In this document: piece after piece, positions 1 through 64,000 of the stretch | How positions within the stretch are numbered: position 1 is the first letter of the stretch | Layout of the letters: each line of letters starts with the position of its first letter | Origin: Hymenobacter cellulosivorans | GTDB taxonomy: Bacteria; Bacteroidota; Bacteroidia; Cytophagales; Hymenobacteraceae | Assembly (NCBI RefSeq): GCF_022919135.1 | Contig: NZ_CP095049.1 | Location: 248,001 to 312,000 of the forward strand | Direction: 5' to 3' | Length of the DNA stretch: 64,000 bases | The notes under the pieces: generated by a model | What the model was told of the DNA's origin: nothing | Seen by the model: the letters and a program-made list of their open reading frames with translations, nothing else | Databases searched by the model: none | Made by a program: the position numbers and the translations under genes

Positions 1-1305
1 CCGTTTGAGGTGCGCGAAGCCAGCGGCATGGTACGGCACCGCCAGGAAAATTCCGCCTTCCGCCAGTGGAGTCTGGCCCAGGATGTGCAGCTGCGCACCG
101 GACAGCACAGTGAGTGGCAGGCCGCCGCCTGGCTGACCGATGCTGACCGGCAGATTCAGCCCTCAATGGGCTCGGCCAACACCCACGCCCGGCAGCGCGA
201 CCAAAGCCGCCGCCTGCTGGCCGGCTACCACCACGTAGCGGCGCGTCACGAGACGGGGGTGCGGGTGGCATGGTTTGAAGACGTGCTCAACTACCGCTCC
301 GACGACGTGACCAGCAATTCCCGGGTGCAGACCACCCAGGCGCAGGCGGACCACACCTTTACGTTTCGGCCCAACGCGAGTCTGCGCGTGGGCGCAGAAG
401 CCCAGCACTTCAGCGGGCGGGTAGATGGCTACCAGCAGTCCATTGACGAAAACCGCTACGCCGGCTTTGTCCTGCTGCGCTACGACCCGCGGCCCACGCT
501 GCATCTGACGGCCAACTTGCGCCAAGCCTTGCTGCCGGGCCGACGGGCTCCCCTCACTCCGACTCTGGGCGCGAAGTGGCAATTCTGGCAAACCACCACC
601 CAGATGCTGTCCGTGAAGGCCAACGCCTCGCGCAGTTATCGGGCTCCCACGCTCAACGAGCGGTTCTGGCCCACCGGCGACCCAAACCTGGCACCCGAAT
701 CGGGGCTGGGCTACGAGGGCGGACTGACCCACGAGTGGAAACCCCAGGAAGGCTTGGCCCTACAGAGTGAACTGACCGGCTACCATCAGCTCGTGGATAA
801 CTGGGTGCAGTGGCTGCCCGACCGCCTGGGCCGCTACACACCCAAAAATCTGCGTCAGGTGCGGGCCCAGGGAGTAGAGGCTGGGACACATTTGCGCTGG
901 ACTCACCTGCGCTACCAGCTGCGGGCCGGGGTAGAATACGCCTACACCCAATCGAGGAAAGTGCGCGGCTACAACGACGACCCTGACCCGGTAAACCAGC
1001 AGCTGGCCTACGTACCCCTGCACGCGGCAGCATTCAGCACCGACCACAGCTGGCGGCGCTGGGTACTTTCTACGGTTCTGACCTATACCGGTACCCGCTT
1101 TATCGACGCCACGGGCAGCAACAAGCTGCCGGGCTATACCCTACTCAATGCCACGGTGGGCCACACGGTGCGAGTCACGCCAGCATGGTCGGCTACGGTG
1201 CTGGTGCAGGGCTTCAACCTGACCAACCTAGTGTACCAGAGCTACGAGTACCGCGCCATGCCGCTACGCTCGGGCAGCGTGAGTTTGCGCGTGAACTGGC
1301 ACTAG
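1..1305 (+). CDS. TonB-dependent receptor, C-terminal part (BtuB-like)
   Basis: The reading frame is open from the first base, so the gene starts outside the window; about 434 residues of its C-terminal part are visible. The product is an outer-membrane beta-barrel that imports a ligand using TonB energy. The sequence shows alternating barrel strands, a region typical of vitamin/siderophore receptors (SYRAPTLNERFWPTGDPNL) and a C-terminal strand ending in an aromatic-rich SLRVNWH. The plug and signal peptide are not in the window. A YncE-type propeller lipoprotein follows after 43 bases on the same strand. In Bacteroides this pairing is known for the vitamin B12 receptor BtuB with BtuG, so cobalamin is the most likely ligand, but this is inference from context. 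An iron-siderophore or other small-ligand receptor remains possible. Confidence 0.88.
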   Translation, partial: PFEVREASGMVRHRQENSAFRQWSLAQDVQLRTGQHSEWQAAAWLTDADRQIQPSMGSANTHARQRDQSRRLLAGYHHVAARHETGVRVAWFEDVLNYRSDDVTSNSRVQTTQAQADHTFTFRPNASLRVGAEAQHFSGRVDGYQQSIDENRYAGFVLLRYDPRPTLHLTANLRQALLPGRRAPLTPTLGAKWQFWQTTTQMLSVKANASRSYRAPTLNERFWPTGDPNLAPESGLGYEGGLTHEWKPQEGLALQSELTGYHQLVDNWVQWLPDRLGRYTPKNLRQVRAQGVEAGTHLRWTHLRYQLRAGVEYAYTQSRKVRGYNDDPDPVNQQLAYVPLHAAAFSTDHSWRRWVLSTVLTYTGTRFIDATGSNKLPGYTLLNATVGHTVRVTPAWSATVLVQGFNLTNLVYQSYEYRAMPLRSGSVSLRVNWH

Positions 1306-1348
1306 CTCTTCAAACTGATACTCTTCACTTTTTCACTTTCCCGTATTC

Positions 1349-2449
1349 ATGCTTTCTGCACAACCCTTTTCTACCCTGTTTTCCCGCTTTGCCCTCGTCG
1401 GTGGTCTGGCGCTGGTGTTGGCCAGCTGCTCCGACGATCCGGAAGAGGCCGGGCCCTTGTACAACATCAGCAAGGACGGCAACAACGTCTTTGTGCTGAA
1501 CGAGGGCAAGTTTCAAACCCCCAACGGGGCCGTTTCCTACTTCAGCAAGGGCACCAAGACGGTAGTTGATAAGAGCATTTTCCAGACCGTAAACCAGCGC
1601 GAGCTGGGCGACGTTGTACAGTCGATGCTGGTGGTGGGCAATCAGGGCTACATCGTGGCCAACAACAGCAAGAAGATGGAAGTGGTGAACCTGACCACGT
1701 TTAAGACCATTGCCACCATCAACAATCTGGAGCAGCCCCGCTATGCCGTGGCGGCCGGCACCAACAAAGCCTATATCACCGAGTGGGTGAAGTACGGCAG
1801 CCCGGGCCGGGTATCGGTGCTGGATTTGAATACGAACACGGTGCTCAAGACCATTGCTGTTGGCAAGCAGCCCGAGCAGATCGTGGCCGTGAACGGCAAG
1901 GTGTACGTGGCCAACTCCGGGGAAAACAACCTGAGCGTTATCAACCCAGCTACTGATGCCGTGGAAAGCACCATCACGGTACCCGACGGTCCTAGCAGCC
2001 TCGTGGTCGACAAGACAAATGCCATCTGGGTGCTCGGCGCGGGCTTTACCGTGTACGATTCCAACCCGCCTTACCCCGTGCTGTCGTCTACGCCCGGCAG
2101 CCTGACCAAGATTAACCCGACGACCAACACGGTGCAGTCGAGCCTGGCTTTTGCCAGCAACAACCCCGGCGGCCTGCGCATCGACGGCACGGGCACCCAG
2201 CTTTACTACCGCTACAAGGGCGCTATCTACCGCATGAGCACCTCGGACGTCACGCTGCCGGCTACCCCACTGATCCGGCGCAGCTTCAGCGGCCTCGACA
2301 TTGACCCCAAGGACAACACCATCTACGCGGCCGTTACGCCTTCCTACACCACGTCCGGCAAGTTTATCCGCTACCAGGGTACGGGTTCGGCCACGGCCAT
2401 CGACTCGTTTGAGGTCAACATCGGTCCCAACGGCTTTATCTTCTATTAA
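1349..2449 (+). CDS. Surface lipoprotein, YncE/DUF5074-like beta-propeller (BtuG-like)
   Basis: A 366-residue lipoprotein. Residues 1-26 form a signal peptide with lipobox LASC, so C27 would be lipidated. The next residues are SDDPEE, an acidic stretch like the Bacteroidota signal that sends lipoproteins to the cell surface. The rest consists of about seven repeats of the YncE/quinoprotein propeller type, with repeated phrases such as VVNLTTFKTIATI, VSVLDLNTNTVLKTIAVG and LSVINPATDAVESTITV. It directly follows a TonB receptor, as BtuG follows BtuB in Bacteroides, where BtuG is a very tight surface vitamin B12 binder. The B12 role here is inferred from family and gene order. A strong terminator lies about 40 bases downstream, so the receptor and this gene probably end one transcript. 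Confidence 0.85.
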   Translation: MLSAQPFSTLFSRFALVGGLALVLASCSDDPEEAGPLYNISKDGNNVFVLNEGKFQTPNGAVSYFSKGTKTVVDKSIFQTVNQRELGDVVQSMLVVGNQGYIVANNSKKMEVVNLTTFKTIATINNLEQPRYAVAAGTNKAYITEWVKYGSPGRVSVLDLNTNTVLKTIAVGKQPEQIVAVNGKVYVANSGENNLSVINPATDAVESTITVPDGPSSLVVDKTNAIWVLGAGFTVYDSNPPYPVLSSTPGSLTKINPTTNTVQSSLAFASNNPGGLRIDGTGTQLYYRYKGAIYRMSTSDVTLPATPLIRRSFSGLDIDPKDNTIYAAVTPSYTTSGKFIRYQGTGSATAIDSFEVNIGPNGFIFY

Positions 2450-2490
2450 TCCGTGTGACTTATCCTTAGTGCTTTATTCCTTGTGAATGG

Positions 2491-2525
2491 AAAAGCCCTT
2501 TTGCGACGGAGCAAAAGGGCTTTTT
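2491..2525 (+). terminator. Rho-independent terminator after propeller lipoprotein
   Basis: A perfect 14-bp stem (2491-2504 with 2511-2524) with a 6-base loop and a T run. It ends the receptor/lipoprotein transcript; the A run on the other side means it can also serve the minus-strand gene at 2547-2810. Confidence 0.92.
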
Positions 2526-2546
2526 CTATGAATGCCGATACATTTG

Positions 2547-2810
2547 TTAGTCTTCCAGGCCGTCGTTGTTGCGGTCTTTGGCTTCGCCAGCGTGGTCGTA
2601 CTGATCTTTCCCGGTCACGACTTTCGTGGTATCACCCGCCAAGCCGTTGGTGTTGGACGAACTTCTTTCGCCGGGAGCGGGGTCCTTGGTTTTGTCGGCG
2701 CCCCGCTCTACGTTGGTGTCACCCGAGTCGGTGCCGGTGTTACAGGCCGTAAGAGAAGCCGCGGCCAGGCAGAAGGCCAGCGTGAGGGGACGGAGCAGAA
2801 AGGTTTTCAT
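2547..2810 (-). CDS. Small lipoprotein, unknown function
   Basis: An 87-residue protein starting at MKTFLLRPL. Residues 1-22 are a signal peptide and the lipobox LTAC places the lipidated cysteine at 23. The mature part is short, strongly hydrophilic and probably disordered, rich in D, G, T, K and N (for example GDTTKVVTGKDQYDHAGEAK), and ends in DRNNDGLED, a calcium-loop-like acidic pattern. A longer in-frame start at 2936 exists, but it would place 42 basic residues before the signal peptide, so the ATG at 2810 is preferred. I recognise no family. It stands alone, convergent with the upstream propeller gene and divergent from the membrane protein at 3050. Confidence 0.75.
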   Translation of the reverse strand: MKTFLLRPLTLAFCLAAASLTACNTGTDSGDTNVERGADKTKDPAPGERSSSNTNGLAGDTTKVVTGKDQYDHAGEAKDRNNDGLED

Positions 2811-3025
2811 GGGGTTGGGCTGAAAAGAATGGAGAGCTGAAGTACTACCTACGGCTGACCGCCGCCGTGGTTTTTGCGTAAGGACGCAGGCCCGCCAACA
2901 AACGCTCCCACATAGCCTAGCAACGATATTAACCAAGCCGCTCGGCGGACCCAGTCCAGCTTACCCCGCCAAAGCCAGCAGGCAAACCGAGCGTGCCTTG
3001 AAATGCGTCGAAACCGCTTTCCCGA

Positions 3026-3033
3026 TATATTTG
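3026..3033 (+). promoter_or_regulatory. Bacteroidota -7 element TATATTTG
   Basis: An exact match to TAnnTTTG, 17 bases before the ATG of the membrane protein at 3050. No TTG is found at the ideal -33 distance; the nearest is at 2998-3000. It probably drives the 3050/3406 gene pair. Confidence 0.5.
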
Positions 3034-3049
3034 TTGCCACGCTTAGCTT

Positions 3050-3409
3050 ATGAATCGTTTCGCCGCCCTACCTGCCTTCTCCCCTGCCTTGCTGCGCCGC
3101 GCCGGCGTACTGGCGGGCATAAGTTTTTTCTTGGCCTTGCTGCTGATAACCTACCTTTTCGGGGTATCAGATCATTTCTTTGGTCGACTGTTTGGTGCTT
3201 TTTTCGTATTATTCTGGCTCTTAGCCGTTACGTTCCTGGGCGTTGTGCCTTTCGTGAATTGGGCGGCTACTCGTTGGTTTGGTAAAGAATGGTCGGATGA
3301 GCCCGCGGCTCCCGTGCGGCGCACCCGGCCGGCTTCGGCTTCGGTTGCAGTAAATAATCGGAAACCCACGCGGCCCGTGCCGCGGCAGAACACTCCAAAA
3401 CATCCGTGA
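3050..3409 (+). CDS. Small membrane protein, two predicted TM helices
   Basis: A 119-residue protein with no family I recognise. Two hydrophobic helices are visible at about residues 20-38 (VLAGISFFLALLLITYLFG) and 45-70 (LFGAFFVLFWLLAVTFLGVV). They are followed by a basic, proline-rich cytoplasmic-looking tail (PVRRTRPASAS, RKPTRPVPRQNTPKHP). Its stop overlaps the GTG start of the next gene in a GTGA arrangement, so the two are almost certainly cotranscribed and translationally coupled. An accessory role next to the metal-type AraC regulator can be guessed but not shown. Confidence 0.75.
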   Translation: MNRFAALPAFSPALLRRAGVLAGISFFLALLLITYLFGVSDHFFGRLFGAFFVLFWLLAVTFLGVVPFVNWAATRWFGKEWSDEPAAPVRRTRPASASVAVNNRKPTRPVPRQNTPKHP

Positions 3410-3978
3410 AAACGACGCTCCTCCACATTAAGAACATGGTGTGCCCTCGCTGCATCGACGCAGTGCGCCACCTTCTCGAACAGGCCGGCTACCGCCCGAC
3501 TGAGGTGACTCTCGGCCAGGCCCAGCTCGACCACAGCACGCCCGCCGACCCGGCCGTGCTGGCCCCGATTCTGCACGAAGCTGGCTTTGAGGTGCTCATG
3601 GGCCGCGCCGACCAGCTCACCGAGCAAATCAAGGGGGCGCTGACTGAATACCTGGAACACCTGCGCACGGCCCGCATGCCCCTGACGACTTCGGCCTTCC
3701 TGACCGAGCGGTTTGCGGCCACTTACTCGCACCTGAGCAAGGTGTTTTCGCGCACGGCTAATCTGACGATTGAGAAATACCTGATTCGCCTCAAAATCGA
3801 GCGGGTTAAGGAAATGCTGAGCTACGGCGAAATGACGCTAAGCGAAATTGCCGACCAGATGCGCTATAGCAGCGGCCAGCACCTGAGCAACCAGTTTCGC
3901 CAGGTTACAGGCCGTTCGGTCAGTGAATTCCGCCGGGACCTGATGCCCAAGCGTCTTTCCCTGGACCAGTTGGCGTAA
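3406..3978 (+). CDS. AraC-family regulator with N-terminal HMA-like metal-binding domain
   Basis: A 190-residue protein starting at a GTG that overlaps the stop of the preceding gene. Residues 1-60 resemble a heavy-metal-associated domain with the motif MVCPRC (C13, C16), typical of soft-metal binding as in CopZ-type proteins. Residues about 95-180 hold an AraC double helix-turn-helix, including MTLSEIADQMRYSSGQHLSNQF and VTGRSVSEFRR. Regulators of this composite type are seen in Bacteroidota. Metal sensing (copper or similar) by the CxxC site is inferred from the domain. No transporter or chaperone gene is adjacent in the window, so the target is unknown. Confidence 0.85.
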   Translation: MKTTLLHIKNMVCPRCIDAVRHLLEQAGYRPTEVTLGQAQLDHSTPADPAVLAPILHEAGFEVLMGRADQLTEQIKGALTEYLEHLRTARMPLTTSAFLTERFAATYSHLSKVFSRTANLTIEKYLIRLKIERVKEMLSYGEMTLSEIADQMRYSSGQHLSNQFRQVTGRSVSEFRRDLMPKRLSLDQLA

Positions 3979-4102
3979 GCAGCAACCGGCTTTTCTACCG
4001 TTGGGGCGCCCGAGGACTGGTTCTTGGGTGCCCCAACTGCATTTGGTAGGTTGAATAACTCCCCGGGCCTGAACCAACGGCCGGCGCTACGCTGTTCGGG
4101 CG

Positions 4103-4110
4103 TATCTTTG
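4103..4110 (+). promoter_or_regulatory. Bacteroidota -7 element TATCTTTG
   Basis: An exact TAnnTTTG match, 23 bases before the GTG start of the radical SAM gene. It supports that start; no convincing -33 TTG is visible. Confidence 0.5.
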
Positions 4111-4132
4111 TGGTTGTCTTTGTCGTGCCGCC

Positions 4133-6433
4133 GTGTCTATTGCCTCGCCCCGAATCCTGCTCATTACTCCGCCGCTTACGCAGCTGAACACGCCCTATCC
4201 GGCCACGCCCTACATCAAGGGGTTTCTCGGCGGCCGGGGCTACCAGGTAACCCAGGCCGACCTGGGGTTGGAGCTGGTGCTGAAGCTGTTTTCGGCGGAA
4301 GGACTGCGGCGGGTGTTTGCCGAAATCGAGGCCGGCAGCTTTGAGCTCAGCGACAATGCCCGGCGCATGGTGCGGCTGCAGCGCAGCTATTTGGCGACTA
4401 TTGGGCCGGTCATCCGGTTTTTGCAGAACAAAGACACGACCCTGGCTTCGCGCATCTGCCACAGCCGCTTTCTGCCCGAAGCTGCCCGCTTCGACAACAT
4501 TGCCGACCTGGAAGCGGCTTTCGGCACCCTGGGCCTCAACGACCAGGCCCGCCACCTGGCTACGCTCTACCTCGAAGACCTCGGAGACCTGATTAAGGAA
4601 ACCGTCGGGCCGCAGTTCGGCTTTTCGCGCTACGCCGAGCGCCTGGGCATGTCGGCCACCTCGTTCGACGCCATGCATGAGGCCTTGCAAACCGCGCCCA
4701 ACCTGCTGGACCGGATGTTGCTGGAGCTCATGGACGAGCTGGTGGTCCGCGTTGAGCCCGACGTGGTAGGCTTTTCGGTGCCGTTTCCCGGCAACCTGTA
4801 CGGGGCTTTGCGGCTGGCCGGTCGGGTAAAGGAATTGCGCCCCCAGGCCAAAACCCTGATGGGCGGCGGCTACCCCAACACCGAGCTGCGCCAGATTAAA
4901 GAGCCCCGCTTCTTCGACTACATCGACTTCCTGACTCTGGACGACGGCGAAGGCCCCTGGCTGCGCCTGCTGGAGTATATTAGCTGGCAGTTGTCCGTTG
5001 TTAGTTGTCAGGTTGAAGAACCCGCATACGCCGGGCAAGCAGAGCGTAACCCAGCCCACCAGAACGACCTAACAAGGGACAACCAACAACTGCCAACTAA
5101 AACCCTGCAGCGCACATTCCTGCGCAACGAGGCAGGCGTCGTGGAGTATATCAACCACCCGTACCCCGACGTTCCGCACACCGAAGTCGGCACGCCTGAC
5201 TACAGCGACTTGCCGCTGAGCGAATACCTATCGGTCATTGAGGTGCTCAACCCCATGCACCGGCTCTGGAGCGACGGGCGCTGGAACAAGCTCACCATTG
5301 CCCACGGCTGCTACTGGAAGCGCTGCTCCTTCTGCGACGTAACCCTGGACTACATTTCCCGCTACGAAACCGCCCCGGCCACCCTGCTCGTGGACCGGAT
5401 TGAGCAGATTGTAGCGCAAACTGGCCAGACCGGCTTTCACTTCGTGGATGAGGCCGCCCCGCCCCTGGCCCTGCGCGACCTGGCTGTGGAGCTCCTCAAG
5501 CGGCAGGTGAATATTACGTGGTGGGGCAACATCCGCTTCGAGAAAACCTTCACCCCCGACTTGTGCCGCCTGCTGGCCGCTTCGGGCTGCATTGCCGTGA
5601 GCGGCGGGCTGGAAGTGGCTTCGGACCGGCTCTTGGCCCTGATGGAAAAAGGCGTCACTATTGCCCAAGTAGCGCGGGTTACCGACGGCTTTACCCAGGC
5701 CGGTATCATGGTACATGCTTACCTGATGTACGGTTTCCCAACCCAGACTGCCCAGGAAACCGTGGACGCGCTGGAAGTGGTCCGGCAGCTGTTTGGGGCA
5801 GGTATCGTGCAAAGCGGCTACTGGCACCGCTTCGCCATGACGGCCCACTCCCCCGTGGGAAAAAATCCGGCTAAGTACCAAGTGGTGCCCATCGGGCCCG
5901 AGCCCGGCGACTTCGCCTGGAACGACCTGTGGCACGACGACCCCACCGGCACCGACCACGAGAAATTCGGCCCGGGCCTAGCGAAGGCACTCTACAACTA
6001 CATGCATGGTGTGGCTCTGAATGAGCCCCTGAGTTTCTGGTTCGACTTCAAGACGCCCCACCCGAAAGTGCCCCGCCAGCTGATTCAGCAAGCCCTGCAG
6101 GATTCCGGCAAGCCCGATTTCGCCAAGCAGAACCAACGCTTGTTCTGGCTGGGCAATGCGCCCGAGCTGCGCTACACCGACGCCAAAAAAGGCCAACGCG
6201 CCGTGCTGACGTTCTATGAGCAAGCGGAGGACTTCGAGGTAAAAACCAATGCCGAGCTGGGTCCGTGGCTGCATAAGCTGCTCACCAGCCTAGCCACGGA
6301 TTACGATACTAAGCTCCTGGTAAAAGAAGCTGCGGCCAGCTTCCCGGCCAGCGTAGCCGGCATGAGCTTCGAAGCCTTCTTGGCCTCCTATGCTTGGCAA
6401 CTGCTGCGTGAAAAAGGCTTATTGATTCTGTAG
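4133..6433 (+). CDS. B12-binding-type radical SAM protein with in-frame palindromic insertion
   Basis: A 766-residue protein starting at GTG shortly after a -7 element. The N-terminal 270 residues resemble a cobalamin-binding domain of radical SAM enzymes (PRILLITPPLTQLNTPYPAT; VVGFSVPFPGNLYGALRLA; TLMGGGYPNTELR). The radical SAM domain begins at about residue 385 with HGCYWKRCSFCD, giving C393, C398 and C401, a CX4CX2C spacing instead of the usual CX3CX2C. A TIM-barrel region follows (FHFVDEAAPPL, WWGNIRFEKTF, GLEVASDRLLALMEKG). The substrate is unknown. Residues about 283-323 are encoded by a palindromic repeat inserted without breaking the frame. They separate the two domains and are compositionally odd (many Q, S, N), so activity may or may not survive. 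It is convergent with the following gene with a 4-base gap. Confidence 0.85.
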   Translation: MSIASPRILLITPPLTQLNTPYPATPYIKGFLGGRGYQVTQADLGLELVLKLFSAEGLRRVFAEIEAGSFELSDNARRMVRLQRSYLATIGPVIRFLQNKDTTLASRICHSRFLPEAARFDNIADLEAAFGTLGLNDQARHLATLYLEDLGDLIKETVGPQFGFSRYAERLGMSATSFDAMHEALQTAPNLLDRMLLELMDELVVRVEPDVVGFSVPFPGNLYGALRLAGRVKELRPQAKTLMGGGYPNTELRQIKEPRFFDYIDFLTLDDGEGPWLRLLEYISWQLSVVSCQVEEPAYAGQAERNPAHQNDLTRDNQQLPTKTLQRTFLRNEAGVVEYINHPYPDVPHTEVGTPDYSDLPLSEYLSVIEVLNPMHRLWSDGRWNKLTIAHGCYWKRCSFCDVTLDYISRYETAPATLLVDRIEQIVAQTGQTGFHFVDEAAPPLALRDLAVELLKRQVNITWWGNIRFEKTFTPDLCRLLAASGCIAVSGGLEVASDRLLALMEKGVTIAQVARVTDGFTQAGIMVHAYLMYGFPTQTAQETVDALEVVRQLFGAGIVQSGYWHRFAMTAHSPVGKNPAKYQVVPIGPEPGDFAWNDLWHDDPTGTDHEKFGPGLAKALYNYMHGVALNEPLSFWFDFKTPHPKVPRQLIQQALQDSGKPDFAKQNQRLFWLGNAPELRYTDAKKGQRAVLTFYEQAEDFEVKTNAELGPWLHKLLTSLATDYDTKLLVKEAAASFPASVAGMSFEAFLASYAWQLLREKGLLIL
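4980..5100. repeat. Palindromic repeat element with imperfect inverted ends, inside a CDS
   Basis: A 121-bp segment whose ends (4980-5013 and 5067-5100) are imperfect inverted repeats of 34 bases. Both begin TTAG(C/T)TGGCAGTTGT when read inward, with about eight mismatches in the arm. The centre contains a second short palindrome-like part (CCCGCATACGCCGGG). The repeated GTTG/GTCA wording differs from the codon style of the surrounding gene. It lies between the cobalamin-binding and radical SAM domains and keeps the frame open, encoding an extra linker. It resembles intergenic palindromic repeats or MITE-like elements; no transposase is present. Confidence 0.75.
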
Positions 6434-6437
6434 CCAG

Positions 6438-7553
6438 TTACTGCGCAGGCCCACGCTGGCGCAACCATAGGGTTAGCCCGTCGGTGAAGCCGACGGCGGG
6501 CTGGGGCCAGATCCACTTGCCATCCGAGCCCAGGCGGCCGGGCACGATAAAGTCGGCATTGGCCTGGGCAAACGTGCGGACGGCGGAGCCCTGCCGAGTG
6601 CCAACGGCCGTGCGTAACCGCCGGGCACTGTCTTGGACATTCAGGCTGGTATCGGCCGCAGCGTAGAGGGCCAGCACCGGAATCTTTTGCCGGCTCACTT
6701 GCTGAAATGGCTTGGCCTCATCGGCGGAAGACACGGCTACATTTTCCAGAATGACAAAGCTGGCCGCGGGCTCCAGCAGACCGGTAACCAAGACCAATTC
6801 GGCCGCCCCTGGTCCGCGCAGCCACAGCCCCACCTGGGTTGAATCGATGGCTGGGTGCTTACGAAGGGCCTGAAAGGTGGCCGCCACGCTTCGGATGCTG
6901 GTAGAGTCGCCCTCGGGTACCTTGGCTGTGGGCACTACCACCGCCAGAAAGCCCTGGCGAGCCAGCAGGTCGGCGCGGGCCGCGGCCGCGGCAGCCGAGG
7001 CCTCATCGGCCAGCAGAGCTACGGCTGGGTGCCGGGTTATAGTGTCGACGGGAATGAGCAGGGTGAGTTGCTGGGCAGAGCCGTTGGTGGGCGCCGGGAA
7101 AGCCTTTTCCTGGTAGGCCCGCGCCGCCGCCTGGCCCCGACGCACCCACACAAACTCCGTCTTGATGCTGTCCAGGGTGAAAATACCCCGCAGAAAGTCG
7201 CCCTCCCGGATAGCGTTGATGGCGACTTTGCTGGTTTGCCCAGGCTGCTCAAACATCAGCTGGGGCTCCTTGTAGCGCAGATTGGTAGCAGCAAAGCTCA
7301 GGCCCGGCAGCTCCGGAAAGCTCATATCAGCCTCCAGCTGGCCGGGTGCCGCTTCCCGCAAATCCAGCGCCACGCGCAAATCGGTGCCCTGGTAGCTGAT
7401 AGGTCCTTCGTAATGGCCCGTCGGTAGCGGCAGCGTGGTAGCCTGTCCGCCACCTCCGGAAGAGCAGCCGCCCAACAGCAGGCCCAGCGCCACTACGGGC
7501 AGCAAGACCCCGGCAGAGCAAGCCGGAAAAGAAGGAAGCGGAAGTAGTGGCAC
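6438..7553 (-). CDS. Lipoprotein with alpha/beta-hydrolase-like fold, nucleophile motif degenerate
   Basis: A 371-residue protein with a GTG start 27 bases after a -7 element. The signal peptide runs to residue 29 with lipobox LLGGC (C30). Residues about 43-150 are a beta-rich domain (GHYEGPISYQGTDLRVALDL; GDFLRGIFTLDSIKTEFVW) similar to those preceding secreted alpha/beta hydrolases. Residues 165-371 follow a hydrolase-like pattern (HPAVALLADEAS; ADLLARQGFLAVVV; IPVLALYAAADTSLNV). The place where GxSxGG should occur reads VGLWLRGPGAAELVL, with no serine nucleophile, and no catalytic His is obvious near the C-terminus. It may be a non-catalytic binding protein. Confidence is good for the gene and moderate for the fold. 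Confidence 0.8.
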   Translation of the reverse strand: MPLLPLPSFPACSAGVLLPVVALGLLLGGCSSGGGGQATTLPLPTGHYEGPISYQGTDLRVALDLREAAPGQLEADMSFPELPGLSFAATNLRYKEPQLMFEQPGQTSKVAINAIREGDFLRGIFTLDSIKTEFVWVRRGQAAARAYQEKAFPAPTNGSAQQLTLLIPVDTITRHPAVALLADEASAAAAAARADLLARQGFLAVVVPTAKVPEGDSTSIRSVAATFQALRKHPAIDSTQVGLWLRGPGAAELVLVTGLLEPAASFVILENVAVSSADEAKPFQQVSRQKIPVLALYAAADTSLNVQDSARRLRTAVGTRQGSAVRTFAQANADFIVPGRLGSDGKWIWPQPAVGFTDGLTLWLRQRGPAQ

Positions 7554-7579
7554 AGCGTAAACGGGAGGTTACCGGGGCG

Positions 7580-7587
7580 CAAAGGTA
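7580..7587 (-). promoter_or_regulatory. Bacteroidota -7 element (TACCTTTG on minus strand)
   Basis: Plus strand reads CAAAGGTA, the complement of TACCTTTG. It lies 27 bases before the GTG start of the hydrolase-like lipoprotein and supports that start. Confidence 0.5.
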
Positions 7588-7611
7588 GTAAGCGGCCGGA
7601 ATGTGGAAGGC

Positions 7612-8148
7612 TTACAGCCCCTTGCGCAAAATCAGGTCCGTCTGAATATCCTGCCCCACCCGAAACTCATGCTTGCCGATTTCCTTAAAGCCGAAGCGGC
7701 AGTAAAACTCAATAGCCGACTGATTCCGCTCCCACACGCCCAGTACCACCGTGCGGCACTTGTGCTGCCGGGCTTCCTCAATGGCCCGCCGCATCAGGGC
7801 TGCGCCCAGGCCGGTGCCAATCCAGTCCTGGCGTACGTACAGCCGCTCAATTTCCAGGCGGCCCGTTGCGTCCTTGCCTTCCTCCAGCCCTAGCTCGGAA
7901 CCCAGCCGCAGCTTGGCGTAAGCCACCGGCTCCTGCTGCATGTGGGCCATCAGAAAGGTCGTTTGCGGGTCGTTGAGCTCGGCCAGCTGCTTTTCCTCGC
8001 TGAAGGTAGCAGCCAGGAAAGCCATCATATCCTCGGCGGTGTTATCGGCAGCAAAGGTGTCGTGGAAGGTTTGCCGGCCCAAGTCCGCCAGCTGGGCGGC
8101 TACGGCCGGGGTGCGTTTGGCAACGGTAATTCGAAGCGGAGAAGACAT
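7612..8148 (-). CDS. GNAT-family N-acetyltransferase
   Basis: A 178-residue protein of usual GNAT length. The acetyl-CoA binding motif A is visible as RLEIERLYVRQDWIGTGLGA (the Q/RxxGxG/A part is QDWIGTGLG). The C-terminal strand and helix are clear (RTVVLGVWERNQSAIEFYCR, then GFKEIGKHEFRVG). The N-terminal half (RQTFHDTFAADNTAEDMMAFL) resembles PaiA-type polyamine or generic small-molecule acetyltransferases. The substrate cannot be told from sequence. Its start is 27 bases from the stop of the upstream gene at 8176, so the two may share a transcript. Confidence 0.88.
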   Translation of the reverse strand: MSSPLRITVAKRTPAVAAQLADLGRQTFHDTFAADNTAEDMMAFLAATFSEEKQLAELNDPQTTFLMAHMQQEPVAYAKLRLGSELGLEEGKDATGRLEIERLYVRQDWIGTGLGAALMRRAIEEARQHKCRTVVLGVWERNQSAIEFYCRFGFKEIGKHEFRVGQDIQTDLILRKGL

Positions 8149-8175
8149 AGAAGCAAAAGAGAGAAAACGGCGGCG

Positions 8176-8415
8176 CTAATCAATAACGTCGTTTTGCCGG
8201 TTGTTGCGGCGCAGTCGCCAGCCCATGCGCAGCATAAACAGCGCCCCGACCAGAAATACCAGCGTCAGGCCGGTGCGCTCCGTGGTCAAGGTGCCGGTTT
8301 GCCAAGCCCGGTACAAGTCTGGGGAGCGCAAAGCCAAGGCTACGAGCAGCAATACCCCGGCTAGTAGATACAAGGAGCCCGTTGCCGAATTACGCCCCGC
8401 AGGAGGATAGGCCAT
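8176..8415 (-). CDS. Small two-helix membrane protein
   Basis: A 79-residue protein with two hydrophobic segments, about residues 13-29 (TGSLYLLAGVLLLVALAL) and 47-65 (TGLTLVFLVGALFMLRMGW). A very basic stretch (RLRRNNRQ) and an acidic end follow the second helix, giving a hairpin topology with both ends probably in the cytoplasm. I recognise no family. It sits between the NAD(P)-binding protein upstream (26 bases) and the GNAT gene downstream, all on the minus strand. Confidence 0.65.
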   Translation of the reverse strand: MAYPPAGRNSATGSLYLLAGVLLLVALALRSPDLYRAWQTGTLTTERTGLTLVFLVGALFMLRMGWRLRRNNRQNDVID

Positions 8416-8441
8416 GACAAAAGGAGGTTAAGAGGTCAAAC

Positions 8442-9074
8442 TTAATACGAAATTCCCACGGCCCGGCCGGTAAAGGCATCGGTGGCGAGCTGCTTGAGCA
8501 TAAACTGCGCAACATCGGCCCGCGACACCCGGCCCTTGATTTTGGCCTTGGCAAAACTCAGCGCCACTTTATAGCCGCCGGTGGCCTTGCCATTGGTGAG
8601 TCCCGCGGGCCGCACGATGGTCCAGTCCAGGCCGCTGTGCTGAATCAGGGCCTCCTGCCGTTCCTTGTCGGCCATAATGTGCTTCAGAAACAGCGGGGCC
8701 ACTACTTTCCCGAACAGAAAGCCGACTTCGTTTTTGCTGCTGCCCACGCCCAACGACGATTCGCAGATCAGCCGCGGCACCCCGTATTTGCGCATGCACT
8801 CAATGATGTGCTGAGTGCCATCCGACAGGGTCGTGTCGCCCGACTGGTTTTTCTTCACGCCCAAGGCCAGCAGCACAGCCTCTTGTCCGGGTATGGCAGC
8901 CTCCACTGTTTCGGGCTTCAGTACATCCCCCTGTACCACCCGCAGGTTCGGGTGCTGCAGAGCGAGCTTGGCCGGGTCGCGCACAAAGGCCGTGACGCTG
9001 AACTGCTGGTCGAGGGCCTGCTGCACCAATTGGCGGCCAGTAGCGCCGGAAGCACCGAAAATGAGGATTTTCAT
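8442..9074 (-). CDS. NAD(P)-binding oxidoreductase, SDR_a5/NmrA-like
   Basis: A 210-residue atypical short-chain dehydrogenase. The start at 9074 is chosen because MKILIFGASGATGRQLV begins exactly at the Rossmann beta-strand, with GxxGxxG at residues 7-13; the longer frame to 9206 adds an unrelated basic stretch. Further family features are DPAKLALQHPNLRVVQGDVL, EAVLLALGVKKN and the DWTIVRPAGLTNGKATGGY segment typical of biliverdin-reductase-B/NmrA-like proteins. The canonical YxxxK is absent, as usual in this subgroup. The substrate is unknown. It is the first gene of a probable minus-strand group running to 7612. Confidence 0.85.
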   Translation of the reverse strand: MKILIFGASGATGRQLVQQALDQQFSVTAFVRDPAKLALQHPNLRVVQGDVLKPETVEAAIPGQEAVLLALGVKKNQSGDTTLSDGTQHIIECMRKYGVPRLICESSLGVGSSKNEVGFLFGKVVAPLFLKHIMADKERQEALIQHSGLDWTIVRPAGLTNGKATGGYKVALSFAKAKIKGRVSRADVAQFMLKQLATDAFTGRAVGISY

Positions 9075-9247
9075 AGAGCGGAAGATTAGGCAGAAGAACG
9101 GTTGGCCCGGTAAGCCGGAGCTCGATTCAGTCCTCATACGCAAGCTCCTGCCTTGGGTACACCTTCCGGCAGTTGAGCTAGGCGGCTCGCTCCGCAATTC
9201 TGGCAAAGTAGTGGGCCTCGGCTGTTTCTAGTTTGCCAAATGCTGCG

Positions 9248-9255
9248 TACTTTTG
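9248..9255 (+). promoter_or_regulatory. Probable -7 element of tRNA-Gly (TACTTTTG)
   Basis: An exact TAnnTTTG match ending 17 bases before the mature tRNA start. A TTTG at 9232-9235 is closer than the normal -33 distance, so only the -7 part is convincing. Confidence 0.45.
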
Positions 9256-9272
9256 CCCGTACCAACCCCTAA

Positions 9273-9345
9273 GCGAGAGTAGCTCAGTTGGTAGAGCATC
9301 AGCTTCCCAAGCTGAGGGTCGCGAGTTCGAACCTCGTTTCTCGCT
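9273..9345 (+). tRNA. tRNA-Gly (anticodon CCC)
   Basis: A 73-nt cloverleaf. The acceptor stem GCGAGAG pairs with TTCTCGC, the D-loop reads AGCTCAGTTGGTAGAGC, the anticodon stem TCAGC/GCTGA carries loop TTCCCAA (anticodon CCC), the T-loop is GTTCGAACC, and the discriminator is T. CCA is not encoded. It marks the left edge of an AT-rich island, as tRNA genes often do. Confidence 0.95.
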
Positions 9346-9516
9346 CATTGTGAATCAGCCACTTAGATGTAAGTCTGGGTGGCTGATTTGCTTTTGAATT
9401 ACACAGTGAATTACACAACCCGTCACAATGGATAGAAACAATATCCTTTAGCTAATACGGTTGCTATCATCAGCAAGAATGAGCTAGGCGTTGACAAAGC
9501 CTAAAGCGAATATTGA
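9346..9516. other. Island left edge: gene-free stretch after tRNA-Gly
   Basis: No coding potential is seen here. It begins with a perfect 10-bp hairpin (AATCAGCCAC at about 9354-9363 with GTGGCTGATT) followed by TTGCTTTTG, which looks like the tRNA terminator. It also contains the left copy of the island direct repeat and two GAATTACACA words close together. Composition turns AT-rich from here. Confidence 0.6.
9362..9397. repeat. Left copy of 36-bp direct repeat flanking the island (candidate att site)
   Basis: Aligns without gaps to 15735-15770 with 31 of 36 identical bases, including GTCTGGGTGGCT and TTTTGA. It overlaps the hairpin just downstream of tRNA-Gly. This is the expected position for an integration site, although the tRNA 3' end itself is not duplicated at the right end. 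Confidence 0.6.
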
Positions 9517-9726
9517 CTCGCTGCCATCTCTATATCACTAAGTATATCGAAGTTACAAAATGATAATCATCGTTCTGACAATGCCAGCATTCCGGTAATA
9601 GTATTTGATTATTCAATTACTCGTTATAAGGGCCTCAATTATGCTAACAACTTTAAGGAGAATAGAGAGGCCCGCCTTACTAACCTTGTTAGGCATTTAC
9701 TAAATGCTTGCTCACCAGTATCATAG
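9517..9726 (+). pseudogene. Possible C-terminal ORF remnant in island
   Basis: An open frame of 69 codons without a start codon that ends at TAG 9724-9726. The last part reads like real protein (VIVFDYSITRYKGLNYANNF then RLTNLVRHLLNACSPVS). The frame is preceded by an in-frame TGA at 9514-9516. It may be the tail of a gene lost when the island formed. No family is recognised and chance cannot be excluded in AT-rich DNA. Confidence 0.25.
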
Positions 9727-9752
9727 AGGTTTGGCATCGGTCATAAGCAAAT

Positions 9753-9798
9753 AAATATAGTGGCACGTTCGTGTTAACACGAACGTGCCACTATATTT
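9753..9798. promoter_or_regulatory. 46-bp perfect palindrome, candidate operator of the methyltransferase gene
   Basis: Two 23-bp arms meet with no spacer at GTGTTAAC|AC-type symmetry (centre GTTAAC), and every base matches its partner. The right arm contains the -7 element TATATTTG (9792-9799), so the palindrome lies mostly upstream of the transcription start and is more likely a DNA-binding site than an RNA hairpin. No separate controller gene is visible, so the methyltransferase itself is one possible binder. Confidence 0.75.
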
Positions 9799-9799
9799 G
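9792..9799 (+). promoter_or_regulatory. -7 element TATATTTG of the methyltransferase gene
   Basis: An exact TAnnTTTG match, 28 bases before the ATG at 9828. All but its last base lies inside the palindrome. No TTG is seen at the usual -33 position, which falls inside the palindrome's centre. Confidence 0.55.
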
Positions 9800-9827
9800 T
9801 CTAATTGAAATCTTAATCTAGCTGATC

Positions 9828-12800
9828 ATGCACCTCATGAATACAACTGCTAACACCTCGTACTCCTCACACACTACACGTCCAAGCAATAGTATAGATT
9901 CTGAACTGATAGAAAGGTCAGGCGCTGAATACTATTCCGGGTTGCAAGAAGAATACAGAAAGCTAAATGGAATTGTATATACTCCATTTTGGCTAACAAA
10001 ACATATTGTTAGTATCGCGATAACTCAGTGGAAGAAGTTTAATAATAATCGTCCAGAACCGCAGAAAGCAAGCGATCTAAGTTGTGGTACAGGAATTTTT
10101 ATAGCAGAACTTTATAATCAAACTAGAGCATTAGGCTGGTCCACTAAAGTGATTGGTAAAGATGTTGACCCAAATGCTATAGCTTTTGCCAAAGAAATAT
10201 TTACTGGTTTAGTTGACAATATCCAACTAGAAGTAAAGGACACTCTATTTTACAATAACACATTGTTTGATGAACAAGAAAAATATGATCTCATTGTAGG
10301 AAACCCACCTTATGTTAATTCATCAGTATTAAATAAAAAGTATAAAAAATCTTTAAGCGAAAACTATATTACTGCTAAAAGCGGGGCATTCGATTTGTCA
10401 ATTGTTTATATAGAAAAGATAATCAACTCATTAAATGATGGAGGAGTAGCATCAATTATACTATCTAACAAGTTTATGAGCTCCGCCTATGGAAAAGAAG
10501 TAACCAAACTACTGTCTACACAATGCAACATAATTAAAATTGAAGATTTTCATGACATACAAGTATTTGAAGGATTCACCACCTACACTTGTATTCTAAC
10601 ATTCATGAAAGGCAAGCCTAGTAAACGGTTTACGTTAAGAAGGTACATCGATGACATTGATCATTCTGCCCGTAAAATCCCTGCTTTTGTCGAAGAAACC
10701 ATTCTAAGTGAAAAGCTTGCTGAACATCCGTGGAATTTTTGTTCTCCAATAGAGGATGAAATAATAAAAATATGCTGCAAGAAAACAAATCCAGGTATTA
10801 ACGACATTTTTCAAGGCATTCAGCAAGGCATTAGAACTAGCGCTAATGATGTCTATGTAATTGGCGAGAATCAGACACAAGAATTTGAACACAATATTCT
10901 CCGACCATTTATTGGCGGCGAAGATATAAAGGGGCTAGAAGTAACGCATGTTGGCAACTATATATTATATCCTTATAAAGAGCAGGAAGGTAAAATAGTA
11001 GCATTCACAGAAAAAGAGTTATCATTCTATTTCCCCAAAGCTTTTGATTATTTATTGAGAAACAAGGAAAAGCTATCATTGCGCTCATTACAGGGAAACT
11101 CTAATTGGTACGAATTCGGGAGAAGCCAAAGCCTTGATATTGTATCAAAAAAGAAAATACTGGTGAGAGAAATGATGCCCAATGCGGTTTTCTCAGTTGA
11201 CCTCGAAGGACAATATGTATTTTCAAGTGGCTACGCTATCGATGTCTCAAACCTCAAGCCTGAGGTAATTAGGGCTTGGGCTGCAATTATGGCTACTCCA
11301 ATTATGGAGTTCGTTATGCGACATGTAGGCACGCAACTGCATAGTGGGTGGTTTCGATTAATGAAGCATCACTTAGAAGCGCTTAAATATCCAGCATTAA
11401 GTGATGAGATATTATCATCTATAGCTAAAGATACCGATTTAAATAGTATAAAATCCAAGAATAGAGTCAATGATATAGTGTCTAAATCATTTGGATTGGA
11501 ACAGAAGCATGTCGACTATATAAATGATTACCTAGCAAAAATTCATCTTAAATCCAAACCCAAATCTGAGAAGACAGTCGAGAATAACAAATATGAACCT
11601 GTAAAATTAGAAAGATTTAACAAGTACCATGTACGGCGTGATGATCTTCGCAAAGAAGTTACTTTTAGCCCCAATAAAAAGGAACCTATTCACAACTGGT
11701 ATAAATACACACAAGGCTTCTCTTCAAACCTTGTTAACAACTTATTAAAACACTTTAAAGCAGGTCAAGAATCAATAATCCTAGATCCTTTCAATGGATG
11801 TGGCACGACTGTTACAACATGTGCATATAACGGCATCAACTCTATAGGGGTTGAAATATCACCTCTTATGTGTTTGGTTGCAAAGGCGAAATCCCGTAAA
11901 TGGAATTCAGAGAAACTCAAACTTTCGATTAAAAATATTGAAACTACTATTAGCAATACTGCAGAAAATGAAGTTTATGATAGAATTTTTGAAGATTATT
12001 TCCAAAAAGCTTATGCCCCAGAGATACTTAAGCAGCTGAATATTATCTCCAGCATGATTAAAGATGAGAATGATGAGGAGCTGAAAGAGTTTTTTGCCAT
12101 TGGGCTATTATCTATAATGGAGGATGTTAGTAAGATAAGAAAGCATGGCTCCCATTATCGTTTCTTAGATAACGTAAATAGCGTTGGACTACAAAAGCTC
12201 AACATATCAGTCATCAAGGATAGTGCTAATATTTACACTGTATTTAGCAACAAACTCGTTGAAATCGCAAACGATGTTTTTTCTACTGGCGGCAACCCAG
12301 CAGGAATTGCCACTATACTTAATGAATCAGCATTGCATACTAGCCTCGAAGATTCCTCAGTCGACTTCGTGATTACTAGCCCACCGTACCTTAATAGAAA
12401 CAATTATATAGCTCAGCAAAAAGCAGAACTAGATATCTTAGGAATAATTAAAGACAAAAAAGAATACACCAAGCTAGTTAAATCATCGTTTAGATCACAC
12501 ACTGACAGCGAGTTAAATTTTAAGCTTGCCACCCATATACCAGAAGTAGATAAAATCATTTCGAGTATTAGTCTTGAAGAAGGAAACAATCCTAAGATCC
12601 CGCACATGATATGCGGATACTTTCAGGACTTAGACGACTCATTAGCCGAAGTCATGAGAGTATTGAGAAAAGGTGGAAAAGCGGCCTTTGTTGTAGGGAA
12701 TACTCGCTGGGGCGGAATAGTAGTACCAATTGATCATATACTCGCTTTACTTGCAGAAAAGCATGGCTTCATAATTGAAGACATCTTCATAACTCGCTTA

Positions 12801-12878
12801 AAAGGCAATAGTCCTCAACAGATGAAAAAATATGGAAAGATTGCCGTGCGTGAATCAATCGTAATTTTTAAAAAATAA
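9828..12878 (+). CDS. Fused DNA methyltransferase with two catalytic domains (gamma-type NPPY plus beta-type TSPPY)
   Basis: A 1016-residue protein, AT-rich unlike the host genes. Domain 1 (about 40-330) is an N6-adenine methylase of the Eco57I/TaqI type, with AdoMet motif SDLSCGTG (82-89) and catalytic NPPY (159-162). Residues about 330-540 look like a TaqI-type target recognition domain (GIQQGIRTSANDVYVIG; FIGGEDIKG; HSGWFRLMKHHLE). Domain 2 (about 600-1016) is a second complete methyltransferase, with DPFNGCGTT (from 653) and TSPPY (850-854), the pattern of beta-class m6A or m4C enzymes. Such fusions usually modify the two strands of an asymmetric site. It converges with a candidate restriction gene with a 5-base gap. 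Methylated bases and site are unknown. Confidence 0.9.
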   Translation: MHLMNTTANTSYSSHTTRPSNSIDSELIERSGAEYYSGLQEEYRKLNGIVYTPFWLTKHIVSIAITQWKKFNNNRPEPQKASDLSCGTGIFIAELYNQTRALGWSTKVIGKDVDPNAIAFAKEIFTGLVDNIQLEVKDTLFYNNTLFDEQEKYDLIVGNPPYVNSSVLNKKYKKSLSENYITAKSGAFDLSIVYIEKIINSLNDGGVASIILSNKFMSSAYGKEVTKLLSTQCNIIKIEDFHDIQVFEGFTTYTCILTFMKGKPSKRFTLRRYIDDIDHSARKIPAFVEETILSEKLAEHPWNFCSPIEDEIIKICCKKTNPGINDIFQGIQQGIRTSANDVYVIGENQTQEFEHNILRPFIGGEDIKGLEVTHVGNYILYPYKEQEGKIVAFTEKELSFYFPKAFDYLLRNKEKLSLRSLQGNSNWYEFGRSQSLDIVSKKKILVREMMPNAVFSVDLEGQYVFSSGYAIDVSNLKPEVIRAWAAIMATPIMEFVMRHVGTQLHSGWFRLMKHHLEALKYPALSDEILSSIAKDTDLNSIKSKNRVNDIVSKSFGLEQKHVDYINDYLAKIHLKSKPKSEKTVENNKYEPVKLERFNKYHVRRDDLRKEVTFSPNKKEPIHNWYKYTQGFSSNLVNNLLKHFKAGQESIILDPFNGCGTTVTTCAYNGINSIGVEISPLMCLVAKAKSRKWNSEKLKLSIKNIETTISNTAENEVYDRIFEDYFQKAYAPEILKQLNIISSMIKDENDEELKEFFAIGLLSIMEDVSKIRKHGSHYRFLDNVNSVGLQKLNISVIKDSANIYTVFSNKLVEIANDVFSTGGNPAGIATILNESALHTSLEDSSVDFVITSPPYLNRNNYIAQQKAELDILGIIKDKKEYTKLVKSSFRSHTDSELNFKLATHIPEVDKIISSISLEEGNNPKIPHMICGYFQDLDDSLAEVMRVLRKGGKAAFVVGNTRWGGIVVPIDHILALLAEKHGFIIEDIFITRLKGNSPQQMKKYGKIAVRESIVIFKK

Positions 12879-12883
12879 TTTTT

Positions 12884-14272
12884 TTACAGAGACAGGCTTA
12901 GGGCAATACTTAAGTCTGTCTCTTCTTTTTTTCTACAATCAAGTTCATCAATCAAGAAACGAGTCAATGGGTTAGTATCGGATGGTAATGGCTCATAATC
13001 GGAATCCACCAGTTCCTCAGACCCAAAGAAATGGTCATATCCGGCAAACTGGAGCATATGTATGTATTTCCTAGGAGTTCTTTTTGTAACACCCCAGTTT
13101 CCATCTAAAACAGAAATCCATATATAATATTTAGGATTTAAAGTAAAAACACTTCCCACTAAAGTGGAACGGTATAGTATACCCCTAGAGACCTGCTCTT
13201 TCGCTCGGTTCTGAATGTTTTTACCGTGTTGATCACGCCCTCCCCCAGATGCTTTACATTGGATGTAGACAGGACATTTAAATTTTTCTGAAAACAGAAC
13301 AAAATCTTCCGACATAAGTGTGTTTTCCATACCTAATTGGTGTAAAAAGGATGGAACCGAAATATCATGAGCTATTCCCCCTTCAAAACTCAGCTTAGCA
13401 TCGGTCAACGATATTTCAACTAAAGACTCTAAAGGATTAAAATAACTTCTTGATTGTTCTAAAGCATTCCAATTTCTTTTCCTAAAGTTATTCCACTCTG
13501 CCCCTCCTTTTCTCTTTGAACGATTAAGGCATAGGGCTGCAATTCTACTGTTTACTAAATCAGGGTGATCTACTGGTGGATTTTGCCCCTTAATCTTATC
13601 AGCAATTTTATATCTTAAGAGACCGGTTGGAGGATTGAAATCTTCACCCTTAAGCTCGATTGCATGCCACTCTAATGATAATTGCTCCCAAAAGCTTTTA
13701 TGTTTCAGGGCAACTGAGTCTGGATTGATCTTGAGAATATTCAGCTCAAATACTCCTGATGGTTCCCAAACAAAAATGATATCATCAAAAAAGTATTTGA
13801 ATGCTTCTAGTACATACGGTAGCCAAGAATCCTTACTACCTCCTATCACAAGTACTACTCTGCATTGAGGATATGCGTACTTGATAAGTGCAAGCTCTCC
13901 TACTTTTAGTTGCAGCTTATTCTCGTTACTGTGCCCTTTTGTATCTGGATCAGTATATGTAACTGATACGATTACTTCAGGTGCTTCTTTACTGGGATAT
14001 ATGCTATCCATCTGCACATCATAACCATGGTGTGAATGGTAAACTACTCTGCCTGAATCCCAACCTAATATCTCCTTTATCTCTTTTTCTAAACTACCTC
14101 CTCTTATCTGAACTTCTTTAAGTCGTTTCGATTGTGCTTGCCAAGCTGCTGTTATATCACTAGATCCTGGATCTGTTACGGCAACTTCAACCAGAGCACC
14201 ACAACTTTCGCACATTGAGTTTTTAGGCATTTGCAAATAGGACTCAAAGCAAACGGCACATTTATATAACAT
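12884..14272 (-). CDS. Candidate type II restriction endonuclease with N-terminal zinc ribbon
   Basis: A 462-residue AT-rich gene lying tail to tail with the methyltransferase. The start at ATG 14272 is preferred; a TTG at 14305 would add 11 residues. The N-terminus carries CAVC and CESC (C5, C8, C21, C24), a zinc ribbon. A first nuclease-like segment is HHGYDVQMDSIYPSKEAPEV followed by NENKLQLK. A second, stronger one is EDFVLFSEKFKCPVYIQCKA (D323, Q338, K340), a possible PD-(D/E)XK site with QxK, then GGGRDQHGKNIQNRAKEQ. I do not recognise a named enzyme. The restriction role rests on these motifs and on its neighbour; its action would be cutting unmodified DNA. Confidence 0.7.
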   Translation of the reverse strand: MLYKCAVCFESYLQMPKNSMCESCGALVEVAVTDPGSSDITAAWQAQSKRLKEVQIRGGSLEKEIKEILGWDSGRVVYHSHHGYDVQMDSIYPSKEAPEVIVSVTYTDPDTKGHSNENKLQLKVGELALIKYAYPQCRVVLVIGGSKDSWLPYVLEAFKYFFDDIIFVWEPSGVFELNILKINPDSVALKHKSFWEQLSLEWHAIELKGEDFNPPTGLLRYKIADKIKGQNPPVDHPDLVNSRIAALCLNRSKRKGGAEWNNFRKRNWNALEQSRSYFNPLESLVEISLTDAKLSFEGGIAHDISVPSFLHQLGMENTLMSEDFVLFSEKFKCPVYIQCKASGGGRDQHGKNIQNRAKEQVSRGILYRSTLVGSVFTLNPKYYIWISVLDGNWGVTKRTPRKYIHMLQFAGYDHFFGSEELVDSDYEPLPSDTNPLTRFLIDELDCRKKEETDLSIALSLSL

Positions 14273-14509
14273 AGAGGCTTGTTCAGTTGAAAGTTTAGCT
14301 AGCAATATGCGCTTAATTCGCTAACCAAATTAACAACAATAGATTATAACAAAATTTTATTGATATATTACAATATTTTATATAGATTTTTTTATATGCT
14401 TATATCTCGCATTAGTTTTCATTCGGTAATGAGTATTACAACACTATATTAGGTCCTACTTATAATAACGATAAAAGTCTCCATCACTTGATCGAGGAAT
14501 CAGGGTGTT
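14273..14509. other. AT-rich intergenic region upstream of the candidate restriction gene
   Basis: No gene is visible. Long A/T runs (for example around 14340-14410) suit a promoter for the minus-strand restriction gene, but no exact TAnnTTTG is found on that strand. Confidence 0.5.
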
Positions 14510-15106
14510 TCAATTGGCAGTCACACGGGAACGAATAGCAGCCAGCAAGCCAGGAGCTGATTCTTCATTTCTATCTAACGTCCTGAGTGCGGCTAGGTAC
14601 CAGCGAGTCAGCTTACCAGCATACCATTCTTTTCGGTAAGGCTTTTTAAAAGCTTTTTGTAAGCTAATGCTTCTTTTGTAGAAAGGTACAACTGCACCAA
14701 AAGGCCCTGCAACGTATTGCGTTTCGTATTTCACCCCCAGTGCAACTCGGTGAGCAAAGTAGGGGGAGCCACAGCAGCTGTACAGTGTCTTTGCTCGCCG
14801 CCCTGATAGTGGGCATTTAAAAAGAAAATAAGCCCCCCGTCCTAAGTTAGACGCAACAGCCTCAAGCTCTATTACATAATTATAGGGGATTCCATAAGCA
14901 GAGTAGCATAACCGTAACCAGCCCGCTGCCTCATACACAGATAATTCACAAGCAATCTTAGCATTTTCTGCGCCTGTATAGGGGTTGTAAAATGTCAGGG
15001 TAAAAGCATAATTACCCGGCTGTAGGTAGCCCCAGCGGCGCAAGTCGGCTAGGTGAATCTTCTGAGTGAAGTCGGTTGTAGGTGGATAAGTTCGGAGGCG
15101 AGGCAT
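14510..15106 (-). CDS. Hypothetical protein, mobile-element associated
   Basis: A 198-residue protein; the start MPRLRTYPP at 15106 is preferred, with ATG at 15142 as an alternative. I recognise no domain. It is rich in aromatic residues and basic near the C-terminus (KAFKKPYRKEWYAGKLTRWY). A middle stretch, YFLFKCPLSGRRAKTLYSCC, has several cysteines that might bind a metal. It follows a DUF6371-type gene on the same strand, a neighbourhood common in Bacteroidota mobile elements. Its base composition lies between the AT-rich methylase/nuclease pair and the host. Confidence 0.65.
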   Translation of the reverse strand: MPRLRTYPPTTDFTQKIHLADLRRWGYLQPGNYAFTLTFYNPYTGAENAKIACELSVYEAAGWLRLCYSAYGIPYNYVIELEAVASNLGRGAYFLFKCPLSGRRAKTLYSCCGSPYFAHRVALGVKYETQYVAGPFGAVVPFYKRSISLQKAFKKPYRKEWYAGKLTRWYLAALRTLDRNEESAPGLLAAIRSRVTAN

Positions 15107-15169
15107 AGTGGATTTTAGGAAACCGAAATAAGTAGGGAACATTCACTGCGGCCTGTGTAACTAACATTA

Positions 15170-15745
15170 TCAGGTATCCCAGCTAGGGGGGTAGCCCGGC
15201 CATTCAGCCAGCAAAATATCCGCAAGGTCAAGACAGGCTTTTTTCTCATCAGGGTTAACCAACTTTTCTAGTTCGGCTGATACTTTCACATCAAAACCCT
15301 GTGCTCGTAACTTTTCGGCCCGTTGCTGCCAATTATCGAGACTGCCCGCGTCAGGAAACAATGTTAACCGGCGACCCTTCACCGGAGCCAGGCGCTCAGC
15401 AGTCAGATAAGACTGTCCCATGGTTGCCAGCCAAATAAACTCAGGCCAGTAGGGAGCGCAAAGCATAGCCGTTTTGGCGCTTTCTACTAAAGCGACGAGC
15501 TGCCCGGCGGGGGCTGTATCAAGTTGAGGCAACCCAAACAGACACGGACTTTTCTGTCCGTGTTGTTTATAGTTTGGCAACCAGTCCGGTGTGGTTTGGC
15601 CTTTCTTATGACAACGGTGAGCCAGGGCAGTATGCACCCACGTCGTACAACGCTGGGGGCTTTTGACCGTGTGCCCGCTTTCATCATACAACACCACTTG
15701 CCCACCCCGAACTTGCCCGCGCTCATCCAGTAGCCTTAGACGCAC
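15170..15745 (-). pseudogene. DUF6371-type Toprim/primase-like gene, 5'-truncated at the island edge
   Basis: A 191-codon frame opening with GTG. The sequence matches the C-terminal half of DUF6371 proteins of Bacteroidota mobile elements: GGQVVLYDESGHTVKS, RCTTWVHTAL, CLFGLPQLDTAPAGQLVALV, ESAKTAMLCAPYWPEFIWLA, RLTLFPDAGSLDNW, DLADILLAEWPGYPPSW. The ESAKTA and LFPD segments are Toprim-like acidic sites. The usual N-terminal zinc-ribbon part is missing. Upstream, the frame continues a few codons through the direct repeat and meets a stop next to the BLUF gene's end, so the 5' end was lost at the junction. A shortened protein might still be made. Confidence 0.7.
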
Positions 15746-15770
15746 GTCTGGGTGGCTTATTTGTTTTTGA
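15735..15770. repeat. Right copy of 36-bp direct repeat flanking the island
   Basis: Matches 9362-9397 at 31 of 36 positions (23 of 25 in the core 15746-15770). It coincides with the truncated 5' end of the DUF6371 gene and lies 16 bases from the stop of the BLUF gene, defining the right edge of the island. Confidence 0.6.
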
Positions 15771-15785
15771 GCCCTACACTAAGGC

Positions 15786-16379
15786 TTATATATAGGCAAT
15801 GCTTGACGCGGCCATGCCGAAGGCGCGTAGCAAGGTTTGCAGATGCTGCTCATTTACGTCCGGCACGGGCTGGCTATCGGGCTCGGCCTCTAGGACCAGG
15901 GCAATATCTGAAGCGGCAACCTGTCCGAACCCCATCGTCCACTCGCCAAACCGGCGGTCCGGCATTGGTCCTTCCCCGACGGTAACTACCTGCCGGTGGC
16001 GCGTATCGGCCTGAATCCGCGCGTAGAGGGTTCGCACCTCGGCTTCCGGCCCTTCCAGCACTTGCACGAAGCGTCCCTCGCTGTACAGCAGCAAGCCGGT
16101 AATCTGGTGCTCGGCGTTATACTGCTGGGAGTAGTACAGAATCTCTTGTAGCCCCTCATGTGTCAGCGGCTGCACGGTTTGGCTACGGTACAGGATTTGG
16201 TAAATGCTCGTATCCAATCGGTGCAGGACTTCCTGTAGCGTAAGCATGCCGCGCTGGTACTGGTACAGCAACTGCTTCTCATACCGGCGAGGAGTCAACG
16301 GAGTATTAGCAGTGAGGGCCACGGCCCACGCAACGGCGCGCTGGCGCTGGGCTTCTGTGTAAAGGACGGAATATTTCAT
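15786..16379 (-). CDS. BLUF-domain blue-light photoreceptor
   Basis: A 197-residue protein from MKYSVLYTE; an ATG at 16439 would add 20 residues without domain character. Residues about 59-155 are a BLUF domain that binds FAD and senses blue light. The key residues of AppA are present: Tyr in YRSQ (Y64), Asn in YNAEHQITG (N88), Gln in GRFVQVLEG (Q105), and Trp/Met in FGEWTMGF (W147, M149). The first 55 residues (RQRAVAWAVALTANTPLTPR, EKQLLYQYQRGMLTLQEVL) form a separate helical region of unknown role, perhaps the output partner. It has no enzymatic output domain, so it should signal by protein contact. A decayed histidine-kinase start lies divergently next door. Confidence 0.9.
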   Translation of the reverse strand: MKYSVLYTEAQRQRAVAWAVALTANTPLTPRRYEKQLLYQYQRGMLTLQEVLHRLDTSIYQILYRSQTVQPLTHEGLQEILYYSQQYNAEHQITGLLLYSEGRFVQVLEGPEAEVRTLYARIQADTRHRQVVTVGEGPMPDRRFGEWTMGFGQVAASDIALVLEAEPDSQPVPDVNEQHLQTLLRAFGMAASSIAYI

Positions 16380-16621
16380 TCCCGGCTTGTACGCTAGTAA
16401 TACGCTGCTGAGTTGAGGGAAATACAGGGGGTAAACCATGTGTATTCTTCACGCAGTAGTTGGGGTAAAACTACTTCCTTCCTAGTCAGGATTTTGCACG
16501 TCTGAGCTGTTTAGGAGCAGAGCCTAAGTTGGCGCCTGATTGTGCGGAGAACTGGCCGTCAATCGTACATCTGTTTCCCCGTATCTTTCGGAATTACGCA
16601 CCTTCTGCTTCTTATCCCTAT

Positions 16622-16809
16622 ATGTTTTCTCCACCCGAAGCAGAAGCGACGCTACTAGAGGCCGAATTGCTGGTTCGGCTGTTTCCCAGCGGAGGAGAAA
16701 TAGGGGAGCAAATTTACCGGCTCGACTGGTCGAAAACCCTTCTTGGACCGGTGCGCGGCTGGCCCCAAGGCTGCGTACGGCCTTGCGCATCATGCTTGGC
16801 TTCTCTTAG
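16622..16809 (+). pseudogene. Remnant of a PAS-type sensor histidine kinase N-terminus, frameshifted
   Basis: The frame from ATG 16622 encodes EAELLVRLFPSGGEIGEQ then RLDWSKTLLGPVRGWPQG, a typical start of Bacteroidota PAS sensor kinases (DWxxTxLGPxxxWPQxL). The expected continuation LRTALRIMLGFS is present but in another frame, ending in TAG at 16807-16809. The gene is therefore frameshifted and also truncated; no kinase domain follows. It lies divergently beside the BLUF photoreceptor. Confidence 0.65.
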
Positions 16810-16989
16810 CGCTTACATAATCCCATACTAACCTAACGGGTAAACGTATGCCAAGAAAGCGGGGCTAACCCTGCTCAAAGGCTAAATACTACATTAGAAT
16901 GCTGAGTGGCCTTTGGGGCCCCTTAAAACGCCAAACTTACCCTCTGCGCGAAGAAGCTTGTCTTTATCTATTGGAATTCGTTTTCTTGT

Positions 16990-17784
16990 ATGAAGCAACT
17001 ATTTTGGCTGGCCGGCTTTAGCCTTAGCGTAGCCGCCTGCCGCCCCGACGCTCCGGCCTCCGCGCCGGTGGCCCGCAACCACGACAACCTGCCCGCCGGC
17101 CCGTTTCGCTCCGCCGACGCCGACCAGGCAACTGCCCAGGACACGCTGCACACGGCCGACGGCTCGGTGCTCCACGTCACGCCCGTGACAGCCGACTACT
17201 TTGCCCGCTTACCGGACCCGCTGGGCCGCTACCTCGATAGCACCCTAACGGCCGAAAGCGGGCGGGTGCGCCGGGAAAACGACGACCTGATTTTCCGGCC
17301 GGAGCAGGGCCCCGAGGTGCGCTTGCACACGGTGTTGTCGGGCCCAGGAGGCCCGGATGACCCTACGGGGCGGGCCGTACACTCGTATTGGGCGGAGCTG
17401 CCTACGGCCCACCAGTGGGTAGTGGCAACACAGGAGGAAAACCGCCAGGTAACCACGCTCATTGACCAGCGTACCGGCCAGCGCACCGAGGTAGTAGGTG
17501 AGCCGACCGTGTCGCCGGATGGGCGCTACCTTATCGGGGTGAAAAGCGACCAGACCAACGACGGCAGCGACGAAAGCGCCACCGGGATTCAGCTGTTCCA
17601 GCTCGGCGACGGGCCCCCACGCCTACTCTGGACCCGCCAAACTCTGCACTGGGGAGCCACCCGGGCCCGTTGGAGCGGCCCCCGCACGGTGGTACTGGAA
17701 CAGGAACGCACCCCGCCCAGCCAGGAGGAAGAAGGCCCGCCGCCTACCTACGTCGAGGTAACGGTGCCGGACCCGAAAGACTAG
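16990..17784 (+). CDS. Lipoprotein, unknown function (paralog of the gene at 19408)
   Basis: A 264-residue lipoprotein. Signal peptide to residue 16, lipobox VAAC (C17), followed by RPDAPAS. The mature part shows TLHTADGSVLHVTPVTADYF, HQWVVATQEENRQVTTLIDQ and EPTVSPDGRYLIGV. The SPDGRYL wording is like TolB/WD propeller strands, but only one or two such units are clear. The protein at 19408 has the same length (264) and order of motifs (LHLPGGQLVQLHPVSTATF; AAHQWVV; VDQRTGRS; SPDGKLVLL), so the two arose by duplication. I recognise no named family. Confidence 0.8.
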   Translation: MKQLFWLAGFSLSVAACRPDAPASAPVARNHDNLPAGPFRSADADQATAQDTLHTADGSVLHVTPVTADYFARLPDPLGRYLDSTLTAESGRVRRENDDLIFRPEQGPEVRLHTVLSGPGGPDDPTGRAVHSYWAELPTAHQWVVATQEENRQVTTLIDQRTGQRTEVVGEPTVSPDGRYLIGVKSDQTNDGSDESATGIQLFQLGDGPPRLLWTRQTLHWGATRARWSGPRTVVLEQERTPPSQEEEGPPPTYVEVTVPDPKD

Positions 17785-17813
17785 TCACTACTGGCCTGCT
17801 TATTTCCGACTCT

Positions 17814-18599
17814 ATGCTCCTGGGTGTTTACTGGTATTATGGCTTTCCCGAAGGCCTCTACCACTACGACTTTTTCACGTATCAGCCCGGTACCGGCGGC
17901 ATGGCCGGGGGCCCGGCCGAGCTGACGACTACTGTACGGGCAGCCAACCCAGCTAGCCTGCTGACCGCCGTGCAAGCCGTGGCCGCCCGGTATCCGCAGA
18001 TGGAGCTGCTGGCCCAGGCGCACGGCTCCCTGCTACGCCTCACGCTGGGCGGCTGGGCCCTACCCGACTACGCCTTTTTCGTAGCCACCCAATTAGAAAC
18101 TGTTCTGCACCAGCACGAAGCTACCCGTACTGCGGAGCCGCTCCCCGCTGACGTGCCCCTGCTACGCCTGGACCGGCCCGCCGACGACACGCCGCCTTAC
18201 CGCTACGGCGGCATCTTCGCGGCTGTCAGCTCGGGGCCCAAAAAGCACCAGGCCGAAACCGCGTCCCTGCGCCTCGACTGCCACCTGCTGCTTGGGCATC
18301 AGGAAGACTTCCTCAAGGAGCTGGACGCGCTATGCCCCGCATTTGGACTGGATGTGCTGCATTACCTCGACCAGGAAGTAGCTACCCAGGTAAACCTGAT
18401 GTTGTTTTTCGGCAACGGCCGGCAGGGCGTGGGCGGTGCGCCGCTGCGCTACACCAACGTAGACGCGCTGGCCAACGCCGTGGAATTACTTATGGTGGAC
18501 TACGACGCGCACCGCGGCCATCGGGGCTCCTACCCCACCCACTATCCCCGCCGCGGCCCTCACGTGGTAAGAGTAGTAGATGCGGAGTTTGTGCTCTGA
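17814..18599 (+). CDS. Hypothetical cytoplasmic protein
   Basis: A 261-residue protein; start at ATG 17814 (MLLGVYWYYGFPEGLYHYDF), since the longer frame to 17670 overlaps the preceding gene in a different frame and has no sense. There is no signal peptide. The N-terminus is aromatic-rich; the middle has ALPDYAFFVATQLETVLHQ; the C-terminus includes AVELLMVDYDAHRG. No family is recognised. It lies 29 bases after the lipoprotein at 16990 and 120 bases before an SMI1/KNR4 gene; immunity-like proteins of polymorphic toxin systems often look like this, but nothing proves it. Confidence 0.7.
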   Translation: MLLGVYWYYGFPEGLYHYDFFTYQPGTGGMAGGPAELTTTVRAANPASLLTAVQAVAARYPQMELLAQAHGSLLRLTLGGWALPDYAFFVATQLETVLHQHEATRTAEPLPADVPLLRLDRPADDTPPYRYGGIFAAVSSGPKKHQAETASLRLDCHLLLGHQEDFLKELDALCPAFGLDVLHYLDQEVATQVNLMLFFGNGRQGVGGAPLRYTNVDALANAVELLMVDYDAHRGHRGSYPTHYPRRGPHVVRVVDAEFVL

Positions 18600-18719
18600 A
18601 CAGGATGCTGGCGAGTTGCTACCCAAAGCGGCTGACAGCCTCCTTTTTATCTTGCTACCCAAGTTTGCCTACCTACCCGGTTGGCCCATAGTTACCGGAC
18701 CCCTTCTATACTTCAACCC

Positions 18720-19247
18720 ATGCTGCTACCGATCGATTTCGATGCCCGGAATTTCTGGGCAGACAGTGACTATGCTACCAAGAAACATACGGAGGCTCCA
18801 CCCACCGACGAGCTGATTGTCCGGGTAGAAACCGACCTGGGCTACCGGCTGCCGGCTTTCTACGTGGCGCTGATGCGCACCCGCAACGGCGGCATTCCGC
18901 ACAAGACCTGCTTCCCGACCACCGAGGCGACCAGCTGGGCCGACGACCATGTGGCCATTACCAGTATCAGTGGCATCGGCTACGAGAAGCCGTACGCGCT
19001 GTGCGGCAGCCTGGGCAGCCAGTTTATGCTGGAGGAATGGGGCTACCCGGCCATCGGGGTGGTAGTCTGCGACTGTCCTTCGGCCGGCCACGACCTGATT
19101 ATGCTCGATTACCGCGCCTGCGGGCCCGAGGGGGAGCCGGCCGTGGTCCACGTTGATCAGGAAAGTGACTACCGGGTTACGTACCTGGCGCCCGACTTCG
19201 AAACGTTCATTCGCGGCCTGGCCGAAGAATCCACCTTCGAGCAATAG
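18720..19247 (+). CDS. SMI1/KNR4-family protein (immunity-like)
   Basis: A 175-residue protein; start at MLLPIDFDARNFW (18720). The SMI1/KNR4 fold is indicated by IVRVETDLGYRLPAFYVALM followed by RTRNGGIPHKTCFP, then ISGIGYEKPYALCG, WGYPAIGVVVCDCPSAGHDL and the final DFETFIRGLAEE. In bacteria this superfamily supplies many immunity proteins against polymorphic toxins and contact-dependent effectors. No toxin gene lies next to it here, so it is an orphan immunity protein or has another role. Confidence 0.85.
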   Translation: MLLPIDFDARNFWADSDYATKKHTEAPPTDELIVRVETDLGYRLPAFYVALMRTRNGGIPHKTCFPTTEATSWADDHVAITSISGIGYEKPYALCGSLGSQFMLEEWGYPAIGVVVCDCPSAGHDLIMLDYRACGPEGEPAVVHVDQESDYRVTYLAPDFETFIRGLAEESTFEQ

Positions 19248-19407
19248 CCTTCAGGTGATTTGCACGTGCTGGTCAGCTAGGGCTGCTGCCCGGCGTTGCG
19301 CTGCTAGCTACCGAACCGGCACTTAGAAGAAGGCCAAAATATAACTATCCGTGTGGGGTGGCTCGGCTGCCACAGGCCACATGCCCACCCTCCTTATTAA
19401 GCAACCC

Positions 19408-20202
19408 ATGACTGCCTCTTTCCGCTTTGCCACGCTGGTTTTGCTCGTTACTGCCTGCCGCCCGGATACGCCTGCCACCGAGCAAGCTACGTCACCGACT
19501 GTCCCAACTCCGGCACCAAGCACGCCGCCCCCATCCGCTAAGGCTGGCCCCACCGACACACTGCACCTGCCTGGGGGCCAGCTCGTACAGCTCCATCCGG
19601 TTTCAACTGCCACCTTTGCCCAGTTGCCCACCAGCAAGCTACCCGAAATGCTCAACGACTCTACGGCCGAGCACCTGGAAACCACGCAGGGCCAGGTACG
19701 CCGGCAGGGCCTTGACTTGCTGCTTCAGCCCGCGCAGGGCAAGGTCGTCAAGCTTTCCTCGACGCCCGAGGCGGAGTTTACGTTGCAAAATGGAGAGGCA
19801 GTACGCTACCAGTACTGGGGCAGCCTGCCCGCGGCGCACCAATGGGTGGTACGGGCCTGGTACTGGGAGGCATCGGGCACAGTGCTGGTCGACCAGCGCA
19901 CCGGGCGCTCCGTGGAGCTCATCGGCGACCCGGTAGCCTCGCCCGATGGCAAGCTGGTGCTGCTGACCAGCCCCGGCCTGAGCGGCGGCGACCAGGCCAA
20001 CGCCTTGGGTCTGGTGCAAATTGGAGCCGACGGCCCACACCAGCTCTGGCAGCGGGAGCCGACAACCTGGGAACCCGCCGAAGCCCGCTGGTCCTCGTCC
20101 AACCAAGTAGTGCTGCAACTGCGCCACCCCGATGCAGAAGGCATCATTGCCGAAGACGCGCCGGTAACCTATGCCGAGCTGACGCTACCTGTGGCCCACT
20201 AA
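19408..20202 (+). CDS. Lipoprotein, unknown function (paralog of the gene at 16990)
   Basis: A 264-residue lipoprotein from MTASFRFATLVLLVTAC; lipobox LVTAC with the cysteine at 17, again followed by RPD. A Pro/Thr-rich linker (VPTPAPSTPPPSAKAG) precedes the conserved part. Motif order copies the paralog at 16990: TLHLPGGQLVQLHPVSTATF, AHQWVVRAWY, VLVDQRTGRSVELIG, SPDGKLVLLTSPGLSGG. Start 19408 is chosen because it begins the signal peptide; earlier ATGs add a non-signal stretch. It is followed after 12 bases by another lipoprotein, so they form an operon. Function unknown; cell-envelope location is likely. Confidence 0.8.
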   Translation: MTASFRFATLVLLVTACRPDTPATEQATSPTVPTPAPSTPPPSAKAGPTDTLHLPGGQLVQLHPVSTATFAQLPTSKLPEMLNDSTAEHLETTQGQVRRQGLDLLLQPAQGKVVKLSSTPEAEFTLQNGEAVRYQYWGSLPAAHQWVVRAWYWEASGTVLVDQRTGRSVELIGDPVASPDGKLVLLTSPGLSGGDQANALGLVQIGADGPHQLWQREPTTWEPAEARWSSSNQVVLQLRHPDAEGIIAEDAPVTYAELTLPVAH

Positions 20203-20214
20203 GCCCGCTGCCTT

Positions 20215-20946
20215 ATGCGTATCTGCCCACTTCTGCTGTCGGCCACTGGCCTGCTGCTAACGGCCTGCCACAACGACCAGCCAGCCGAAAAGCCCCTGCC
20301 CACCGGCCCTTTGCTCGATGCAGTGCCCACGGGCTACCGCCCCACTGACCGGCAGGATACGCTGGAGAGCTACTACGCGCCCTACGAGGCCTACGAGGAT
20401 AGCACCTTTCAGCTCGACACCACTTACCGCAGCCTGGCGCTGGTGCGAGTGCGCTTCGTGTCCGCTTCGACCCTGCGCCGCACTCACCTCGACACCCTCA
20501 CGTTCCGGCACCTGCACACCGAGCTGGGCTTCGACAACCAAACCGGCTACTTCTGGGACCTTACCCCGCAGCCTAACAGAGCCGACTCCCTGGCCGAGGG
20601 CGCAGACGGCACGCCGCTCAAACTGTTCTCGACCTACACCGTTCGCCTTATTCTAACCGAGTACCGGCGCCGGCGCAACACGGGCGTGGCCTATGACCGC
20701 AACAGCTACCTCATGGACTACCCGTTTCAGCCGGTAAGCGTGGCCAAAGTCAGTGACTCGGTGTTGTACGTACGAGCTTTTCTCTACCGCGCCCGGGTTC
20801 CCCAGCCCTCGGTAGTTTATCCCGATTACCCCAGTAGCCGCCCGCAGCGGCGCATTCCGCACGTAGCCGACCAGCCCGACACCACCCGGCTGGCAACCCT
20901 GCGCTTCAGCTTCCGCCAGCTCCACCGCTCCGCCGACGACGATTAG
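20215..20946 (+). CDS. Lipoprotein, unknown function
   Basis: A 243-residue lipoprotein in operon with the gene ending at 20202. Signal peptide with lipobox LLTAC (C18). The mature part has mixed beta character (SLALVRVRFVSASTLRRTH, TYTVRLILTEYRRRRNTG, VSVAKVSDSVLYVRAF) and ends in a very acidic ADDD. No family is recognised. It converges with a minus-strand membrane protein. Confidence 0.75.
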   Translation: MRICPLLLSATGLLLTACHNDQPAEKPLPTGPLLDAVPTGYRPTDRQDTLESYYAPYEAYEDSTFQLDTTYRSLALVRVRFVSASTLRRTHLDTLTFRHLHTELGFDNQTGYFWDLTPQPNRADSLAEGADGTPLKLFSTYTVRLILTEYRRRRNTGVAYDRNSYLMDYPFQPVSVAKVSDSVLYVRAFLYRARVPQPSVVYPDYPSSRPQRRIPHVADQPDTTRLATLRFSFRQLHRSADDD

Positions 20947-20986
20947 TTGCTGGCTGCTCCTACTTTGCCCCATTCGTGCCCTGGCC

Positions 20987-21490
20987 CTACTGGCTGGAAG
21001 GTTGAACACCCGTAAACCGCCGCGCCCCGGCCGCCAGCAAGCCGTAGCAGACCAGCAGCCCGAGCACGTTATAGGGTATTGACAAGGCGACAATCAGCCA
21101 GCCCAGGGCCAGCCCGTCGCGGCAGCCGTGTAGCAGCAGCGTAGGCAGCCAGTCGGGGGGAAAGTAGCCGGCCCGCATGTCGTGCCAGTACCAGAGCATA
21201 CCACCCAGCGGCGAGGCCACGGCTACGGTCGCCAACGCCAGCAGGGCGACTATTCCCGCCCGGCCCCACCCTCCGCGCCGCGCCCAGGAGTTCAGCGTTA
21301 ATGCCGCCAGGGGGCCAAAGCAAGCGCAACACAGGGTAATGTAGGCCAGCGGATGTGCTTCGTGGTAGAGCAGCATTAGGTACCAGGCCCCAAACACGTG
21401 GCCGTTCGGCAGCAGGACCCGCAGTACGTAATAGCCGGCCACAGCCAGCACCCAGCTGGTGAGCGTGAAAAAAAGTATCCGTCGGAACAT
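20987..21490 (-). CDS. Membrane protein with four predicted TM helices
   Basis: A 167-residue protein starting at MFRRILFFTLTSWVLAVAGY; the ORF extends upstream to 21568 but that part is polar and unrelated. Hydrophobic segments occur at about residues 5-23, 38-68 (AYITLCCACFGPLAALTL), 77-97 (AGIVALLALATVAVASPLGG) and 126-152 (GLALGWLIVALSIPYNVLGLL). Two Cys pairs are in or near the second helix. I recognise no family. Confidence 0.7.
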   Translation of the reverse strand: MFRRILFFTLTSWVLAVAGYYVLRVLLPNGHVFGAWYLMLLYHEAHPLAYITLCCACFGPLAALTLNSWARRGGWGRAGIVALLALATVAVASPLGGMLWYWHDMRAGYFPPDWLPTLLLHGCRDGLALGWLIVALSIPYNVLGLLVCYGLLAAGARRFTGVQPSSQ

Positions 21491-21629
21491 ATTACTCAAA
21501 GAAGCAACCCAGCACCGGCCGCTACGATTTACTGGCTTTTCCCTCTGGGCCGGCCGGAGTTTATTCAAGGGTTGGCCCCAATGCTGTTTCAGCCTCGACG
21601 CTGCTCTGCCCTACTTGCCGGCCGCTCGG

Positions 21630-22208
21630 TTATTGGTTGTACTGCAGCTGGTCGGGAGGAAGGTGGGCGAAGTACAGCGTGTCGCCCTCGCCACTGATGA
21701 CGTAAGCCGGTACCCGCTGACTAACGCGCCGGTAGGTACCATCGGCCGTCAGATTGCCGCCAAACAGACAGTCCTGGGTGTAACCGGGCACACTGGCCAC
21801 TGTGGCACCGGCCGGCGTGAAGGCAATGCGCAGTCGGCAGCCGTGCTCATCCTCCGGTGCTTTGGCCGAATAATAGGCGGTCTTGCCCCGCAGCGTGGCC
21901 CGGCCCAGCACATTGATCAGGTGGTAGGCCGGGGCCCCGTCGTTGGCATCAAGCTGGAAGAGCACGGTCGAATCCGACTCGGGGTACACCGTCAGGATGC
22001 CGCCCGCCTCCTCGGCCGCCGCTGCTCCCCAGCGGTACTCTCCGGCATACGTAGTGGTGGCTGGCTGCGCCGGGCCGGACGGCGCAGCGGCGGCAGCTTT
22101 CGGGGCCGCAGGAGGCGGAGTACTGGTATCGGGTTGGCCGGTGCAGCCGGCCAGAGTCAGAGCTATACCTAAGAATCGGCTTGTTGGTCGGGGCAGAAAT
22201 AAGAGCAC
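21630..22208 (-). CDS. Lipoprotein, unknown function
   Basis: A 192-residue lipoprotein. Lipobox TLAGC (C22), then a disordered Pro/Ala/Thr-rich linker to about residue 52. The conserved part is short (TYAGEYRWGAAAAEEAGGIL, AYHLINVLGRATLRGKTAYY, CRLRIAFTPAGATVASV, CLFGGNLTADGTYRRVS), a beta-rich domain of about 130 residues similar in outline to small secreted domains that bear one disulfide. Both Cys (in CRLRIAF and CLFGG) could pair. No named family is recognised. Confidence 0.7.
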   Translation of the reverse strand: MLLFLPRPTSRFLGIALTLAGCTGQPDTSTPPPAAPKAAAAAPSGPAQPATTTYAGEYRWGAAAAEEAGGILTVYPESDSTVLFQLDANDGAPAYHLINVLGRATLRGKTAYYSAKAPEDEHGCRLRIAFTPAGATVASVPGYTQDCLFGGNLTADGTYRRVSQRVPAYVISGEGDTLYFAHLPPDQLQYNQ

Positions 22209-22284
22209 AGCGCAGGTAATAAATTAAAGTGGATTATTGCTTGAAAACCGCCGCGAAAGGCGGGCTAGTACGAATCGGTTCTAC

Positions 22285-23406
22285 TTACACGCGGTAAAGA
22301 CTGAAGCAGCCGTAGTCGGTACGAACTCCCAGGCCGCCGCGCATAAAGCGAAGCTTGGCAGACTTGACGCAGTGCGCGAGGCGAAACCGCTGCCGACACT
22401 GCCAAGTGGTTGCGTCGTAGAGCTCCACCCACGTACCTCGCAGCAGGGCCAGGTACGATTGGTCGGCGTTGAGGCAGCAGGCCAGAATGCTGGGCCACTC
22501 CTCGCCCCCATGCAGCGGCGACTCCACCTCTCGGCCCCCTTGCAGGTCGAAACAGCGCAATGCTTTGCTATGGGCCTCAAGCAGCAACAGCAGCTGGTCG
22601 TTGGCGGCGAAGGCCAGTTGCCGCACCCGGCCGAAGTCGCCAGTAAACGTGTGGCGTAAGGCTCCGTCGGTAGCACTGCGGACCTGGATTTTCCCCGGCT
22701 CGGTGTGCAGGGCCAGCAGCTCTCCGCTGTGGGCCAGGGCCGCCGCAAACAGCACCGAGCCACGGTCTAGCTGCGTGGTAAACGGCAGCCGAAACAAAGG
22801 CCGCCGGTCAGCCTCCAGCACGACCAACTCCTGGTTGGCCGCATAGGCTGTGCGGCCCGCCGCCGTAGCCACGAAGCTGCTCGGTGACCGGCCGCGGGCA
22901 CTCAACGGCTCAAACTGCTTACGGGCCAAGTCATAGGTTACAATCGAATGGTCGAGGTTGAGTACCAGCGCGTGCCAGGCAGGTTGGTAATGCATGTCCC
23001 AGGCCAGAATAACAGGGAGCGGAATAGTGGCCTGCTGCTGCCCGGCATCGTCGAGGTGGACCAGGAAATCCTGCTGGTCGGCGGGGGCGCGAAACCAGCC
23101 GTGCTGGTAAACAAACCTACCCGCCGGCGTGTCGGCTAGGGCCAAGCTGCCCGTATAGCCACCCCCGATATAGCTGTGTAGCAGCGGCTGCCCGGGCGCA
23201 GCGGCGGGATTGTGCCCCACGAAACCCTGTTTGAGCCGGGTCCACTCCTGCCGTTCCGCGTAAGCAGCCGCCTCCGGGGCCGTGGCAAACTGCTTTTCCG
23301 TGCGCCGGCTCCGACCTGGTTTCCCGGTTTCCATTACGACCCGGGTATCGGCCACCGTCAGGGTGCAGGTAGTATTCGTCTGCTGGTTCCAGAGGTGATG
23401 CATCAT
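22285..23406 (-). CDS. WGR-like domain fused to a WD40/beta-propeller protein
   Basis: A 373-residue cytoplasmic protein without a signal peptide. Residues 1-65 resemble a WGR domain (WNQQTNTTCTLTVADTRVVM; EKQFATAPEAAAYAERQEW; KQGF), best known from poly(ADP-ribose) polymerases and MolR-type proteins where it binds nucleic acid. The rest is a propeller with repeated strands: GRFVYQHGWFRAPADQQDFL, SIVTYDLARKQFEPL, QELVVLEADRRPLFRL, GKIQVRSATDGALRHTFTG, KALRCFDLQGGREVES, TWVELYDATTWQCRQRF. The combination is unusual. Function is unknown; it may act as a scaffold on nucleic acid or protein. Confidence 0.75.
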   Translation of the reverse strand: MMHHLWNQQTNTTCTLTVADTRVVMETGKPGRSRRTEKQFATAPEAAAYAERQEWTRLKQGFVGHNPAAAPGQPLLHSYIGGGYTGSLALADTPAGRFVYQHGWFRAPADQQDFLVHLDDAGQQQATIPLPVILAWDMHYQPAWHALVLNLDHSIVTYDLARKQFEPLSARGRSPSSFVATAAGRTAYAANQELVVLEADRRPLFRLPFTTQLDRGSVLFAAALAHSGELLALHTEPGKIQVRSATDGALRHTFTGDFGRVRQLAFAANDQLLLLLEAHSKALRCFDLQGGREVESPLHGGEEWPSILACCLNADQSYLALLRGTWVELYDATTWQCRQRFRLAHCVKSAKLRFMRGGLGVRTDYGCFSLYRV

Positions 23407-23550
23407 ACGCGGCAGGCGGTAGGTATAGGCAGGGAGCTATGGAGCGGGGCAGATACTGCTGCGGAATCAAGCCAAATCTAACAGAATCACGGTAAACGCC
23501 CTGCCCATATTGGCATAGCCAGTGCCAACTTCTGAAGCATCCACACACCA

Positions 23551-23594
23551 CGGCCCCTCCACCGACGCACAAACAGGGCGCTGGTAGAGGGGCC
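23551..23594 (-). terminator. Hairpin downstream of qorB
   Basis: CGGCCCCTC pairs with GAGGGGCCG, with more pairs inside (CACC/GGTAG). It lies just after the qorB stop on the minus strand and upstream of the WGR gene; there is no clear T run. Confidence 0.5.
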
Positions 23595-23616
23595 GTAGGA
23601 ACCGGGCCAGAGGCGC

Positions 23617-24462
23617 CTACTGAAGCGCGGCCGCTACCGCCGTTGCCAGCGGCGTCGTGGGGCGGCCAATGAGCTGGGAAAGCTGGCGGCTGTCGTCGAA
23701 CAGGGCCCCTTCGGCAGCATTGGCATCCCAGCCAGCAATACCGTGGGCAAAGCCTTCGGGCACGCCAAAGCTGGTCAGGGCAGCAGCGTAGTCGCCTACC
23801 GGCAAGTCGCGGTAGGGAATGTCTTTGCCAGTCTGACTCGAAATCTCGGCGGCCAGCTCAGCCAGCGTGTACGATTCGTCGCCGGCCAGCTCGTAGGTTT
23901 TGTTATCATGCCCAGGGCCAGTCAGCACGGCCACGGCGGCATCGGCAAAATCGGCGCGGGTGGCGGAAGAAATCCGGCCTTCCCGGGCACTGCCAATAAA
24001 GGCCCCGCCAGCTACGGCCCCATGCACCGAGCCGGTATAGTTTTCCGTGTACCAGCCATTGCGCAGAATCGTGAAGGTCAGGCCCGAGGCTTTCAGGTCG
24101 GCTTCCGTAGCCCGGTGCTCTTGGGCCAGGCTAAGCGCCGACGTATCGGCGTGCAACACGCTGGTGTACACCACGCGGCTCACACCGGCCTGCTTGGCTG
24201 CCGCAATGACGTTGCGGTGCTGTGTGACGCGCTGCCCTACTTCGCTCGAAGAAATCAGCAGGAGCGTATCGATGCCGGCCAGGGCCGCGTCGAGGGTGGC
24301 GGGTTGGTTGTAATCGGCTTCCCGAACTTCCACGCCCAGGTCAGCGGCTTTGGCCGGATTACGAACCAGGGCCACAATCTGGTCGGCGCCTACCTGAGTT
24401 TGGAGTTTTTCGATGATGAGACGGCCCAGCTGACCCGTGGCACCGGTGATGGCAATTTTCAT
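23617..24462 (-). CDS. qorB: NAD(P)H:quinone oxidoreductase, NmrA/QorB-like
   Basis: A 281-residue atypical SDR that should reduce quinones with NADPH in the cytoplasm. The start at 24462 begins at MKIAITGATGQLGRLIIEKL, with GxxGxxG at residues 7-13. Other family marks are IVALVRNPAKAADLGVEVRE, ADYNQPATLDAALAGIDTLL, SVLHADTSALSLAQEHRATE, LRNGWYTENY and YTLAELAAEIS. In E. coli, qorB (ytfG) lies divergent from a HxlR regulator, and the same arrangement is seen here with an operator between the genes. Expression is probably repressed by the HxlR protein and induced by electrophiles or quinones; this is inferred from known QorR/YodB systems. Confidence 0.88.
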   Translation of the reverse strand: MKIAITGATGQLGRLIIEKLQTQVGADQIVALVRNPAKAADLGVEVREADYNQPATLDAALAGIDTLLLISSSEVGQRVTQHRNVIAAAKQAGVSRVVYTSVLHADTSALSLAQEHRATEADLKASGLTFTILRNGWYTENYTGSVHGAVAGGAFIGSAREGRISSATRADFADAAVAVLTGPGHDNKTYELAGDESYTLAELAAEISSQTGKDIPYRDLPVGDYAAALTSFGVPEGFAHGIAGWDANAAEGALFDDSRQLSQLIGRPTTPLATAVAAALQ

Positions 24463-24490
24463 GGTTTCGTCGATTAAATAATGAACGAAA

Positions 24491-24498
24491 CAAAAGTA
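24491..24498 (-). promoter_or_regulatory. -7 element of qorB (TACTTTTG on minus strand)
   Basis: Plus strand CAAAAGTA, 28 bases upstream of the qorB start. The adjacent palindrome 24506-24524 occupies the region where RNA polymerase would bind upstream, which fits repression. Confidence 0.55.
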
Positions 24499-24505
24499 GG
24501 TGGTA

Positions 24506-24524
24506 TACTTACGCAAAGTAAGTA
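24506..24524. promoter_or_regulatory. Palindromic operator of the HxlR regulator
   Basis: TACTTAC-GCAAA-GTAAGTA, 7-bp perfect arms with a 5-bp spacer, between the divergent qorB and hxlR genes. A third half-site GTAAGTA occurs at 24537-24543, touching the hxlR start codon, which suggests autoregulation. Confidence 0.7.
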
Positions 24525-24541
24525 CGCACAGAAAGGTAAGT

Positions 24542-24979
24542 ATGAAAAAAGTTAGTCAACCACCAGCCGCCCCCGTCCTCACCCTCACCGATAAGTTACA
24601 GCGGGGCGACTTGCTGTCGGCGGGCTGCCCGTCTCGCACGGTGCTCAAGCACATTACCAGCCGCTGGGGCGTGTTGGCCCTGATGGTACTAGATGGCGAA
24701 ACCCGCCGTTTCAGTGAGCTGCGGCGCCAGATTGATGGGGTGAGTGAACGGATGCTGGCTCAAACGCTGCAGTGGCTGGAAGCCGACGGGCTGGTGAAAC
24801 GTGTGGCCTACGACGTGGTGCCGCCCCACGTAGAGTACAGCCTGACGCCCCTGGGCCAGCAGGCAGCCCAGAAAGTGCGTGCCCTAGCCGATTGGATAGA
24901 AGTGAGTTTCCCCGACGTTTTGCAGCACTGGAATAAAGCCGAAGCCGCGACACAGGCGGTTCCAGCCGACCTCCAGTAG
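24542..24979 (+). CDS. HxlR-family transcriptional regulator (QorR/YodB-like)
   Basis: A 145-residue winged-helix regulator. Start at ATG 24542; the ORF also runs up to 24500, but that would translate the operator. It shows the family pattern AGCPSRTVLKHITSRWGVLA, RFSELRRQIDGVSERMLAQT, LQWLEADGLVKRVAYDVVPP and VEYSLTPLGQ. The conserved cysteine at residue 29, just before the first helix, is the redox/electrophile sensor in QorR and YodB. It lies divergent from qorB with a palindromic operator between, so it very likely represses qorB and itself. The oxidation response is known for relatives and inferred here. Confidence 0.9.
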   Translation: MKKVSQPPAAPVLTLTDKLQRGDLLSAGCPSRTVLKHITSRWGVLALMVLDGETRRFSELRRQIDGVSERMLAQTLQWLEADGLVKRVAYDVVPPHVEYSLTPLGQQAAQKVRALADWIEVSFPDVLQHWNKAEAATQAVPADLQ

Positions 24980-25018
24980 CCTGCTTGTTTGCCCGCAGGC
25001 CAACAATTACTGACTAAG

Positions 25019-26056
25019 CTAAGCCGGGCGAATGGATGACTGGCGGATAATCAGCTGGGTGGGCAGCACCTGCTGGCTTAGCCCAATGGCTGGCTCGGCC
25101 GACGGCTGGAGCTCTTCCAACAGGATGTCGATGACGTTTTTGGCTATGCTCTCCACCGGTTGGGCAATGGCGGTAATGGCCGGGGTATAGAGCCGAAACA
25201 GGTCGTGGTCATCGTAGGAAATGACGGCCAGATCGGCCGGAATCCGGCGCTGCAATTGGGCAATGGCCTCCAGACCATAGATGGTCAGGTAGTTGGTGGC
25301 AAAGATTATAGCGTCGCACTCGGGCATATCCCGAATAAAGTCGTGGATGTCGGCCACGACTTTCTCGGTTTCCTTCGTCACGACTACGCGCTTTACCTGG
25401 GCGGGCAGATTGTGTTCCTGCAGGGCCTGGGTATAACCACGCAGCCGCTCCTCCATCTGGGTCTGGGTGGAGTCGATGGTGACGAAGGCCACGCGGCGGC
25501 AACCCTGCTCCAGCAGATGTTGGGTGGCCGCGTAGGTTCCCTGGGCCCCATCGACGACGACGTAGTTGGTAGATAAATCCGGCAGGTGACGGTCGAAGAG
25601 CACGGTCGGCGTTTGCTCGCGCAGAATGGCGCTGACTTCCTTTTCAATGCCTTCAGAGGGCACGATGATGAAGCCGTCGACGTGGCGCTCCCGGAACATG
25701 GAAATCAGCTCCTTGGTCTTGGCCGGGTCATTGTCGGTGCTGCAGTAAATGATGCGGTAGCCCCGCTCGAAGGCCTGCTTCTCAATCAGCCAAGCCACGG
25801 TGGCAAAAAAAGAGTTGGAAATATCTTCCACAACCAGCCCGATGACGTGAGTTTTGCCTGTGCGCAGGCTTTTGGCCAGCTGATTGGGCTTATACCCCAC
25901 CTCCTCGACGTAGGCCAATACCCGCTGGGCTACGGCGTCGCTGATACGGCTTTGCTTGGCTTTGCCGTTGAGCACTAAAGACACGGTAGCAATGGAAACC
26001 TGCAAGTGGCTGGCCACATCGTTGATCAATGTCCTTTTTTTCACCTTGCTGTCCAT
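25019..26056 (-). CDS. LacI-family transcriptional regulator
   Basis: A 345-residue regulator starting at MDSKVKKRTLINDVASH, 26 bases downstream of a -7 element. The N-terminal HTH is TLINDVASHLQVSIATVSLV with the hinge segment NGKAKQSRIS and VGYKPNQLAKSLRTGKTHVI. The rest is a periplasmic-binding-protein-like sensor domain (GLVVEDISNSFFATVAWLIE; VDGFIIVPSEG; VLFDRHLPDLSTNYVVVDGA; AVISYDDHDLFRLYTPAITA; IIRQSS). It resembles Bacteroidota regulators of sugar use, but no sugar operon is adjacent. A second LacI gene lies divergent from it. Confidence 0.9.
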   Translation of the reverse strand: MDSKVKKRTLINDVASHLQVSIATVSLVLNGKAKQSRISDAVAQRVLAYVEEVGYKPNQLAKSLRTGKTHVIGLVVEDISNSFFATVAWLIEKQAFERGYRIIYCSTDNDPAKTKELISMFRERHVDGFIIVPSEGIEKEVSAILREQTPTVLFDRHLPDLSTNYVVVDGAQGTYAATQHLLEQGCRRVAFVTIDSTQTQMEERLRGYTQALQEHNLPAQVKRVVVTKETEKVVADIHDFIRDMPECDAIIFATNYLTIYGLEAIAQLQRRIPADLAVISYDDHDLFRLYTPAITAIAQPVESIAKNVIDILLEELQPSAEPAIGLSQQVLPTQLIIRQSSIRPA

Positions 26057-26081
26057 GGGGCATTTTCTGGGTACGTAGCCG

Positions 26082-26089
26082 CAAAAGTA
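26082..26089 (-). promoter_or_regulatory. -7 element of the minus-strand lacI-type gene (TACTTTTG)
   Basis: Plus strand CAAAAGTA, 26 bases before the start at 26056; an exact TAnnTTTG match that supports this start. Confidence 0.5.
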
Positions 26090-26286
26090 GAACAAACCTG
26101 TTTAGCTCGACCATATTAACTACTCGGGGCCGGAACCCGGCCGGGGTAGCCGGGGCGGGTCTTAACGGGGCCGCTCGAAAATAGATGCTGTAAATACGGT
26201 GTCGCGGGACTATTTTGGTGCCCAGGCCAACCCGCCCGGCCCTAAGAACTATCCGGATCCCTTCATCTTTTTTTCCGTTAGAACCC

Positions 26287-27342
26287 ATGGCCACCAAAAA
26301 ACAGCAGACCTCTCTACGGGACCTGGCCCAGCATCTGGGCGTTTCGGCCTCCACCATTTCGCGGGCCCTGGCCAACCACCACGACATCAGCGAGACGACC
26401 AAGGAACGGGTGCGACAGGCGGCCCAGGAGCTCAACTACCGCCCCAACCAGCTAGCCGCCGCCCTGCGCCGGGGCCACAGCAAAACCCTGGGCGTCATCG
26501 TACCCCACATCAAGGGCTATTTCTTTCCGGCCGTTATGAACGGCATCGAGAAAGTAGCTACCCGGGAAGGCTTCAACGTGCTGCTCTGCCAAAGCAACGA
26601 AGACCTGAAGCGGGAGCAGCGCAACATCGAAGCCCTCCTGGCCTCCCAGGTGGAAGGCATTCTGATGTCGGTATCGGCTACTACTTACCAGGAAACCCAG
26701 CACCTGGAGCAGGTGCGGCAGCAGGGTACGCCCCTGGTGTTCTTCGACCGGGTACCCGACTTGCCACGCAGCATGGCCGTCATCCTCGACGATTTTCAGG
26801 GTGCTTACCAATCGGTGCGCCACCTCATTGAGCAGGGCTGCCGCCGCATCGTGCACCTGGCTGGCCCGCAACACCTGAACACCAGCCGTAACCGGTTTCT
26901 GGGCTACAAGGCCGCTCTGGCCGACCACGGCCTGTCCTTCGAGGAAGACTGGGTGTACTCTTTGCCGGCCCTGACCCACGAGGCCGGCCGCCTGGGCATG
27001 CAGCACCTGCTGGCCCTGGAGCCGCCCCTCGACGGAATTTTTGCCGCCTACGCCATTCCGTCGGTGGGCGCGCTGGAGGTGCTGCGCGAAAAGCAGCTGC
27101 GCGTGCCCCAGGATATTGCCCTGGCTTGCTTCAGCAACGAGCCATTTACGACCATGACCCAGCCCCAGATGACGGTAGTCGACCAGCGGGCCGAGCAGAT
27201 GGGCGAAACGGCGGTGCGCCTGTTTCTGCAGCTGCTCAAGCGCGGCCCTGCTTACGAGCCGCCCCACCTGATCCTCAAGCCCGAGCTCATCATCCGCGAC
27301 TCGTCGCTGCACCGCTCCCAGGAGCCGATGGAGGCGCGCTAA
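26287..27342 (+). CDS. LacI-family transcriptional regulator
   Basis: A 351-residue regulator starting at MATKKQQTSLRDLAQHLGVS. The HTH (TSLRDLAQHLGVSASTISRA) with hinge YRPNQLAAALRRGHSKTLGV is complete, and the ligand-binding domain is typical (IVPHIKGYFFPAVMNGIEKV; GFNVLLCQSNEDLKREQRNI; VVDQRAEQMGETAVRLFLQL; PELIIRDS). It lies divergent from a second LacI gene, with 230 bases between the two starts. Its targets are not evident; the cupin gene 100 bases downstream on the same strand is the nearest candidate. A repressor of carbohydrate genes is the usual role of the family. Confidence 0.9.
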   Translation: MATKKQQTSLRDLAQHLGVSASTISRALANHHDISETTKERVRQAAQELNYRPNQLAAALRRGHSKTLGVIVPHIKGYFFPAVMNGIEKVATREGFNVLLCQSNEDLKREQRNIEALLASQVEGILMSVSATTYQETQHLEQVRQQGTPLVFFDRVPDLPRSMAVILDDFQGAYQSVRHLIEQGCRRIVHLAGPQHLNTSRNRFLGYKAALADHGLSFEEDWVYSLPALTHEAGRLGMQHLLALEPPLDGIFAAYAIPSVGALEVLREKQLRVPQDIALACFSNEPFTTMTQPQMTVVDQRAEQMGETAVRLFLQLLKRGPAYEPPHLILKPELIIRDSSLHRSQEPMEAR

Positions 27343-27442
27343 CCGGCTTTTTTTCTTTCGTCGTTGAGTTGGGAGGTTCGCCCGGATGCTCGTATTTTTC
27401 AGACCTGACCTCTTCCCCCTCCACCCTCCTCCTTTTCCGCCT

Positions 27443-27946
27443 ATGCGTACCGACTTGTCCAAGCAACAGCTTTTCGAGCAAACCCAGCAGCAACTCCACA
27501 CCCAGGGCTTTGGTATCACGCAGCAGGACCAGACGCGGCCCTGGGGCGGTTTTTTCGTGCTCGATGAAGACCAGGCCCAGCAGTTTGCCGATACCTACTT
27601 CGAGGGTTTACCCGTGGATCAACTGCGGATTTCGGGCAAGCTCAGTCCTAAAATCCTGCTCGTAGCCCCGCACCAGCGGCTGTCCTGGCAATACCACCAC
27701 CGCCGGGCCGAAATCTGGAAGGTGGTGCGCGGCACGGTGGGCGTCATTACCAGCCCCACCGACGAAGAGGGCGAGTTGCAGACCTACAGCCCGGGCCAGA
27801 CCATCACGCTGCGCCAGGGCGAGCGGCACCGCCTGGTAGGCCTCGACGACTGGGGCATGATAGCCGAAATCTGGCAGCACACCGACGCCCAGCAGCCCTC
27901 CGACGAAAACGACATTGTGCGCGTGCAAGACGACTTTGGCCGGTAA
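27443..27946 (+). CDS. Cupin, mannose-6-phosphate isomerase type II-like
   Basis: A 167-residue single-domain cupin. Start at ATG 27443 (MRTDLSKQQLFEQ). The cupin motifs are QRLSWQYHHRRAEIWKVVRG (a metal site with HHRRAE) and PGQTITLRQGERHRLVGLDD (second motif, GxxHR), as in the C-terminal cupin of type II phosphomannose isomerases. The RPWGGFFVLDE segment near the N-terminus is also of that family. It lacks the nucleotidyltransferase part of bifunctional enzymes. The likely substrate is a sugar phosphate, but the exact one is unknown. Confidence 0.8.
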   Translation: MRTDLSKQQLFEQTQQQLHTQGFGITQQDQTRPWGGFFVLDEDQAQQFADTYFEGLPVDQLRISGKLSPKILLVAPHQRLSWQYHHRRAEIWKVVRGTVGVITSPTDEEGELQTYSPGQTITLRQGERHRLVGLDDWGMIAEIWQHTDAQQPSDENDIVRVQDDFGR

Positions 27947-27969
27947 GCGCAGCGGCTTTTGACACCTTC

Positions 27970-28006
27970 AACCAGCCTTTGAACTCCGGTTCGAAGGCTG
28001 GTTTGG
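27970..28006 (+). terminator. Hairpin terminator after the cupin gene
   Basis: AACCAGCCTT (27970-27979) pairs with AAGGCTGGTT (27993-28002), followed by a short T-rich stretch. Confidence 0.65.
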
Positions 28007-28138
28007 CTTTAACGGAGTCCGAAAGCAGGCTTTGTTGGCCTTAGCAGTACGGTGCGGGTGGTGCTGTTCAGGTAAGCTCGGCTCTAACAACTTCCTAAAC
28101 TGGCGGCAGTATTAAGCACTCCTGCTAATCTGCCGCCG

Positions 28139-28684
28139 ATGAATACTTCCCTGTTTTCCCTGCCCGCCTGGCACCAGCCTTCGGGCCACCTGCACGTGGT
28201 TATCGAAACGCCCAAGGGCAGCCGCAATAAGTTTGCCTACGACCCGGAAACGCAGCTTTTCAAACTCAAGGGCACACTTCCCGAGGGCAGCAGCTTCCCC
28301 TACGACTTCGGCTTCGTTCCCTCCACCCTGGGCGCCGATGGTGACCCGCTCGACGTGCTGGTGCTCATGGATGCTCCCGGGTTTGCCGGCTGCTTGCTCG
28401 AAGCCCGCCTCATCGGTGCCATCGAAGCCGACCAGACCGAAGACGGCCACACCGAGCGCAACGACCGGCTGCTAGCCGTATCGGCCAGCAGCCGCCAGCA
28501 TCAGCACATTCGGGAAATCACCGATCTGACGCCCCAGCTGCTGCACGAAATCGAGCATTTCTTTAAGTCGTACAATGAAGCGGCCGGACGCGGATTTCAG
28601 CCCGTGCGCCGGGCCGGGGCTAAGCGGGCCCATACGCTGGTGGAAAAAGCCCAGAAAGAATTCGGCAAATCGTCGGAGCAGTAA
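28139..28684 (+). CDS. Inorganic pyrophosphatase, family I
   Basis: A 181-residue soluble enzyme that hydrolyses pyrophosphate to phosphate with Mg2+, pulling biosynthetic reactions forward. The family signature DGDPLDV (67-73) has the three catalytic aspartates. Upstream residues HVVIETPKGSRNKFAYDPET (Lys/Arg binding the phosphate) and PYDFGFVPSTL are conserved. Length is usual for a bacterial class I enzyme. The C-terminal tail is basic. It is followed by a bidirectional terminator shared with uvrB. Confidence 0.88.
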   Translation: MNTSLFSLPAWHQPSGHLHVVIETPKGSRNKFAYDPETQLFKLKGTLPEGSSFPYDFGFVPSTLGADGDPLDVLVLMDAPGFAGCLLEARLIGAIEADQTEDGHTERNDRLLAVSASSRQHQHIREITDLTPQLLHEIEHFFKSYNEAAGRGFQPVRRAGAKRAHTLVEKAQKEFGKSSEQ

Positions 28685-28769
28685 GGTCGAGAAAACAGGT
28701 GCGCTGGAGGGCCGCGGACACAGGCAGCCCTGTAACAGTTCAGTCGTTTTCCACCATAATGCTATAACA

Positions 28770-28810
28770 AACCGGCCCCAGCAGTCTACAAGAGACTACC
28801 GGGGCCGGTT
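28770..28810. terminator. Bidirectional terminator between ppa-type gene and uvrB
   Basis: A 10-bp perfect stem AACCGGCCCC/GGGGCCGGTT (28770-28779 with 28801-28810) with a further inner stem AGTCT/AGACT. It lies between two convergent genes. Confidence 0.8.
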
Positions 28811-28831
28811 GTGGGTAAGCTACAAGGGCAG

Positions 28832-30865
28832 CTAGTCCCGCTTGGTTTTCAGCATCTGCCGCAATTGGGCCAGCTCGTCGCGGAACTTGGCGGCCTGTAG
28901 GAAGTCGAGGTCCTTGGCGGCGGCTTCCATCTGCTTTTCGGTTTGCTTGATGAGCTTTTCCAGGTCGGGCTTAGTCATCATGGCAATAACCGGCTCGGCG
29001 GCCAGGGTCATCGTATCCGTTTCCGGACCCACGTAAGCGGCCGGCTCGATGCGGCGCTTGTCCGACAGCGAAGTCTGTCCCATGATTTCGTCGTGCGACT
29101 TTTTCACCGTCCGCGGCGTAATGCCGTGTTCTTCGTTGTAAGCCATCTGCACGGCCCGACGGCGGTTCGTCTCGTCGATGGCGCGCTGCATGGAACCCGT
29201 CATCCGGTCGGCGTACATAATCACCTTGCCCTTGTCGTTTCGGGCGGCCCGGCCCATAGTCTGGATCAGGCTGCGCTGGTCGCGCAGGAAGCCTTCCTTA
29301 TCGGCGTCCAGAATAGCTACCAAACTTACTTCGGGCAGGTCCAGACCTTCGCGCAAGAGGTTGACGCCGATAAGCACATCAATAACGCCCAGGCGCAGCT
29401 GCCGCAGGATTTCCACCCGGTCAAGGCTTTTCACGTCGGAGTGTACGTACTGCGACTTGATGCCCAGGCGCTCCATATATTTTTGCAGCTCCTCGGCCAT
29501 GCGTTTGGTGAGCGTGGTCACCAGCACCCGGTCGCCCATTTTCACGCGGTTGTCGACTTCATCCAGCAAATCGTCAATCTGATTAACGCTGGGCCGCACG
29601 TCGATTTCGGGGTCGAGCAGGCCAGTGGGTCGGATAATCTGCTCTACTACCACGCCGTTGGCCTGAGTCAGCTCGTAGTCCGAGGGGGTAGCCGACACGT
29701 AGATGGCCTGCCGGTACATGCTTTCAAACTCGTTGAACGTCAGCGGGCGGTTGTCCATGGCTGAGGGCAACCGGAAGCCGTACTCTACCAGGGCCGTCTT
29801 GCGGCTCCGGTCGCCGCCCCACATGGCCCGCACCTGCGGAATAGTGGCGTGGCTTTCGTCGATAACCAGCAGGTAGTCGTCGGGGAAATAGTCGAGCAGG
29901 CAGAAGGGCCGGGAACCCGGCTCCCGGCCGTCGAAGTAGCGGGAATAGTTCTCGATGCCCGAGCAGTAACCCAGCTCCCGAATCATTTCCAGGTCAAACT
30001 CCGTGCGCTCCATGATGCGCTTGGCTTCCGAGTCGCGCCCCTCCTTCTCGAAGTAGGAGTGCTGCTGCACCATGTCGAACTGGATTTCCTTGATGGCCTG
30101 GTTGAGCGTGTCTTTGCCAGTCACGAAAAGGTTGGCCGGGTACAAGGTCACGCTTTGCTCGTCGCTGAGCTTTTTGCCACTTACCGGGTCAATCTTCTGG
30201 ATGGCCTCGATTTCATCACCGAAAAAGTAGATGCGGTAGGCATAGTCGGCGTAGGCCGGAAACACATCCACCGTGTCGCCCTTCACCCGGAAGGTGCCGC
30301 GCGAAAACTCCACCTCGGTGCGCGAGTACAGAATCTGCACGAACTGATAGAGCAGGTTGTTGCGCGAGTATTTCAAGCCCGGAGCCAGGTAAATAACGTT
30401 TTTGCTGAACTCCTCGGGGTTGCCGATGCCGTAGATACACGACACCGACGCCACCACGATGACGTCGCGCCGGCCGCTGAGCAGCGTGGAGGTGCAGTGC
30501 AGCCGCAGCTTCTCGATTTCCTCGTTAATGGCCAGGTCCTTTTCAATAAAGACGTCGGTGCTGGCAATATAGGCCTCGGGCTGGTAGTAGTCGTAGTAGC
30601 TGATGTAGTACTCAACGGCGTTGTTCGGGAAAAACGACTTGAACTCGCCGTAGAGCTGGGCCGCCAGGGTTTTGTTGTGGCACAGCACCAGCGTGGGCTT
30701 GCCCGTCTGGGCCACTACGTTGGCCACCGTGAAGGTTTTGCCGGTACCCGTGGCGCCAAGCAGCACCTGGGCTGGCTCCCCGCTTTCCACACCCGAGACG
30801 AGCTGGGCAATGGCTTTGGGCTGGTCGCCGGTGGGTTTGAATTCGGAGGTTAGTTGGTAGTCCAT
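28832..30865 (-). CDS. uvrB: Excinuclease ABC subunit B
   Basis: A 677-residue UvrB, the damage-verifying helicase of nucleotide excision repair that hands the lesion to UvrC. Walker A is GATGTGKT (37-44); the beta-hairpin region includes YYDYYQPEAYIASTDVFIEK; the DESHATIPQVRAMWGGDRSR and MGRAARNDKGKVIMYADRMT motifs are conserved. The C-terminal UVR motif EKQMEAAAKDLDFLQAAKF interacts with UvrC. Length and start MDYQLTSEFKPTGDQP match the family. It is a single gene with terminators on each side. Confidence 0.97.
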   Translation of the reverse strand: MDYQLTSEFKPTGDQPKAIAQLVSGVESGEPAQVLLGATGTGKTFTVANVVAQTGKPTLVLCHNKTLAAQLYGEFKSFFPNNAVEYYISYYDYYQPEAYIASTDVFIEKDLAINEEIEKLRLHCTSTLLSGRRDVIVVASVSCIYGIGNPEEFSKNVIYLAPGLKYSRNNLLYQFVQILYSRTEVEFSRGTFRVKGDTVDVFPAYADYAYRIYFFGDEIEAIQKIDPVSGKKLSDEQSVTLYPANLFVTGKDTLNQAIKEIQFDMVQQHSYFEKEGRDSEAKRIMERTEFDLEMIRELGYCSGIENYSRYFDGREPGSRPFCLLDYFPDDYLLVIDESHATIPQVRAMWGGDRSRKTALVEYGFRLPSAMDNRPLTFNEFESMYRQAIYVSATPSDYELTQANGVVVEQIIRPTGLLDPEIDVRPSVNQIDDLLDEVDNRVKMGDRVLVTTLTKRMAEELQKYMERLGIKSQYVHSDVKSLDRVEILRQLRLGVIDVLIGVNLLREGLDLPEVSLVAILDADKEGFLRDQRSLIQTMGRAARNDKGKVIMYADRMTGSMQRAIDETNRRRAVQMAYNEEHGITPRTVKKSHDEIMGQTSLSDKRRIEPAAYVGPETDTMTLAAEPVIAMMTKPDLEKLIKQTEKQMEAAAKDLDFLQAAKFRDELAQLRQMLKTKRD

Positions 30866-30937
30866 TCAGGCAGAAAGGTGACAGCTAAGACAGCCTAGGA
30901 TAACTCCATTGCCGCAAGGTAGGTTTCTTCGGAAACG

Positions 30938-30972
30938 AAAAAACCTGTTCAGATAAATTGAACAGGTTTTTC
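30938..30972 (-). terminator. Terminator between the small lipoprotein gene and uvrB
   Basis: A perfect stem AAAAACCTGTTCA/TGAACAGGTTTTT with a 7-base loop; with A and T runs it can end transcripts from either side. It lies after the stop of the gene at 30995. Confidence 0.85.
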
Positions 30973-30994
30973 TGGAAAACTAGGCTACGGATTC

Positions 30995-31387
30995 TTAGCG
31001 GGTGTCGCGCCAAAGCTGGCAACCGGCAGTGGCCTGAGCAGTGAAATTGGCACACTTCCCGTCGCCCTTGCCGCTAATGCCGCCGCTGGGTGCCCCGACG
31101 TAGCGTAGCTGGTTGTCGTTGAGGTCATACACTTTCGTGTAGCCATCGGGATGGGTTGGCTTTACCAGGAACACAGTCCGGCCCTCCCAGGTGTAGCGCC
31201 ATACTTCGCCGGCCGGGTTGCCTTTGGGGGACTGGAGTAATGCATCAATTAGTGGCTGGGCCCGGGCATCCACGCAGCTTGCGGCCGTATCAGTAGTGGC
31301 TTGGGACTCGGGTGCCACGGTTTCCTTCTGGCACTGAACCATACCCAGGCAGCCCCAGACACTAAGTAAAAACAGTAAAGACTTCAT
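30995..31387 (-). CDS. Small secreted protein, DUF6970-like
   Basis: A 130-residue protein with an N-terminal signal (MKSLLFLLSVWGCLGMVQC) that could act as a lipobox (MVQC, C19), although its -3 residue is unusual. The mature part has LIDALLQSPKGNPAGEVWRY, TWEGRTVFLVKP, KVYDLNDNQLRYVGAPSGGI and SGKGDGKCANF, a pattern I associate with the Bacteroidota DUF6970 family. There are three cysteines in the mature part. The function is unknown. Its start lies 39 bases downstream of the anti-sigma-like gene's stop on the same strand. Confidence 0.75.
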   Translation of the reverse strand: MKSLLFLLSVWGCLGMVQCQKETVAPESQATTDTAASCVDARAQPLIDALLQSPKGNPAGEVWRYTWEGRTVFLVKPTHPDGYTKVYDLNDNQLRYVGAPSGGISGKGDGKCANFTAQATAGCQLWRDTR

Positions 31388-31426
31388 TGCATAAGGTAGA
31401 ATGAGGTGAGATAAAGCAGTTTTTTG

Positions 31427-33043
31427 TTAGCGTACTACCACAGCCGCCTTGCTACCAAACTCCACGCTAGCCTCCAGGCCCACAGCGTAGGGTCGAGCCT
31501 GATAGTTGCTGCGCACCGCATCGGTATTGAGCGTTGAGAGGCCGGCTTCGGCCGTAGGCCCTACGGCGACGCTCCAGCTTGCTGCGCCGGGCTGGTAGCG
31601 CACCCCGCCGCCCGTGTTGACCGAGCCCTGAACTTTGCGGTAGGGCGAGTTAACTGACTTGAGTGTGTAGGAAGTGGTGGCTTCGGGCACGCCTTCCAGC
31701 TCAGAACGCGTGTTGAAGAGCACATTGACGGCGGCTCCCACTTTAGCATAAAGTGACCAGCCGGGCTTGGCCGAGCCGTAGCGTACGCTCACCGGAATAC
31801 CTGCCGTACGGTACCGATACTGGGCCGTGCGCACCTTTACCGGCTGAGGCGGCGTCAGGAAGTCATTCGTCGAGGGCCGGCTGGCCGCGCGAGCTTCTAC
31901 AACGGGCATTTTGCCGTCGAGGAAGTAGTAGGAGGTCTGGGAGGTAGCACGCTGCTCAGCTACGGCCAGCCCGGCGCTTACCGTTAGGTGTTTCGAAGCG
32001 GCGTAACTCGCCGTCAGGGCCACACGCTGGGCAAAGCCGGGCCGCAGGTATTGCCGATACTCATGGGCCGCCTGCTCATACGTACTAGCAGTACGGGCCG
32101 CTGCTACCGAACCATTTACACTATTAGCATAGGTCACGGCGGCTGGCGTAGCAGCAAAGCTCATGTTCGGGTTGTAGGCCGAAGCGGCGTAGCCCCCCAT
32201 CAGACGCCAACGCTTGGGGCGGGCGGCAGCCTCCGGTTTGGTTTCTTCTTGTAAAGCAGCGGGCAGTTGGGCGGCCATCATAGTAGGCGCACTGGGCAGG
32301 GCTGGCTTCAGCGTATCGGGACGGCTGTTACCGGTCAGGCCTGCCAAAGCAACCTTTTGACTATTCAACGCCGTCAGCCAGGTTGCACCGCCAGCCCCCA
32401 CTGGGCGTGCCGCTGCCACTATCCGGTCATAGAATGAGCCGGCCGTAGTAGTAGCAACCCCGTCGTAGGACAGCGAAGATGCCGAGCCGTAAGCGCCCGA
32501 AACAGCACCAGAACCCCGCAGAACATTGGCGCTGCGGTCAGCACCACGCGCCGTAGGGGCAGCCGTTGCGGTGGCGCCAGGCTGCAGGGTTTGCAAGGAG
32601 CCACCCGAGGCCATGTCCGCTTCCGTGGGCCCAGCAATCATGGCGGCAAGGCTAGCTGCCGCAGCTTCTCCTAAATACAGGTCTGACGTGGGGTTAGCAG
32701 TGCCAGCCGGAGCATCAGCTGCCGTATTTGCAGCATGTTGTTTGGCTGAAGCAGCCGGGGCGGAGGCTACGGCGCCCGCCAGCGTAGCCCGGTCCGACTG
32801 GCGCATAGTCAGCCAGCTGCCGGCACCCAGAAACAGCAGAATACAGGCCGCTGCTACCCACCGGTGCCACACTAGGCGGCGACGGAAGGTTTCGTTCTGC
32901 TGCACCAGCAATTCGTGGTCAATTTGTTCCCACAGGTTCATGCGGGGCGCTACCTCAGCTTCGCCCAGCTTCTGCCGAAACAGCTGCTCCAAGTCGCCGG
33001 TGGGTTCCGGGGTGGGCGTATGGTTATTTGCGGTAGGTACCAT
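31427..33043 (-). CDS. Anti-sigma-like membrane protein with C-terminal beta-barrel-type domain
   Basis: A 538-residue protein overlapping the sigma gene's 3' end by 20 bases. Residues 1-60 are cytoplasmic and acidic, including QLFRQKLGEAEVAPRMNLWE, a typical anti-sigma-like start in this phylum. One TM helix is at about 63-82 (WVAAACILLFLGAGSWL). Residues 85-300 are Ala/Ser/Thr-rich, low-complexity and probably disordered. Residues about 305-538 show alternating strands with glycine turns (QRVALTASYAASKHLTVSAG; GIPVSVRYGSAKPGWSLYAK; RPYAVGLEASVEFGSKAAVV), ending in a beta-barrel-like strand. It should sequester the partner ECF factor through the N-terminus. Confidence 0.8.
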   Translation of the reverse strand: MVPTANNHTPTPEPTGDLEQLFRQKLGEAEVAPRMNLWEQIDHELLVQQNETFRRRLVWHRWVAAACILLFLGAGSWLTMRQSDRATLAGAVASAPAASAKQHAANTAADAPAGTANPTSDLYLGEAAAASLAAMIAGPTEADMASGGSLQTLQPGATATAAPTARGADRSANVLRGSGAVSGAYGSASSLSYDGVATTTAGSFYDRIVAAARPVGAGGATWLTALNSQKVALAGLTGNSRPDTLKPALPSAPTMMAAQLPAALQEETKPEAAARPKRWRLMGGYAASAYNPNMSFAATPAAVTYANSVNGSVAAARTASTYEQAAHEYRQYLRPGFAQRVALTASYAASKHLTVSAGLAVAEQRATSQTSYYFLDGKMPVVEARAASRPSTNDFLTPPQPVKVRTAQYRYRTAGIPVSVRYGSAKPGWSLYAKVGAAVNVLFNTRSELEGVPEATTSYTLKSVNSPYRKVQGSVNTGGGVRYQPGAASWSVAVGPTAEAGLSTLNTDAVRSNYQARPYAVGLEASVEFGSKAAVVVR

Positions 33044-33578
33044 TGGAACGATGCGCTTCGAGGCGCTCTAATTTGGTCTTCAAAATCGCCCGGGCCCGGG
33101 CGTACTGTGATTTGCTGGTGCCCTCGGAAATGCCCATCAGCTCCCCGATTTCCTTGTGGCCGTAGCCTTCGATGGCAAACAGGTTGAACACCATGCGGTA
33201 GCGCGGCGCCAGTTCCTGGACCATGGCCAGCATTTCTTCGAAAGCGTAGTTGGAGAGCGTAAATTCCTCCCCAGCCAACTCTTCCGGATATTCTCCTTCG
33301 CTGACGGCCACCAGCGGGGCGTTGCGGCGGTGCTGGCGCAGGGCGGCATTCACCATAATGCGGCGAATCCAGAACTCCAGCGGGCACTCGCGGCGGAAGT
33401 TACGCAGGTTGTTGAATACGGTTATAAAGCCTTCCTGCAGCACATCCTCGGCCTCAAACGTGGTTTGGGCATAGCGCAGGCACACGGCCATCATCTTGCC
33501 GGCAAACCGGTCGTAGAGTTGCTTCTGCATAGCCCGGCTGCCAGCCAGGCACCCGTCAATTATCTCGGCCTCGGTCAT
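33024..33578 (-). CDS. ECF-type RNA polymerase sigma factor
   Basis: A 184-residue sigma factor; the start MTEAEIIDGCLAGSRAMQK (33578) fits the family, while an in-frame ATG at 33701 would add 41 residues of uncertain meaning. Region 2 is visible in DRFAGKMMAVCLRYAQTTFE followed by AEDVLQEGFI, and region 4 as YRMVFNLFAIEGYGHKEIGE and GISEGTSKSQYARARAILKT. Its end overlaps the anti-sigma-like gene, so the pair is cotranscribed. A signal at the cell envelope is the likely trigger, as with other ECF/anti-sigma pairs. Confidence 0.9.
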   Translation of the reverse strand: MTEAEIIDGCLAGSRAMQKQLYDRFAGKMMAVCLRYAQTTFEAEDVLQEGFITVFNNLRNFRRECPLEFWIRRIMVNAALRQHRRNAPLVAVSEGEYPEELAGEEFTLSNYAFEEMLAMVQELAPRYRMVFNLFAIEGYGHKEIGELMGISEGTSKSQYARARAILKTKLERLEAHRSNGTYRK

Positions 33579-33701
33579 GGCGGAAGGCGGGGTAAGGTGG
33601 CGCACCGGAGCCGACGCGGCTGGCTTGGAAGCAGATTGCCCATCGGGCAGCAGGCTCCGCAGCCCACCCATCGAGCTCAGAGCGGAAGACAAGGCACCCA
33701 T

Positions 33702-34051
33702 CAGCAGCAGCGGCCCACCTGGCCCACGTTATGCGCCGGCTTCTGCAGCAACTGCTGCGACCGGAAATTGTAAGTAGCCAATAGTACCATAGGAAGCGGA
33801 TAGAATCGGGAAGGAAAAACTACCTAGTGTCGTGTAGTAGGATGAGCCAGACCAGGGTGCAGCGGTTGCACGTTGCGTATAAAAAACCTAATACTGATCA
33901 AAAACACCTGTAAACCAACTGCTTAATTTTCAGCTAAAGATAGTCACCAACTTCTGTTACCGGTCTTTTTTTGCGGCGAAAAGCTCAACTATGGCAACCT
34001 CAACCGAATTCCGCCGTAGCCCCCTGCATCGTTCTACCACAACCCAACCCC
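33702..34051. other. Divergent intergenic region between the sigma gene and wrbA
   Basis: About 350 bases without a believable gene. It must hold promoters in both directions, but no exact TAnnTTTG is found on either strand; T-rich runs such as TCTTTTTTTG occur near 33963. Confidence 0.5.
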
Positions 34052-34666
34052 ATGAAGACCCTTGTTCTGTTTTATTCCACCTATGGCCACATCTACAAAA
34101 TGGCGGAAGCCATAGCTGAAGGCGCCCGCGAGGTAGCCGGCAATGAAGTGGTTATAAAGCGCGTGCCTGAAACCCTGCCCCAGGCCCTGCTCGACCAGAT
34201 TGGCGCTACCCAGGCCCAGAAAGCCTTCGAGCACATTCCGGTAGCCACGCCTACCGAGCTGACCGAGTACGACAACATCGTCTTTGGCACGCCTACGCGC
34301 TACGGCAACCTGTGCGGCCAGATGCAAGCCTTCATGGACAGCACCGGCGGCTTGTGGGCCAAAGGAGCACTGGTGGGTAAAGTCGGGTCGGTGTTCGTGA
34401 GTACGGCCACTCAGCACGGTGGCCAGGAAACGACCATCCGGGCCTTCCATACCGAGCTGCTGCACCACGGCTTTGTGATTGTGGGTTTGCCCTACGCCTG
34501 GCAGGGCCAGATGGGCCACGAGGAAGTAACCGGCGGCACGCCCTACGGCGCCAGCACGGTGGCCGGCGGCCAGGGGGAGCGGCAGCCGAGCGCCAACGAG
34601 TTGGAAGGAGCCCGTTTTCAGGGTCGGCACACCTCGGAAATTGCGCAGAAACTAGCTCGTTCCTAA
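34052..34666 (+). CDS. wrbA: NAD(P)H:quinone oxidoreductase WrbA
   Basis: A 204-residue flavodoxin-like enzyme that reduces quinones by two electrons with NAD(P)H, avoiding semiquinones. Start at [20 protein letters not shown], the FMN phosphate-binding loop. The family pattern [40 protein letters not shown] and [13 protein letters not shown] is complete. Length fits WrbA. A single gene with its own terminator; it may respond to oxidative stress, as in other bacteria. Confidence 0.95.
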
Positions 34667-34718
34667 GGGAATACTATATTAGACGCTTAATTCTCTGCAC
34701 ACTGACCTGCAACCATCG

Positions 34719-34749
34719 GCAGCCACTCTCCGGAGTGGCTGCTTTTTTT
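34719..34749 (+). terminator. Rho-independent terminator after wrbA
   Basis: A perfect 10-bp stem GCAGCCACTC/GAGTGGCTGC with a TCCG loop, followed by seven T. Confidence 0.92.
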
Positions 34750-35113
34750 ATGCACTACCGGCCCCACAGCGGCCACTCTATTGCCGGGGCAGAAGTACGA
34801 TTCATTGATCTAAAACAACAGTTGAGCACGCTTTTCAGGGAGTTGGTAATGAAAGTTGAAACGATTGACTAACCCAGAGTTAGGTTTGCACCACCTTCCC
34901 TGATCCGCAGGAAAGCCAGCAGCTTTTTTCTAGAATCTGTAATGCGTTGTCCTTCCGGACGATTCATAGGCCAGTCGACTGAATGGTTACCGGCGGCTAC
35001 GGTGCAACTTTTGGCGGCATAGTCCGACCCTGAGACGAAGCTGAACTTTACGACTACCCTTTTACAAGCGGCCTACGAGCACCGCTTTCCTGGCATTCTT
35101 CTTCTTGCAGTAT
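34750..35113. other. Intergenic region before the tandem TonB receptors
   Basis: About 360 bases without a gene. It must contain the promoter of the receptor at 35114, but only near matches are visible (for example CTACCCTTTTAC near 35050); no inverted repeat or riboswitch-like structure was recognised. Confidence 0.5.
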
Positions 35114-37699
35114 ATGAAACGTTATCTACCCATTCTGGTCACTAGTTTGCTCACAGCCCCGGCCTGGGCCCAAACAACTCCCCCGGCCGGTACTCCGGCT
35201 GCCCGTCCCGCGCAGCCCCCAGTGCCCGGCGCACCGGCTACTACTGCCCCCAAGCCGCTGGCCGTTCCGGCGGCGCCCCGCGGTACGGGCCGTCTGACGG
35301 GCACCGTGCTGGACGCTACCACCAAGAAGCCGGTGGAATTTGCCACCGTGGCCTTATTGCCCGCCACTGGCAGCCAACCCATTGATGGGACCGTGTGCGA
35401 CGACAAAGGCCGGTTTGCCCTTAAGAGTCTGGCCCCAGGACAGTACCGGGTGCAAATCAGCTTTGTGGGCTACGTAACCCGCACTGAAGACGTGACTATT
35501 ACCGACGGCACCACCGAGCTGAATACGCTGCAGTTGACCTCAGCCGCGCAGAAGCTGGGCGAAGTAACCGTGACCGGCGAGCGGGACGTGGTGGAAACCA
35601 AGCCCGACCGGATTGTCTACAACGCCGAAAAGGACATTACCAACTCGGGTGGCACCGCGGCCGACGTGCTGCGCAAAGTGCCGCTGGTAAACGTGGACCC
35701 CGACGGTAACGTGGAGCTGCGCGGTACCAGCAACGTGCGCGTGCTCATCAACAACAAGCCCTCGGGCATCGTGGCCTCGTCGGTAGCGGATGCCATGAAG
35801 CAGATTCCGGCTGACCAGATCAAGAGTGTGGAGGTGATTACCACGCCCTCGGCCAAGTACGACGCCGAAGGCACGGGGGGTATTATCAACATCATCCTGA
35901 AGAAAAACAGCATGCAGGGCTCCAACGGCAGCGTAGGGTTGGCCGCCGGCACGCGTAGCTCCAACGGCAATGCCTCGCTCAACTACCGTAAGGGTAAGGT
36001 GGGCATCAACAGCTCGGTAAGCGGCTTTGGCTTCTACAGCCCCAACCGCAACGACCTGACCCGCTCGTTGAAAAACCCGGATGGTACCGAGACGCTGGCT
36101 TTGCAGCAGGATGGCGACGGCAACACGCTCGGCGGCGGCGGCTTCGGCCGGCTGGGCCTCGACTACGACCCGGCGCAGTACCATAACCTCACGCTGGGCT
36201 TGCAGGGCAGCATGTTCCGCAACTCCGGCGACTACCAGCAATTCAACAACGTGCTGTTTCCGGCCCTGGCCGCCAACCAGTTTACGCGTAGCACCGACCG
36301 GCAATTCCGCACCCAGAGCTACGATTTGAGTGGCTCTTACACCCGCACCTTCGAGCAGAAGCGCCGCGAATGGAGCGTGCTGGCCCAGCACACCCGCAAC
36401 CGCAACACGCAAAACTACGGCCTCGACCAGTACGCCGGCCGCGACGAGTCGGGGGAGCTGCAGTACCGCGAGGAAAGCGACAATCTGGCCCGCAACCTGG
36501 AAACCACGCTTCAGACCGACTACGCCCACCCATTTTCGGAAACAGCCCTGCTCGAAACCGGGGCCAAAGCCATTCTGCGCCGCGTCAGCAGCGACTATGA
36601 CGTGTACGACCAGCTGGCGCTGAACTTCAACCCGGCCCGCTCCAACCTTTTCGACTACAACCAGGATGTGGTGTCGGCTTATGGCACCTACGGGTTTTCG
36701 GCCTCCAAAAAGCTGAGCTTCAAGCTGGGTGCCCGGGTGGAAAACACGCGCGTCAGGGGCAACTTCGAGCCGCGGCAGACCGAAAATTCGGGCGTGTCGC
36801 AGGACTACTTCAACGTGCTGCCGAACGTGAGTTTGAGCTTCCAGCCGAATAATCCCAAGAAGCCCGGACAGTCGCTGCGGCTGGCGTACTCGAAACGGAT
36901 TCAGCGCCCCCAGATTTTCTACCTCAACCCCTTCCGCAACACCTCCGACACGCTCAACGTCAGCTACGGCAACCCCAAGCTGGAGCGGGAGCTGACCGAC
37001 AGCTACGAGCTGAACTATACCACCTTCATCAAAGGCTCGGTGCTGAATATGTCGGCCTACATGCGGCGTACGAACAATGCCATTGAAAGTGTCCGCTTTA
37101 TCCAGAACGGCATCAACAACCAGACCTTCGCCAACATCGGACGCAACGCTACCTATGGCGTCAGCCTTTTCAGCTCGATAAAGCCGGTGCCGAAGTGGGA
37201 TGTCAGCGGCAACGTAAACGTGTACTACGTCTCGTTGAAGAGCCCGGCCCTGAGCCTGCGCGAGGGCGCCGTAAATACGGCAGCCTACTCCAACGACGGG
37301 GTGATGTACAGCATCAACATCAACACCAGCTACAAATTCGAAAAGGGTCTGAGCATTCAGGGCTACGGCGGCCTGAACTCGCCCCGCGTGCAGCTTCAGG
37401 GCAAGCAAGCCGCCTGGACGTTCTATTCGCTGGGCCTGCGCAAAAACCTGCTCAAGGACAAAGCCGACCTGACCCTGAACGCCGACAACTTTCTGCAGGC
37501 CACCCGCAACCTGAAGTCGACGCTCGATACCGAGCAGTTCCGGCAGGAAAGCAACAACTACATCTACCTGCGCGGCGTGCGCCTGGCCTTTAATTACCGC
37601 TTTGGCAAAGTGTCAACTCAGCCCCAGAAGCGTCGCAAAGGCATCCAGAACGACGATGTCAAACAGGGTGAAGGCGGCCAAGGCCAGGGACAGCAGTAA
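35114..37699 (+). CDS. TonB-dependent/outer-membrane beta-barrel family receptor, paralog 1
   Basis: An 861-residue outer-membrane protein starting at MKRYLPILVTSLLTAPAWAQ (signal peptide, cleavage after WAQ). A Pro/Ala linker leads to a carboxypeptidase-regulatory-like domain at about 60-140 (GRLTGTVLDATTKKPVEFAT; GQYRVQISFVGY), then a plug with VTGERDVVETKPDRIVYNAE and NVRVLINNKPSG, then a large barrel of the Outer_membrane_beta-barrel_3 type. No SusD partner follows. The same architecture is repeated in the gene immediately downstream. The transported or bound ligand is unknown. Confidence 0.9.
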   Translation: MKRYLPILVTSLLTAPAWAQTTPPAGTPAARPAQPPVPGAPATTAPKPLAVPAAPRGTGRLTGTVLDATTKKPVEFATVALLPATGSQPIDGTVCDDKGRFALKSLAPGQYRVQISFVGYVTRTEDVTITDGTTELNTLQLTSAAQKLGEVTVTGERDVVETKPDRIVYNAEKDITNSGGTAADVLRKVPLVNVDPDGNVELRGTSNVRVLINNKPSGIVASSVADAMKQIPADQIKSVEVITTPSAKYDAEGTGGIINIILKKNSMQGSNGSVGLAAGTRSSNGNASLNYRKGKVGINSSVSGFGFYSPNRNDLTRSLKNPDGTETLALQQDGDGNTLGGGGFGRLGLDYDPAQYHNLTLGLQGSMFRNSGDYQQFNNVLFPALAANQFTRSTDRQFRTQSYDLSGSYTRTFEQKRREWSVLAQHTRNRNTQNYGLDQYAGRDESGELQYREESDNLARNLETTLQTDYAHPFSETALLETGAKAILRRVSSDYDVYDQLALNFNPARSNLFDYNQDVVSAYGTYGFSASKKLSFKLGARVENTRVRGNFEPRQTENSGVSQDYFNVLPNVSLSFQPNNPKKPGQSLRLAYSKRIQRPQIFYLNPFRNTSDTLNVSYGNPKLERELTDSYELNYTTFIKGSVLNMSAYMRRTNNAIESVRFIQNGINNQTFANIGRNATYGVSLFSSIKPVPKWDVSGNVNVYYVSLKSPALSLREGAVNTAAYSNDGVMYSININTSYKFEKGLSIQGYGGLNSPRVQLQGKQAAWTFYSLGLRKNLLKDKADLTLNADNFLQATRNLKSTLDTEQFRQESNNYIYLRGVRLAFNYRFGKVSTQPQKRRKGIQNDDVKQGEGGQGQGQQ

Positions 37700-37911
37700 G
37701 GGTGGAATTGTAAGCTTGTGAAGTTGTAAGGTTTTCGCCGGCCGGCTCCTGCGGTGTGGACAGTGGTCCAAACTGCCGGGGCGGGCCGGCGGAATTCCTT
37801 CTATTAGGCGGCGGCAATATTTACTACAATCCAGCGTTTTGCTGCATCAAGCCCCTATGGGTCGCTTTTATCTGCTTTATCGATTATCCATTTACGTATC
37901 TGATTGCCTGC

Positions 37912-40443
37912 ATGAAGCATTTTTGTACCCTTGCTGTCCTCCTGGCGCTGGCAGTTCCAGCCACTGTGCGGGCCCAGAACCCCGCTTCATCCACCACAAC
38001 TGCCGCGAAAGGGACGGGCCGTCTTACCGGCCGCGTGGTGGATGCCGCCACCCAGAAGCCCGTCGAATATGCTACCGTTGCCTTACTACCGACTGGGAGC
38101 ACGACACCTGTTACCGGAGCTTCCGGCGACGACCAGGGCCGCTTCGAGCTGAAGGATTTGGTGGCCGGTTCCTACCGCCTGCAAGTAAGCTTTGTGGGCT
38201 ACACCACGCGCGTGGAGCCCGTGACCATAACCGCTGGGGCAACCGACGTAGGCCGGCTTGAGCTGACGGCCACGGCCCAGAAGCTGGGCGAGGTAACCGT
38301 GACCGGCGAGCGGCCCATCGTAGAAACCCGCCCCGACCGTCTGATCTATAACGCAGACCAGGACGCTACCAAAGCTGGCAGCACCGCCTCCGACATTCTG
38401 CGCAAAACCCCAATGGTGAACGTGGACGCCGACGGCAACGTGCAGCTGCGTGGCACCTCCAACGTGCGGATTCTGATTAACAACAAGCCCTCAGCCATGC
38501 TGGCGGGCAACCTGGCCGAGGCTCTCAAGCAGATTCCGGCCGACCAGATTAAGGCTATTGAGGTGGTCACGGCGCCTTCGGCGAAGTATGACGCGGAAGG
38601 TTCGGGTGGGGTTATCAACATTGTGTTGAAGAAAAACAGCCTGCAGGGGACCAATGGCAGCGTGGGCAGCAGCATCGGTAACCGCAACCAGAACCTGAAC
38701 AGCTCCCTGAACGTGAAGCGGGGCAAGGTAGGCGTCAACACCAAGCTCAGCGGCTTCCGCAACCTCTATCCTTTCCGCTCTACCGACACCCGCACTGATT
38801 TTGTGACCAGTCCTACGGGCCCCACGGGCGTGCAGGGCCAACTCAATCAGGTGGGCAACTCCCGCAACCAGGGCAGCGGCGGCTACGGGCAGCTGGAACT
38901 GACCTACGACCCCTCGCCCCTGCACAGCTTCACGCTCAGCGGCAACGGCAACCTCTACCGCAGTAGTTCGCCTCAATCGTTGTTCAACCAATATCAGGAT
39001 TTTCGCAGCCCCCTCATCCTGCTCCCTGGTCAGCGCCTACGCGACACCCTTTACTCTCGCGACATCACCCAGAGCTATGAGGGACGAAACTACGACCTGA
39101 ACGCCGGCTATACCCGCACCTTCGGCGAGGCCCAGCCCCGGCGCGAGTGGAGCATACTGGCCCAGCACACCCGCAACCGCAACGACCAGAACTACTCGCT
39201 CGACCAGTACCGCGCCGCCGAGGTGCTAGCCGGTCCGCTTGAATACCGGGAGCGAAGCTTCAACCTGGCCAAAAACCTGGAAACGACCATCCAGACCGAC
39301 TACACCCAACCTATGCCCGACAGCAGCACGGTGGAAATAGGCGCTAAGACCATCCGTCGCCAAGTCAGCAGCGACTACAGCCTCGACACGGTGCTGCTCA
39401 GCCGTCAGCCCGATTTCGTGCGCAGTGCCGGCCGCTCCAACGCCTTCGACTACCGTCAGAATGTGCTGGCCGCCTACGCTACCTACAACTTCTCGGCCGG
39501 GAAAAAGTACTCTTTCAGCCTGGGCGCCCGCCTGGAGCATACGGCCATTGCGGGCGAGTTTTCCAGCCAGGACAGCCGCTTCAAAAACAGCTACCTCAAC
39601 GTGCTGCCCAACCTGAACGTCAGCCGCAACCTCAAAAAGCCTGGCCAGACCCTGCGCCTGAGCTACTCCCGCCGCATTCAGCGCCCCCAGATCTACTACC
39701 TGAATCCGTACGTCAATCAGGTTACGGCTAATGCCATCCGCTTTGGCAACCCAAGCTTGTCGCCGGAAACTACCGACGCACTGGAGTTGAGTTACAGCAC
39801 TTTCGGCGAGAAAAGCTCTCTGAATGCCTCGGCCTTCGTGCGCCGCACCGGCAACGCCATCGACGAGGTAAACAACTACAACACGGCCCTGGCCCGGACT
39901 GAAACCACCTTCGCCAACATTGCTACCAGCACCAGCTATGGCATCAGCCTGTTTGGCTCGCTCAAGCCCACTGCGGCCCTCAACCTGAGCACCAATGTGG
40001 AGCCCACCTACACCCGCATCTACAGCGCTTCCCTGCAGCGCACCAGCGCCCGGCTCAACGCCTTTATCAACCTGAACACGTCCTACAAATTCGCCAAGGT
40101 GTACACCGCTCAGGCTTTTGGTGGCGTCTGGACCGGCGACGTGCAACTGCAAACCCGCAACTCCGGAGGCTACTACTACGTGGCGGGTATAAAGCGCACG
40201 TTTCTCAACGAGAAGATGGACCTGACGCTCAACGCCAGCAACTTTCTGACCCCGGGCTTGGCCTTTGTCAACCGCACCACCACCGACCAATTCACATCCA
40301 GCAACTCGTTCTACCAATACCGCCGCAACTTTCGCCTGTCATTCAACTACCGCTTTGGCAAAGTGGACACCGGCGGGGGCCGTCAGCGCCGCACCATCCA
40401 GAACGATGACTCTAAGCAGGGCAGCAGCAAAGGCGGAGGGTGA
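37912..40443 (+). CDS. TonB-dependent/outer-membrane beta-barrel family receptor, paralog 2
   Basis: An 843-residue protein starting at MKHFCTLAVLLALAVPATVR (signal peptide; cut after RAQ). It copies the order of paralog 1: GRLTGRVVDAATQKPVEYAT, GSYRLQVSFVGYTTRVEP, VTVTGERPIVETRPDRLIYN, NVRILINNKPSAMLAGNLAE, IKAIEVVTAPSAKYDAEGSG, and a long barrel with LAQHTRNRNDQNYSLDQYRA. The C-terminus ends in an acidic/basic low-complexity tail (GGGRQRRTIQNDDSKQGSSK), matched by QKRRKGIQNDDVKQGEGGQG in paralog 1. The two genes are tandem duplicates about 210 bases apart. Confidence 0.9.
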   Translation: MKHFCTLAVLLALAVPATVRAQNPASSTTTAAKGTGRLTGRVVDAATQKPVEYATVALLPTGSTTPVTGASGDDQGRFELKDLVAGSYRLQVSFVGYTTRVEPVTITAGATDVGRLELTATAQKLGEVTVTGERPIVETRPDRLIYNADQDATKAGSTASDILRKTPMVNVDADGNVQLRGTSNVRILINNKPSAMLAGNLAEALKQIPADQIKAIEVVTAPSAKYDAEGSGGVINIVLKKNSLQGTNGSVGSSIGNRNQNLNSSLNVKRGKVGVNTKLSGFRNLYPFRSTDTRTDFVTSPTGPTGVQGQLNQVGNSRNQGSGGYGQLELTYDPSPLHSFTLSGNGNLYRSSSPQSLFNQYQDFRSPLILLPGQRLRDTLYSRDITQSYEGRNYDLNAGYTRTFGEAQPRREWSILAQHTRNRNDQNYSLDQYRAAEVLAGPLEYRERSFNLAKNLETTIQTDYTQPMPDSSTVEIGAKTIRRQVSSDYSLDTVLLSRQPDFVRSAGRSNAFDYRQNVLAAYATYNFSAGKKYSFSLGARLEHTAIAGEFSSQDSRFKNSYLNVLPNLNVSRNLKKPGQTLRLSYSRRIQRPQIYYLNPYVNQVTANAIRFGNPSLSPETTDALELSYSTFGEKSSLNASAFVRRTGNAIDEVNNYNTALARTETTFANIATSTSYGISLFGSLKPTAALNLSTNVEPTYTRIYSASLQRTSARLNAFINLNTSYKFAKVYTAQAFGGVWTGDVQLQTRNSGGYYYVAGIKRTFLNEKMDLTLNASNFLTPGLAFVNRTTTDQFTSSNSFYQYRRNFRLSFNYRFGKVDTGGGRQRRTIQNDDSKQGSSKGGG

Positions 40444-40496
40444 GTAGGGGCACGTTGTGGAGCCCTTACTCCTTCACACCTCCCCAGTCACTCTTT

Positions 40497-41243
40497 TCAG
40501 CTTTGCTGGTTCCAGATTCGCCAGGACTCTTCGGCTTGGAGGCAAAGCATTTCGAAGCCGTTTTTGGTTTGAGCGCCCTGCTCGGCACCTTTGGCCATAA
40601 AGAGCGTTTCGCTGGGGTTGTAAATCAGGTCGTAGAGGTAATGCTGGGCCGTGAGCTGCTGGTACGGAATCGGGGGGCACTCGTCCATGTTGGGGAAAGT
40701 ACCCAGTGGCGTGGTGTTGATAATCAGGGAATGGGCGGCAACAATGGCCGGCGTCAGGTCGGCGTAAGTCAGGCCCTGGGCCAGGGGGTTGCGCGAAACT
40801 AGCCAGTAGCGGATACCCAGCTCGCGCAGGGCCGCTTCCACCGCCTTCGATGAGCCGCCGGTACCCAGCACCAGGGCTCCGGCCTCGTCACCACGGACTG
40901 GGTAAAACCGGCGCAGGGAGTCGCGGAAACCAATATAGTCGGTGTTGTGGCCCACGCGTCGGCCGTCGGCCGTAAACTCAATGACGTTTACGGCCCCGAT
41001 GCGGGCCGCCGAGGGTGCCACTTCATCCAGGTAAGGCCACACTTGCTCCTTGAAGGGAATCGTGACGTTGAGGCCTTGCAAGTCAGGCTGCTGGTCGCAC
41101 AGCTGCAGCAGGTCTTTGATGCTGCCCAGCTCGAACAAATTGTACTGGCAATCGTCCAGGCCCAGGGTTTCAAACTTCTGGGAGAAGTACGTCTGGGAGA
41201 AAGAGTGTTCGAGCTTTAAGCCGATAAGTCCAAACTGGCGCAT
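40497..41243 (-). CDS. aroE: Shikimate dehydrogenase
   Basis: A 248-residue enzyme of the shikimate pathway that reduces 3-dehydroshikimate to shikimate with NADPH. Start at MRQFGLIGLKLEHSFSQTYF. Shikimate contacts: HSFS (14-17), GLNVTIPFKEQV (catalytic Lys), NVIEF and GHNTDYIGF (catalytic Asp). NADP site: VLGTGGSSKAVEAAL. Slightly short but complete for the family. Terminator 41281 lies upstream and separates it from the DedA gene; it converges with the receptor paralog. Confidence 0.93.
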   Translation of the reverse strand: MRQFGLIGLKLEHSFSQTYFSQKFETLGLDDCQYNLFELGSIKDLLQLCDQQPDLQGLNVTIPFKEQVWPYLDEVAPSAARIGAVNVIEFTADGRRVGHNTDYIGFRDSLRRFYPVRGDEAGALVLGTGGSSKAVEAALRELGIRYWLVSRNPLAQGLTYADLTPAIVAAHSLIINTTPLGTFPNMDECPPIPYQQLTAQHYLYDLIYNPSETLFMAKGAEQGAQTKNGFEMLCLQAEESWRIWNQQS

Positions 41244-41280
41244 AGGATCAGAAGAGAATAGCGTCCCGAAAAAACAAAGA

Positions 41281-41314
41281 AAACCGCCCCAAACCATACT
41301 GGTTGGGGCGGTTT
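41281..41314 (-). terminator. Terminator downstream of the DedA gene
   Basis: AACCGCCCCAAACCA pairs with TGGTTGGGGCGGTT around a TAC loop with one bulge, followed by T on the minus strand. It lies after the DedA stop. Confidence 0.85.
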
Positions 41315-41340
41315 CGAAAAAATAAATCCAACTGGTCAGC

Positions 41341-42015
41341 TTACGCGGCAGCCGAACTGCCCCGCATTTTCTCCTTGAGGAACTGAATAGCGGGCGGCAG
41401 AATCGAGAACAGGATGATGCCGTAAATGACGTAGGTGAAATTGTGCTGCACCCACGGAATGTTGCCCAGGAAGAAGCCGGCCAGGGTGAGCGAAATAACC
41501 CAGAGCAGGGCCCCGGCAATACTGTAGCCGATGAAGAAGCTGTACTTCATGGTGCCCACGCCGGCCACAAACGGAGCAAACGTGCGCACGATGGGAATAA
41601 AGCGGGCCATGATGATGGTTTTGCCGCCGTGCTTGGCATAAAATTCCTGGGTTTGCTCCAGGTACTTGCGCTTCAGAAAGCGGAAATCCTCCCGGAACAC
41701 CCGCGGCCCGAGGTAGTCCCCGACGAAGTAGTTGAGGTTGTCGCCGAGGAAAGCGGCGGCAATGAGCAGCGGAATCAGGTAGAAGATGTTCAGCAGCGTA
41801 TCGGGCGAGCCGGCGGCTACGGGCTGGGCGGCCAGCGTCCCGGCCACGAACAGCAGCGAGTCGCCGGGCAGGAAGGGCAGCACCACCACGCCGGTTTCGG
41901 TGAAGATAATCAGGAACAGAATCAGGTAAATCAGGTTGCCGTACTCACCTACGAGCAGCTTAAGGTGCACATCGAGGTGCAGAATGATGTCGAGGAAATG
42001 CTTAATCAGCTCCAT
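41341..42015 (-). CDS. DedA-family membrane protein
   Basis: A 224-residue inner-membrane protein of the DedA/VTT family. The family motifs are ETGVVVLPFLPGDSLLFVAG, GDNLNYFVGDYLGPRVFR, FLKRKYLEQTQEFYAKHGGK and MARFIPIVRTFAPFVAGVGT. Members are linked to lipid flipping (undecaprenyl phosphate or phosphatidylethanolamine) and membrane integrity. Four to six TM segments are visible; the ends are polar. It is expressed alone between two terminators. Confidence 0.92.
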   Translation of the reverse strand: MELIKHFLDIILHLDVHLKLLVGEYGNLIYLILFLIIFTETGVVVLPFLPGDSLLFVAGTLAAQPVAAGSPDTLLNIFYLIPLLIAAAFLGDNLNYFVGDYLGPRVFREDFRFLKRKYLEQTQEFYAKHGGKTIIMARFIPIVRTFAPFVAGVGTMKYSFFIGYSIAGALLWVISLTLAGFFLGNIPWVQHNFTYVIYGIILFSILPPAIQFLKEKMRGSSAAA

Positions 42016-42073
42016 GCAAGGAAGTAAGTGAGAAGAATGACTGGGTCGTAACCGGGAAATATCCTACAAAGAA

Positions 42074-42103
42074 AACAGGCTGCCGGGAAAGTGGCAGCCT
42101 GTT
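42074..42103 (-). terminator. Terminator after the sorbosone-dehydrogenase-like gene
   Basis: A perfect 11-bp stem AACAGGCTGCC/GGCAGCCTGTT with an 8-base loop, followed by TTTTC on the minus strand. Confidence 0.85.
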
Positions 42104-42141
42104 GGCAGAATTTGCCCGGAATAATTCTGGTGCCTGGCCGC

Positions 42142-43476
42142 TTATATAGCGGCACTTACCCGCCATACCTTGTTGCCGGCATCGTCGGTAATGAGGATTG
42201 CCCCGTCGGGCATCACTGTTACGCCCACGGGCCGGCCGTATACTTCTTTGCCTTCCTCGTTGGCAATAAAGCCGGTGGCAAAATCTTCCATTTTTCCACT
42301 CGGTCGTCCATTTTGGAAGGGCACGAATACCACTTTATAGCCCGAGAAAGCAGAGCGGTTCCAGGAGCCGTGCTGCCCGATGAAGGCGCCGTTCTGGTAC
42401 TTGGCCGGAAAGCCTTTCTGGTCGTAGAAGGCCAGGCCCAGCGAGGCTGTGTGCGGGCCCAGCGGCACATCGGGCACCACCGTTTTCTGCACCAACTCGG
42501 GCGCTTCGCCTTTGCGGCGGGGGTCTTCGTGCGCGCCGAAGTACGCGTAGGGCCAGCCGTAGAAGGCCCCTTGCTTCACGCTAGTCAGGTAATCGGGCAC
42601 CAACTCGTCGCCCAGCTCATCCCGCTCGTTGACGGCCGTCCAGAGCGTGTTGGTGCCGGGAGCCCAGTCCATGCCCACGGGGTTGCGCAGGCCAGCGGCA
42701 TAAATCCGCTCTCCAGAGCCATCCGGATTGATTTCAAGAATATTGGCGCGGCGCTTTTCGTTCTCCATGCCATTTTCCCCCACGTTGGAGCCCGAACCTA
42801 CCGATACGTAGATTTTGGAGCCGTCGGCCGAGGCCAGCAGGTTGCGGGTCCAGTGGTTGTTGTAGCCACCGGCGGGCAGGTCCAGAATCTTCTGACCAGG
42901 ACCAGTAATCTTGGTTTGGCCAGGCTTGTAGGCGTAGCGCAGCACGCCGTCGGTGTTAGCCACGTAGAAATAATCACCTAGCACCAGCATGCCCAAGGGT
43001 TGGTTGAGGTCGGCCAGAAAGGTTTCGCGCACATCGGGTTTGCCGTCCTTGTTGGTGTCGCGCAGCAGCGTGATGCGGTTGGCGCTGGTTGGTTTCAGCG
43101 ACTTCGACGGATCCAAGTCCAGGGCGGCGGCTACTTTCTTCTTAACCGTAGTCGGTATTGTGTTGGATTCGGCCACCAGCACGTCGCCGTTAGGCGTCAC
43201 GTAAGCCCAGCGCGGACTGTTGAAGTTGCCCGCGTACTCGGTGATGGTGAAGCCACCCGGAACGGTCGGGGTGCGGCCGGCGGGCCAGCCGATAACCTTG
43301 CTGCGCTTGGTGACGGACTTGCTGGCGTAGGGCTCGGGCAAATCGACGGGCGCGGCGGCCGTGGCCACAGTATCGGCCGGCGTATCGGCCTGGGCCTGGG
43401 CTTTTTCTTCCTTGCTAGGGCCACCGCAAGCAGCTACAGCGGCCAGCAGCGGAACGTAAAACGACATTTTTTTCAT
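42142..43476 (-). CDS. Lipoprotein, glucose/sorbosone dehydrogenase-like beta-propeller
   Basis: A 444-residue lipoprotein starting at MKKMSFYVPLLAAVAACGGP, lipobox AVAAC (C17). The propeller of the GSDH/sorbosone dehydrogenase family is marked by ITEYAGNFNSPRWAYVTPNG, DVLVAESN, GMLVLGDYFYVANTDGVLRY, GYNNHWTRNLLASADGSKIY, VSVGSGSNVGENG, AAGLRNPVGMDWAPGTNTLW, ALTGVTVMPDGAI-type last strands (VGVTVMPDGAILITDDAGNK). These enzymes use PQQ to oxidise sugars. A second member starts at 63719 in the same window. PQQ-binding histidine and arginine were not verified, so activity is inferred from family. Confidence 0.85.
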   Translation of the reverse strand: MKKMSFYVPLLAAVAACGGPSKEEKAQAQADTPADTVATAAAPVDLPEPYASKSVTKRSKVIGWPAGRTPTVPGGFTITEYAGNFNSPRWAYVTPNGDVLVAESNTIPTTVKKKVAAALDLDPSKSLKPTSANRITLLRDTNKDGKPDVRETFLADLNQPLGMLVLGDYFYVANTDGVLRYAYKPGQTKITGPGQKILDLPAGGYNNHWTRNLLASADGSKIYVSVGSGSNVGENGMENEKRRANILEINPDGSGERIYAAGLRNPVGMDWAPGTNTLWTAVNERDELGDELVPDYLTSVKQGAFYGWPYAYFGAHEDPRRKGEAPELVQKTVVPDVPLGPHTASLGLAFYDQKGFPAKYQNGAFIGQHGSWNRSAFSGYKVVFVPFQNGRPSGKMEDFATGFIANEEGKEVYGRPVGVTVMPDGAILITDDAGNKVWRVSAAI

Positions 43477-43612
43477 AAAGCAGATGACATATGGTTCTGC
43501 TTTTTACTGGCTTTGCGCAAGTTGGTTGTTGAGCTTTTTTCGTTGTCAGCTACCAGCCCCCAAATCCACGACCCACTTCTCCCCTCTCCAGCGCCAAAAC
43601 CCGCAGAGCAAC

Positions 43613-43646
43613 AAAAAAGGCCGCCCCGGAGCAGGACAGCCTTTTC
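43613..43646 (-). terminator. Terminator after the phosphosulfolactate synthase gene
   Basis: AAAAAAGG...CCTTTTC ends pair around a GC-rich loop, with T run on the minus strand. It separates comA from the next gene. Confidence 0.7.
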
Positions 43647-43669
43647 ATGAATTTAGAATTCGACGGCGC

Positions 43670-44500
43670 TTAGCCGCGGGGCATGGAGGTGCCGGGCTTG
43701 CCGGTAGGCTTTTCAGGCTTGAAATCCTCGTCTACGGCGTCCATATCGAGGAAGTGGGTGAATGTGTCGCCGCGCAGACCCAGGCGAATGGTTTCCAGCG
43801 ACACTACTTCGTTCGGAGCAATGTTGCCCAGGTTGACGTTGGCCCCGAGCAACTTGATAAACCATACCTGCTGGGCTTTCTGCGGGGCTTCCCACAGGAT
43901 TTTCTCGAACGGAATCTGGGTCAGGATTTCTTCTACCAGACCCGAGCGTACCTCGCCGGTGCTGCGGAACAAGCCCACGTTGCCAGCCTCCCGGGCCTCG
44001 CCGATAACCTTGATGGCCCCGGCTTCGAGCTCGGTTTTCATCTGCGAAATCCACTTGTAGGGCGGAATGATTTTCTCCGCATCCTTGGAGCCTACTTCGC
44101 TGAGCACCTTCACATCCTGGGCCAGGGTGCGGATGTATTCCAGCTTGCGGTCGTGCTTGAGGTCGATGGAGCCGTCAGACACCTCGGCATACTCCATGTC
44201 AAACTCGGCCAGCAGGCGGCGGTAGTCGTCGAACTGGTTGCGGATAATGAAAGCCTCGAACAGCGTTCCGCCGAAATACACCGGAATACCGGCTGCCTTG
44301 TAGGCGTCCAGCTTCTTGCGCAGATTGGGCACCACGTAGGAAGTGGCCCAGCCCAGCTTCACGATGTCGGTATACTCGCCGCCCACTTCGAGGAAGTTTT
44401 CTACTTCGCGGATGCTGAGGCCCTTGTCCATAACCATCGTGTAGCCTTGTTCACGGGGCTTGCTGGTGCGTTCGGGGAGGTTGTTGAGGCTGTAATTCAT
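43670..44500 (-). CDS. comA: Phosphosulfolactate synthase (ComA-like)
   Basis: A 276-residue TIM-barrel enzyme that joins sulfite to phosphoenolpyruvate, giving phosphosulfolactate. In methanogens this is the first step to coenzyme M. Recognisable parts are REQGYTMVMDKGLSIREVEN, YTDIVKLGWATSY, PVYFGGTLFEAFIIRNQFDD, GSIDLKHDRKLEYIR, VGLFRSTGEVRSGLVEEI and ILWEAPQKAQQVWFIKLLGA followed by NVNLGNIAP. A -7 element lies 77 bases upstream. In bacteria it may feed sulfolactate or sulfonate metabolism; no partner gene (ComB, ComC) is adjacent, so its role here is open. Confidence 0.9.
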   Translation of the reverse strand: MNYSLNNLPERTSKPREQGYTMVMDKGLSIREVENFLEVGGEYTDIVKLGWATSYVVPNLRKKLDAYKAAGIPVYFGGTLFEAFIIRNQFDDYRRLLAEFDMEYAEVSDGSIDLKHDRKLEYIRTLAQDVKVLSEVGSKDAEKIIPPYKWISQMKTELEAGAIKVIGEAREAGNVGLFRSTGEVRSGLVEEILTQIPFEKILWEAPQKAQQVWFIKLLGANVNLGNIAPNEVVSLETIRLGLRGDTFTHFLDMDAVDEDFKPEKPTGKPGTSMPRG

Positions 44501-44577
44501 GCGTTGAGACTTGGATCTTAAGGTCTAGAAAACACGTTGCCGCCCGCTCGAAGCCCGAGAGGCTCCGGAGGCCGCGC

Positions 44578-44585
44578 CAAAAGTA
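44578..44585 (-). promoter_or_regulatory. -7 element of comA (TACTTTTG on minus strand)
   Basis: Plus strand CAAAAGTA, 77 bases before the comA start and after the stop of the TPR gene upstream; an exact TAnnTTTG match. Confidence 0.45.
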
Positions 44586-44681
44586 CGCCCGAATTCTGTA
44601 ACCGCTCTTACAGGCAAAAGGTCCGGGCCGCTGGCAGGTGTTGCCAAGCAGCCCGGACCTTGCAGCCGAAGCCATGAAAAG

Positions 44682-46085
44682 TTACTTGCGGTACTGGTCA
44701 ATCAGGCGGGCCAGAGCGCGCTGCGATTCCAGCTCGGGGAAGTACTCAAACAACAGGCGGTGCTTGTCGAAATCCAGCACCAGCGCATTTTCCAGATACT
44801 GGTACGCCTCCCGGTAACGGCCCGCCGCCAATAGATATGCGCACAGGCGGTAGTGCAGTTCGGCCTCGCCGGGCTGAATTTCCACGGCATTGCGCATCAG
44901 GTCAATAGCCTCGTCGAAGTTGCCCTGCTCGTAGAGGATAATGCTCCAGTTCAGCCAGGCGTCCTTGTTGTCGGGGGCTACCTGGGTGGCTTTGTCGTAG
45001 CACTCCAGGGCACTTACCACAGCTCCCACCTGGTACTCAGCGGCAGCCAGGGCCATCCAGTACTCGGCGCTTTCGTCGTAGAGGGCCACGGCTTTGCGGA
45101 AAAAATGAATGGCCTCAAACCACCGCTCCTGGGCCGTCAGCACAATGCCGATGCCAAACCAGGCCTCGTCCATAGTCTGGTCGAGGTCGATGGCGTGCTG
45201 GTAGTTTTTGCGGGCCGCGTCCCATTCGCTCAGCTTTTCGTGGCACTCCCCGATGTTGCACAGGGCTTCGGGCGTAGGCTTGCCTTCCTCGTAGCTGAGG
45301 TGAAACTCGGTAATGGCCTCCCGGTACTTTTCCTGCCCCACGTAAGCACTGGCCAGAAAACCGTGGGCGTCGTAGAATTTATTGTCAATCAAGATGGCGT
45401 ACTCGAAAGCCGCCACGGCCTCCTCGAAGTTGCCGAGCCGGAAATAGGCCTGCCCCAGGTTGTACCAAGCCGTGGTCGAGTATGGGTCCTCGTCGGTAAA
45501 GCCACGGAAAAAGTCCAGGTTTTTCTCCAGGCGCTCCGAAATTTCGAGGCAGTAGAGCAGCTCCTGCACGGCAATGTCGTTGTCGGGGTTTAGCCGCAGA
45601 CTCTGCTTGTAATACTTGGCCGCACTCTTAAACTTCTGCCAGCTCTGGTAGGCCAGGCCTAGGTTGAAGTAGATATCGTCGCGGTCAGTTGCATTTTCGA
45701 CGGCGGCCTTAAAGAAGTCCACAGCCTGGGCAAAGTCACCTTTCTGCGTGGCAATAATGCCACGGGTTACGGCCACATCGGGGTTGGTCGGGTCCAGCTC
45801 GGCCACCGCCTCAATCTGCTGGGCAGCCTGGGTGTATTCGCCTTTCATGGCCAGCACCTGGGCCCGGTCGATGAGCAGCTCAGTGGAAAATGGATACTGC
45901 GCAATGGCCGCTTCACAGGCCTGCAGCGCTTTATCGTACTGGGTACTGGAAGTATAGTGGTCGATAATACTTTCGAAATCGGCCAGGTCAAAAAACACGG
46001 GCTCGTTGTTGGCTACCATCCGCTCGAAACGGCGTACGGTGTCCAGCACTTGCTCCTGGTCCTCAAAATTCTCATTCATTCTCAT
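44682..46085 (-). CDS. Tetratricopeptide-repeat protein
   Basis: A 467-residue protein made almost fully of TPR units, starting MRMNENFEDQEQ (an ATG at 46079 is equally possible). About twelve repeats are visible, such as AEYTQAAQQIEAVAELDPTN-like GEYTQAAQQIEAVAELDPTN, NLGLAYQSWQKFKSAAKYYK, NLGQAYFRLGNFEEAVAAFE, NIGECHEKLSEWDAARKNYQ and GIVLTAQERWFEAIHFFRKA. No signal peptide is present, so it is a cytoplasmic scaffold. Proteins of this type are common in Bacteroidota; partners are unknown. Confidence 0.88.
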   Translation of the reverse strand: MRMNENFEDQEQVLDTVRRFERMVANNEPVFFDLADFESIIDHYTSSTQYDKALQACEAAIAQYPFSTELLIDRAQVLAMKGEYTQAAQQIEAVAELDPTNPDVAVTRGIIATQKGDFAQAVDFFKAAVENATDRDDIYFNLGLAYQSWQKFKSAAKYYKQSLRLNPDNDIAVQELLYCLEISERLEKNLDFFRGFTDEDPYSTTAWYNLGQAYFRLGNFEEAVAAFEYAILIDNKFYDAHGFLASAYVGQEKYREAITEFHLSYEEGKPTPEALCNIGECHEKLSEWDAARKNYQHAIDLDQTMDEAWFGIGIVLTAQERWFEAIHFFRKAVALYDESAEYWMALAAAEYQVGAVVSALECYDKATQVAPDNKDAWLNWSIILYEQGNFDEAIDLMRNAVEIQPGEAELHYRLCAYLLAAGRYREAYQYLENALVLDFDKHRLLFEYFPELESQRALARLIDQYRK

Positions 46086-46167
46086 TCTCTACAAGCAACG
46101 CAAAGACGCCAAAAAGGCAGGCTTTGCGACTAATTTTACCAGTGACTGATGGCGGCCGGTCACCAGC

Positions 46168-47187
46168 CTAATATACAACAACCGCACCGGAGGCAGCGGA
46201 GTTCTTTTGGAGCCCCTGGCAGCACCAGGATACCGTTTCGGCCAGCGTCCGGAACGTCATTCCGGTAGCTTGCTGCACCTTTTGGCTGTGGTACACCACC
46301 GGTTTGCGGCCGGCCCGGGCCGTATCTTTGGTTATCAGCGGGCGAGCCCCGGTCAGCACAGAACGGGCATGCTCGGCGCGCCAGATAACTTCGGCGGCCC
46401 AGTCGGGTACGGCAATGCGCGGAGCCTTCTTGCCAAAACAGGCCGCCGCCTGAGCCAGGAACTCCTGCAGGGGCACAGCCCCGGCATTGAGGATAAAGCG
46501 TTCCGCCAAAATCTTGGGATTAAACGTCAGCCGCAACATGGCTTCCACCACATCCCGCACGTCCACAAAATTAACACTGCCGGGAGTATAAAAGGCATGC
46601 TCATTATACGCGTACCGGAACAAACGGGTACTGCTGCGCTCCCAGTCGGCGGGCCCCAGCACTACCGACGGGTTTACGATTACGGCCGATAAGCCTTCGG
46701 CCACCCCGCGCCACACTTCCAGCTCGCCCAGATACTTCGAGGTAGCATAAGCAGCGTAGGCCGCGCCCAAATCCCACTTGGCATCTTCGGTCAGTTGCTG
46801 GGTGCGGCCCGGCTCCTGCTCGGCGGCCGCGGCCCCGCCGCCCAGCGCCGCCACCGACGAGACGTGGCACAACCGGATACCAGGCCGGTCCAGGCAGGCA
46901 TCCACCACATTGGCCGTACCTTCCACATTGATCTGCTGCAGGGCATCTTCGTCCTGCGGGGCGTATGATACCAGTCCGGCGCAGTGAAACACGTGCGTCA
47001 CACCGTCCAGGGCATTGCGCAGGGCCAGAATGTCGCGCACGTCGCCTTCCACCCACTCTACCTGCCCAGCCCCGGCAATGGCCGGCACCTGCTGGCGAAA
47101 CAGCGCCCGAACCTGGTACCCTTGCTCTAGCAGGGCCGAAATCAGAAAACTGCCAATCAGGCCGCTGCCACCGGTAACGAAAACCAT
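46168..47187 (-). CDS. NAD-dependent epimerase/dehydratase family protein
   Basis: A 339-residue extended SDR starting MVFVTGGSGLIGSFLISALL, with the NAD motif GGSGLIG. Other features are DVRDILALRNALDGVTHVFH, CAGLVSYAPQDE, INVEGTANVVDACLDR and the catalytic YATSK. The NPSVVLGPADW segment is typical of nucleotide-sugar or sterol-like epimerases. It lies 54 bases after the phosphatase gene on the same strand. A role in building a surface sugar is plausible, but the substrate is unknown. Confidence 0.88.
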   Translation of the reverse strand: MVFVTGGSGLIGSFLISALLEQGYQVRALFRQQVPAIAGAGQVEWVEGDVRDILALRNALDGVTHVFHCAGLVSYAPQDEDALQQINVEGTANVVDACLDRPGIRLCHVSSVAALGGGAAAAEQEPGRTQQLTEDAKWDLGAAYAAYATSKYLGELEVWRGVAEGLSAVIVNPSVVLGPADWERSSTRLFRYAYNEHAFYTPGSVNFVDVRDVVEAMLRLTFNPKILAERFILNAGAVPLQEFLAQAAACFGKKAPRIAVPDWAAEVIWRAEHARSVLTGARPLITKDTARAGRKPVVYHSQKVQQATGMTFRTLAETVSWCCQGLQKNSAASGAVVVY

Positions 47188-47241
47188 TTTCCCAGGATCA
47201 GTTTAGACAATGGCCTTAAACAACGCTATTCTACGGCGTTG

Positions 47242-48012
47242 TTACAAGGAGTTATTCAGCAGCGGCAGAGCCAGTACTTTTTGTAGGTAAGGTGTCGGCA
47301 GCACCTTACGCAGCAGCGTGTCGGTGTGCTTCACGTTGTGGGCATCCGTGCCGACCAAGTCTACCAGACCTGCATCAATGAGCTTTTCCGCCACCCGCTT
47401 GGCCCCAGCCGAGTAATAACCCGCTAACGAGTTTAGGTTGAGCTGCAGCAGTACGCCATTCTCCCGCACCTTGGCCAGCTCGTCAAAGCGGCCGTAGAAG
47501 TAGGTGTACCGCTCGGGATGAGCCAGCACCGGCTGGTAGCCTGCCGACTTCAGGTTGAACACCGTTTCGGAGAAGTTGAAGGGCTCGTTGATGTAGGAAG
47601 TTTCGAAGAGCAGGTACTTTTTGTCGCCCCCGAAGCTGAGCAGCGGTTCTCCGCTGTCAATTTTCTGCTGCAGCCACTCATCCAGGTAGTACTCAGCGGC
47701 GCACTCCAGGGCCACGTCCGTAATGCCAGCTGCCGTAGCCGCATTCTGCAGTTGCTGAAGCGCCGCCCGCACTCCCGTAGGGGTGTTCTTGTAAAAGTCG
47801 CCCATGATGTGGGGCGTCATAATCAACTTGCGGTAGCCTAGCTCCCGCAGGGCCCGCAGCAGTTCCACCGACTGCTCCACAGTTTCGGCACCGTCGTCGA
47901 GGCCAGGCAGCACGTGGGAGTGCATGTCGACTTCCAGCGCCGCCAAAGTAGCCGCCGGGGCAGCGGCCGAAGCGGAAGAACTGCCAAAAAGCCGCTGAAA
48001 GAAAGACGCCAT
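47242..48012 (-). CDS. CpsB/CapC-type tyrosine-protein phosphatase (PHP domain)
   Basis: A 256-residue PHP-fold phosphatase that removes phosphate from the tyrosine kinase of capsule export. The metal-binding motifs are DMHSHVLPGLDDGAETVEQS (HxH), MTPHIMGDFYKN, LAHPERYTYF and GTDAHN. It starts 21 bases downstream of the Wzc-type kinase, so the kinase and its phosphatase are coupled as in CpsB/CpsD or YwqE systems. The first 28 residues are low-complexity (SSSASAAAPAATLAALE) and variable. Confidence 0.9.
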   Translation of the reverse strand: MASFFQRLFGSSSASAAAPAATLAALEVDMHSHVLPGLDDGAETVEQSVELLRALRELGYRKLIMTPHIMGDFYKNTPTGVRAALQQLQNAATAAGITDVALECAAEYYLDEWLQQKIDSGEPLLSFGGDKKYLLFETSYINEPFNFSETVFNLKSAGYQPVLAHPERYTYFYGRFDELAKVRENGVLLQLNLNSLAGYYSAGAKRVAEKLIDAGLVDLVGTDAHNVKHTDTLLRKVLPTPYLQKVLALPLLNNSL

Positions 48013-48033
48013 GCGCGAAGGAATCAGCTGCGG

Positions 48034-50499
48034 TTAGGTGAAGCGCTTGCGTAGGCGCGAGAAGAGCCCTACGACAGGGCGGGTTTCTTCATAGTAGCCC
48101 TGCCCATAGCCGTAGCCGTAGCCATAGCCGTAGCCATAACCGTAGCCGTACAGGCCGCTAGCCGTCGAGTCGTTGAGAATGGCGCACATCCGGGTGAAGT
48201 TATTGGCCCGAATCAGCTTGTTGACGTTTTTCAGGAAGGCCTTCTTCGAATAGTTGGCCCGCACGATATAAATCGGAATATCGGCTTTGCGCATAATCAG
48301 AATACCATCCGTTACGAGGCCTACCGGCGGCGTGTCAATCAGAATCACGTCGTAGTGTTGGTAAAGCTCCTCGAGCATCTCGTCAAACTTGGCGCTCAGA
48401 ATCAGCTCTGATGGGTTGGGCGGCGTGGGCCCGGCCGAAATAAAGTCCAGCGAGGGAATACTGGTATGCTGAATGCACTCCTGAATCGTGTGCTTTTCAA
48501 TCAGAATAGTGCTGACGCCCTTCACGTTATCGGCCCCGAAAGCCAAGTTTACCTTGGGCTTGCGCATATCCAGGTCCAGAATCACCACGCGCTGTTCGGA
48601 AAGGGCAATAATACCGCCCAGGTTTACCGTTACGAAGGTTTTACCCTCCCCGGAAATAGTGGACGTTACCGAAATCAGCCGCTTTTTCTTGGCCGAGCTG
48701 ATAAAGTCCAGGTTGGTACGAATCGAGCGGATCGACTCCGAAATAGCCGACTTGGGGTTCTTGTCTACCACCAGCTTCGACACGGTCATCTTTTCCTTGT
48801 CGTACGTGGGAATCACGCCCAACACCGATGCGGAAGTGGAACGCTCCAGCTCCCGCACGTTGGTAACGGTGTTGTGCATGAAGTAGCGCACCGCAATCAG
48901 GGCCAGTCCCAGGGCAATACCACCGGCCAGGCCGATGGCGTAAATCATGGTCCGCACAGGCGAGATGGGCGCACTCGGCATGCTGGCCGGCGACAGAATC
49001 TGGAAGTCGGGCGTGGTCCCCGCCTTGGCAATGCTGAACTCCACCTTCTTGTCCATCAGCATCAGGTACGACTTCTCGTAGAGCTCAAACGGACGTTTCA
49101 GGCGGGCCAGCTCGGTTTCTTTCTGGGGCAGGGTTTGCAGCTCGGCATTGAACTGGTCACGCTGCTGGTTCATCCGGTCAATTTGGGTCTGCAGCAGACG
49201 GCGGTTTTGCTGGAGCAGGCGGCGGATGTTGTTTTTCACGTACGCCAGCTGGGCCTGCTGCTGCTTTACGGCTTCGGTGGTTTCGTTGTAAGAACGCAGC
49301 AGGCGGCGCAGGTTCCACTGTAGGGCGTTGAGCTCACCTAGTTGCTGGGTCAGCTGGGCATCTTCGATAGCGCCAATACCCGGGATGCTTTGCTCCAGGG
49401 TAGCGTTTTCGCTTTGGGTCAGGCGGTCTTGCTCTACCAGCTGGGTAATTTCGCCCAGCAAGCGGGCCTTTTCCACCAGCTTTAGCCGGGCTTCTTCCTG
49501 CTCGGCCAGCTTTTCGGTAATGGTAGCAACTTCTGTTTTAACGTCGTACGTCTTGTTCTGCCGCACGAAAGCCTGCAGGTTTTCTTCCGCACTCTGCAGC
49601 TTCTGCTGGTTCTCGGTCAGCGTCTTATCCAGGAACTGCAGCGTCTGAGCCGTGGCTTCCTGCTTTTTGGCTAACTTTTCCTGCAGGTACACCGTGTCAA
49701 TCTTGTTGACGATGTCCCGCGCCTTGGCCGGGTTGAAGTCGGTAAAGGCAATCTGAATCGTATTGGCGTCGGGATTAATGATGTCGACGCTCAGATTGGT
49801 GTTCAGATAATTATTTACTGCCCCGTCGTCGTTGATGACGAAGTGGTAATTCTTTTCACGGGCTTCCTCAGTCAGCAGGGGCGTGGCCGTAACCAGCAAT
49901 TCCATGCCGGGCACTGCCACGGGCTGCCCCAGCGTATAGGTGCCGCTGCGCTCCTGGCCCAGATACAGGTAGGACAAACGAAACTGCTGCCCGCCGGTGA
50001 AGTTGAGACTAAACTTGGAATTGAAGAAGTTCGGGTCCTTGATTTTGTACTCTACCTGAAAGGGCGAGATGCCGTACAGCTCGGTTTCCAGCACGGTGCC
50101 CTCCACGTAATAGTTTACGTTGAGCTCCAGGGAATCCTTGAGCCTCTGATAGATAATGTTGGACTTAATCAACTCTACCTCGCCTGAGAGCTTGTTGACA
50201 TTGCTGCTCCCCACGGCCTGGCCTACCGGACCGTCCAGACCCAGAATGCCGGCCTCTGTTTTCTCATCGATTTTGAGCAGCGACGAGGATTTATAGACGG
50301 GCTTGGTATAGCGCAGCAACAACCACGAAGCGGACAGGCCCAGCGCAATAAGCAGGATGATCCAGATAATGCTGCGGCGTGCTACCAGCAGTAAAGTGGT
50401 TAGGTCCAGCCCCCCACCTTCGTCTTCCACCGCATTGGGTTCGGCGCCGCCGGCACTGCGAATAAGTTCTTCCAGTTCAGCGTTTTCGTTTACTGCCAT
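48034..50499 (-). CDS. Wzc-type polysaccharide chain-length/tyrosine autokinase
   Basis: An 821-residue inner-membrane protein that controls capsule or exopolysaccharide polymerisation and export. It has TM helix 1 at about 33-53 (SIIWIILLIALGLSASWLLL), a large periplasmic coiled-coil region (many Q/L/E, about 270-480), and TM helix 2 (PVRTMIYAIGLAGGIALGLA). The cytoplasmic kinase has Walker A TSTISGEGKTFVTVN, Walker A' VVILDLDMRKPKVN and Walker B DVILIDTPPVGLVTDG. The C-terminus ends in a tyrosine cluster, (YG)8-QGYY, for autophosphorylation. It lies between the export lipoprotein and the phosphatase. Confidence 0.93.
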   Translation of the reverse strand: MAVNENAELEELIRSAGGAEPNAVEDEGGGLDLTTLLLVARRSIIWIILLIALGLSASWLLLRYTKPVYKSSSLLKIDEKTEAGILGLDGPVGQAVGSSNVNKLSGEVELIKSNIIYQRLKDSLELNVNYYVEGTVLETELYGISPFQVEYKIKDPNFFNSKFSLNFTGGQQFRLSYLYLGQERSGTYTLGQPVAVPGMELLVTATPLLTEEAREKNYHFVINDDGAVNNYLNTNLSVDIINPDANTIQIAFTDFNPAKARDIVNKIDTVYLQEKLAKKQEATAQTLQFLDKTLTENQQKLQSAEENLQAFVRQNKTYDVKTEVATITEKLAEQEEARLKLVEKARLLGEITQLVEQDRLTQSENATLEQSIPGIGAIEDAQLTQQLGELNALQWNLRRLLRSYNETTEAVKQQQAQLAYVKNNIRRLLQQNRRLLQTQIDRMNQQRDQFNAELQTLPQKETELARLKRPFELYEKSYLMLMDKKVEFSIAKAGTTPDFQILSPASMPSAPISPVRTMIYAIGLAGGIALGLALIAVRYFMHNTVTNVRELERSTSASVLGVIPTYDKEKMTVSKLVVDKNPKSAISESIRSIRTNLDFISSAKKKRLISVTSTISGEGKTFVTVNLGGIIALSEQRVVILDLDMRKPKVNLAFGADNVKGVSTILIEKHTIQECIQHTSIPSLDFISAGPTPPNPSELILSAKFDEMLEELYQHYDVILIDTPPVGLVTDGILIMRKADIPIYIVRANYSKKAFLKNVNKLIRANNFTRMCAILNDSTASGLYGYGYGYGYGYGYGYGQGYYEETRPVVGLFSRLRKRFT
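48106..48150. repeat. Short tandem repeat encoding the (YG)n tail of the Wzc kinase
   Basis: About eight hexamers of the type TAGCCG/TAGCCA (plus strand) coding alternating Tyr-Gly. Such a microsatellite can gain or lose units in steps of two residues without a frameshift, changing the number of phosphorylatable tyrosines. Confidence 0.8.
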
Positions 50500-50569
50500 T
50501 CCGTCGTTACAAGTTAGTCTTAGAGCCAGCAGGGCCTACCTCCAGAGCTGAGGGGGCCGAAGCTCCTTG

Positions 50570-51499
50570 CTACTTATTGATTAGATCCCTCACTAAAACG
50601 TAGGATGTCAAGATTCCTGCCAACCCACCTATCAGACCAAACACGGATCCGGCATCAGAAAGTGCCTCAAAGAAAGGCCGGCGCACAGGTTCGATGTACA
50701 CTACGTCGTTGGGCTCCACCTGCAGGTTGGCCCGGCGCATTCCCTCAATCGTGGACAAGTCGATAACCTGCACCTGTGGATTGCGCAAATCGCCGCGGAT
50801 CAGCCGGATGTTGTAGGCCCGGCCACGGTTGCCGGAAGTGCCGCCGCCAAAGCCTCCGGCATCCAGTCCTCCGGAAGCAGCCAACACTTCCAGCAGGTTC
50901 ATATTGTCATTCGTCATCGGAATAACCTGCCCACCCGGCGCTCCCAGCACCACGATGCGGTTGTTGGTCACCCGGGTCGATACGTACGAGTCTTTGTAGA
51001 ATACGTCGTACTTGGTTTTGAGCAGGCTGTCGGTTTCGAGCAGGGTCAGGCCGTTGACTTTCACTAGGTTCACCATGGGCAGATTGACCATGCCGTTGGC
51101 CTGCACCAGAAACTGGTTTCCCGACACTTGCGCGCTTTGCGCGTTGCCGCCCCGGTTACCGCTTACCGCTCCCCGCCCTGTAGGCACTGGGGTAGCCGTA
51201 GTAGTACTCGCCGGGCTCGGATTGCCGAACTGCAGTTCACCGTTGGGGTCCAGAATTCTTTCGCCCTTGTTGGTATACACCCGAACTTCGAGGTAGTCGT
51301 TGGGCTGAATCAGGTAGTTACGACTGGTACGCCCCACCAAAGAGCGCAGCTTCATGGTGTCGACACCTTCCCCGGTGGGCGTGCGAAACATGATGTTCTG
51401 CCGGTAGTAGCGGCCTGTGGTGCAGGAAGAAAATAGTACGGCAAAAGGCACGCACAGCAGCCAGAGGCGCAGAAGGCGGTGAAAAGCGGGTTGTTGCAT
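50570..51499 (-). CDS. Wza-type polysaccharide export lipoprotein
   Basis: A 309-residue lipoprotein from MQQPAFHRLLRLWLLCVPFA, lipobox FSSC (C26). A GTG at 51517 is an alternative start. The polysaccharide-export domain shows NYLIQPNDYLEVRVYTNKGE, GMVNLPMVNLVKVNGLTLLE and a SLBB-like part with VLGAPGGQVIPMTNDNMNLL and VQVIDLSTIEGMRRANLQVE. The C-terminus has a hydrophobic helix (SDAGSVFGLIGGLAGILTSY). It forms the outer-membrane exit of the polysaccharide and is first in the operon with the Wzc-type kinase and the phosphatase. Confidence 0.9.
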   Translation of the reverse strand: MQQPAFHRLLRLWLLCVPFAVLFSSCTTGRYYRQNIMFRTPTGEGVDTMKLRSLVGRTSRNYLIQPNDYLEVRVYTNKGERILDPNGELQFGNPSPASTTTATPVPTGRGAVSGNRGGNAQSAQVSGNQFLVQANGMVNLPMVNLVKVNGLTLLETDSLLKTKYDVFYKDSYVSTRVTNNRIVVLGAPGGQVIPMTNDNMNLLEVLAASGGLDAGGFGGGTSGNRGRAYNIRLIRGDLRNPQVQVIDLSTIEGMRRANLQVEPNDVVYIEPVRRPFFEALSDAGSVFGLIGGLAGILTSYVLVRDLINK

Positions 51500-51732
51500 G
51501 CAGGCTGATAAAGCCACGGTTTGGTTCGAAGGCGATGGGAGCTACCTGTTTAACCAGGTATATTTTTCCCTAAAAAACCTTCAAAGTAACCGAATTGGCA
51601 CGCCCTTTCAAAATCGGAAGGCGGGGCGGCCGGGTTAAGCTGGCTTCTCTACGGCTAAAAGCGTACTTTCGCGAACCCTAAACCAGACCATTCTGGTTAT
51701 ACCCAAACCTTCCCCACCCAACCGCTCTTTTC

Positions 51733-52872
51733 ATGGAACTTGTAGCCACCGAAAATCAAACAATGATTGCCCAAATGGTGCGCGACTTCGGCGCAACCCA
51801 CATCAAACCCGATATGATGAAGTGGGATGAAAGTCAGGAGTTCCCCGTCGAGGTGTTTAAGAAGCTCGGTGAGCTGGGCCTGATGGGCGTGCTGGTACCT
51901 CAGGAGTACGGCGGCGCTGGTTTTGGCTACGTCGAGTATGTTACGGCTATTGCCGAACTCTCCAAGATTGACCCCAGCATCGGGCTGAGCATGGCGGCCC
52001 ACAACTCACTTTGCACCGGCCATATTCTGCAGTTTGGCTCGGAAGAGCAGAAACACAAGTGGCTGCCCAAGCTGGCCTCGGCCGAGTGGATTGGTGCCTG
52101 GGGCCTGACCGAGCCCAACACTGGTTCTGACGCCGGCAACATGCGCACCGTGGCCGTAGAAGACGGTGACTACTACGTGCTCAACGGCGCCAAGAACTTT
52201 ATCACCCACGGCAAGAGTGGCAACATTGCCGTCGTCATTGCCCGCACTGGCGAAGTCGGCGACTCCCACGGCATGACGGCCTTCGTGATTGAGAAGCCTA
52301 CCGAAGGCTTTACTCACGGTCTGAAAGCCGACAAGCTGGGTATGCGCGCCTCGGAAACCACCGAGCTGATCTTCACCGACTGCCGCGTGCCCAAGGCCAA
52401 CATTCTGGGTGAAGTCGGCGAAGGCTTCATCCAGTCGATGAAGGTGCTCGACGGCGGCCGGATTTCCATTGCCGCTTTGTCCTTGGGTATTGCCCAGGGT
52501 GCCTTCGAAGCGGCTTTGCGCTACTCGCAGGAGCGCCACCAGTTCAACCAGCCGATTTCCAACTTCCAGGGCATTTCCTTTAAGCTGGCCGATATGGCTA
52601 CCGAAATTGAGGCGGCTTCCCTGCTCACCTACCGCGCAGCTGACATGAAGGACCGCGGCCTGAACGTGAACCAGGAGTCGGCCATGGCCAAGCTCTACGC
52701 TTCGGAAGTGTGCGTGCGCACCGCCAACGAAGGCGTACAGATCTTCGGCGGCTACGGCTACACCAAGGATTACCCGGCCGAGAAGTACTACCGCGACTCC
52801 AAGCTGTGCACCATCGGCGAGGGCACCTCGGAGATTCAGAAGCTGGTAATTGCCCGCACTTTGCTGAAGTAA
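51733..52872 (+). CDS. Acyl-CoA dehydrogenase
   Basis: A 379-residue FAD enzyme of fatty-acid or branched-chain beta-oxidation that forms the trans-2 double bond. Conserved parts are [40 protein letters not shown] (FAD/substrate site), [34 protein letters not shown] and [20 protein letters not shown]. The catalytic Glu lies in the final EGTSEIQ (near residue 363), as in short- and medium-chain dehydrogenases. Length is standard. The acyl chain preference is unknown. Confidence 0.94.
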
Positions 52873-52894
52873 AACCCCGCAACTCGATTAGGGC

Positions 52895-52925
52895 TTGCAC
52901 GGTAAGAAAGAGCCTGTTATCTTTG
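52895..52925 (+). promoter_or_regulatory. rpsU promoter: -33 TTG and -7 TATCTTTG
   Basis: TTG at 52895-52897 and TATCTTTG at 52918-52925 with 20 bases between; the best match to the Bacteroidota consensus in this window. The start codon of rpsU follows 40 bases later. Confidence 0.8.
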
Positions 52926-52965
52926 CGACCCCTAAAGAAGAAAGTTTTTCATTCCAACTGAGCAT

Positions 52966-53160
52966 ATGATCATCGTCCAGATTAAGGATAACGAGTCTGT
53001 TGACCGTGCCTTGAAGCGTTTTAAGAAGAAGTTTGAGCGCACCGGCGTTCTGAAGGAGCTGCGTCGTCGCACGTTCTTCCAGAAGCCTTCGGTTACCAAG
53101 CGTAAGCAGAAGGAGAAGGCCGTGTACAAGCAGACGATGTACGCTACCGACAACTACTAG
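52966..53160 (+). CDS. rpsU: 30S ribosomal protein S21
   Basis: A 64-residue basic protein of the small ribosomal subunit near the 3' end of 16S rRNA. The family pattern is clear ([40 protein letters not shown]). Length is usual for Bacteroidota. It has its own strong promoter and terminator. Confidence 0.97.
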
Positions 53161-53187
53161 GTAGCAGCATACTGCCAGCTAGAAATT

Positions 53188-53229
53188 AACCGCCTGATTT
53201 GCTTTCCGAAGCGAATCAGGCGGTTTTTT
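53188..53229 (+). terminator. Rho-independent terminator after rpsU
   Basis: A 12-bp stem AACCGCCTGATT/AATCAGGCGGTT with an inner GCTT/AAGC stem and a run of six T. Confidence 0.9.
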
Positions 53230-53297
53230 CGCGTTCGTACTTTCCAGGATAATTCCATACATTGGGTATCCGGCCCTAGCGGTTCGGCACTCAGCGT

Positions 53298-54185
53298 ATG
53301 GAATTATTTTTTGATTATCTGCGGTTCGAGCGGCGCTACAGCCCCCACACGGTGCTCTCATACCAAACCGACTTGCGGCAGTTTTCGGACTACCTGAAGG
53401 CTACCTACGAGCTCGAACAGCCCGAACAGGCTGACCATACCCTGATCCGGTCCTGGGTGGTGAGTCTGATGCAGCAGGAGCTGGATCCGCGCACCGTGAA
53501 CCGCAAGATTGCCTGCCTGCGCTCCTACTACAAATTCTTGCTACGCACGAGTGTCATCAGCAAAAACCCGATGCTGCGCATCAAGTCGCCGAAGGTGGCC
53601 AAGAAGCTGCCCGACTTCGTGCCCGAAGACTCGCTCAATGGCCTGCTCAACTCGTTCGAGTTCCCGCCCACCTTCGTCGGCTCCCGCGACCAGGCCGTGC
53701 TGGAGCTGCTCTACGGCACCGGAATCCGGTTGTCGGAGCTTATTGGCATCAAGCACGAAGACCTGAGCCTGAGCGGCAAAACCGTGCGTGTGACGGGCAA
53801 AGGCAACAAGCAGCGCATCGTGCCGCTGAACCCCAGCCTGATAATAGTTCTGGAACGCTATATAGCGCAGAAGCAGGCCGAATTTGGCGGCGCCGACAAC
53901 GCCCGCGGGCCCCTGCTCGTTACGGAGAAGCTAGAGCCACTCTACGAAAAGCTCGTGTACCGTACCGTGAAGCACTATTTAAGCCAGATAACAACGGCCT
54001 CCTCGCAGCAGCACCCCCACGTACTGCGGCACTCCTTTGCCACGCACCTGCTTAGCAAAGGCGCCGACCTGAACGCCATCAAGGAACTGCTGGGCCACGC
54101 CAATCTGGCCGCTACGCAGGTATACACGCACTTATCGATTGACAAGCTCAAATCCGTATTTGAAAAGGCCCATCCTAAGGCCTAG
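53298..54185 (+). CDS. xerC: Tyrosine recombinase XerC
   Basis: A 295-residue tyrosine recombinase of the XerC/XerD type, which resolves chromosome dimers at dif. The N-terminal SAM-like domain (FFDYLRFERRYSPHTVLSYQ) and the catalytic residues are present: Arg in GTGIRLSEL, HVLRHSFATHLL (HxxR), the second His in LLGHANLAATQVYTH and the nucleophilic Tyr276. Its length and housekeeping neighbours (rpsU, hpf) indicate the chromosomal Xer enzyme rather than a phage integrase. The gene ends 36 bases before hpf, so the two are probably cotranscribed. Confidence 0.93.
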   Translation: MELFFDYLRFERRYSPHTVLSYQTDLRQFSDYLKATYELEQPEQADHTLIRSWVVSLMQQELDPRTVNRKIACLRSYYKFLLRTSVISKNPMLRIKSPKVAKKLPDFVPEDSLNGLLNSFEFPPTFVGSRDQAVLELLYGTGIRLSELIGIKHEDLSLSGKTVRVTGKGNKQRIVPLNPSLIIVLERYIAQKQAEFGGADNARGPLLVTEKLEPLYEKLVYRTVKHYLSQITTASSQQHPHVLRHSFATHLLSKGADLNAIKELLGHANLAATQVYTHLSIDKLKSVFEKAHPKA

Positions 54186-54221
54186 TTGTTTCCTTTTCTT
54201 TTACCCAAACCCCTAAGAACG

Positions 54222-54521
54222 ATGAAAGTACAGATGCATTCGGTACACTTTGACGCCGACCAAAAATTGCTCGATTTCATCCAGAAGCGCCTCGATAAGC
54301 TTGAAACTTTCTATGACCGGGTCACGGAAGGCGAGGTAATTCTGAAACTCAATAACAAGGACGGCATCGATAACAAAACCGTCGAAATTAAGCTGCTTGT
54401 TCCGGGTACCACCCTATTCAGCCAGGAAGACGCTCCTTCGTTCGAAGCCGCTGCTGATGCCGCTACCGACAACCTGCGTCGCCAGATTACCAAGCACAAG
54501 GAAAAGATAACCAGCCACTAG
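54222..54521 (+). CDS. hpf: Ribosome hibernation-promoting factor (HPF/RaiA family)
   Basis: A 99-residue short HPF, start MKVQMHSVHFDADQKLLDFI. It binds the 30S subunit in stationary phase and blocks mRNA binding. Typical sequence: LDFIQKRLDKLETFYDRVTE, KTVEIKLLVPG, SFEAAADAATDNLRRQITKH. It lacks the C-terminal dimerisation domain of long HPF. It follows xerC, an arrangement also seen in other Bacteroidota. Confidence 0.93.
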   Translation: MKVQMHSVHFDADQKLLDFIQKRLDKLETFYDRVTEGEVILKLNNKDGIDNKTVEIKLLVPGTTLFSQEDAPSFEAAADAATDNLRRQITKHKEKITSH

Positions 54522-54560
54522 GCACTCACCCCGCGGTTTTTCGACAAGAAAGACAGCCAC

Positions 54561-54599
54561 AAAAAAGCCCCGCCGGAACACTACCGGCGGGGCTTTTTT
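54561..54599. terminator. Bidirectional terminator between hpf and metK
   Basis: A perfect 16-bp stem AAAAAAGCCCCGCCGG/CCGGCGGGGCTTTTTT with loop AACACTA, suited to both strands; the two genes converge here. Confidence 0.95.
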
Positions 54600-54627
54600 G
54601 TACCTCAGCTTCAGGCTGCAGGATTTC

Positions 54628-55890
54628 CTAGAGTCCGAACTCGGCCTTAATCTTGTCGACGTAGTCGAGCTTTTCCCAGGTAAACGTTTCGAATGTCTTG
54701 GTTTCGCCGGAGGGCATCACCACTTCTTTGGTACCGGCCGGGCGCCCCATGTGCCCGTAGGCAGCCGACTCGGCGAAGATGGGGTTGCGCAGCCCGAAGC
54801 GCTGGACAATGGCGTATGGGCGCATATCGAAGAGCTTGTTGACCTTCTCGGCAATTGCACCGTCGGTCAGCAGCTCGCCGTTGGCACCCTTCACTTTGGT
54901 CGTGCCGTAGGTCGTCACGTAGAGGCCGACGGGCTGGGCCACACCAATGGCGTAAGCTACCTGCACCAAGGCCTGGTCGGCAACGCCGGCGGCTACGAGG
55001 TTTTTGGCAATGTGACGCGTGGCATACGCCGCCGAGCGGTCTACTTTCGAAGAGTCTTTACCCGAGAAAGCACCGCCGCCGTGGGCACCTTTACCACCGT
55101 AGGTATCCACGATGATCTTGCGGCCAGTGAGGCCGGAGTCGCCGTGGGGGCCACCAATGACGAACTTGCCGGTGGGGTTGATGTGGTAGGTAATCTGGTC
55201 GGTGAAGAGCTTCTGGGTTTCGGCGTCCAGACCAGCCTTCACGCGGGGCACCAGGATGTTGATAATATCCTCCTTGATGCGGGCCAGCATGTTTTCCTCC
55301 GACTCGTCGAAGTCGTCGTGCTGGGTGCTGACCACGATGGTGTCGATGGCCTCGGGCGTGTTGTCGTCGGCGTAGCGAATGGTTACCTGGCTTTTGGCAT
55401 CGGGGCGCAGGTAGGTCATCTGCTCACCCATCTTGCGGATCTTGGCCAGCTCGTCAAGCAGACGGTGCGAGAGGTCCAGGGCCAGGGGCATGTAGTTGGC
55501 TGTTTCCTTGGTGGCGTAGCCGAACATCATGCCCTGGTCGCCGGCACCCTGCTCTTCGTCGCTGGCACGCTCCACACCCTGGTTGATGTCGGGCGACTGC
55601 TCGTGCAGGCGGTTCATCACCTCGCAGGTGTCGGCATTGAACAGGTATTCGGGCTTGTTATAGCCGATACGGCTGATTACGCCCCGTACAATGGGCTCGG
55701 CATCCACGTGGGCCGTCGACTTGATTTCCCCGGCTACCAGCGCAAAGTCGGTCGTGACCAGCGTTTCGCAGGCTACTTTGGCAGCGGGATCCTGCCGCAA
55801 ATACTCGTCGAGGATGGCATCGGAGATTTGGTCGGCTACTTTATCGGGGTGGCCTTCCGAAACGGATTCGGAGGTGAATAGATACGGCAT
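54628..55890 (-). CDS. metK: S-adenosylmethionine synthetase
   Basis: A 420-residue enzyme forming AdoMet from methionine and ATP. Start [20 protein letters not shown] carries the methionine-binding loop. Other marks are [68 protein letters not shown] and [21 protein letters not shown] -7 element lies upstream. AdoMet made here also supplies the radical SAM enzyme and the DNA methyltransferase of this window, as in any cell. Confidence 0.97.
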
Positions 55891-55964
55891 CAGGGTTCAA
55901 TCTAGCGACTAGGGTCGGGAAACGAAGGGCCCGGCCTCCACCAATGGGCGGGTGCACGGGGCCG

Positions 55965-55972
55965 CAAAGCTA
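55965..55972 (-). promoter_or_regulatory. -7 element of metK (TAGCTTTG on minus strand)
   Basis: Plus strand CAAAGCTA, 75 bases before the metK start; an exact TAnnTTTG match. No SAM riboswitch fold was recognised in the leader. Confidence 0.55.
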
Positions 55973-56091
55973 ATTAAAAAGGCGTAGGTAGGCGCGCTGA
56001 ATATACCAGCGCGGCTGAGCCACGGCAAGCCATGGTAGAGCCAGGTCGGTAAAACAGCCGTAACATTCCACCTGAATCAATCTGCGGGCCT

Positions 56092-57297
56092 TCAATAATT
56101 GAGGTGAATGCCGTAGCTCTCTTTCTCCAGTACGTCCTTCCACTGGGAAATCAGCTTTTTGTAGGCCTTGCCCACAGGCCGGATGTTACGGTCCATGTCA
56201 TAAAGCCCGAGCGGGTTGATGCGGTTATTGTCTTCGCGCAGGGCCGTATCCCAATCGACCTGGTCGATGAGGGAGTACCAGGTGAAGCCGACCAGTGGTA
56301 CGCCGTCTTGCTTGAGGCGGTGGGCATTGGCCCATTGCCGCCACAGCCAGTTCACGGCCAAGGGCTCCCGAATGTTGGTTTCGGTGTGCATCACGGGCAG
56401 GTGGTACCGGTCGAAATACTGCTTCGTGACGACGTAATAGCCGAAAATATCCCCACTGGGCACGATGCTGCCGTCGAGCTTGATGAGGTGCTCATTGGTT
56501 TCGTAGTAATCGTTGCCCATGATGCAGCGGGCCTTGATGTCGGACTTACCGAACCAGTGGTACTCGTCGCGGGTCATGCCGTTGTCGAGCAGGTACTCAT
56601 ACATCGTCACCGACACGGGGTAGCCGTAGGTCAGATCCAGGCTGAGGAAGCGCTTTTCGTTCATGAACTGTGCCTTGGGAATCAGCTCGGGGGCTTCGGG
56701 GTGGTAGTACTCCGAGCTTTCACTCTGAATAAAGGTGGCTTCGGGCTGAATTTCCAGAATGGCCTGCATGCCCATCACGTTGGCCTTGCACAGGTTTTTG
56801 AGCGTGGTTACGAAGTCCCGGTCGGAGGCTTTGCGCTCATTCCACCAACCCATCTGGGCCGAGAAAAAGGCCGCAATGTAGATTTCGTTGATGGGCGTGT
56901 AGAACTGGATGTAGGGAAAGCGCGTGGCAAAGGCCCGGCAATACTCGGCGAAGAGGCGGGGGAAATCGGGGTTCTGGAAGTTGCCAATCCAGTCGGGCAC
57001 GCCGAAGTGGCACAGGTCCACGATGGGCGTGATGTTCAGTTCGCGCAGGGCGTTGAAAGTCAAATCGGTAAATTCCCAGTCGTACTTATCGGGGCCGAGG
57101 TGGGTTTTGTAGTAGGGCGGCCCGTAGCGCAGAAACTCGATGCCCATTTCCTTGACCAGCTCAAAGTCGCGCCGCCAGTTTTCGTAGTGCTTAGCCTTTT
57201 CCAGCTCGTCGACGCGCTTTTCCTGGCCATTTGGAAGTAGAATGGTGGGGTAGCTATTCTCGATGCCAGTGGCAAACATGAATTTATTGGCGGGCAT
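56092..57297 (-). CDS. Glycoside hydrolase family 1-like protein (beta-glucosidase-like)
   Basis: A 401-residue TIM-barrel protein starting MPANKFMFATGIENSYPTI; a longer frame to 57501 is not used because it adds a non-conserved stretch before the ATGIENS motif. Acid/base candidate E138 in YTPINEIYI; nucleophile candidate E306 in PVMHTETN, compared with NEP and TENG in classical GH1 enzymes. Other parts fit the family (WRRDFELVKEMGIEFLRYGP, PIVDLCHFGVPDW, GFTWYSLIDQVDWDTAL). It lacks a signal peptide, so it acts in the cytoplasm. The substrate is unknown, and the changed motifs suggest a divergent branch. Confidence 0.8.
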   Translation of the reverse strand: MPANKFMFATGIENSYPTILLPNGQEKRVDELEKAKHYENWRRDFELVKEMGIEFLRYGPPYYKTHLGPDKYDWEFTDLTFNALRELNITPIVDLCHFGVPDWIGNFQNPDFPRLFAEYCRAFATRFPYIQFYTPINEIYIAAFFSAQMGWWNERKASDRDFVTTLKNLCKANVMGMQAILEIQPEATFIQSESSEYYHPEAPELIPKAQFMNEKRFLSLDLTYGYPVSVTMYEYLLDNGMTRDEYHWFGKSDIKARCIMGNDYYETNEHLIKLDGSIVPSGDIFGYYVVTKQYFDRYHLPVMHTETNIREPLAVNWLWRQWANAHRLKQDGVPLVGFTWYSLIDQVDWDTALREDNNRINPLGLYDMDRNIRPVGKAYKKLISQWKDVLEKESYGIHLNY

Positions 57298-57490
57298 CAG
57301 GGAGTGATTAATGGTGAGGTGAACCGAGCAGTAGCAGGGTTGTACGCTAGCAAGAAGCAAAGAGCGAATGGAGTTTTCATGAATTAGTCCCGGCGGCCAG
57401 CTATTCGGGCCGGAATAGCTCAACGTGCCGTCACTCAAAACCACCTTCACGATTAGCAGCAAATTATTTCTGCAAAGCGGAAAATATTTA

Positions 57491-57519
57491 TTGTTTATCA
57501 ATAAATATTCCTTCCTTTG
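57491..57519 (+). promoter_or_regulatory. Promoter of the DUF2975/HTH pair: TTG and TTCCTTTG
   Basis: TTG at 57491-57493 and TTCCTTTG at 57512-57519 (one mismatch to TAnnTTTG) with 18 bases between. It supports the ATG at 57541 rather than an upstream TTG at 57517. Confidence 0.5.
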
Positions 57520-57540
57520 GGCAACCTCTATTATCTCATT

Positions 57541-58245
57541 ATGGCTCTTCCCTATACTACTCTCCCCCCCTTCCTGCGCTTCGTGCGGGTGCTGGCCGCC
57601 GCTCAGTACGTACTGTCGGCCATTGCCCTACTGCTTTTTGTGTTGAATAGTATACGCGACCTGAGACCAGACTCCCAAATGGCCTCCTACACGCTGCCCT
57701 CTTTGACGCTGGAAGTGAAGCACCCGCGGCAGGGGCAGGTCCACGGTGAGACCCTCGATTCTTTGAAGACTATGCCCGGGACGTTCCGCCTGGTGCCCAA
57801 AAGTCAAAGGCTCGCGCTGGTGTATGTTGAGCGGAGTTTTAGCAAACGGGTGGGCCTGATGATTCTGGGCCTTAACAACCATTCCGGGGGGCGTGGTTCT
57901 GTCGTCTTGACGCTTTACTCCATGCTCACGGGCATGCTGCTCTACCACATCCTAACGGACATGAGCCTGGCCTCACCTTTCACGGAGAAAAACGCCCGGC
58001 GCATCCGCTGGCTGGGCCTGCTCATGATTGGCGTCGACGTCTACCAGTACATAGCCTTCCGCTATATGCTGAGCATCGTGCCGCATTTCCGGGCGCCGGG
58101 GCTGAAGGGCACCGTGCTGGAGTACCTGACGCTGGACCCGGCCGAAGAAACCGGGGCCTGGAAATTCGGCTTAGTTTTGCTGGTCATTGCGGCCGTGTAC
58201 CAGCGGGGCGTCGTCATGGCGCAGGAAGCCGAACTGACTGTATAA
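57541..58245 (+). CDS. DUF2975-like membrane protein
   Basis: A 234-residue membrane protein starting MALPYTTLPPFLRFVRVLAA. Hydrophobic segments are at about 17-37 (AAQYVLSAIALLLFVL), 120-140 (VLTLYSMLTGMLLYHIL), 160-180 (WLGLLMIGVDVYQYIAF) and 208-228 (FGLVLLVIAAVYQRGVVM). The LASPFTEKNARRIRWLGLLM and FGLVLLVIAAVYQRGVVMAQ segments are typical of DUF2975. A small XRE-type HTH gene overlaps the end of its context by one base spacing, the usual partner of DUF2975. Function of the pair is unknown, possibly envelope sensing. Confidence 0.8.
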   Translation: MALPYTTLPPFLRFVRVLAAAQYVLSAIALLLFVLNSIRDLRPDSQMASYTLPSLTLEVKHPRQGQVHGETLDSLKTMPGTFRLVPKSQRLALVYVERSFSKRVGLMILGLNNHSGGRGSVVLTLYSMLTGMLLYHILTDMSLASPFTEKNARRIRWLGLLMIGVDVYQYIAFRYMLSIVPHFRAPGLKGTVLEYLTLDPAEETGAWKFGLVLLVIAAVYQRGVVMAQEAELTV

Positions 58246-58246
58246 T

Positions 58247-58480
58247 ATGCCCATAATCGTAAACCTGGACGTGATGCTGGCCCGGCGCAAAATGTCATTG
58301 AGTACGTTGGCCGCTACCGTCAATATCACGCTGGCGAATCTGTCCATTCTGAAAAGCGGCAAAGCCAAGGCCATCCGGTTCAGCACCCTGGCCGCCATTT
58401 GCCAAGCCCTCGACTGCCAGCCCGCCGACATCCTGGAGCACCGCCCCGACCCGGCCGACTTGCGCCCGAGCGCCGAATAA
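58247..58480 (+). CDS. XRE/Cro-type HTH regulator (YozG-like)
   Basis: A 77-residue protein that is almost only a helix-turn-helix: NLDVMLARRKMSLSTLAATV, NITLANLSILKSGKAKAIRF and LAAICQALDCQPADILEHRP. It is the usual small regulator paired with DUF2975 proteins and starts one base after that gene's stop. It is followed by a strong terminator. Its target is probably its own operon. Confidence 0.88.
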   Translation: MPIIVNLDVMLARRKMSLSTLAATVNITLANLSILKSGKAKAIRFSTLAAICQALDCQPADILEHRPDPADLRPSAE

Positions 58481-58485
58481 ACCCT

Positions 58486-58525
58486 CAACAAAAAAGCCTG
58501 CTACTTCTAGCAGGCTTTTTTGTTG
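58486..58525. terminator. Terminator between the HTH gene and the following membrane protein
   Basis: A perfect 18-bp stem (58486-58503 with 58508-58525) and CTTC tetraloop, with A and T runs for both directions. Confidence 0.95.
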
Positions 58526-58528
58526 GAA

Positions 58529-59455
58529 CTAGCTGACGTTGGCACTTTCGGCCGGCACGCCCGCCGTGCCGAACCGGGCGTGCAGGTCGCGGCAGACGTG
58601 GGGTGCCACGCGCAGGTATTCGAGCACGTCGGTGGTTTTCTCGCTCGTCTTACCCTTATCGTCGACTTCGATAGTCACGTTTTCGAGCGAGAGGTAGCAG
58701 CAGTCTTCGTCCTGGGGCACGTGGAAGAGGTGCAGGCGGCCAAACGCACTGGGTGCTTCTTCTCCCGGTGCCAGGGGCTGCAGGTGGGTCCAGTCGGCGG
58801 CTTCGAGGGCGGCTTTGGTAGCTTCGGTGTCGGTGAAGGAAGCTGTGATTACCGGGAAAGTCAGCTTTTCGGCCCATTGACCCGTAGTTTCGGAGAAGGG
58901 CGTGGCGGCCTGGGAATGGGCCAGCGCCCAGGCGCAGAACAAGATTATGGCCAGCTCAATAAACCACACCACATACAGGGCCACCCCACTGAAGGTAACG
59001 GTGAAGATACTCCAGGTACCGTTTTCGGCCAGGCGGGGCAGCATACTGAGCACCATCCCGGGCTGGGTTAGTATACTCAGGAATACGTCACCGTCGAAGG
59101 TAGTGTGGGTGAAGGAGGCCCGGCGACCCAACGATTCGGTTTCACCCGCCCCGTTGAGCAGGGTCAGATACAGGGCCCACTGCACGTACCACGCCCACAG
59201 CCCCACGACTATAGCCAACCAGCCCACCAGCGCCGGATTCCGCAACTTGCCCATCGTGGTCAGGCCTTTGAGCACAATGGCCAGCCCCGCACCGAAGCCC
59301 ACGGTCAGCAGCACGTTGATGTAGATGAAGGGGATGTACCAAGAGGCGTAGACGTAGACAAAGGCCAGCGGCACGGCTGCTACGGCGCCCAGCAGCAAAA
59401 AGCTCAGCACGCCGCCAATAGTTATTCGCTTGGAGGGTTGGTAATAAAGGTTCAT
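58529..59455 (-). CDS. Membrane protein with C-terminal soluble domain, unknown function
   Basis: A 308-residue protein starting MNLYYQPSKRITIGGVLSFL. Hydrophobic segments are at about 12-60 (ITIGGVLSFLLLGAVAAVPL, IYINVLLTVGFGAGLAIVL), 75-100 (PALVGWLAIVVGLWAWYVQW) and 150-180 (GVALYVVWFIELAIILFCAW). The C-terminal 110 residues are soluble (TASFTDTEATKAALEAADWT, FGRLHLFHVPQDEDCCYLSL, RVAPHVCRDLHARFG). No named family is recognised. Confidence 0.75.
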   Translation of the reverse strand: MNLYYQPSKRITIGGVLSFLLLGAVAAVPLAFVYVYASWYIPFIYINVLLTVGFGAGLAIVLKGLTTMGKLRNPALVGWLAIVVGLWAWYVQWALYLTLLNGAGETESLGRRASFTHTTFDGDVFLSILTQPGMVLSMLPRLAENGTWSIFTVTFSGVALYVVWFIELAIILFCAWALAHSQAATPFSETTGQWAEKLTFPVITASFTDTEATKAALEAADWTHLQPLAPGEEAPSAFGRLHLFHVPQDEDCCYLSLENVTIEVDDKGKTSEKTTDVLEYLRVAPHVCRDLHARFGTAGVPAESANVS

Positions 59456-59600
59456 AGGTGGAAAAGAAAGGAATAGAGAAAAGGAAGGAAGTGGCAATAT
59501 CCGGTTAAAAATATTCAATGAATATTATATTTCTCGCGCTTCTTATGCTGATTTCCCGGCTACTGCTTTTTCGTTCTGCCCTATCGGCTTTGCATCAGGC

Positions 59601-59639
59601 ACAAAAAAGCCCGGCTCCTGGCGGGCCGGGCTTTTTTGT
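59601..59639. terminator. Terminator after the S9 peptidase gene
   Basis: A perfect 15-bp stem ACAAAAAAGCCCGGC/GCCGGGCTTTTTTGT with a 9-base loop, 15 bases after the S9 stop. Confidence 0.95.
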
Positions 59640-59653
59640 GCCTGGTCTATGGG

Positions 59654-62107
59654 TTAGTTGCCGCTACTGCCGGAGCTGGTAGCGCCGGGCCGCAGGTTGG
59701 CTTCAAACAGCTTCAGGATACGCTTGTACTCGTCGGTCCAGGAGGCAGGCTCCACGAAGCCATGGTCTTCGACGGGGTAGACGGCCAGCTCCCAGTTTTC
59801 CTTGTGCAGCTCAATCAGGCGCTGACTCAGGCGCACGATGTCCTGGAAGTGCACATTGGTATCGACCATGCCGTGGCACATGAGCAGGGCCCCTTTCAGG
59901 CCATCGGCGTAGTAGATGGGCGACGAGCGGGCGTAGGCAATACTGTCGTTGTAGGGCGAGTTGAGGATGTTGTCGGTGTAGCCGTGGTTGTAGTGGGCCC
60001 AGTCGGTTACGGAGCGCAGGGCAGCGCCGGCCTTGAACACGTCGGGCTGGGTAAACATGGCCATCAGCGTGATAAAGCCGCCGTAGGAGCCGCCGTAGAT
60101 GCCAATACGCTGGGGACTCACGCCATACTTCTCGGCCAAGAGCTTGGCCCCGTCCACCTGGTCGGTGAGGTCTTTGTCGCCCATGTAGCGGTAGATGCCC
60201 GTACGCACGTTGCGGCCGTAGCCGGCCGAGCCGCGGTAGTCAATGTCGAGTACCGTATAGCCTTTGTCTACCAGCAGGTTGTGGAACATGTACTCGCGCG
60301 AGTACTGACTCCACCACTTGTGGGCGTTCTGCAAGTAGCCGGCGCCGTGCACAAAGATGACGGCCGGGCCCTGGGCTTCGGCCTTGGCGGGCCGGTAGAG
60401 GCGGGCGTATACGTCGGCCCCGTCACGGGCTTTGATGGTAATGACTTCCGGGTCGCGCCAGGGGTAGCTCTTGAACTCCTCGGTCAGGGAATTGGTGACT
60501 TGCCGGGCCTTAGCGCCGGGCTTGTTGTCCATGACGTACAGCTCCCAGGGCTTGTTGGTGTAGCTGTAGCGCACGGCCAGGGTTTTCTCATCCGGCGACA
60601 GGGTTACTTCGCTGGCCCCCGGCATCGAGGTAATCTGGGTCATGGGGCCACCGTCGGCGGGCATGCGGTAGAAGTGCTGCTCGCCGGGGTGGGTTTTGTT
60701 GGCCGTCAGGTACCAGAGCTTTTTGTCGCGGCTGAGCTGGGCTTTCTGTACCTCGAAGTTGCCACTGGTCAGGGCTTTCTTCTGGCCGTTGGTCACGTCC
60801 ACGGTATAGAGGTGGGAATAACCGGTTTCTTCGCTCTGAAACCAGACGCGCTTATTGTCGGGCATCCAGCCCACGTTGCCGGGGCCGTAGCCGATGCCGG
60901 GGCCGTTGATCCAGGCTTCGTCGCGCTGCCGGTCGAGTAGGCTGATTTTCTGGGTAGCCGGGTCTAGGCCGACAATCCAACGGTCCTTGTTGTCGCTGGA
61001 GCGGATGACCAGGAAGGCATGCTGCCCGTTTTCCGACCAAAATGGGCCGTAGGGCTCTACCCGGCGCAGCTCGGTGCCAGGCTTGTCCTTTTTGGGCGCA
61101 CCGGCCTTGTCGGCGTCGGCGGCGGGAGCTTTGGCGGGCAGGGCGTATTCCTTGCGGTAGGCGGGCTGTTCATCGAGGCCCTTGAGCTCTTTGTAGCCGA
61201 GGACAAACGTGGTGTCACGCCCGATGTCGTAGATACCCAGCTCGGCCGTGGCCTGGGGCGCACCCACCTTGGTACGGGTCGGGATGTCCTCGGTGAAGCC
61301 CGAGGCCGTGACGAAGTTCGGCACTACGGCTACTTTCTCGGCGGCCGGCTCCTGGACCAGGCGGTAGGTTACGAAGCGGCCGTCGGGCGAGAGCTGCAGG
61401 CTTTGCACGGTTTGCTGCCCCAGCCAGATGGCCTTGGGGTTGAGGCGGGCCGTGGCCTTTTGCAGGCGCTGCCGGGCTTTCTGGTCCTGGTCGCGCTGCT
61501 TGATGATGTCGAACAGAGCCAGCTGCTGGGCCCGCAGAAACTTCTCGGCCTTGTCGGTGGGCTGGCCGCCAGCGGGGCGGCTGCCGCGGCGGAAGTCGGT
61601 GCGCTGCACGGTTTCGCCCGTGGCCGGGTCCCAGGTAAAGAGGTTGCCGCCGCGGGTGTAGCTAATCAGCTTGCCCTGCAAGGCAAAGCCCGCGTCGGAT
61701 TCGCGCTCCGTCGTGCGGGTGACGCGGCGGGCCTTGCCGGACTTGAGGTCCAGCAGGAAAATGTCGCCGTCCTTCTCGTACACTTTGCGGGCGTACTTCT
61801 GGTCGTAGTCGCCGTTGGTGGTCGGCAAAGTACGTTGCTCGGCCAGGCTGACTTTGCGGATGGCCCCGCCGCTGGCCGAAGTGGAGTACAGCGAGTCGCG
61901 CCGGGCTTTTTCGGGGTTCCAGCTGAAGTAGATACGCTTGCCATCCTCGCTCCAGCCGATGTTGGAGGGTGCGCTGCCGATCCACTGGGCCGGGTCACGC
62001 ATGATTTTTTCAACGGTCAGGGAGGTCAGCGGGGTGGCGGGCGGCGCTTGGGCCAGCACGGTGGCCGGCAACCACGCCAGCACGGACAACAGAGTAGAGG
62101 AACGCAT
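59654..62107 (-). CDS. S9-family prolyl oligopeptidase / DPP4-like peptidase
   Basis: An 817-residue exported peptidase starting MRSSTLLSVLAWLPATVLAQ (signal peptide). The N-terminal part is the DPP4 propeller (APSNIGWSEDGKRIYFSWNP; SLQLSPDGRFVTYRLV; NVGWMPDNKRVWFQSEETGY). The C-terminal alpha/beta-hydrolase has GGSYGG with nucleophile S674, GMVDTNVHF (D749) and VEDHGF (H782). It removes dipeptides or cleaves after proline in the periplasm or outside. A Pro/Ala/Lys-rich insert (APAADADKAGAPKKDKPGTE) interrupts the propeller. It stands alone with a terminator. Confidence 0.93.
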   Translation of the reverse strand: MRSSTLLSVLAWLPATVLAQAPPATPLTSLTVEKIMRDPAQWIGSAPSNIGWSEDGKRIYFSWNPEKARRDSLYSTSASGGAIRKVSLAEQRTLPTTNGDYDQKYARKVYEKDGDIFLLDLKSGKARRVTRTTERESDAGFALQGKLISYTRGGNLFTWDPATGETVQRTDFRRGSRPAGGQPTDKAEKFLRAQQLALFDIIKQRDQDQKARQRLQKATARLNPKAIWLGQQTVQSLQLSPDGRFVTYRLVQEPAAEKVAVVPNFVTASGFTEDIPTRTKVGAPQATAELGIYDIGRDTTFVLGYKELKGLDEQPAYRKEYALPAKAPAADADKAGAPKKDKPGTELRRVEPYGPFWSENGQHAFLVIRSSDNKDRWIVGLDPATQKISLLDRQRDEAWINGPGIGYGPGNVGWMPDNKRVWFQSEETGYSHLYTVDVTNGQKKALTSGNFEVQKAQLSRDKKLWYLTANKTHPGEQHFYRMPADGGPMTQITSMPGASEVTLSPDEKTLAVRYSYTNKPWELYVMDNKPGAKARQVTNSLTEEFKSYPWRDPEVITIKARDGADVYARLYRPAKAEAQGPAVIFVHGAGYLQNAHKWWSQYSREYMFHNLLVDKGYTVLDIDYRGSAGYGRNVRTGIYRYMGDKDLTDQVDGAKLLAEKYGVSPQRIGIYGGSYGGFITLMAMFTQPDVFKAGAALRSVTDWAHYNHGYTDNILNSPYNDSIAYARSSPIYYADGLKGALLMCHGMVDTNVHFQDIVRLSQRLIELHKENWELAVYPVEDHGFVEPASWTDEYKRILKLFEANLRPGATSSGSSGN

Positions 62108-62230
62108 AGGCAACGGGGAAAGGACCTGAAGGATGGCCCGCAAAATACGCAAGCCTCCGGCAAGGACACTACCGCGCCAACGGATGTTGCAACCCAACTT
62201 CCCCAGCCCCGACGAATTTGCCCCGGACTC

Positions 62231-62881
62231 TTACAGCCCGCCCTTCTCCCACTGCCGCAGCTCGGCCTGCAGATTGCGGCGGGCGGCGGCATCGAGCTTG
62301 TCCCGGAACAGCGGGGTTTGGAACAGAACAGGAGCCCCGAGCAGCTTTTCCAGCACCTGCTTGCGGCCCCGACGGTAAAGAATGTCGGGCACGAGGCGGT
62401 ACTCCTGCCGCACCTGGCGGGCGTACTGCCAGTAGTCGGCCTCAGCGGCCCCCAGGATCTGCAGGTCGGCGTCGAGGAAGAGGTGTAGGTCGGTGTCGGC
62501 GGCGGGCTGGGGCTGGGTGTGGTCCTTGGTGCGCTCAATCAGGAAGCTCACCCGCTGCCGCCGCTCGATGGGCAGCGTCGTTTTGGCCAGAAACTCCTGA
62601 GCCAGGACCGCGCTGCGGGCCTCGTTGTCGTCGCGCATGGGGCTATACACCACATCGTGAAACCAGATGGCGAGCTGCACCACTTCCGGGTCGTGGAGCA
62701 GGGCTTTGTGCTGCTCGGCGGTTTCGAGCAGCTTACGGATGTGGGTCAGGGAATGGTAGTGCCGGCCGGAGGCTTCGTAGGCCGTGGCGAGCTGGCGGTA
62801 GGTGGCGTCACGTAAGGCTTCGGGCAAGCCCAGCCGGGTGGCCAGCTGGCCCCAGCGGGCTTCGAGAGTAGTGGGTATCAT
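62231..62881 (-). CDS. HD-domain predicted metal-dependent phosphohydrolase
   Basis: A 216-residue protein. The HD-type metal site is visible in YHSLTHIRKLLETAEQHKAL and AIWFHDVVYSPMRDDNEARS (H-HD). The last ligand D is expected in HLFLDADLQILGA. Proteins of this group (predicted HD superfamily hydrolases of about 210 residues) are widespread but mostly uncharacterised; a nucleotide or similar phosphate ester is a possible substrate. It starts MIPTTLEARWGQLATRLGLP, usual for the group. Confidence 0.85.
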   Translation of the reverse strand: MIPTTLEARWGQLATRLGLPEALRDATYRQLATAYEASGRHYHSLTHIRKLLETAEQHKALLHDPEVVQLAIWFHDVVYSPMRDDNEARSAVLAQEFLAKTTLPIERRQRVSFLIERTKDHTQPQPAADTDLHLFLDADLQILGAAEADYWQYARQVRQEYRLVPDILYRRGRKQVLEKLLGAPVLFQTPLFRDKLDAAARRNLQAELRQWEKGGL

Positions 62882-63092
62882 ATACGGGGGTAAGAATAGT
62901 AGCTACTACGTACGAACAGGATGGGGAAAGCGGGGCACATAGAAGAAGATGGCAAAATTGTACTTTCCCAGCAGGCGCTTCGGGGAAGGTGGCGGGGAGA
63001 TGGCGGGGAGGTCCAGGGTAGCCGGCGGGGCAGCGCAAAATGGAATTGGACCTTACCCAGATGGCCGGCCTGGCAGCGTGGAGCCGGCGCGG
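62882..63092. other. Intergenic, G-rich stretch
   Basis: No gene seen. Three GGGG runs at 62982-62985, 62994-62997 and 63005-63008 with further GG steps (GGTGGC, GATGGC) might fold as a G-quadruplex on the plus strand, upstream of the HD gene. Confidence 0.35.
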
Positions 63093-63557
63093 CTAGTTGG
63101 CCGTGGGGGCGCCGTAGGGGTTAGGCAGCCGGATTTCCAGAAACCGCTCGGGCGTGGGCAGAGGCTCGAAGCCGAACTGGGTGTACAGCCCGTGGGCATC
63201 GAGGGTAGCCAGCATCTTGCGGCGCAGGCCCTGCAGCTCGGGGTGGGCCCAGACGCAGCTCATGAGCCACTTCGACAAGCCTTGCCCCCGAAACTCGGGC
63301 AGCACGAATACGTCGCAGAGCCAGGCAAAGGTGGCGTAATCGGTGACGACGCGGGCAAAGCCGGCCAGGCGGCCGTCGGGGGCGTAGAGGCCAAAATTCA
63401 GGGAGTGGGCAATGGCCCGCTCTACCGTAGCCCGCGGAATATTCTGGGCCCAGTAAGAGTCGTGGGCCAGGTAGTGGTGAATAGCGGCCACGTCGAGTTG
63501 GGCAGGGTCGGTGCTGATGCGGAACTGGTGCGGGTGGGTGTGTTCGACGAAAGGCAT
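63093..63557 (-). CDS. GNAT-family N-acetyltransferase
   Basis: A 154-residue acetyltransferase. The acetyl-CoA motif is CDVFVLPEFRGQGLSKWLMS (RGQGLSKWL). Other parts (TYWAQNIPRATVERAIAHSL-like SYWAQNIPRATVERAIAHSL; FARVVTDYATFAWLCDVFVL; GFEPLPTPERFLEIRLPNPY) match the small group of GNAT proteins that begin with an HxYL-type helix (IHHYLAHDSYWAQ). The substrate is unknown. A -7 element lies 62 bases upstream. Confidence 0.9.
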   Translation of the reverse strand: MPFVEHTHPHQFRISTDPAQLDVAAIHHYLAHDSYWAQNIPRATVERAIAHSLNFGLYAPDGRLAGFARVVTDYATFAWLCDVFVLPEFRGQGLSKWLMSCVWAHPELQGLRRKMLATLDAHGLYTQFGFEPLPTPERFLEIRLPNPYGAPTAN

Positions 63558-63618
63558 ACGCGGCGCGAAAAAGAAGTTCAGGAAAGAGGCCGGCCAAACC
63601 CTGGCTCTGGCCTACCTA

Positions 63619-63626
63619 CAAAGCTA
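63619..63626 (-). promoter_or_regulatory. -7 element of the GNAT gene (TAGCTTTG on minus strand)
   Basis: Plus strand CAAAGCTA, 62 bases before the GNAT start; an exact TAnnTTTG match. Confidence 0.45.
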
Positions 63627-63718
63627 CCGGCCCCGAATTCTCAAGCAAGCTAATCCATTGCGGCTTCTCTCTCGTTAAGACCTATTAAGGTTATTCTTTC
63701 ACCCTCAACTGGTTGTCT

Positions 63719-64000
63719 ATGAAACGTTTTGTCTACTGTATTGCTACTGCCGCGCTGTTACTAGGTTCTGCCGCCGCGCGGGCCCAAACGACCACCTTTA
63801 CCGTGGGCGGCACCACCGTTTCCGTTTCGCCCCTGGCTTCTAACCTGAGCGTACCATGGGAATTGGTGTGGGGTCCCGACAACTTTATCTGGATGACGGA
63901 GCGCAACGGGCGCATCAGCCGGGTAAACCCTGATACGGGGGAGGTACTGCCCCTGCTCACCGTGCCCGACGTGGCCCAAACCGGGGAAAGCGGGCTGCTG
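63719..64000 (+). CDS. PQQ-dependent sugar dehydrogenase-like protein, N-terminal part
   Basis: The gene runs past the window end; 94 codons are visible. A signal peptide MKRFVYCIATAALLLGSAAA with cut after RAQ is followed by the first propeller strands of the glucose/sorbosone dehydrogenase family (LASNLSVPWELVWGPDNFIW, MTERNGRISRVNPDTG). PWELVWGPD and ERxGRISRV are the family start. It is a secreted propeller enzyme; substrate and PQQ use cannot be judged from this part. A second member lies at 42142. Confidence 0.85.
   Translation, partial: MKRFVYCIATAALLLGSAAARAQTTTFTVGGTTVSVSPLASNLSVPWELVWGPDNFIWMTERNGRISRVNPDTGEVLPLLTVPDVAQTGESGLL

Follow-up and report, generated by a model that had tools for sequence, protein, structure and literature searches.

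The palindromic insert and its host gene

How does a palindromic repeat come to lie inside a protein-coding gene, and how does it persist there with the reading frame kept open? This question is raised by a gene in the window, the 64,000-nucleotide stretch of Hymenobacter cellulosivorans DNA analysed here (248001-312000 of the contig). The gene (4133..6433, + strand) encodes a B12-binding-domain radical SAM protein of 766 aa in one open frame, and its best match is found in H. lucidus (90% in the best segment). The limits of the inserted stretch, 4979..5104 (+ strand; residues 283-324), were set by comparing the linker with that of 80 orthologs and of a further 21 from the outgroup; the stretch is 126 nt where orthologs with a 29-aa linker have 27 nt. 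Relative to these 29-aa linkers, 42 residues replace 9, a net gain of 33. The original prediction, which gave 4980-5100, ends of 34 bases and about 40 added residues, came close to these values. The left arm (4989..5013, + strand) is an array of 7-bp units, and the right arm (5067..5098, + strand) consists of the reverse-complement units and encodes LTRDNQQLPT; the sequence of the loop between them (5014..5066) varies between copies of the repeat. An inverted-repeat search extended the arms to 45 nt (4969-5013 and 5067-5111) at 76% complementarity, around a core of 21 nt (4989-5009 and 5078-5098) at 86%. Across the 64 kb, only one other inverted repeat reached 24 nt with arms within 200 bases, and it is shorter than the linker palindrome. 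Furthermore, the predicted DNA fold of 4969-5111 reached -25 kcal/mol compared to -15.95 (sd 2.66) in 200 dinucleotide shuffles, none of which was as stable (z -3.40). An Rfam search of positions 4800-5300 found no structured RNA (best E 0.23; 19.2 bits against a gathering threshold of 62). Taken together, the palindromic in-frame insert in the linker is real; an artefact or a chance origin was ruled out by the shuffles, the single-contig genome and the 80 orthologs.

The insert lies between the B12-binding and radical SAM domains, because Pfam matches at residues 202-258 (B12-binding; below threshold, 27.4 bits against a cut-off of 32.1) and at residues 389-548 (Radical_SAM) flank it. These positions, together with the single 766-aa frame, agree with the earlier claim of an uninterrupted frame between the cobalamin-binding and radical SAM domains. 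The top NCBIfam match of the protein, TIGR03975, scored 74.4 bits, far under its cut-off; a PDB sequence search with the protein gave no match, and the best Foldseek matches were TsrM (6wte) followed by OxsB (5ul2), with low TM. In the AlphaFold2 model, residues 288-323 in the insert region have a pLDDT below 50 and sit between a predicted helix (273-283) and a predicted strand (328-331). The model is only fair (overall pLDDT 73.4, from 34 sequences), and residues 366-411, which contain the radical SAM cysteines, were modelled as poorly as the insert. The usual spacing of radical SAM cysteines is CX3CX2C. Here they are arranged as C-YWKR-C-SF-C, a CX4CX2C spacing (window 5309-5335, residues 393-401), and none of the three varies across the 34-row alignment.

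The linker is short in relatives and variable in Hymenobacter

We measured the linker from DDGEGPWLR to QRTFLR in orthologs from a one-genome-per-species collection (80 kept of 98 confirmed), which gave 81 genus-level genes with the window gene, whose linker is 62 aa. For the outgroup, loci were taken for 21 of the 27 genomes of the order outside the genus that had a match; the genus row L162, for which the wrong frame had been picked up, belongs to neither set. Of the 81 genes, 14 have a linker of exactly 29 aa (one of them, L099, titled Solirubrum) and 67 have one of 34-103 aa. All 21 outgroup orthologs, from other families of the order, have a linker of exactly 29 aa, and the short linker is therefore ancestral. 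Homologs free of the extra residues, which the original prediction had proposed to look for, are thus numerous. In a protein search, the linker was 29 aa in 30 and longer in 90 of the best 120 of 7999 relatives. The 67 long-linker genes were all open and in frame over the matched range. In two genes with 29-aa linkers, L073 (H. nivis) and L108 (H. coccineus), the length of the matched range cannot be divided by three and one frame contains stops, possibly through a frameshift or an error in match extent. Filled sites replace ancestral bases and are not plain additions, and no target-site duplication was seen by eye. In addition, pN/pS was 0.50 in the inserts compared to 0.10 in the rest of the gene (11 pairs, hand-chosen as sharing an insert, with one row used twice), suggesting weak constraint on the inserts.

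Copies of the repeat are dispersed in the H. cellulosivorans genome

In the window, each arm is an array in which the 7-bp unit AGTTGTY is repeated (family A1). The arm pattern gave 176 matches in the single-contig genome of 6.10 Mb, many of them overlapping within one array, compared to 0 matches for the reversed-pattern control. Clustering of the listed places, which include the first 100 from one source, resulted in at least 61 sites, and a scan confirmed arms in 60 of them, again a lower bound; the further copies whose existence the original prediction made a check are therefore present. Both arms were found at 49 sites, in the order GTTGT-loop-ACAAC in every case. The elements are mostly about 60-150 bp and vary widely in length, with a median loop of 24 nt in 47 clean two-arm sites. 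Among the 35 loops that reach 20 nt, likeness hardly exceeds that of shuffled loops, with a mean pair score of 12.0 compared to 10.9 when shuffled and a best pair score of 30 compared to a shuffled best of 21. The scanned length was a multiple of three in 25 of 47 palindromic A1 copies (11 in each of the other classes), above one third, an excess that may be an artefact of scan-set boundaries.

Of 44 non-genic palindromic copies, only 13 could be read through in a forward frame, fewer than the mean of 21.1 obtained by shuffling; genic copies therefore look like rare readable survivors, and the counts leave the idea of a coding-adapted A1 element unsupported. By codon scoring of 210 bases per flank, a procedure that misses insertions closer to gene ends, 5 of the 60 sites lie within a gene and leave its reading frame open. 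Besides the window gene, the genes are MurC, D-Ala-D-Ala ligase, IspG and methylmalonyl-CoA mutase, these four named by NCBIfam above cut-off. The in-frame repeat has both arms in IspG and also in the D-Ala-D-Ala ligase protein, which has two such domains and is truncated where the stretch ends; a single arm is present in methylmalonyl-CoA mutase and in MurC, where it encodes the peptide LTTDNQQLTT. Three more sites have matching frames on both flanks but a stop between them, as expected between co-oriented genes.

Repeat families in the linker tend to follow the repeats of the genome

A palindromic repeat family was given to 57 of the 67 long linkers (A, 21; B, 34; C, 2), leaving 10 unassigned. 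Families were sorted by distance to the motif consensus and, in a few cases, by eye: L063, L068, L087 and L100 were moved from unassigned to B, the weak matches L043 and L089 were set to unassigned, and L078 and L086 were kept as B. Family A linkers carry the heptads A1 (AGTTGTC, 9 linkers), A2 (GGTTTCT, 4) or A3 (AGCTGTT, 8, including two AGCTTGC variants). Family B linkers are CGTC-ended hairpins of the type CGTCATGCTGAGC..., and in the 28 of 34 whose left arm could be placed, one end carries CGTC (23) or TGTC (5).

Other repeats were also observed. The linkers of L083, L091 and L104 contain an extra palindrome or half-palindrome, CCCCTCTCC...GGAGAGGGG, inside B-type linkers or alone; the same type occurs in the IspG loop of L228, and these palindromes encode peptides such as APLSAGEGPGVRF. 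Short tandem-like repeats (SPSPAMAGEH, PAEASATPAEA) of no recognised palindrome family occur in the linkers of L082, L089 and L093. Shortened inserts, with a single arm or a partial B element, were found in P0016, P0103, L035, L068 and L078, which suggests in-frame deletion via recombination or slippage inside the palindrome.

We compared the linker with the repeat content of 49 genomes using one-sided Mann-Whitney tests (upper medians, overlapping matches counted, uncorrected for kinship). The repeat family of the linker was commoner in its own genome than in others: the median number of matches was 158 compared to 25 for A1 (p 0.009), 32 compared to 1 for A2 (p 0.002), 316 compared to 21 for A3 (p 0.0002) and 59 compared to 31 for B (p 0.028). 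An exception is L036, which has an A1-like linker and only one A1 match in its genome. The 9 genomes with an empty linker are repeat-poorer, with a four-pattern median of 47 compared to 225 in the other 40 (p 0.0005), although L053 and L039 have an empty linker despite 143 A1 and 154 B matches, respectively. In the 21 outgroup genomes, A1 gave 0-9 matches (any in 10 of 21) and B gave none.

The same pattern in IspG and MurC

IspG had matches in all 41 genus genomes, and loci were taken for the best-scoring 30, a non-random sample, in which the loop ALIDRY...DPFQY was 29-30 aa in one half and 39-67 aa in the other (15 each). By eye, the long IspG loops carry A1 (5), A3 (5), an AATTAGT-like heptad (2) or a CCCTCTCC palindrome (1), and 2 are unclassified. 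MurC was examined in 30 of 41 genus genomes; its loop had 32-36 aa in 19 of them and 38-62 aa in the remaining 11, at least 4 of which have A-type arms by eye. In the IspG and MurC comparison the L251 loop was counted by eye (34 aa). Judged by sequence, the IspG and MurC loops appear to behave like the radical SAM linker within this genus sample.

Comparison with known systems

Published systems are compared here as described in excerpts of the papers cited. Rickettsia palindromic elements (RPEs) are palindromic, 105-146 bp long (about 150 in the second paper) and dispersed, and are found in frame in conserved genes as well as between genes (PMC2229807, PMC10969869); each encodes a conserved peptide (PMC10969869). 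A title on Wolbachia palindromic repeats is cited in PMC2229807. The Hymenobacter element is likewise palindromic, of approximately 100-150 bp with widely varying lengths, has many dispersed copies and occurs in frame in conserved protein genes (5 of 60 sites). However, it belongs to another phylum, its arms are arrays of 7-bp units with unconserved loops, its copies lie mostly outside genes (5 of 60 genic) and are not enriched for open frames, and several unrelated families occupy one site across a genus. The RPE analogy of the original prediction thus holds for a dispersed in-frame palindrome that keeps the gene open, also in four other core genes, and fails for the conserved encoded peptide, which is absent. 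The comparison supports a likeness in apparent mode of action more than membership.

REPs tagged GTAG or CGTC encode inserts in core proteins of several species; CGTC repeats are known in Bacteroidetes, and in recB two Xanthomonas species have different REPs at nearly the same position (PMC3733652). The CGTC REP is defined by a stem of 8-9 bp, a loop of 4-5 nt and a CCA-like tail (PMC3733652). Family B, in species other than that of the window, resembles these REPs in its CGTC or TGTC end, the one feature compared, whereas the A1 family of the window is a heptad array; the site is re-used in 67 of 81 Hymenobacter orthologs, and no such scale was met in the excerpts of PMC3733652. Bacterial MITEs with open frames (Correia, ERIC/RU, QMITE) are short inverted-repeat elements fused in frame (PMC2229807, PMC10969869); in contrast, the loops of the Hymenobacter repeat are unconserved, and neither a target-site duplication nor a parent insertion sequence came to light by eye. 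In marine Beggiatoaceae, direct repeats of the heptamer TAACTGA are dispersed between genes (PMC4679880), and these share with Hymenobacter the dispersed 7-bp unit arrays, although the Hymenobacter arrays are inverted around a loop and some are genic. Nematomorpha mitochondria also have genes that contain long inverted repeats and yet encode functional proteins (PMC6649704); there both arms encode conserved protein parts, whereas the Hymenobacter arms are extra loop sequence. The excerpts of the RPE and REP literature compared contain no heptad-armed coding palindromes, no Hymenobacter and no multi-family re-use of a site across most of a genus. Among the top literature matches listed, those on heptad arrays included, none concerned such inserts in Hymenobacter or Bacteroidota; published cases may nevertheless exist.

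Origin of the insert

We consider it highly probable that a dispersed palindromic repeat entered the gene at the junction of the B12-binding and radical SAM domains and persisted in a tolerant, exposed loop. A copy of the repeat, with inverted 7-bp arrays round a variable loop, would have inserted at the domain junction and would survive there because the loop is exposed and tolerant and the copy is in frame without stops. The insert would be a passenger that the protein tolerates, translated into a disordered loop and without a function of its own, and the hotspot would reflect the supply of repeats in the genome together with a permissive loop. The weak constraint on the inserts and the rarity of readable copies fit passengers tolerated in permissive loops of a repeat-rich genome. 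The arms may spread by array copying or template switching and not by a Y1 transposase. The original prediction had called the repeat mobile, for which the presence, absence and family switching inferred on the gene tree speak; no Y1 transposase was found in the H. cellulosivorans genome, and movement was not seen directly.

How often repeats entered the linker was explored on a tree of the gene with the linker removed. A tree that unites the 13 empty Hymenobacter rows in a single clade was rejected (AU p 1.4e-109). Assuming that the 29-aa form is never regained, 20 gains are placed on the ML tree, with a median of 19 (2.5-97.5% range 17-20) in 200 of 1000 bootstraps; when reversal to empty is allowed, 8 changes between empty and inserted suffice. 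Switches among A, B and C alone number 11 (10-12). The family labels show clustering on the tree, with 28 changes where shuffled labels gave a mean of 40.6 (range 33-46), and therefore many inserts were inherited and are not fresh. At the same time, several unrelated families are found at one linker site, and therefore several entries were needed.

It is possible, with the balance somewhat against it, that gains were few and that linker alleles then spread or were swapped between species by homologous recombination, which would still allow a repeat origin. The clustering of labels speaks for such exchange, as does the codon phase of family B: the left arm starts in a single phase in all 28 placeable inserts (of 34), and by inspection two frames of the arm read open. 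The single phase favours either few B insertions with descent and exchange, or selection for one tolerated peptide. Furthermore, B inserts far apart on the tree have common flanks by eye (for example KERHAE and HDVL), and some A1 insert loops look homologous in sister groups, also by eye. The inserts of the window and of L031 are alike and look like one event, yet the ML tree splits the two genes; constraining them together was not rejected (p 0.47). Exchange is less easily reconciled with the several entries that unrelated families at one site call for, with the tendency of the linker family to match the repeats of its own genome, with the B element that by eye adjoins the apparent left end of an A element in L055 and L078, or with the fact that more than one gene is affected.

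As to how the dispersed repeats spread, we propose only tentatively, and rate as doubtful, that heptad arms are spread and rewritten without a dedicated transposase, so that the linker palindrome is overwritten by the dominant heptad family of the genome (A1, A2 or A3) through hairpin or template-switch copying between arrays. The match between linker family and genome, the variable loops with related arms and the lack of a Y1 transposase in the H. cellulosivorans genome speak for overwriting without proving it, as do the three heptad families at one linker position, with related-looking loops in some sister groups. Arms within one copy are slightly more alike than arms across copies (identity 0.846 compared to 0.829, p 0.0026; permutation within length class, 41 of 47 copies), a small excess that hairpin-based copying would explain.

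The same arm excess could be expected if the hairpin itself were selected in DNA or mRNA, for example by slowing the ribosome so that the first domain folds, and the site is indeed a domain junction. Hairpin energy fell below that of shuffles (z of -3 or less) in 48 of 67 inserted linkers and in 0 of 14 empty ones. However, the remaining 19 inserted linkers do not reach this value, 14 of 81 genes and all 21 outgroup orthologs do without an insert, and MurC and methylmalonyl-CoA mutase here carry one arm only, which makes selection for the hairpin unlikely.

Mobilisation of the repeats as REPs or REPINs by a RAYT (Y1 tyrosine transposase) would be in keeping with inverted arms, dispersed copies and the CGTC or TGTC end of all 28 placed B arms, but we regard it as quite improbable: the single-contig H. 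cellulosivorans genome, the one Hymenobacter genome searched, gave no PF01797 match while the control search was positive in 5 of 14 genomes, and according to the excerpts of PMC3733652 CGTC repeats occur without a dedicated transposase. An autonomous parent flanked by arms was also considered, but inspection by eye of the ORFs that separate neighbouring arm sites in two cases (L209, L024) revealed nothing transposase-like. Finally, the least credible account is that the long linker represents a normal extension, functional or adaptive, of this Hymenobacter enzyme and that its repeat likeness is secondary: a frame kept in 67 of 67 genes and a pN/pS below 1, which leaves room for constraint, are set against unrelated peptides of very different lengths at one site, predicted disorder of the insert and the same DNA dispersed elsewhere in the genome.

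Meaning for Hymenobacter proteins

Until now, most known in-frame palindromic repeats came from Rickettsia, and the cases in other organisms were scattered. In Hymenobacter, a genus of free-living environmental bacteria, dozens of species have the loop of the same enzyme either empty or filled by differing families, and the housekeeping enzymes IspG and MurC show the same pattern as the radical SAM linker. If the overwriting of linker palindromes is true, concerted evolution of non-coding repeats would set the sequence of a protein loop. Repeat-derived loops in Hymenobacter proteins can also mislead homology searches and models. These natural alleles bring three questions within reach of testing: the price that a protein pays for selfish DNA, whether tolerance or targeting decides which loops are used, and the way in which repeats lacking a known transposase spread. 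They thereby provide a natural experiment on how selfish DNA becomes part of proteins.
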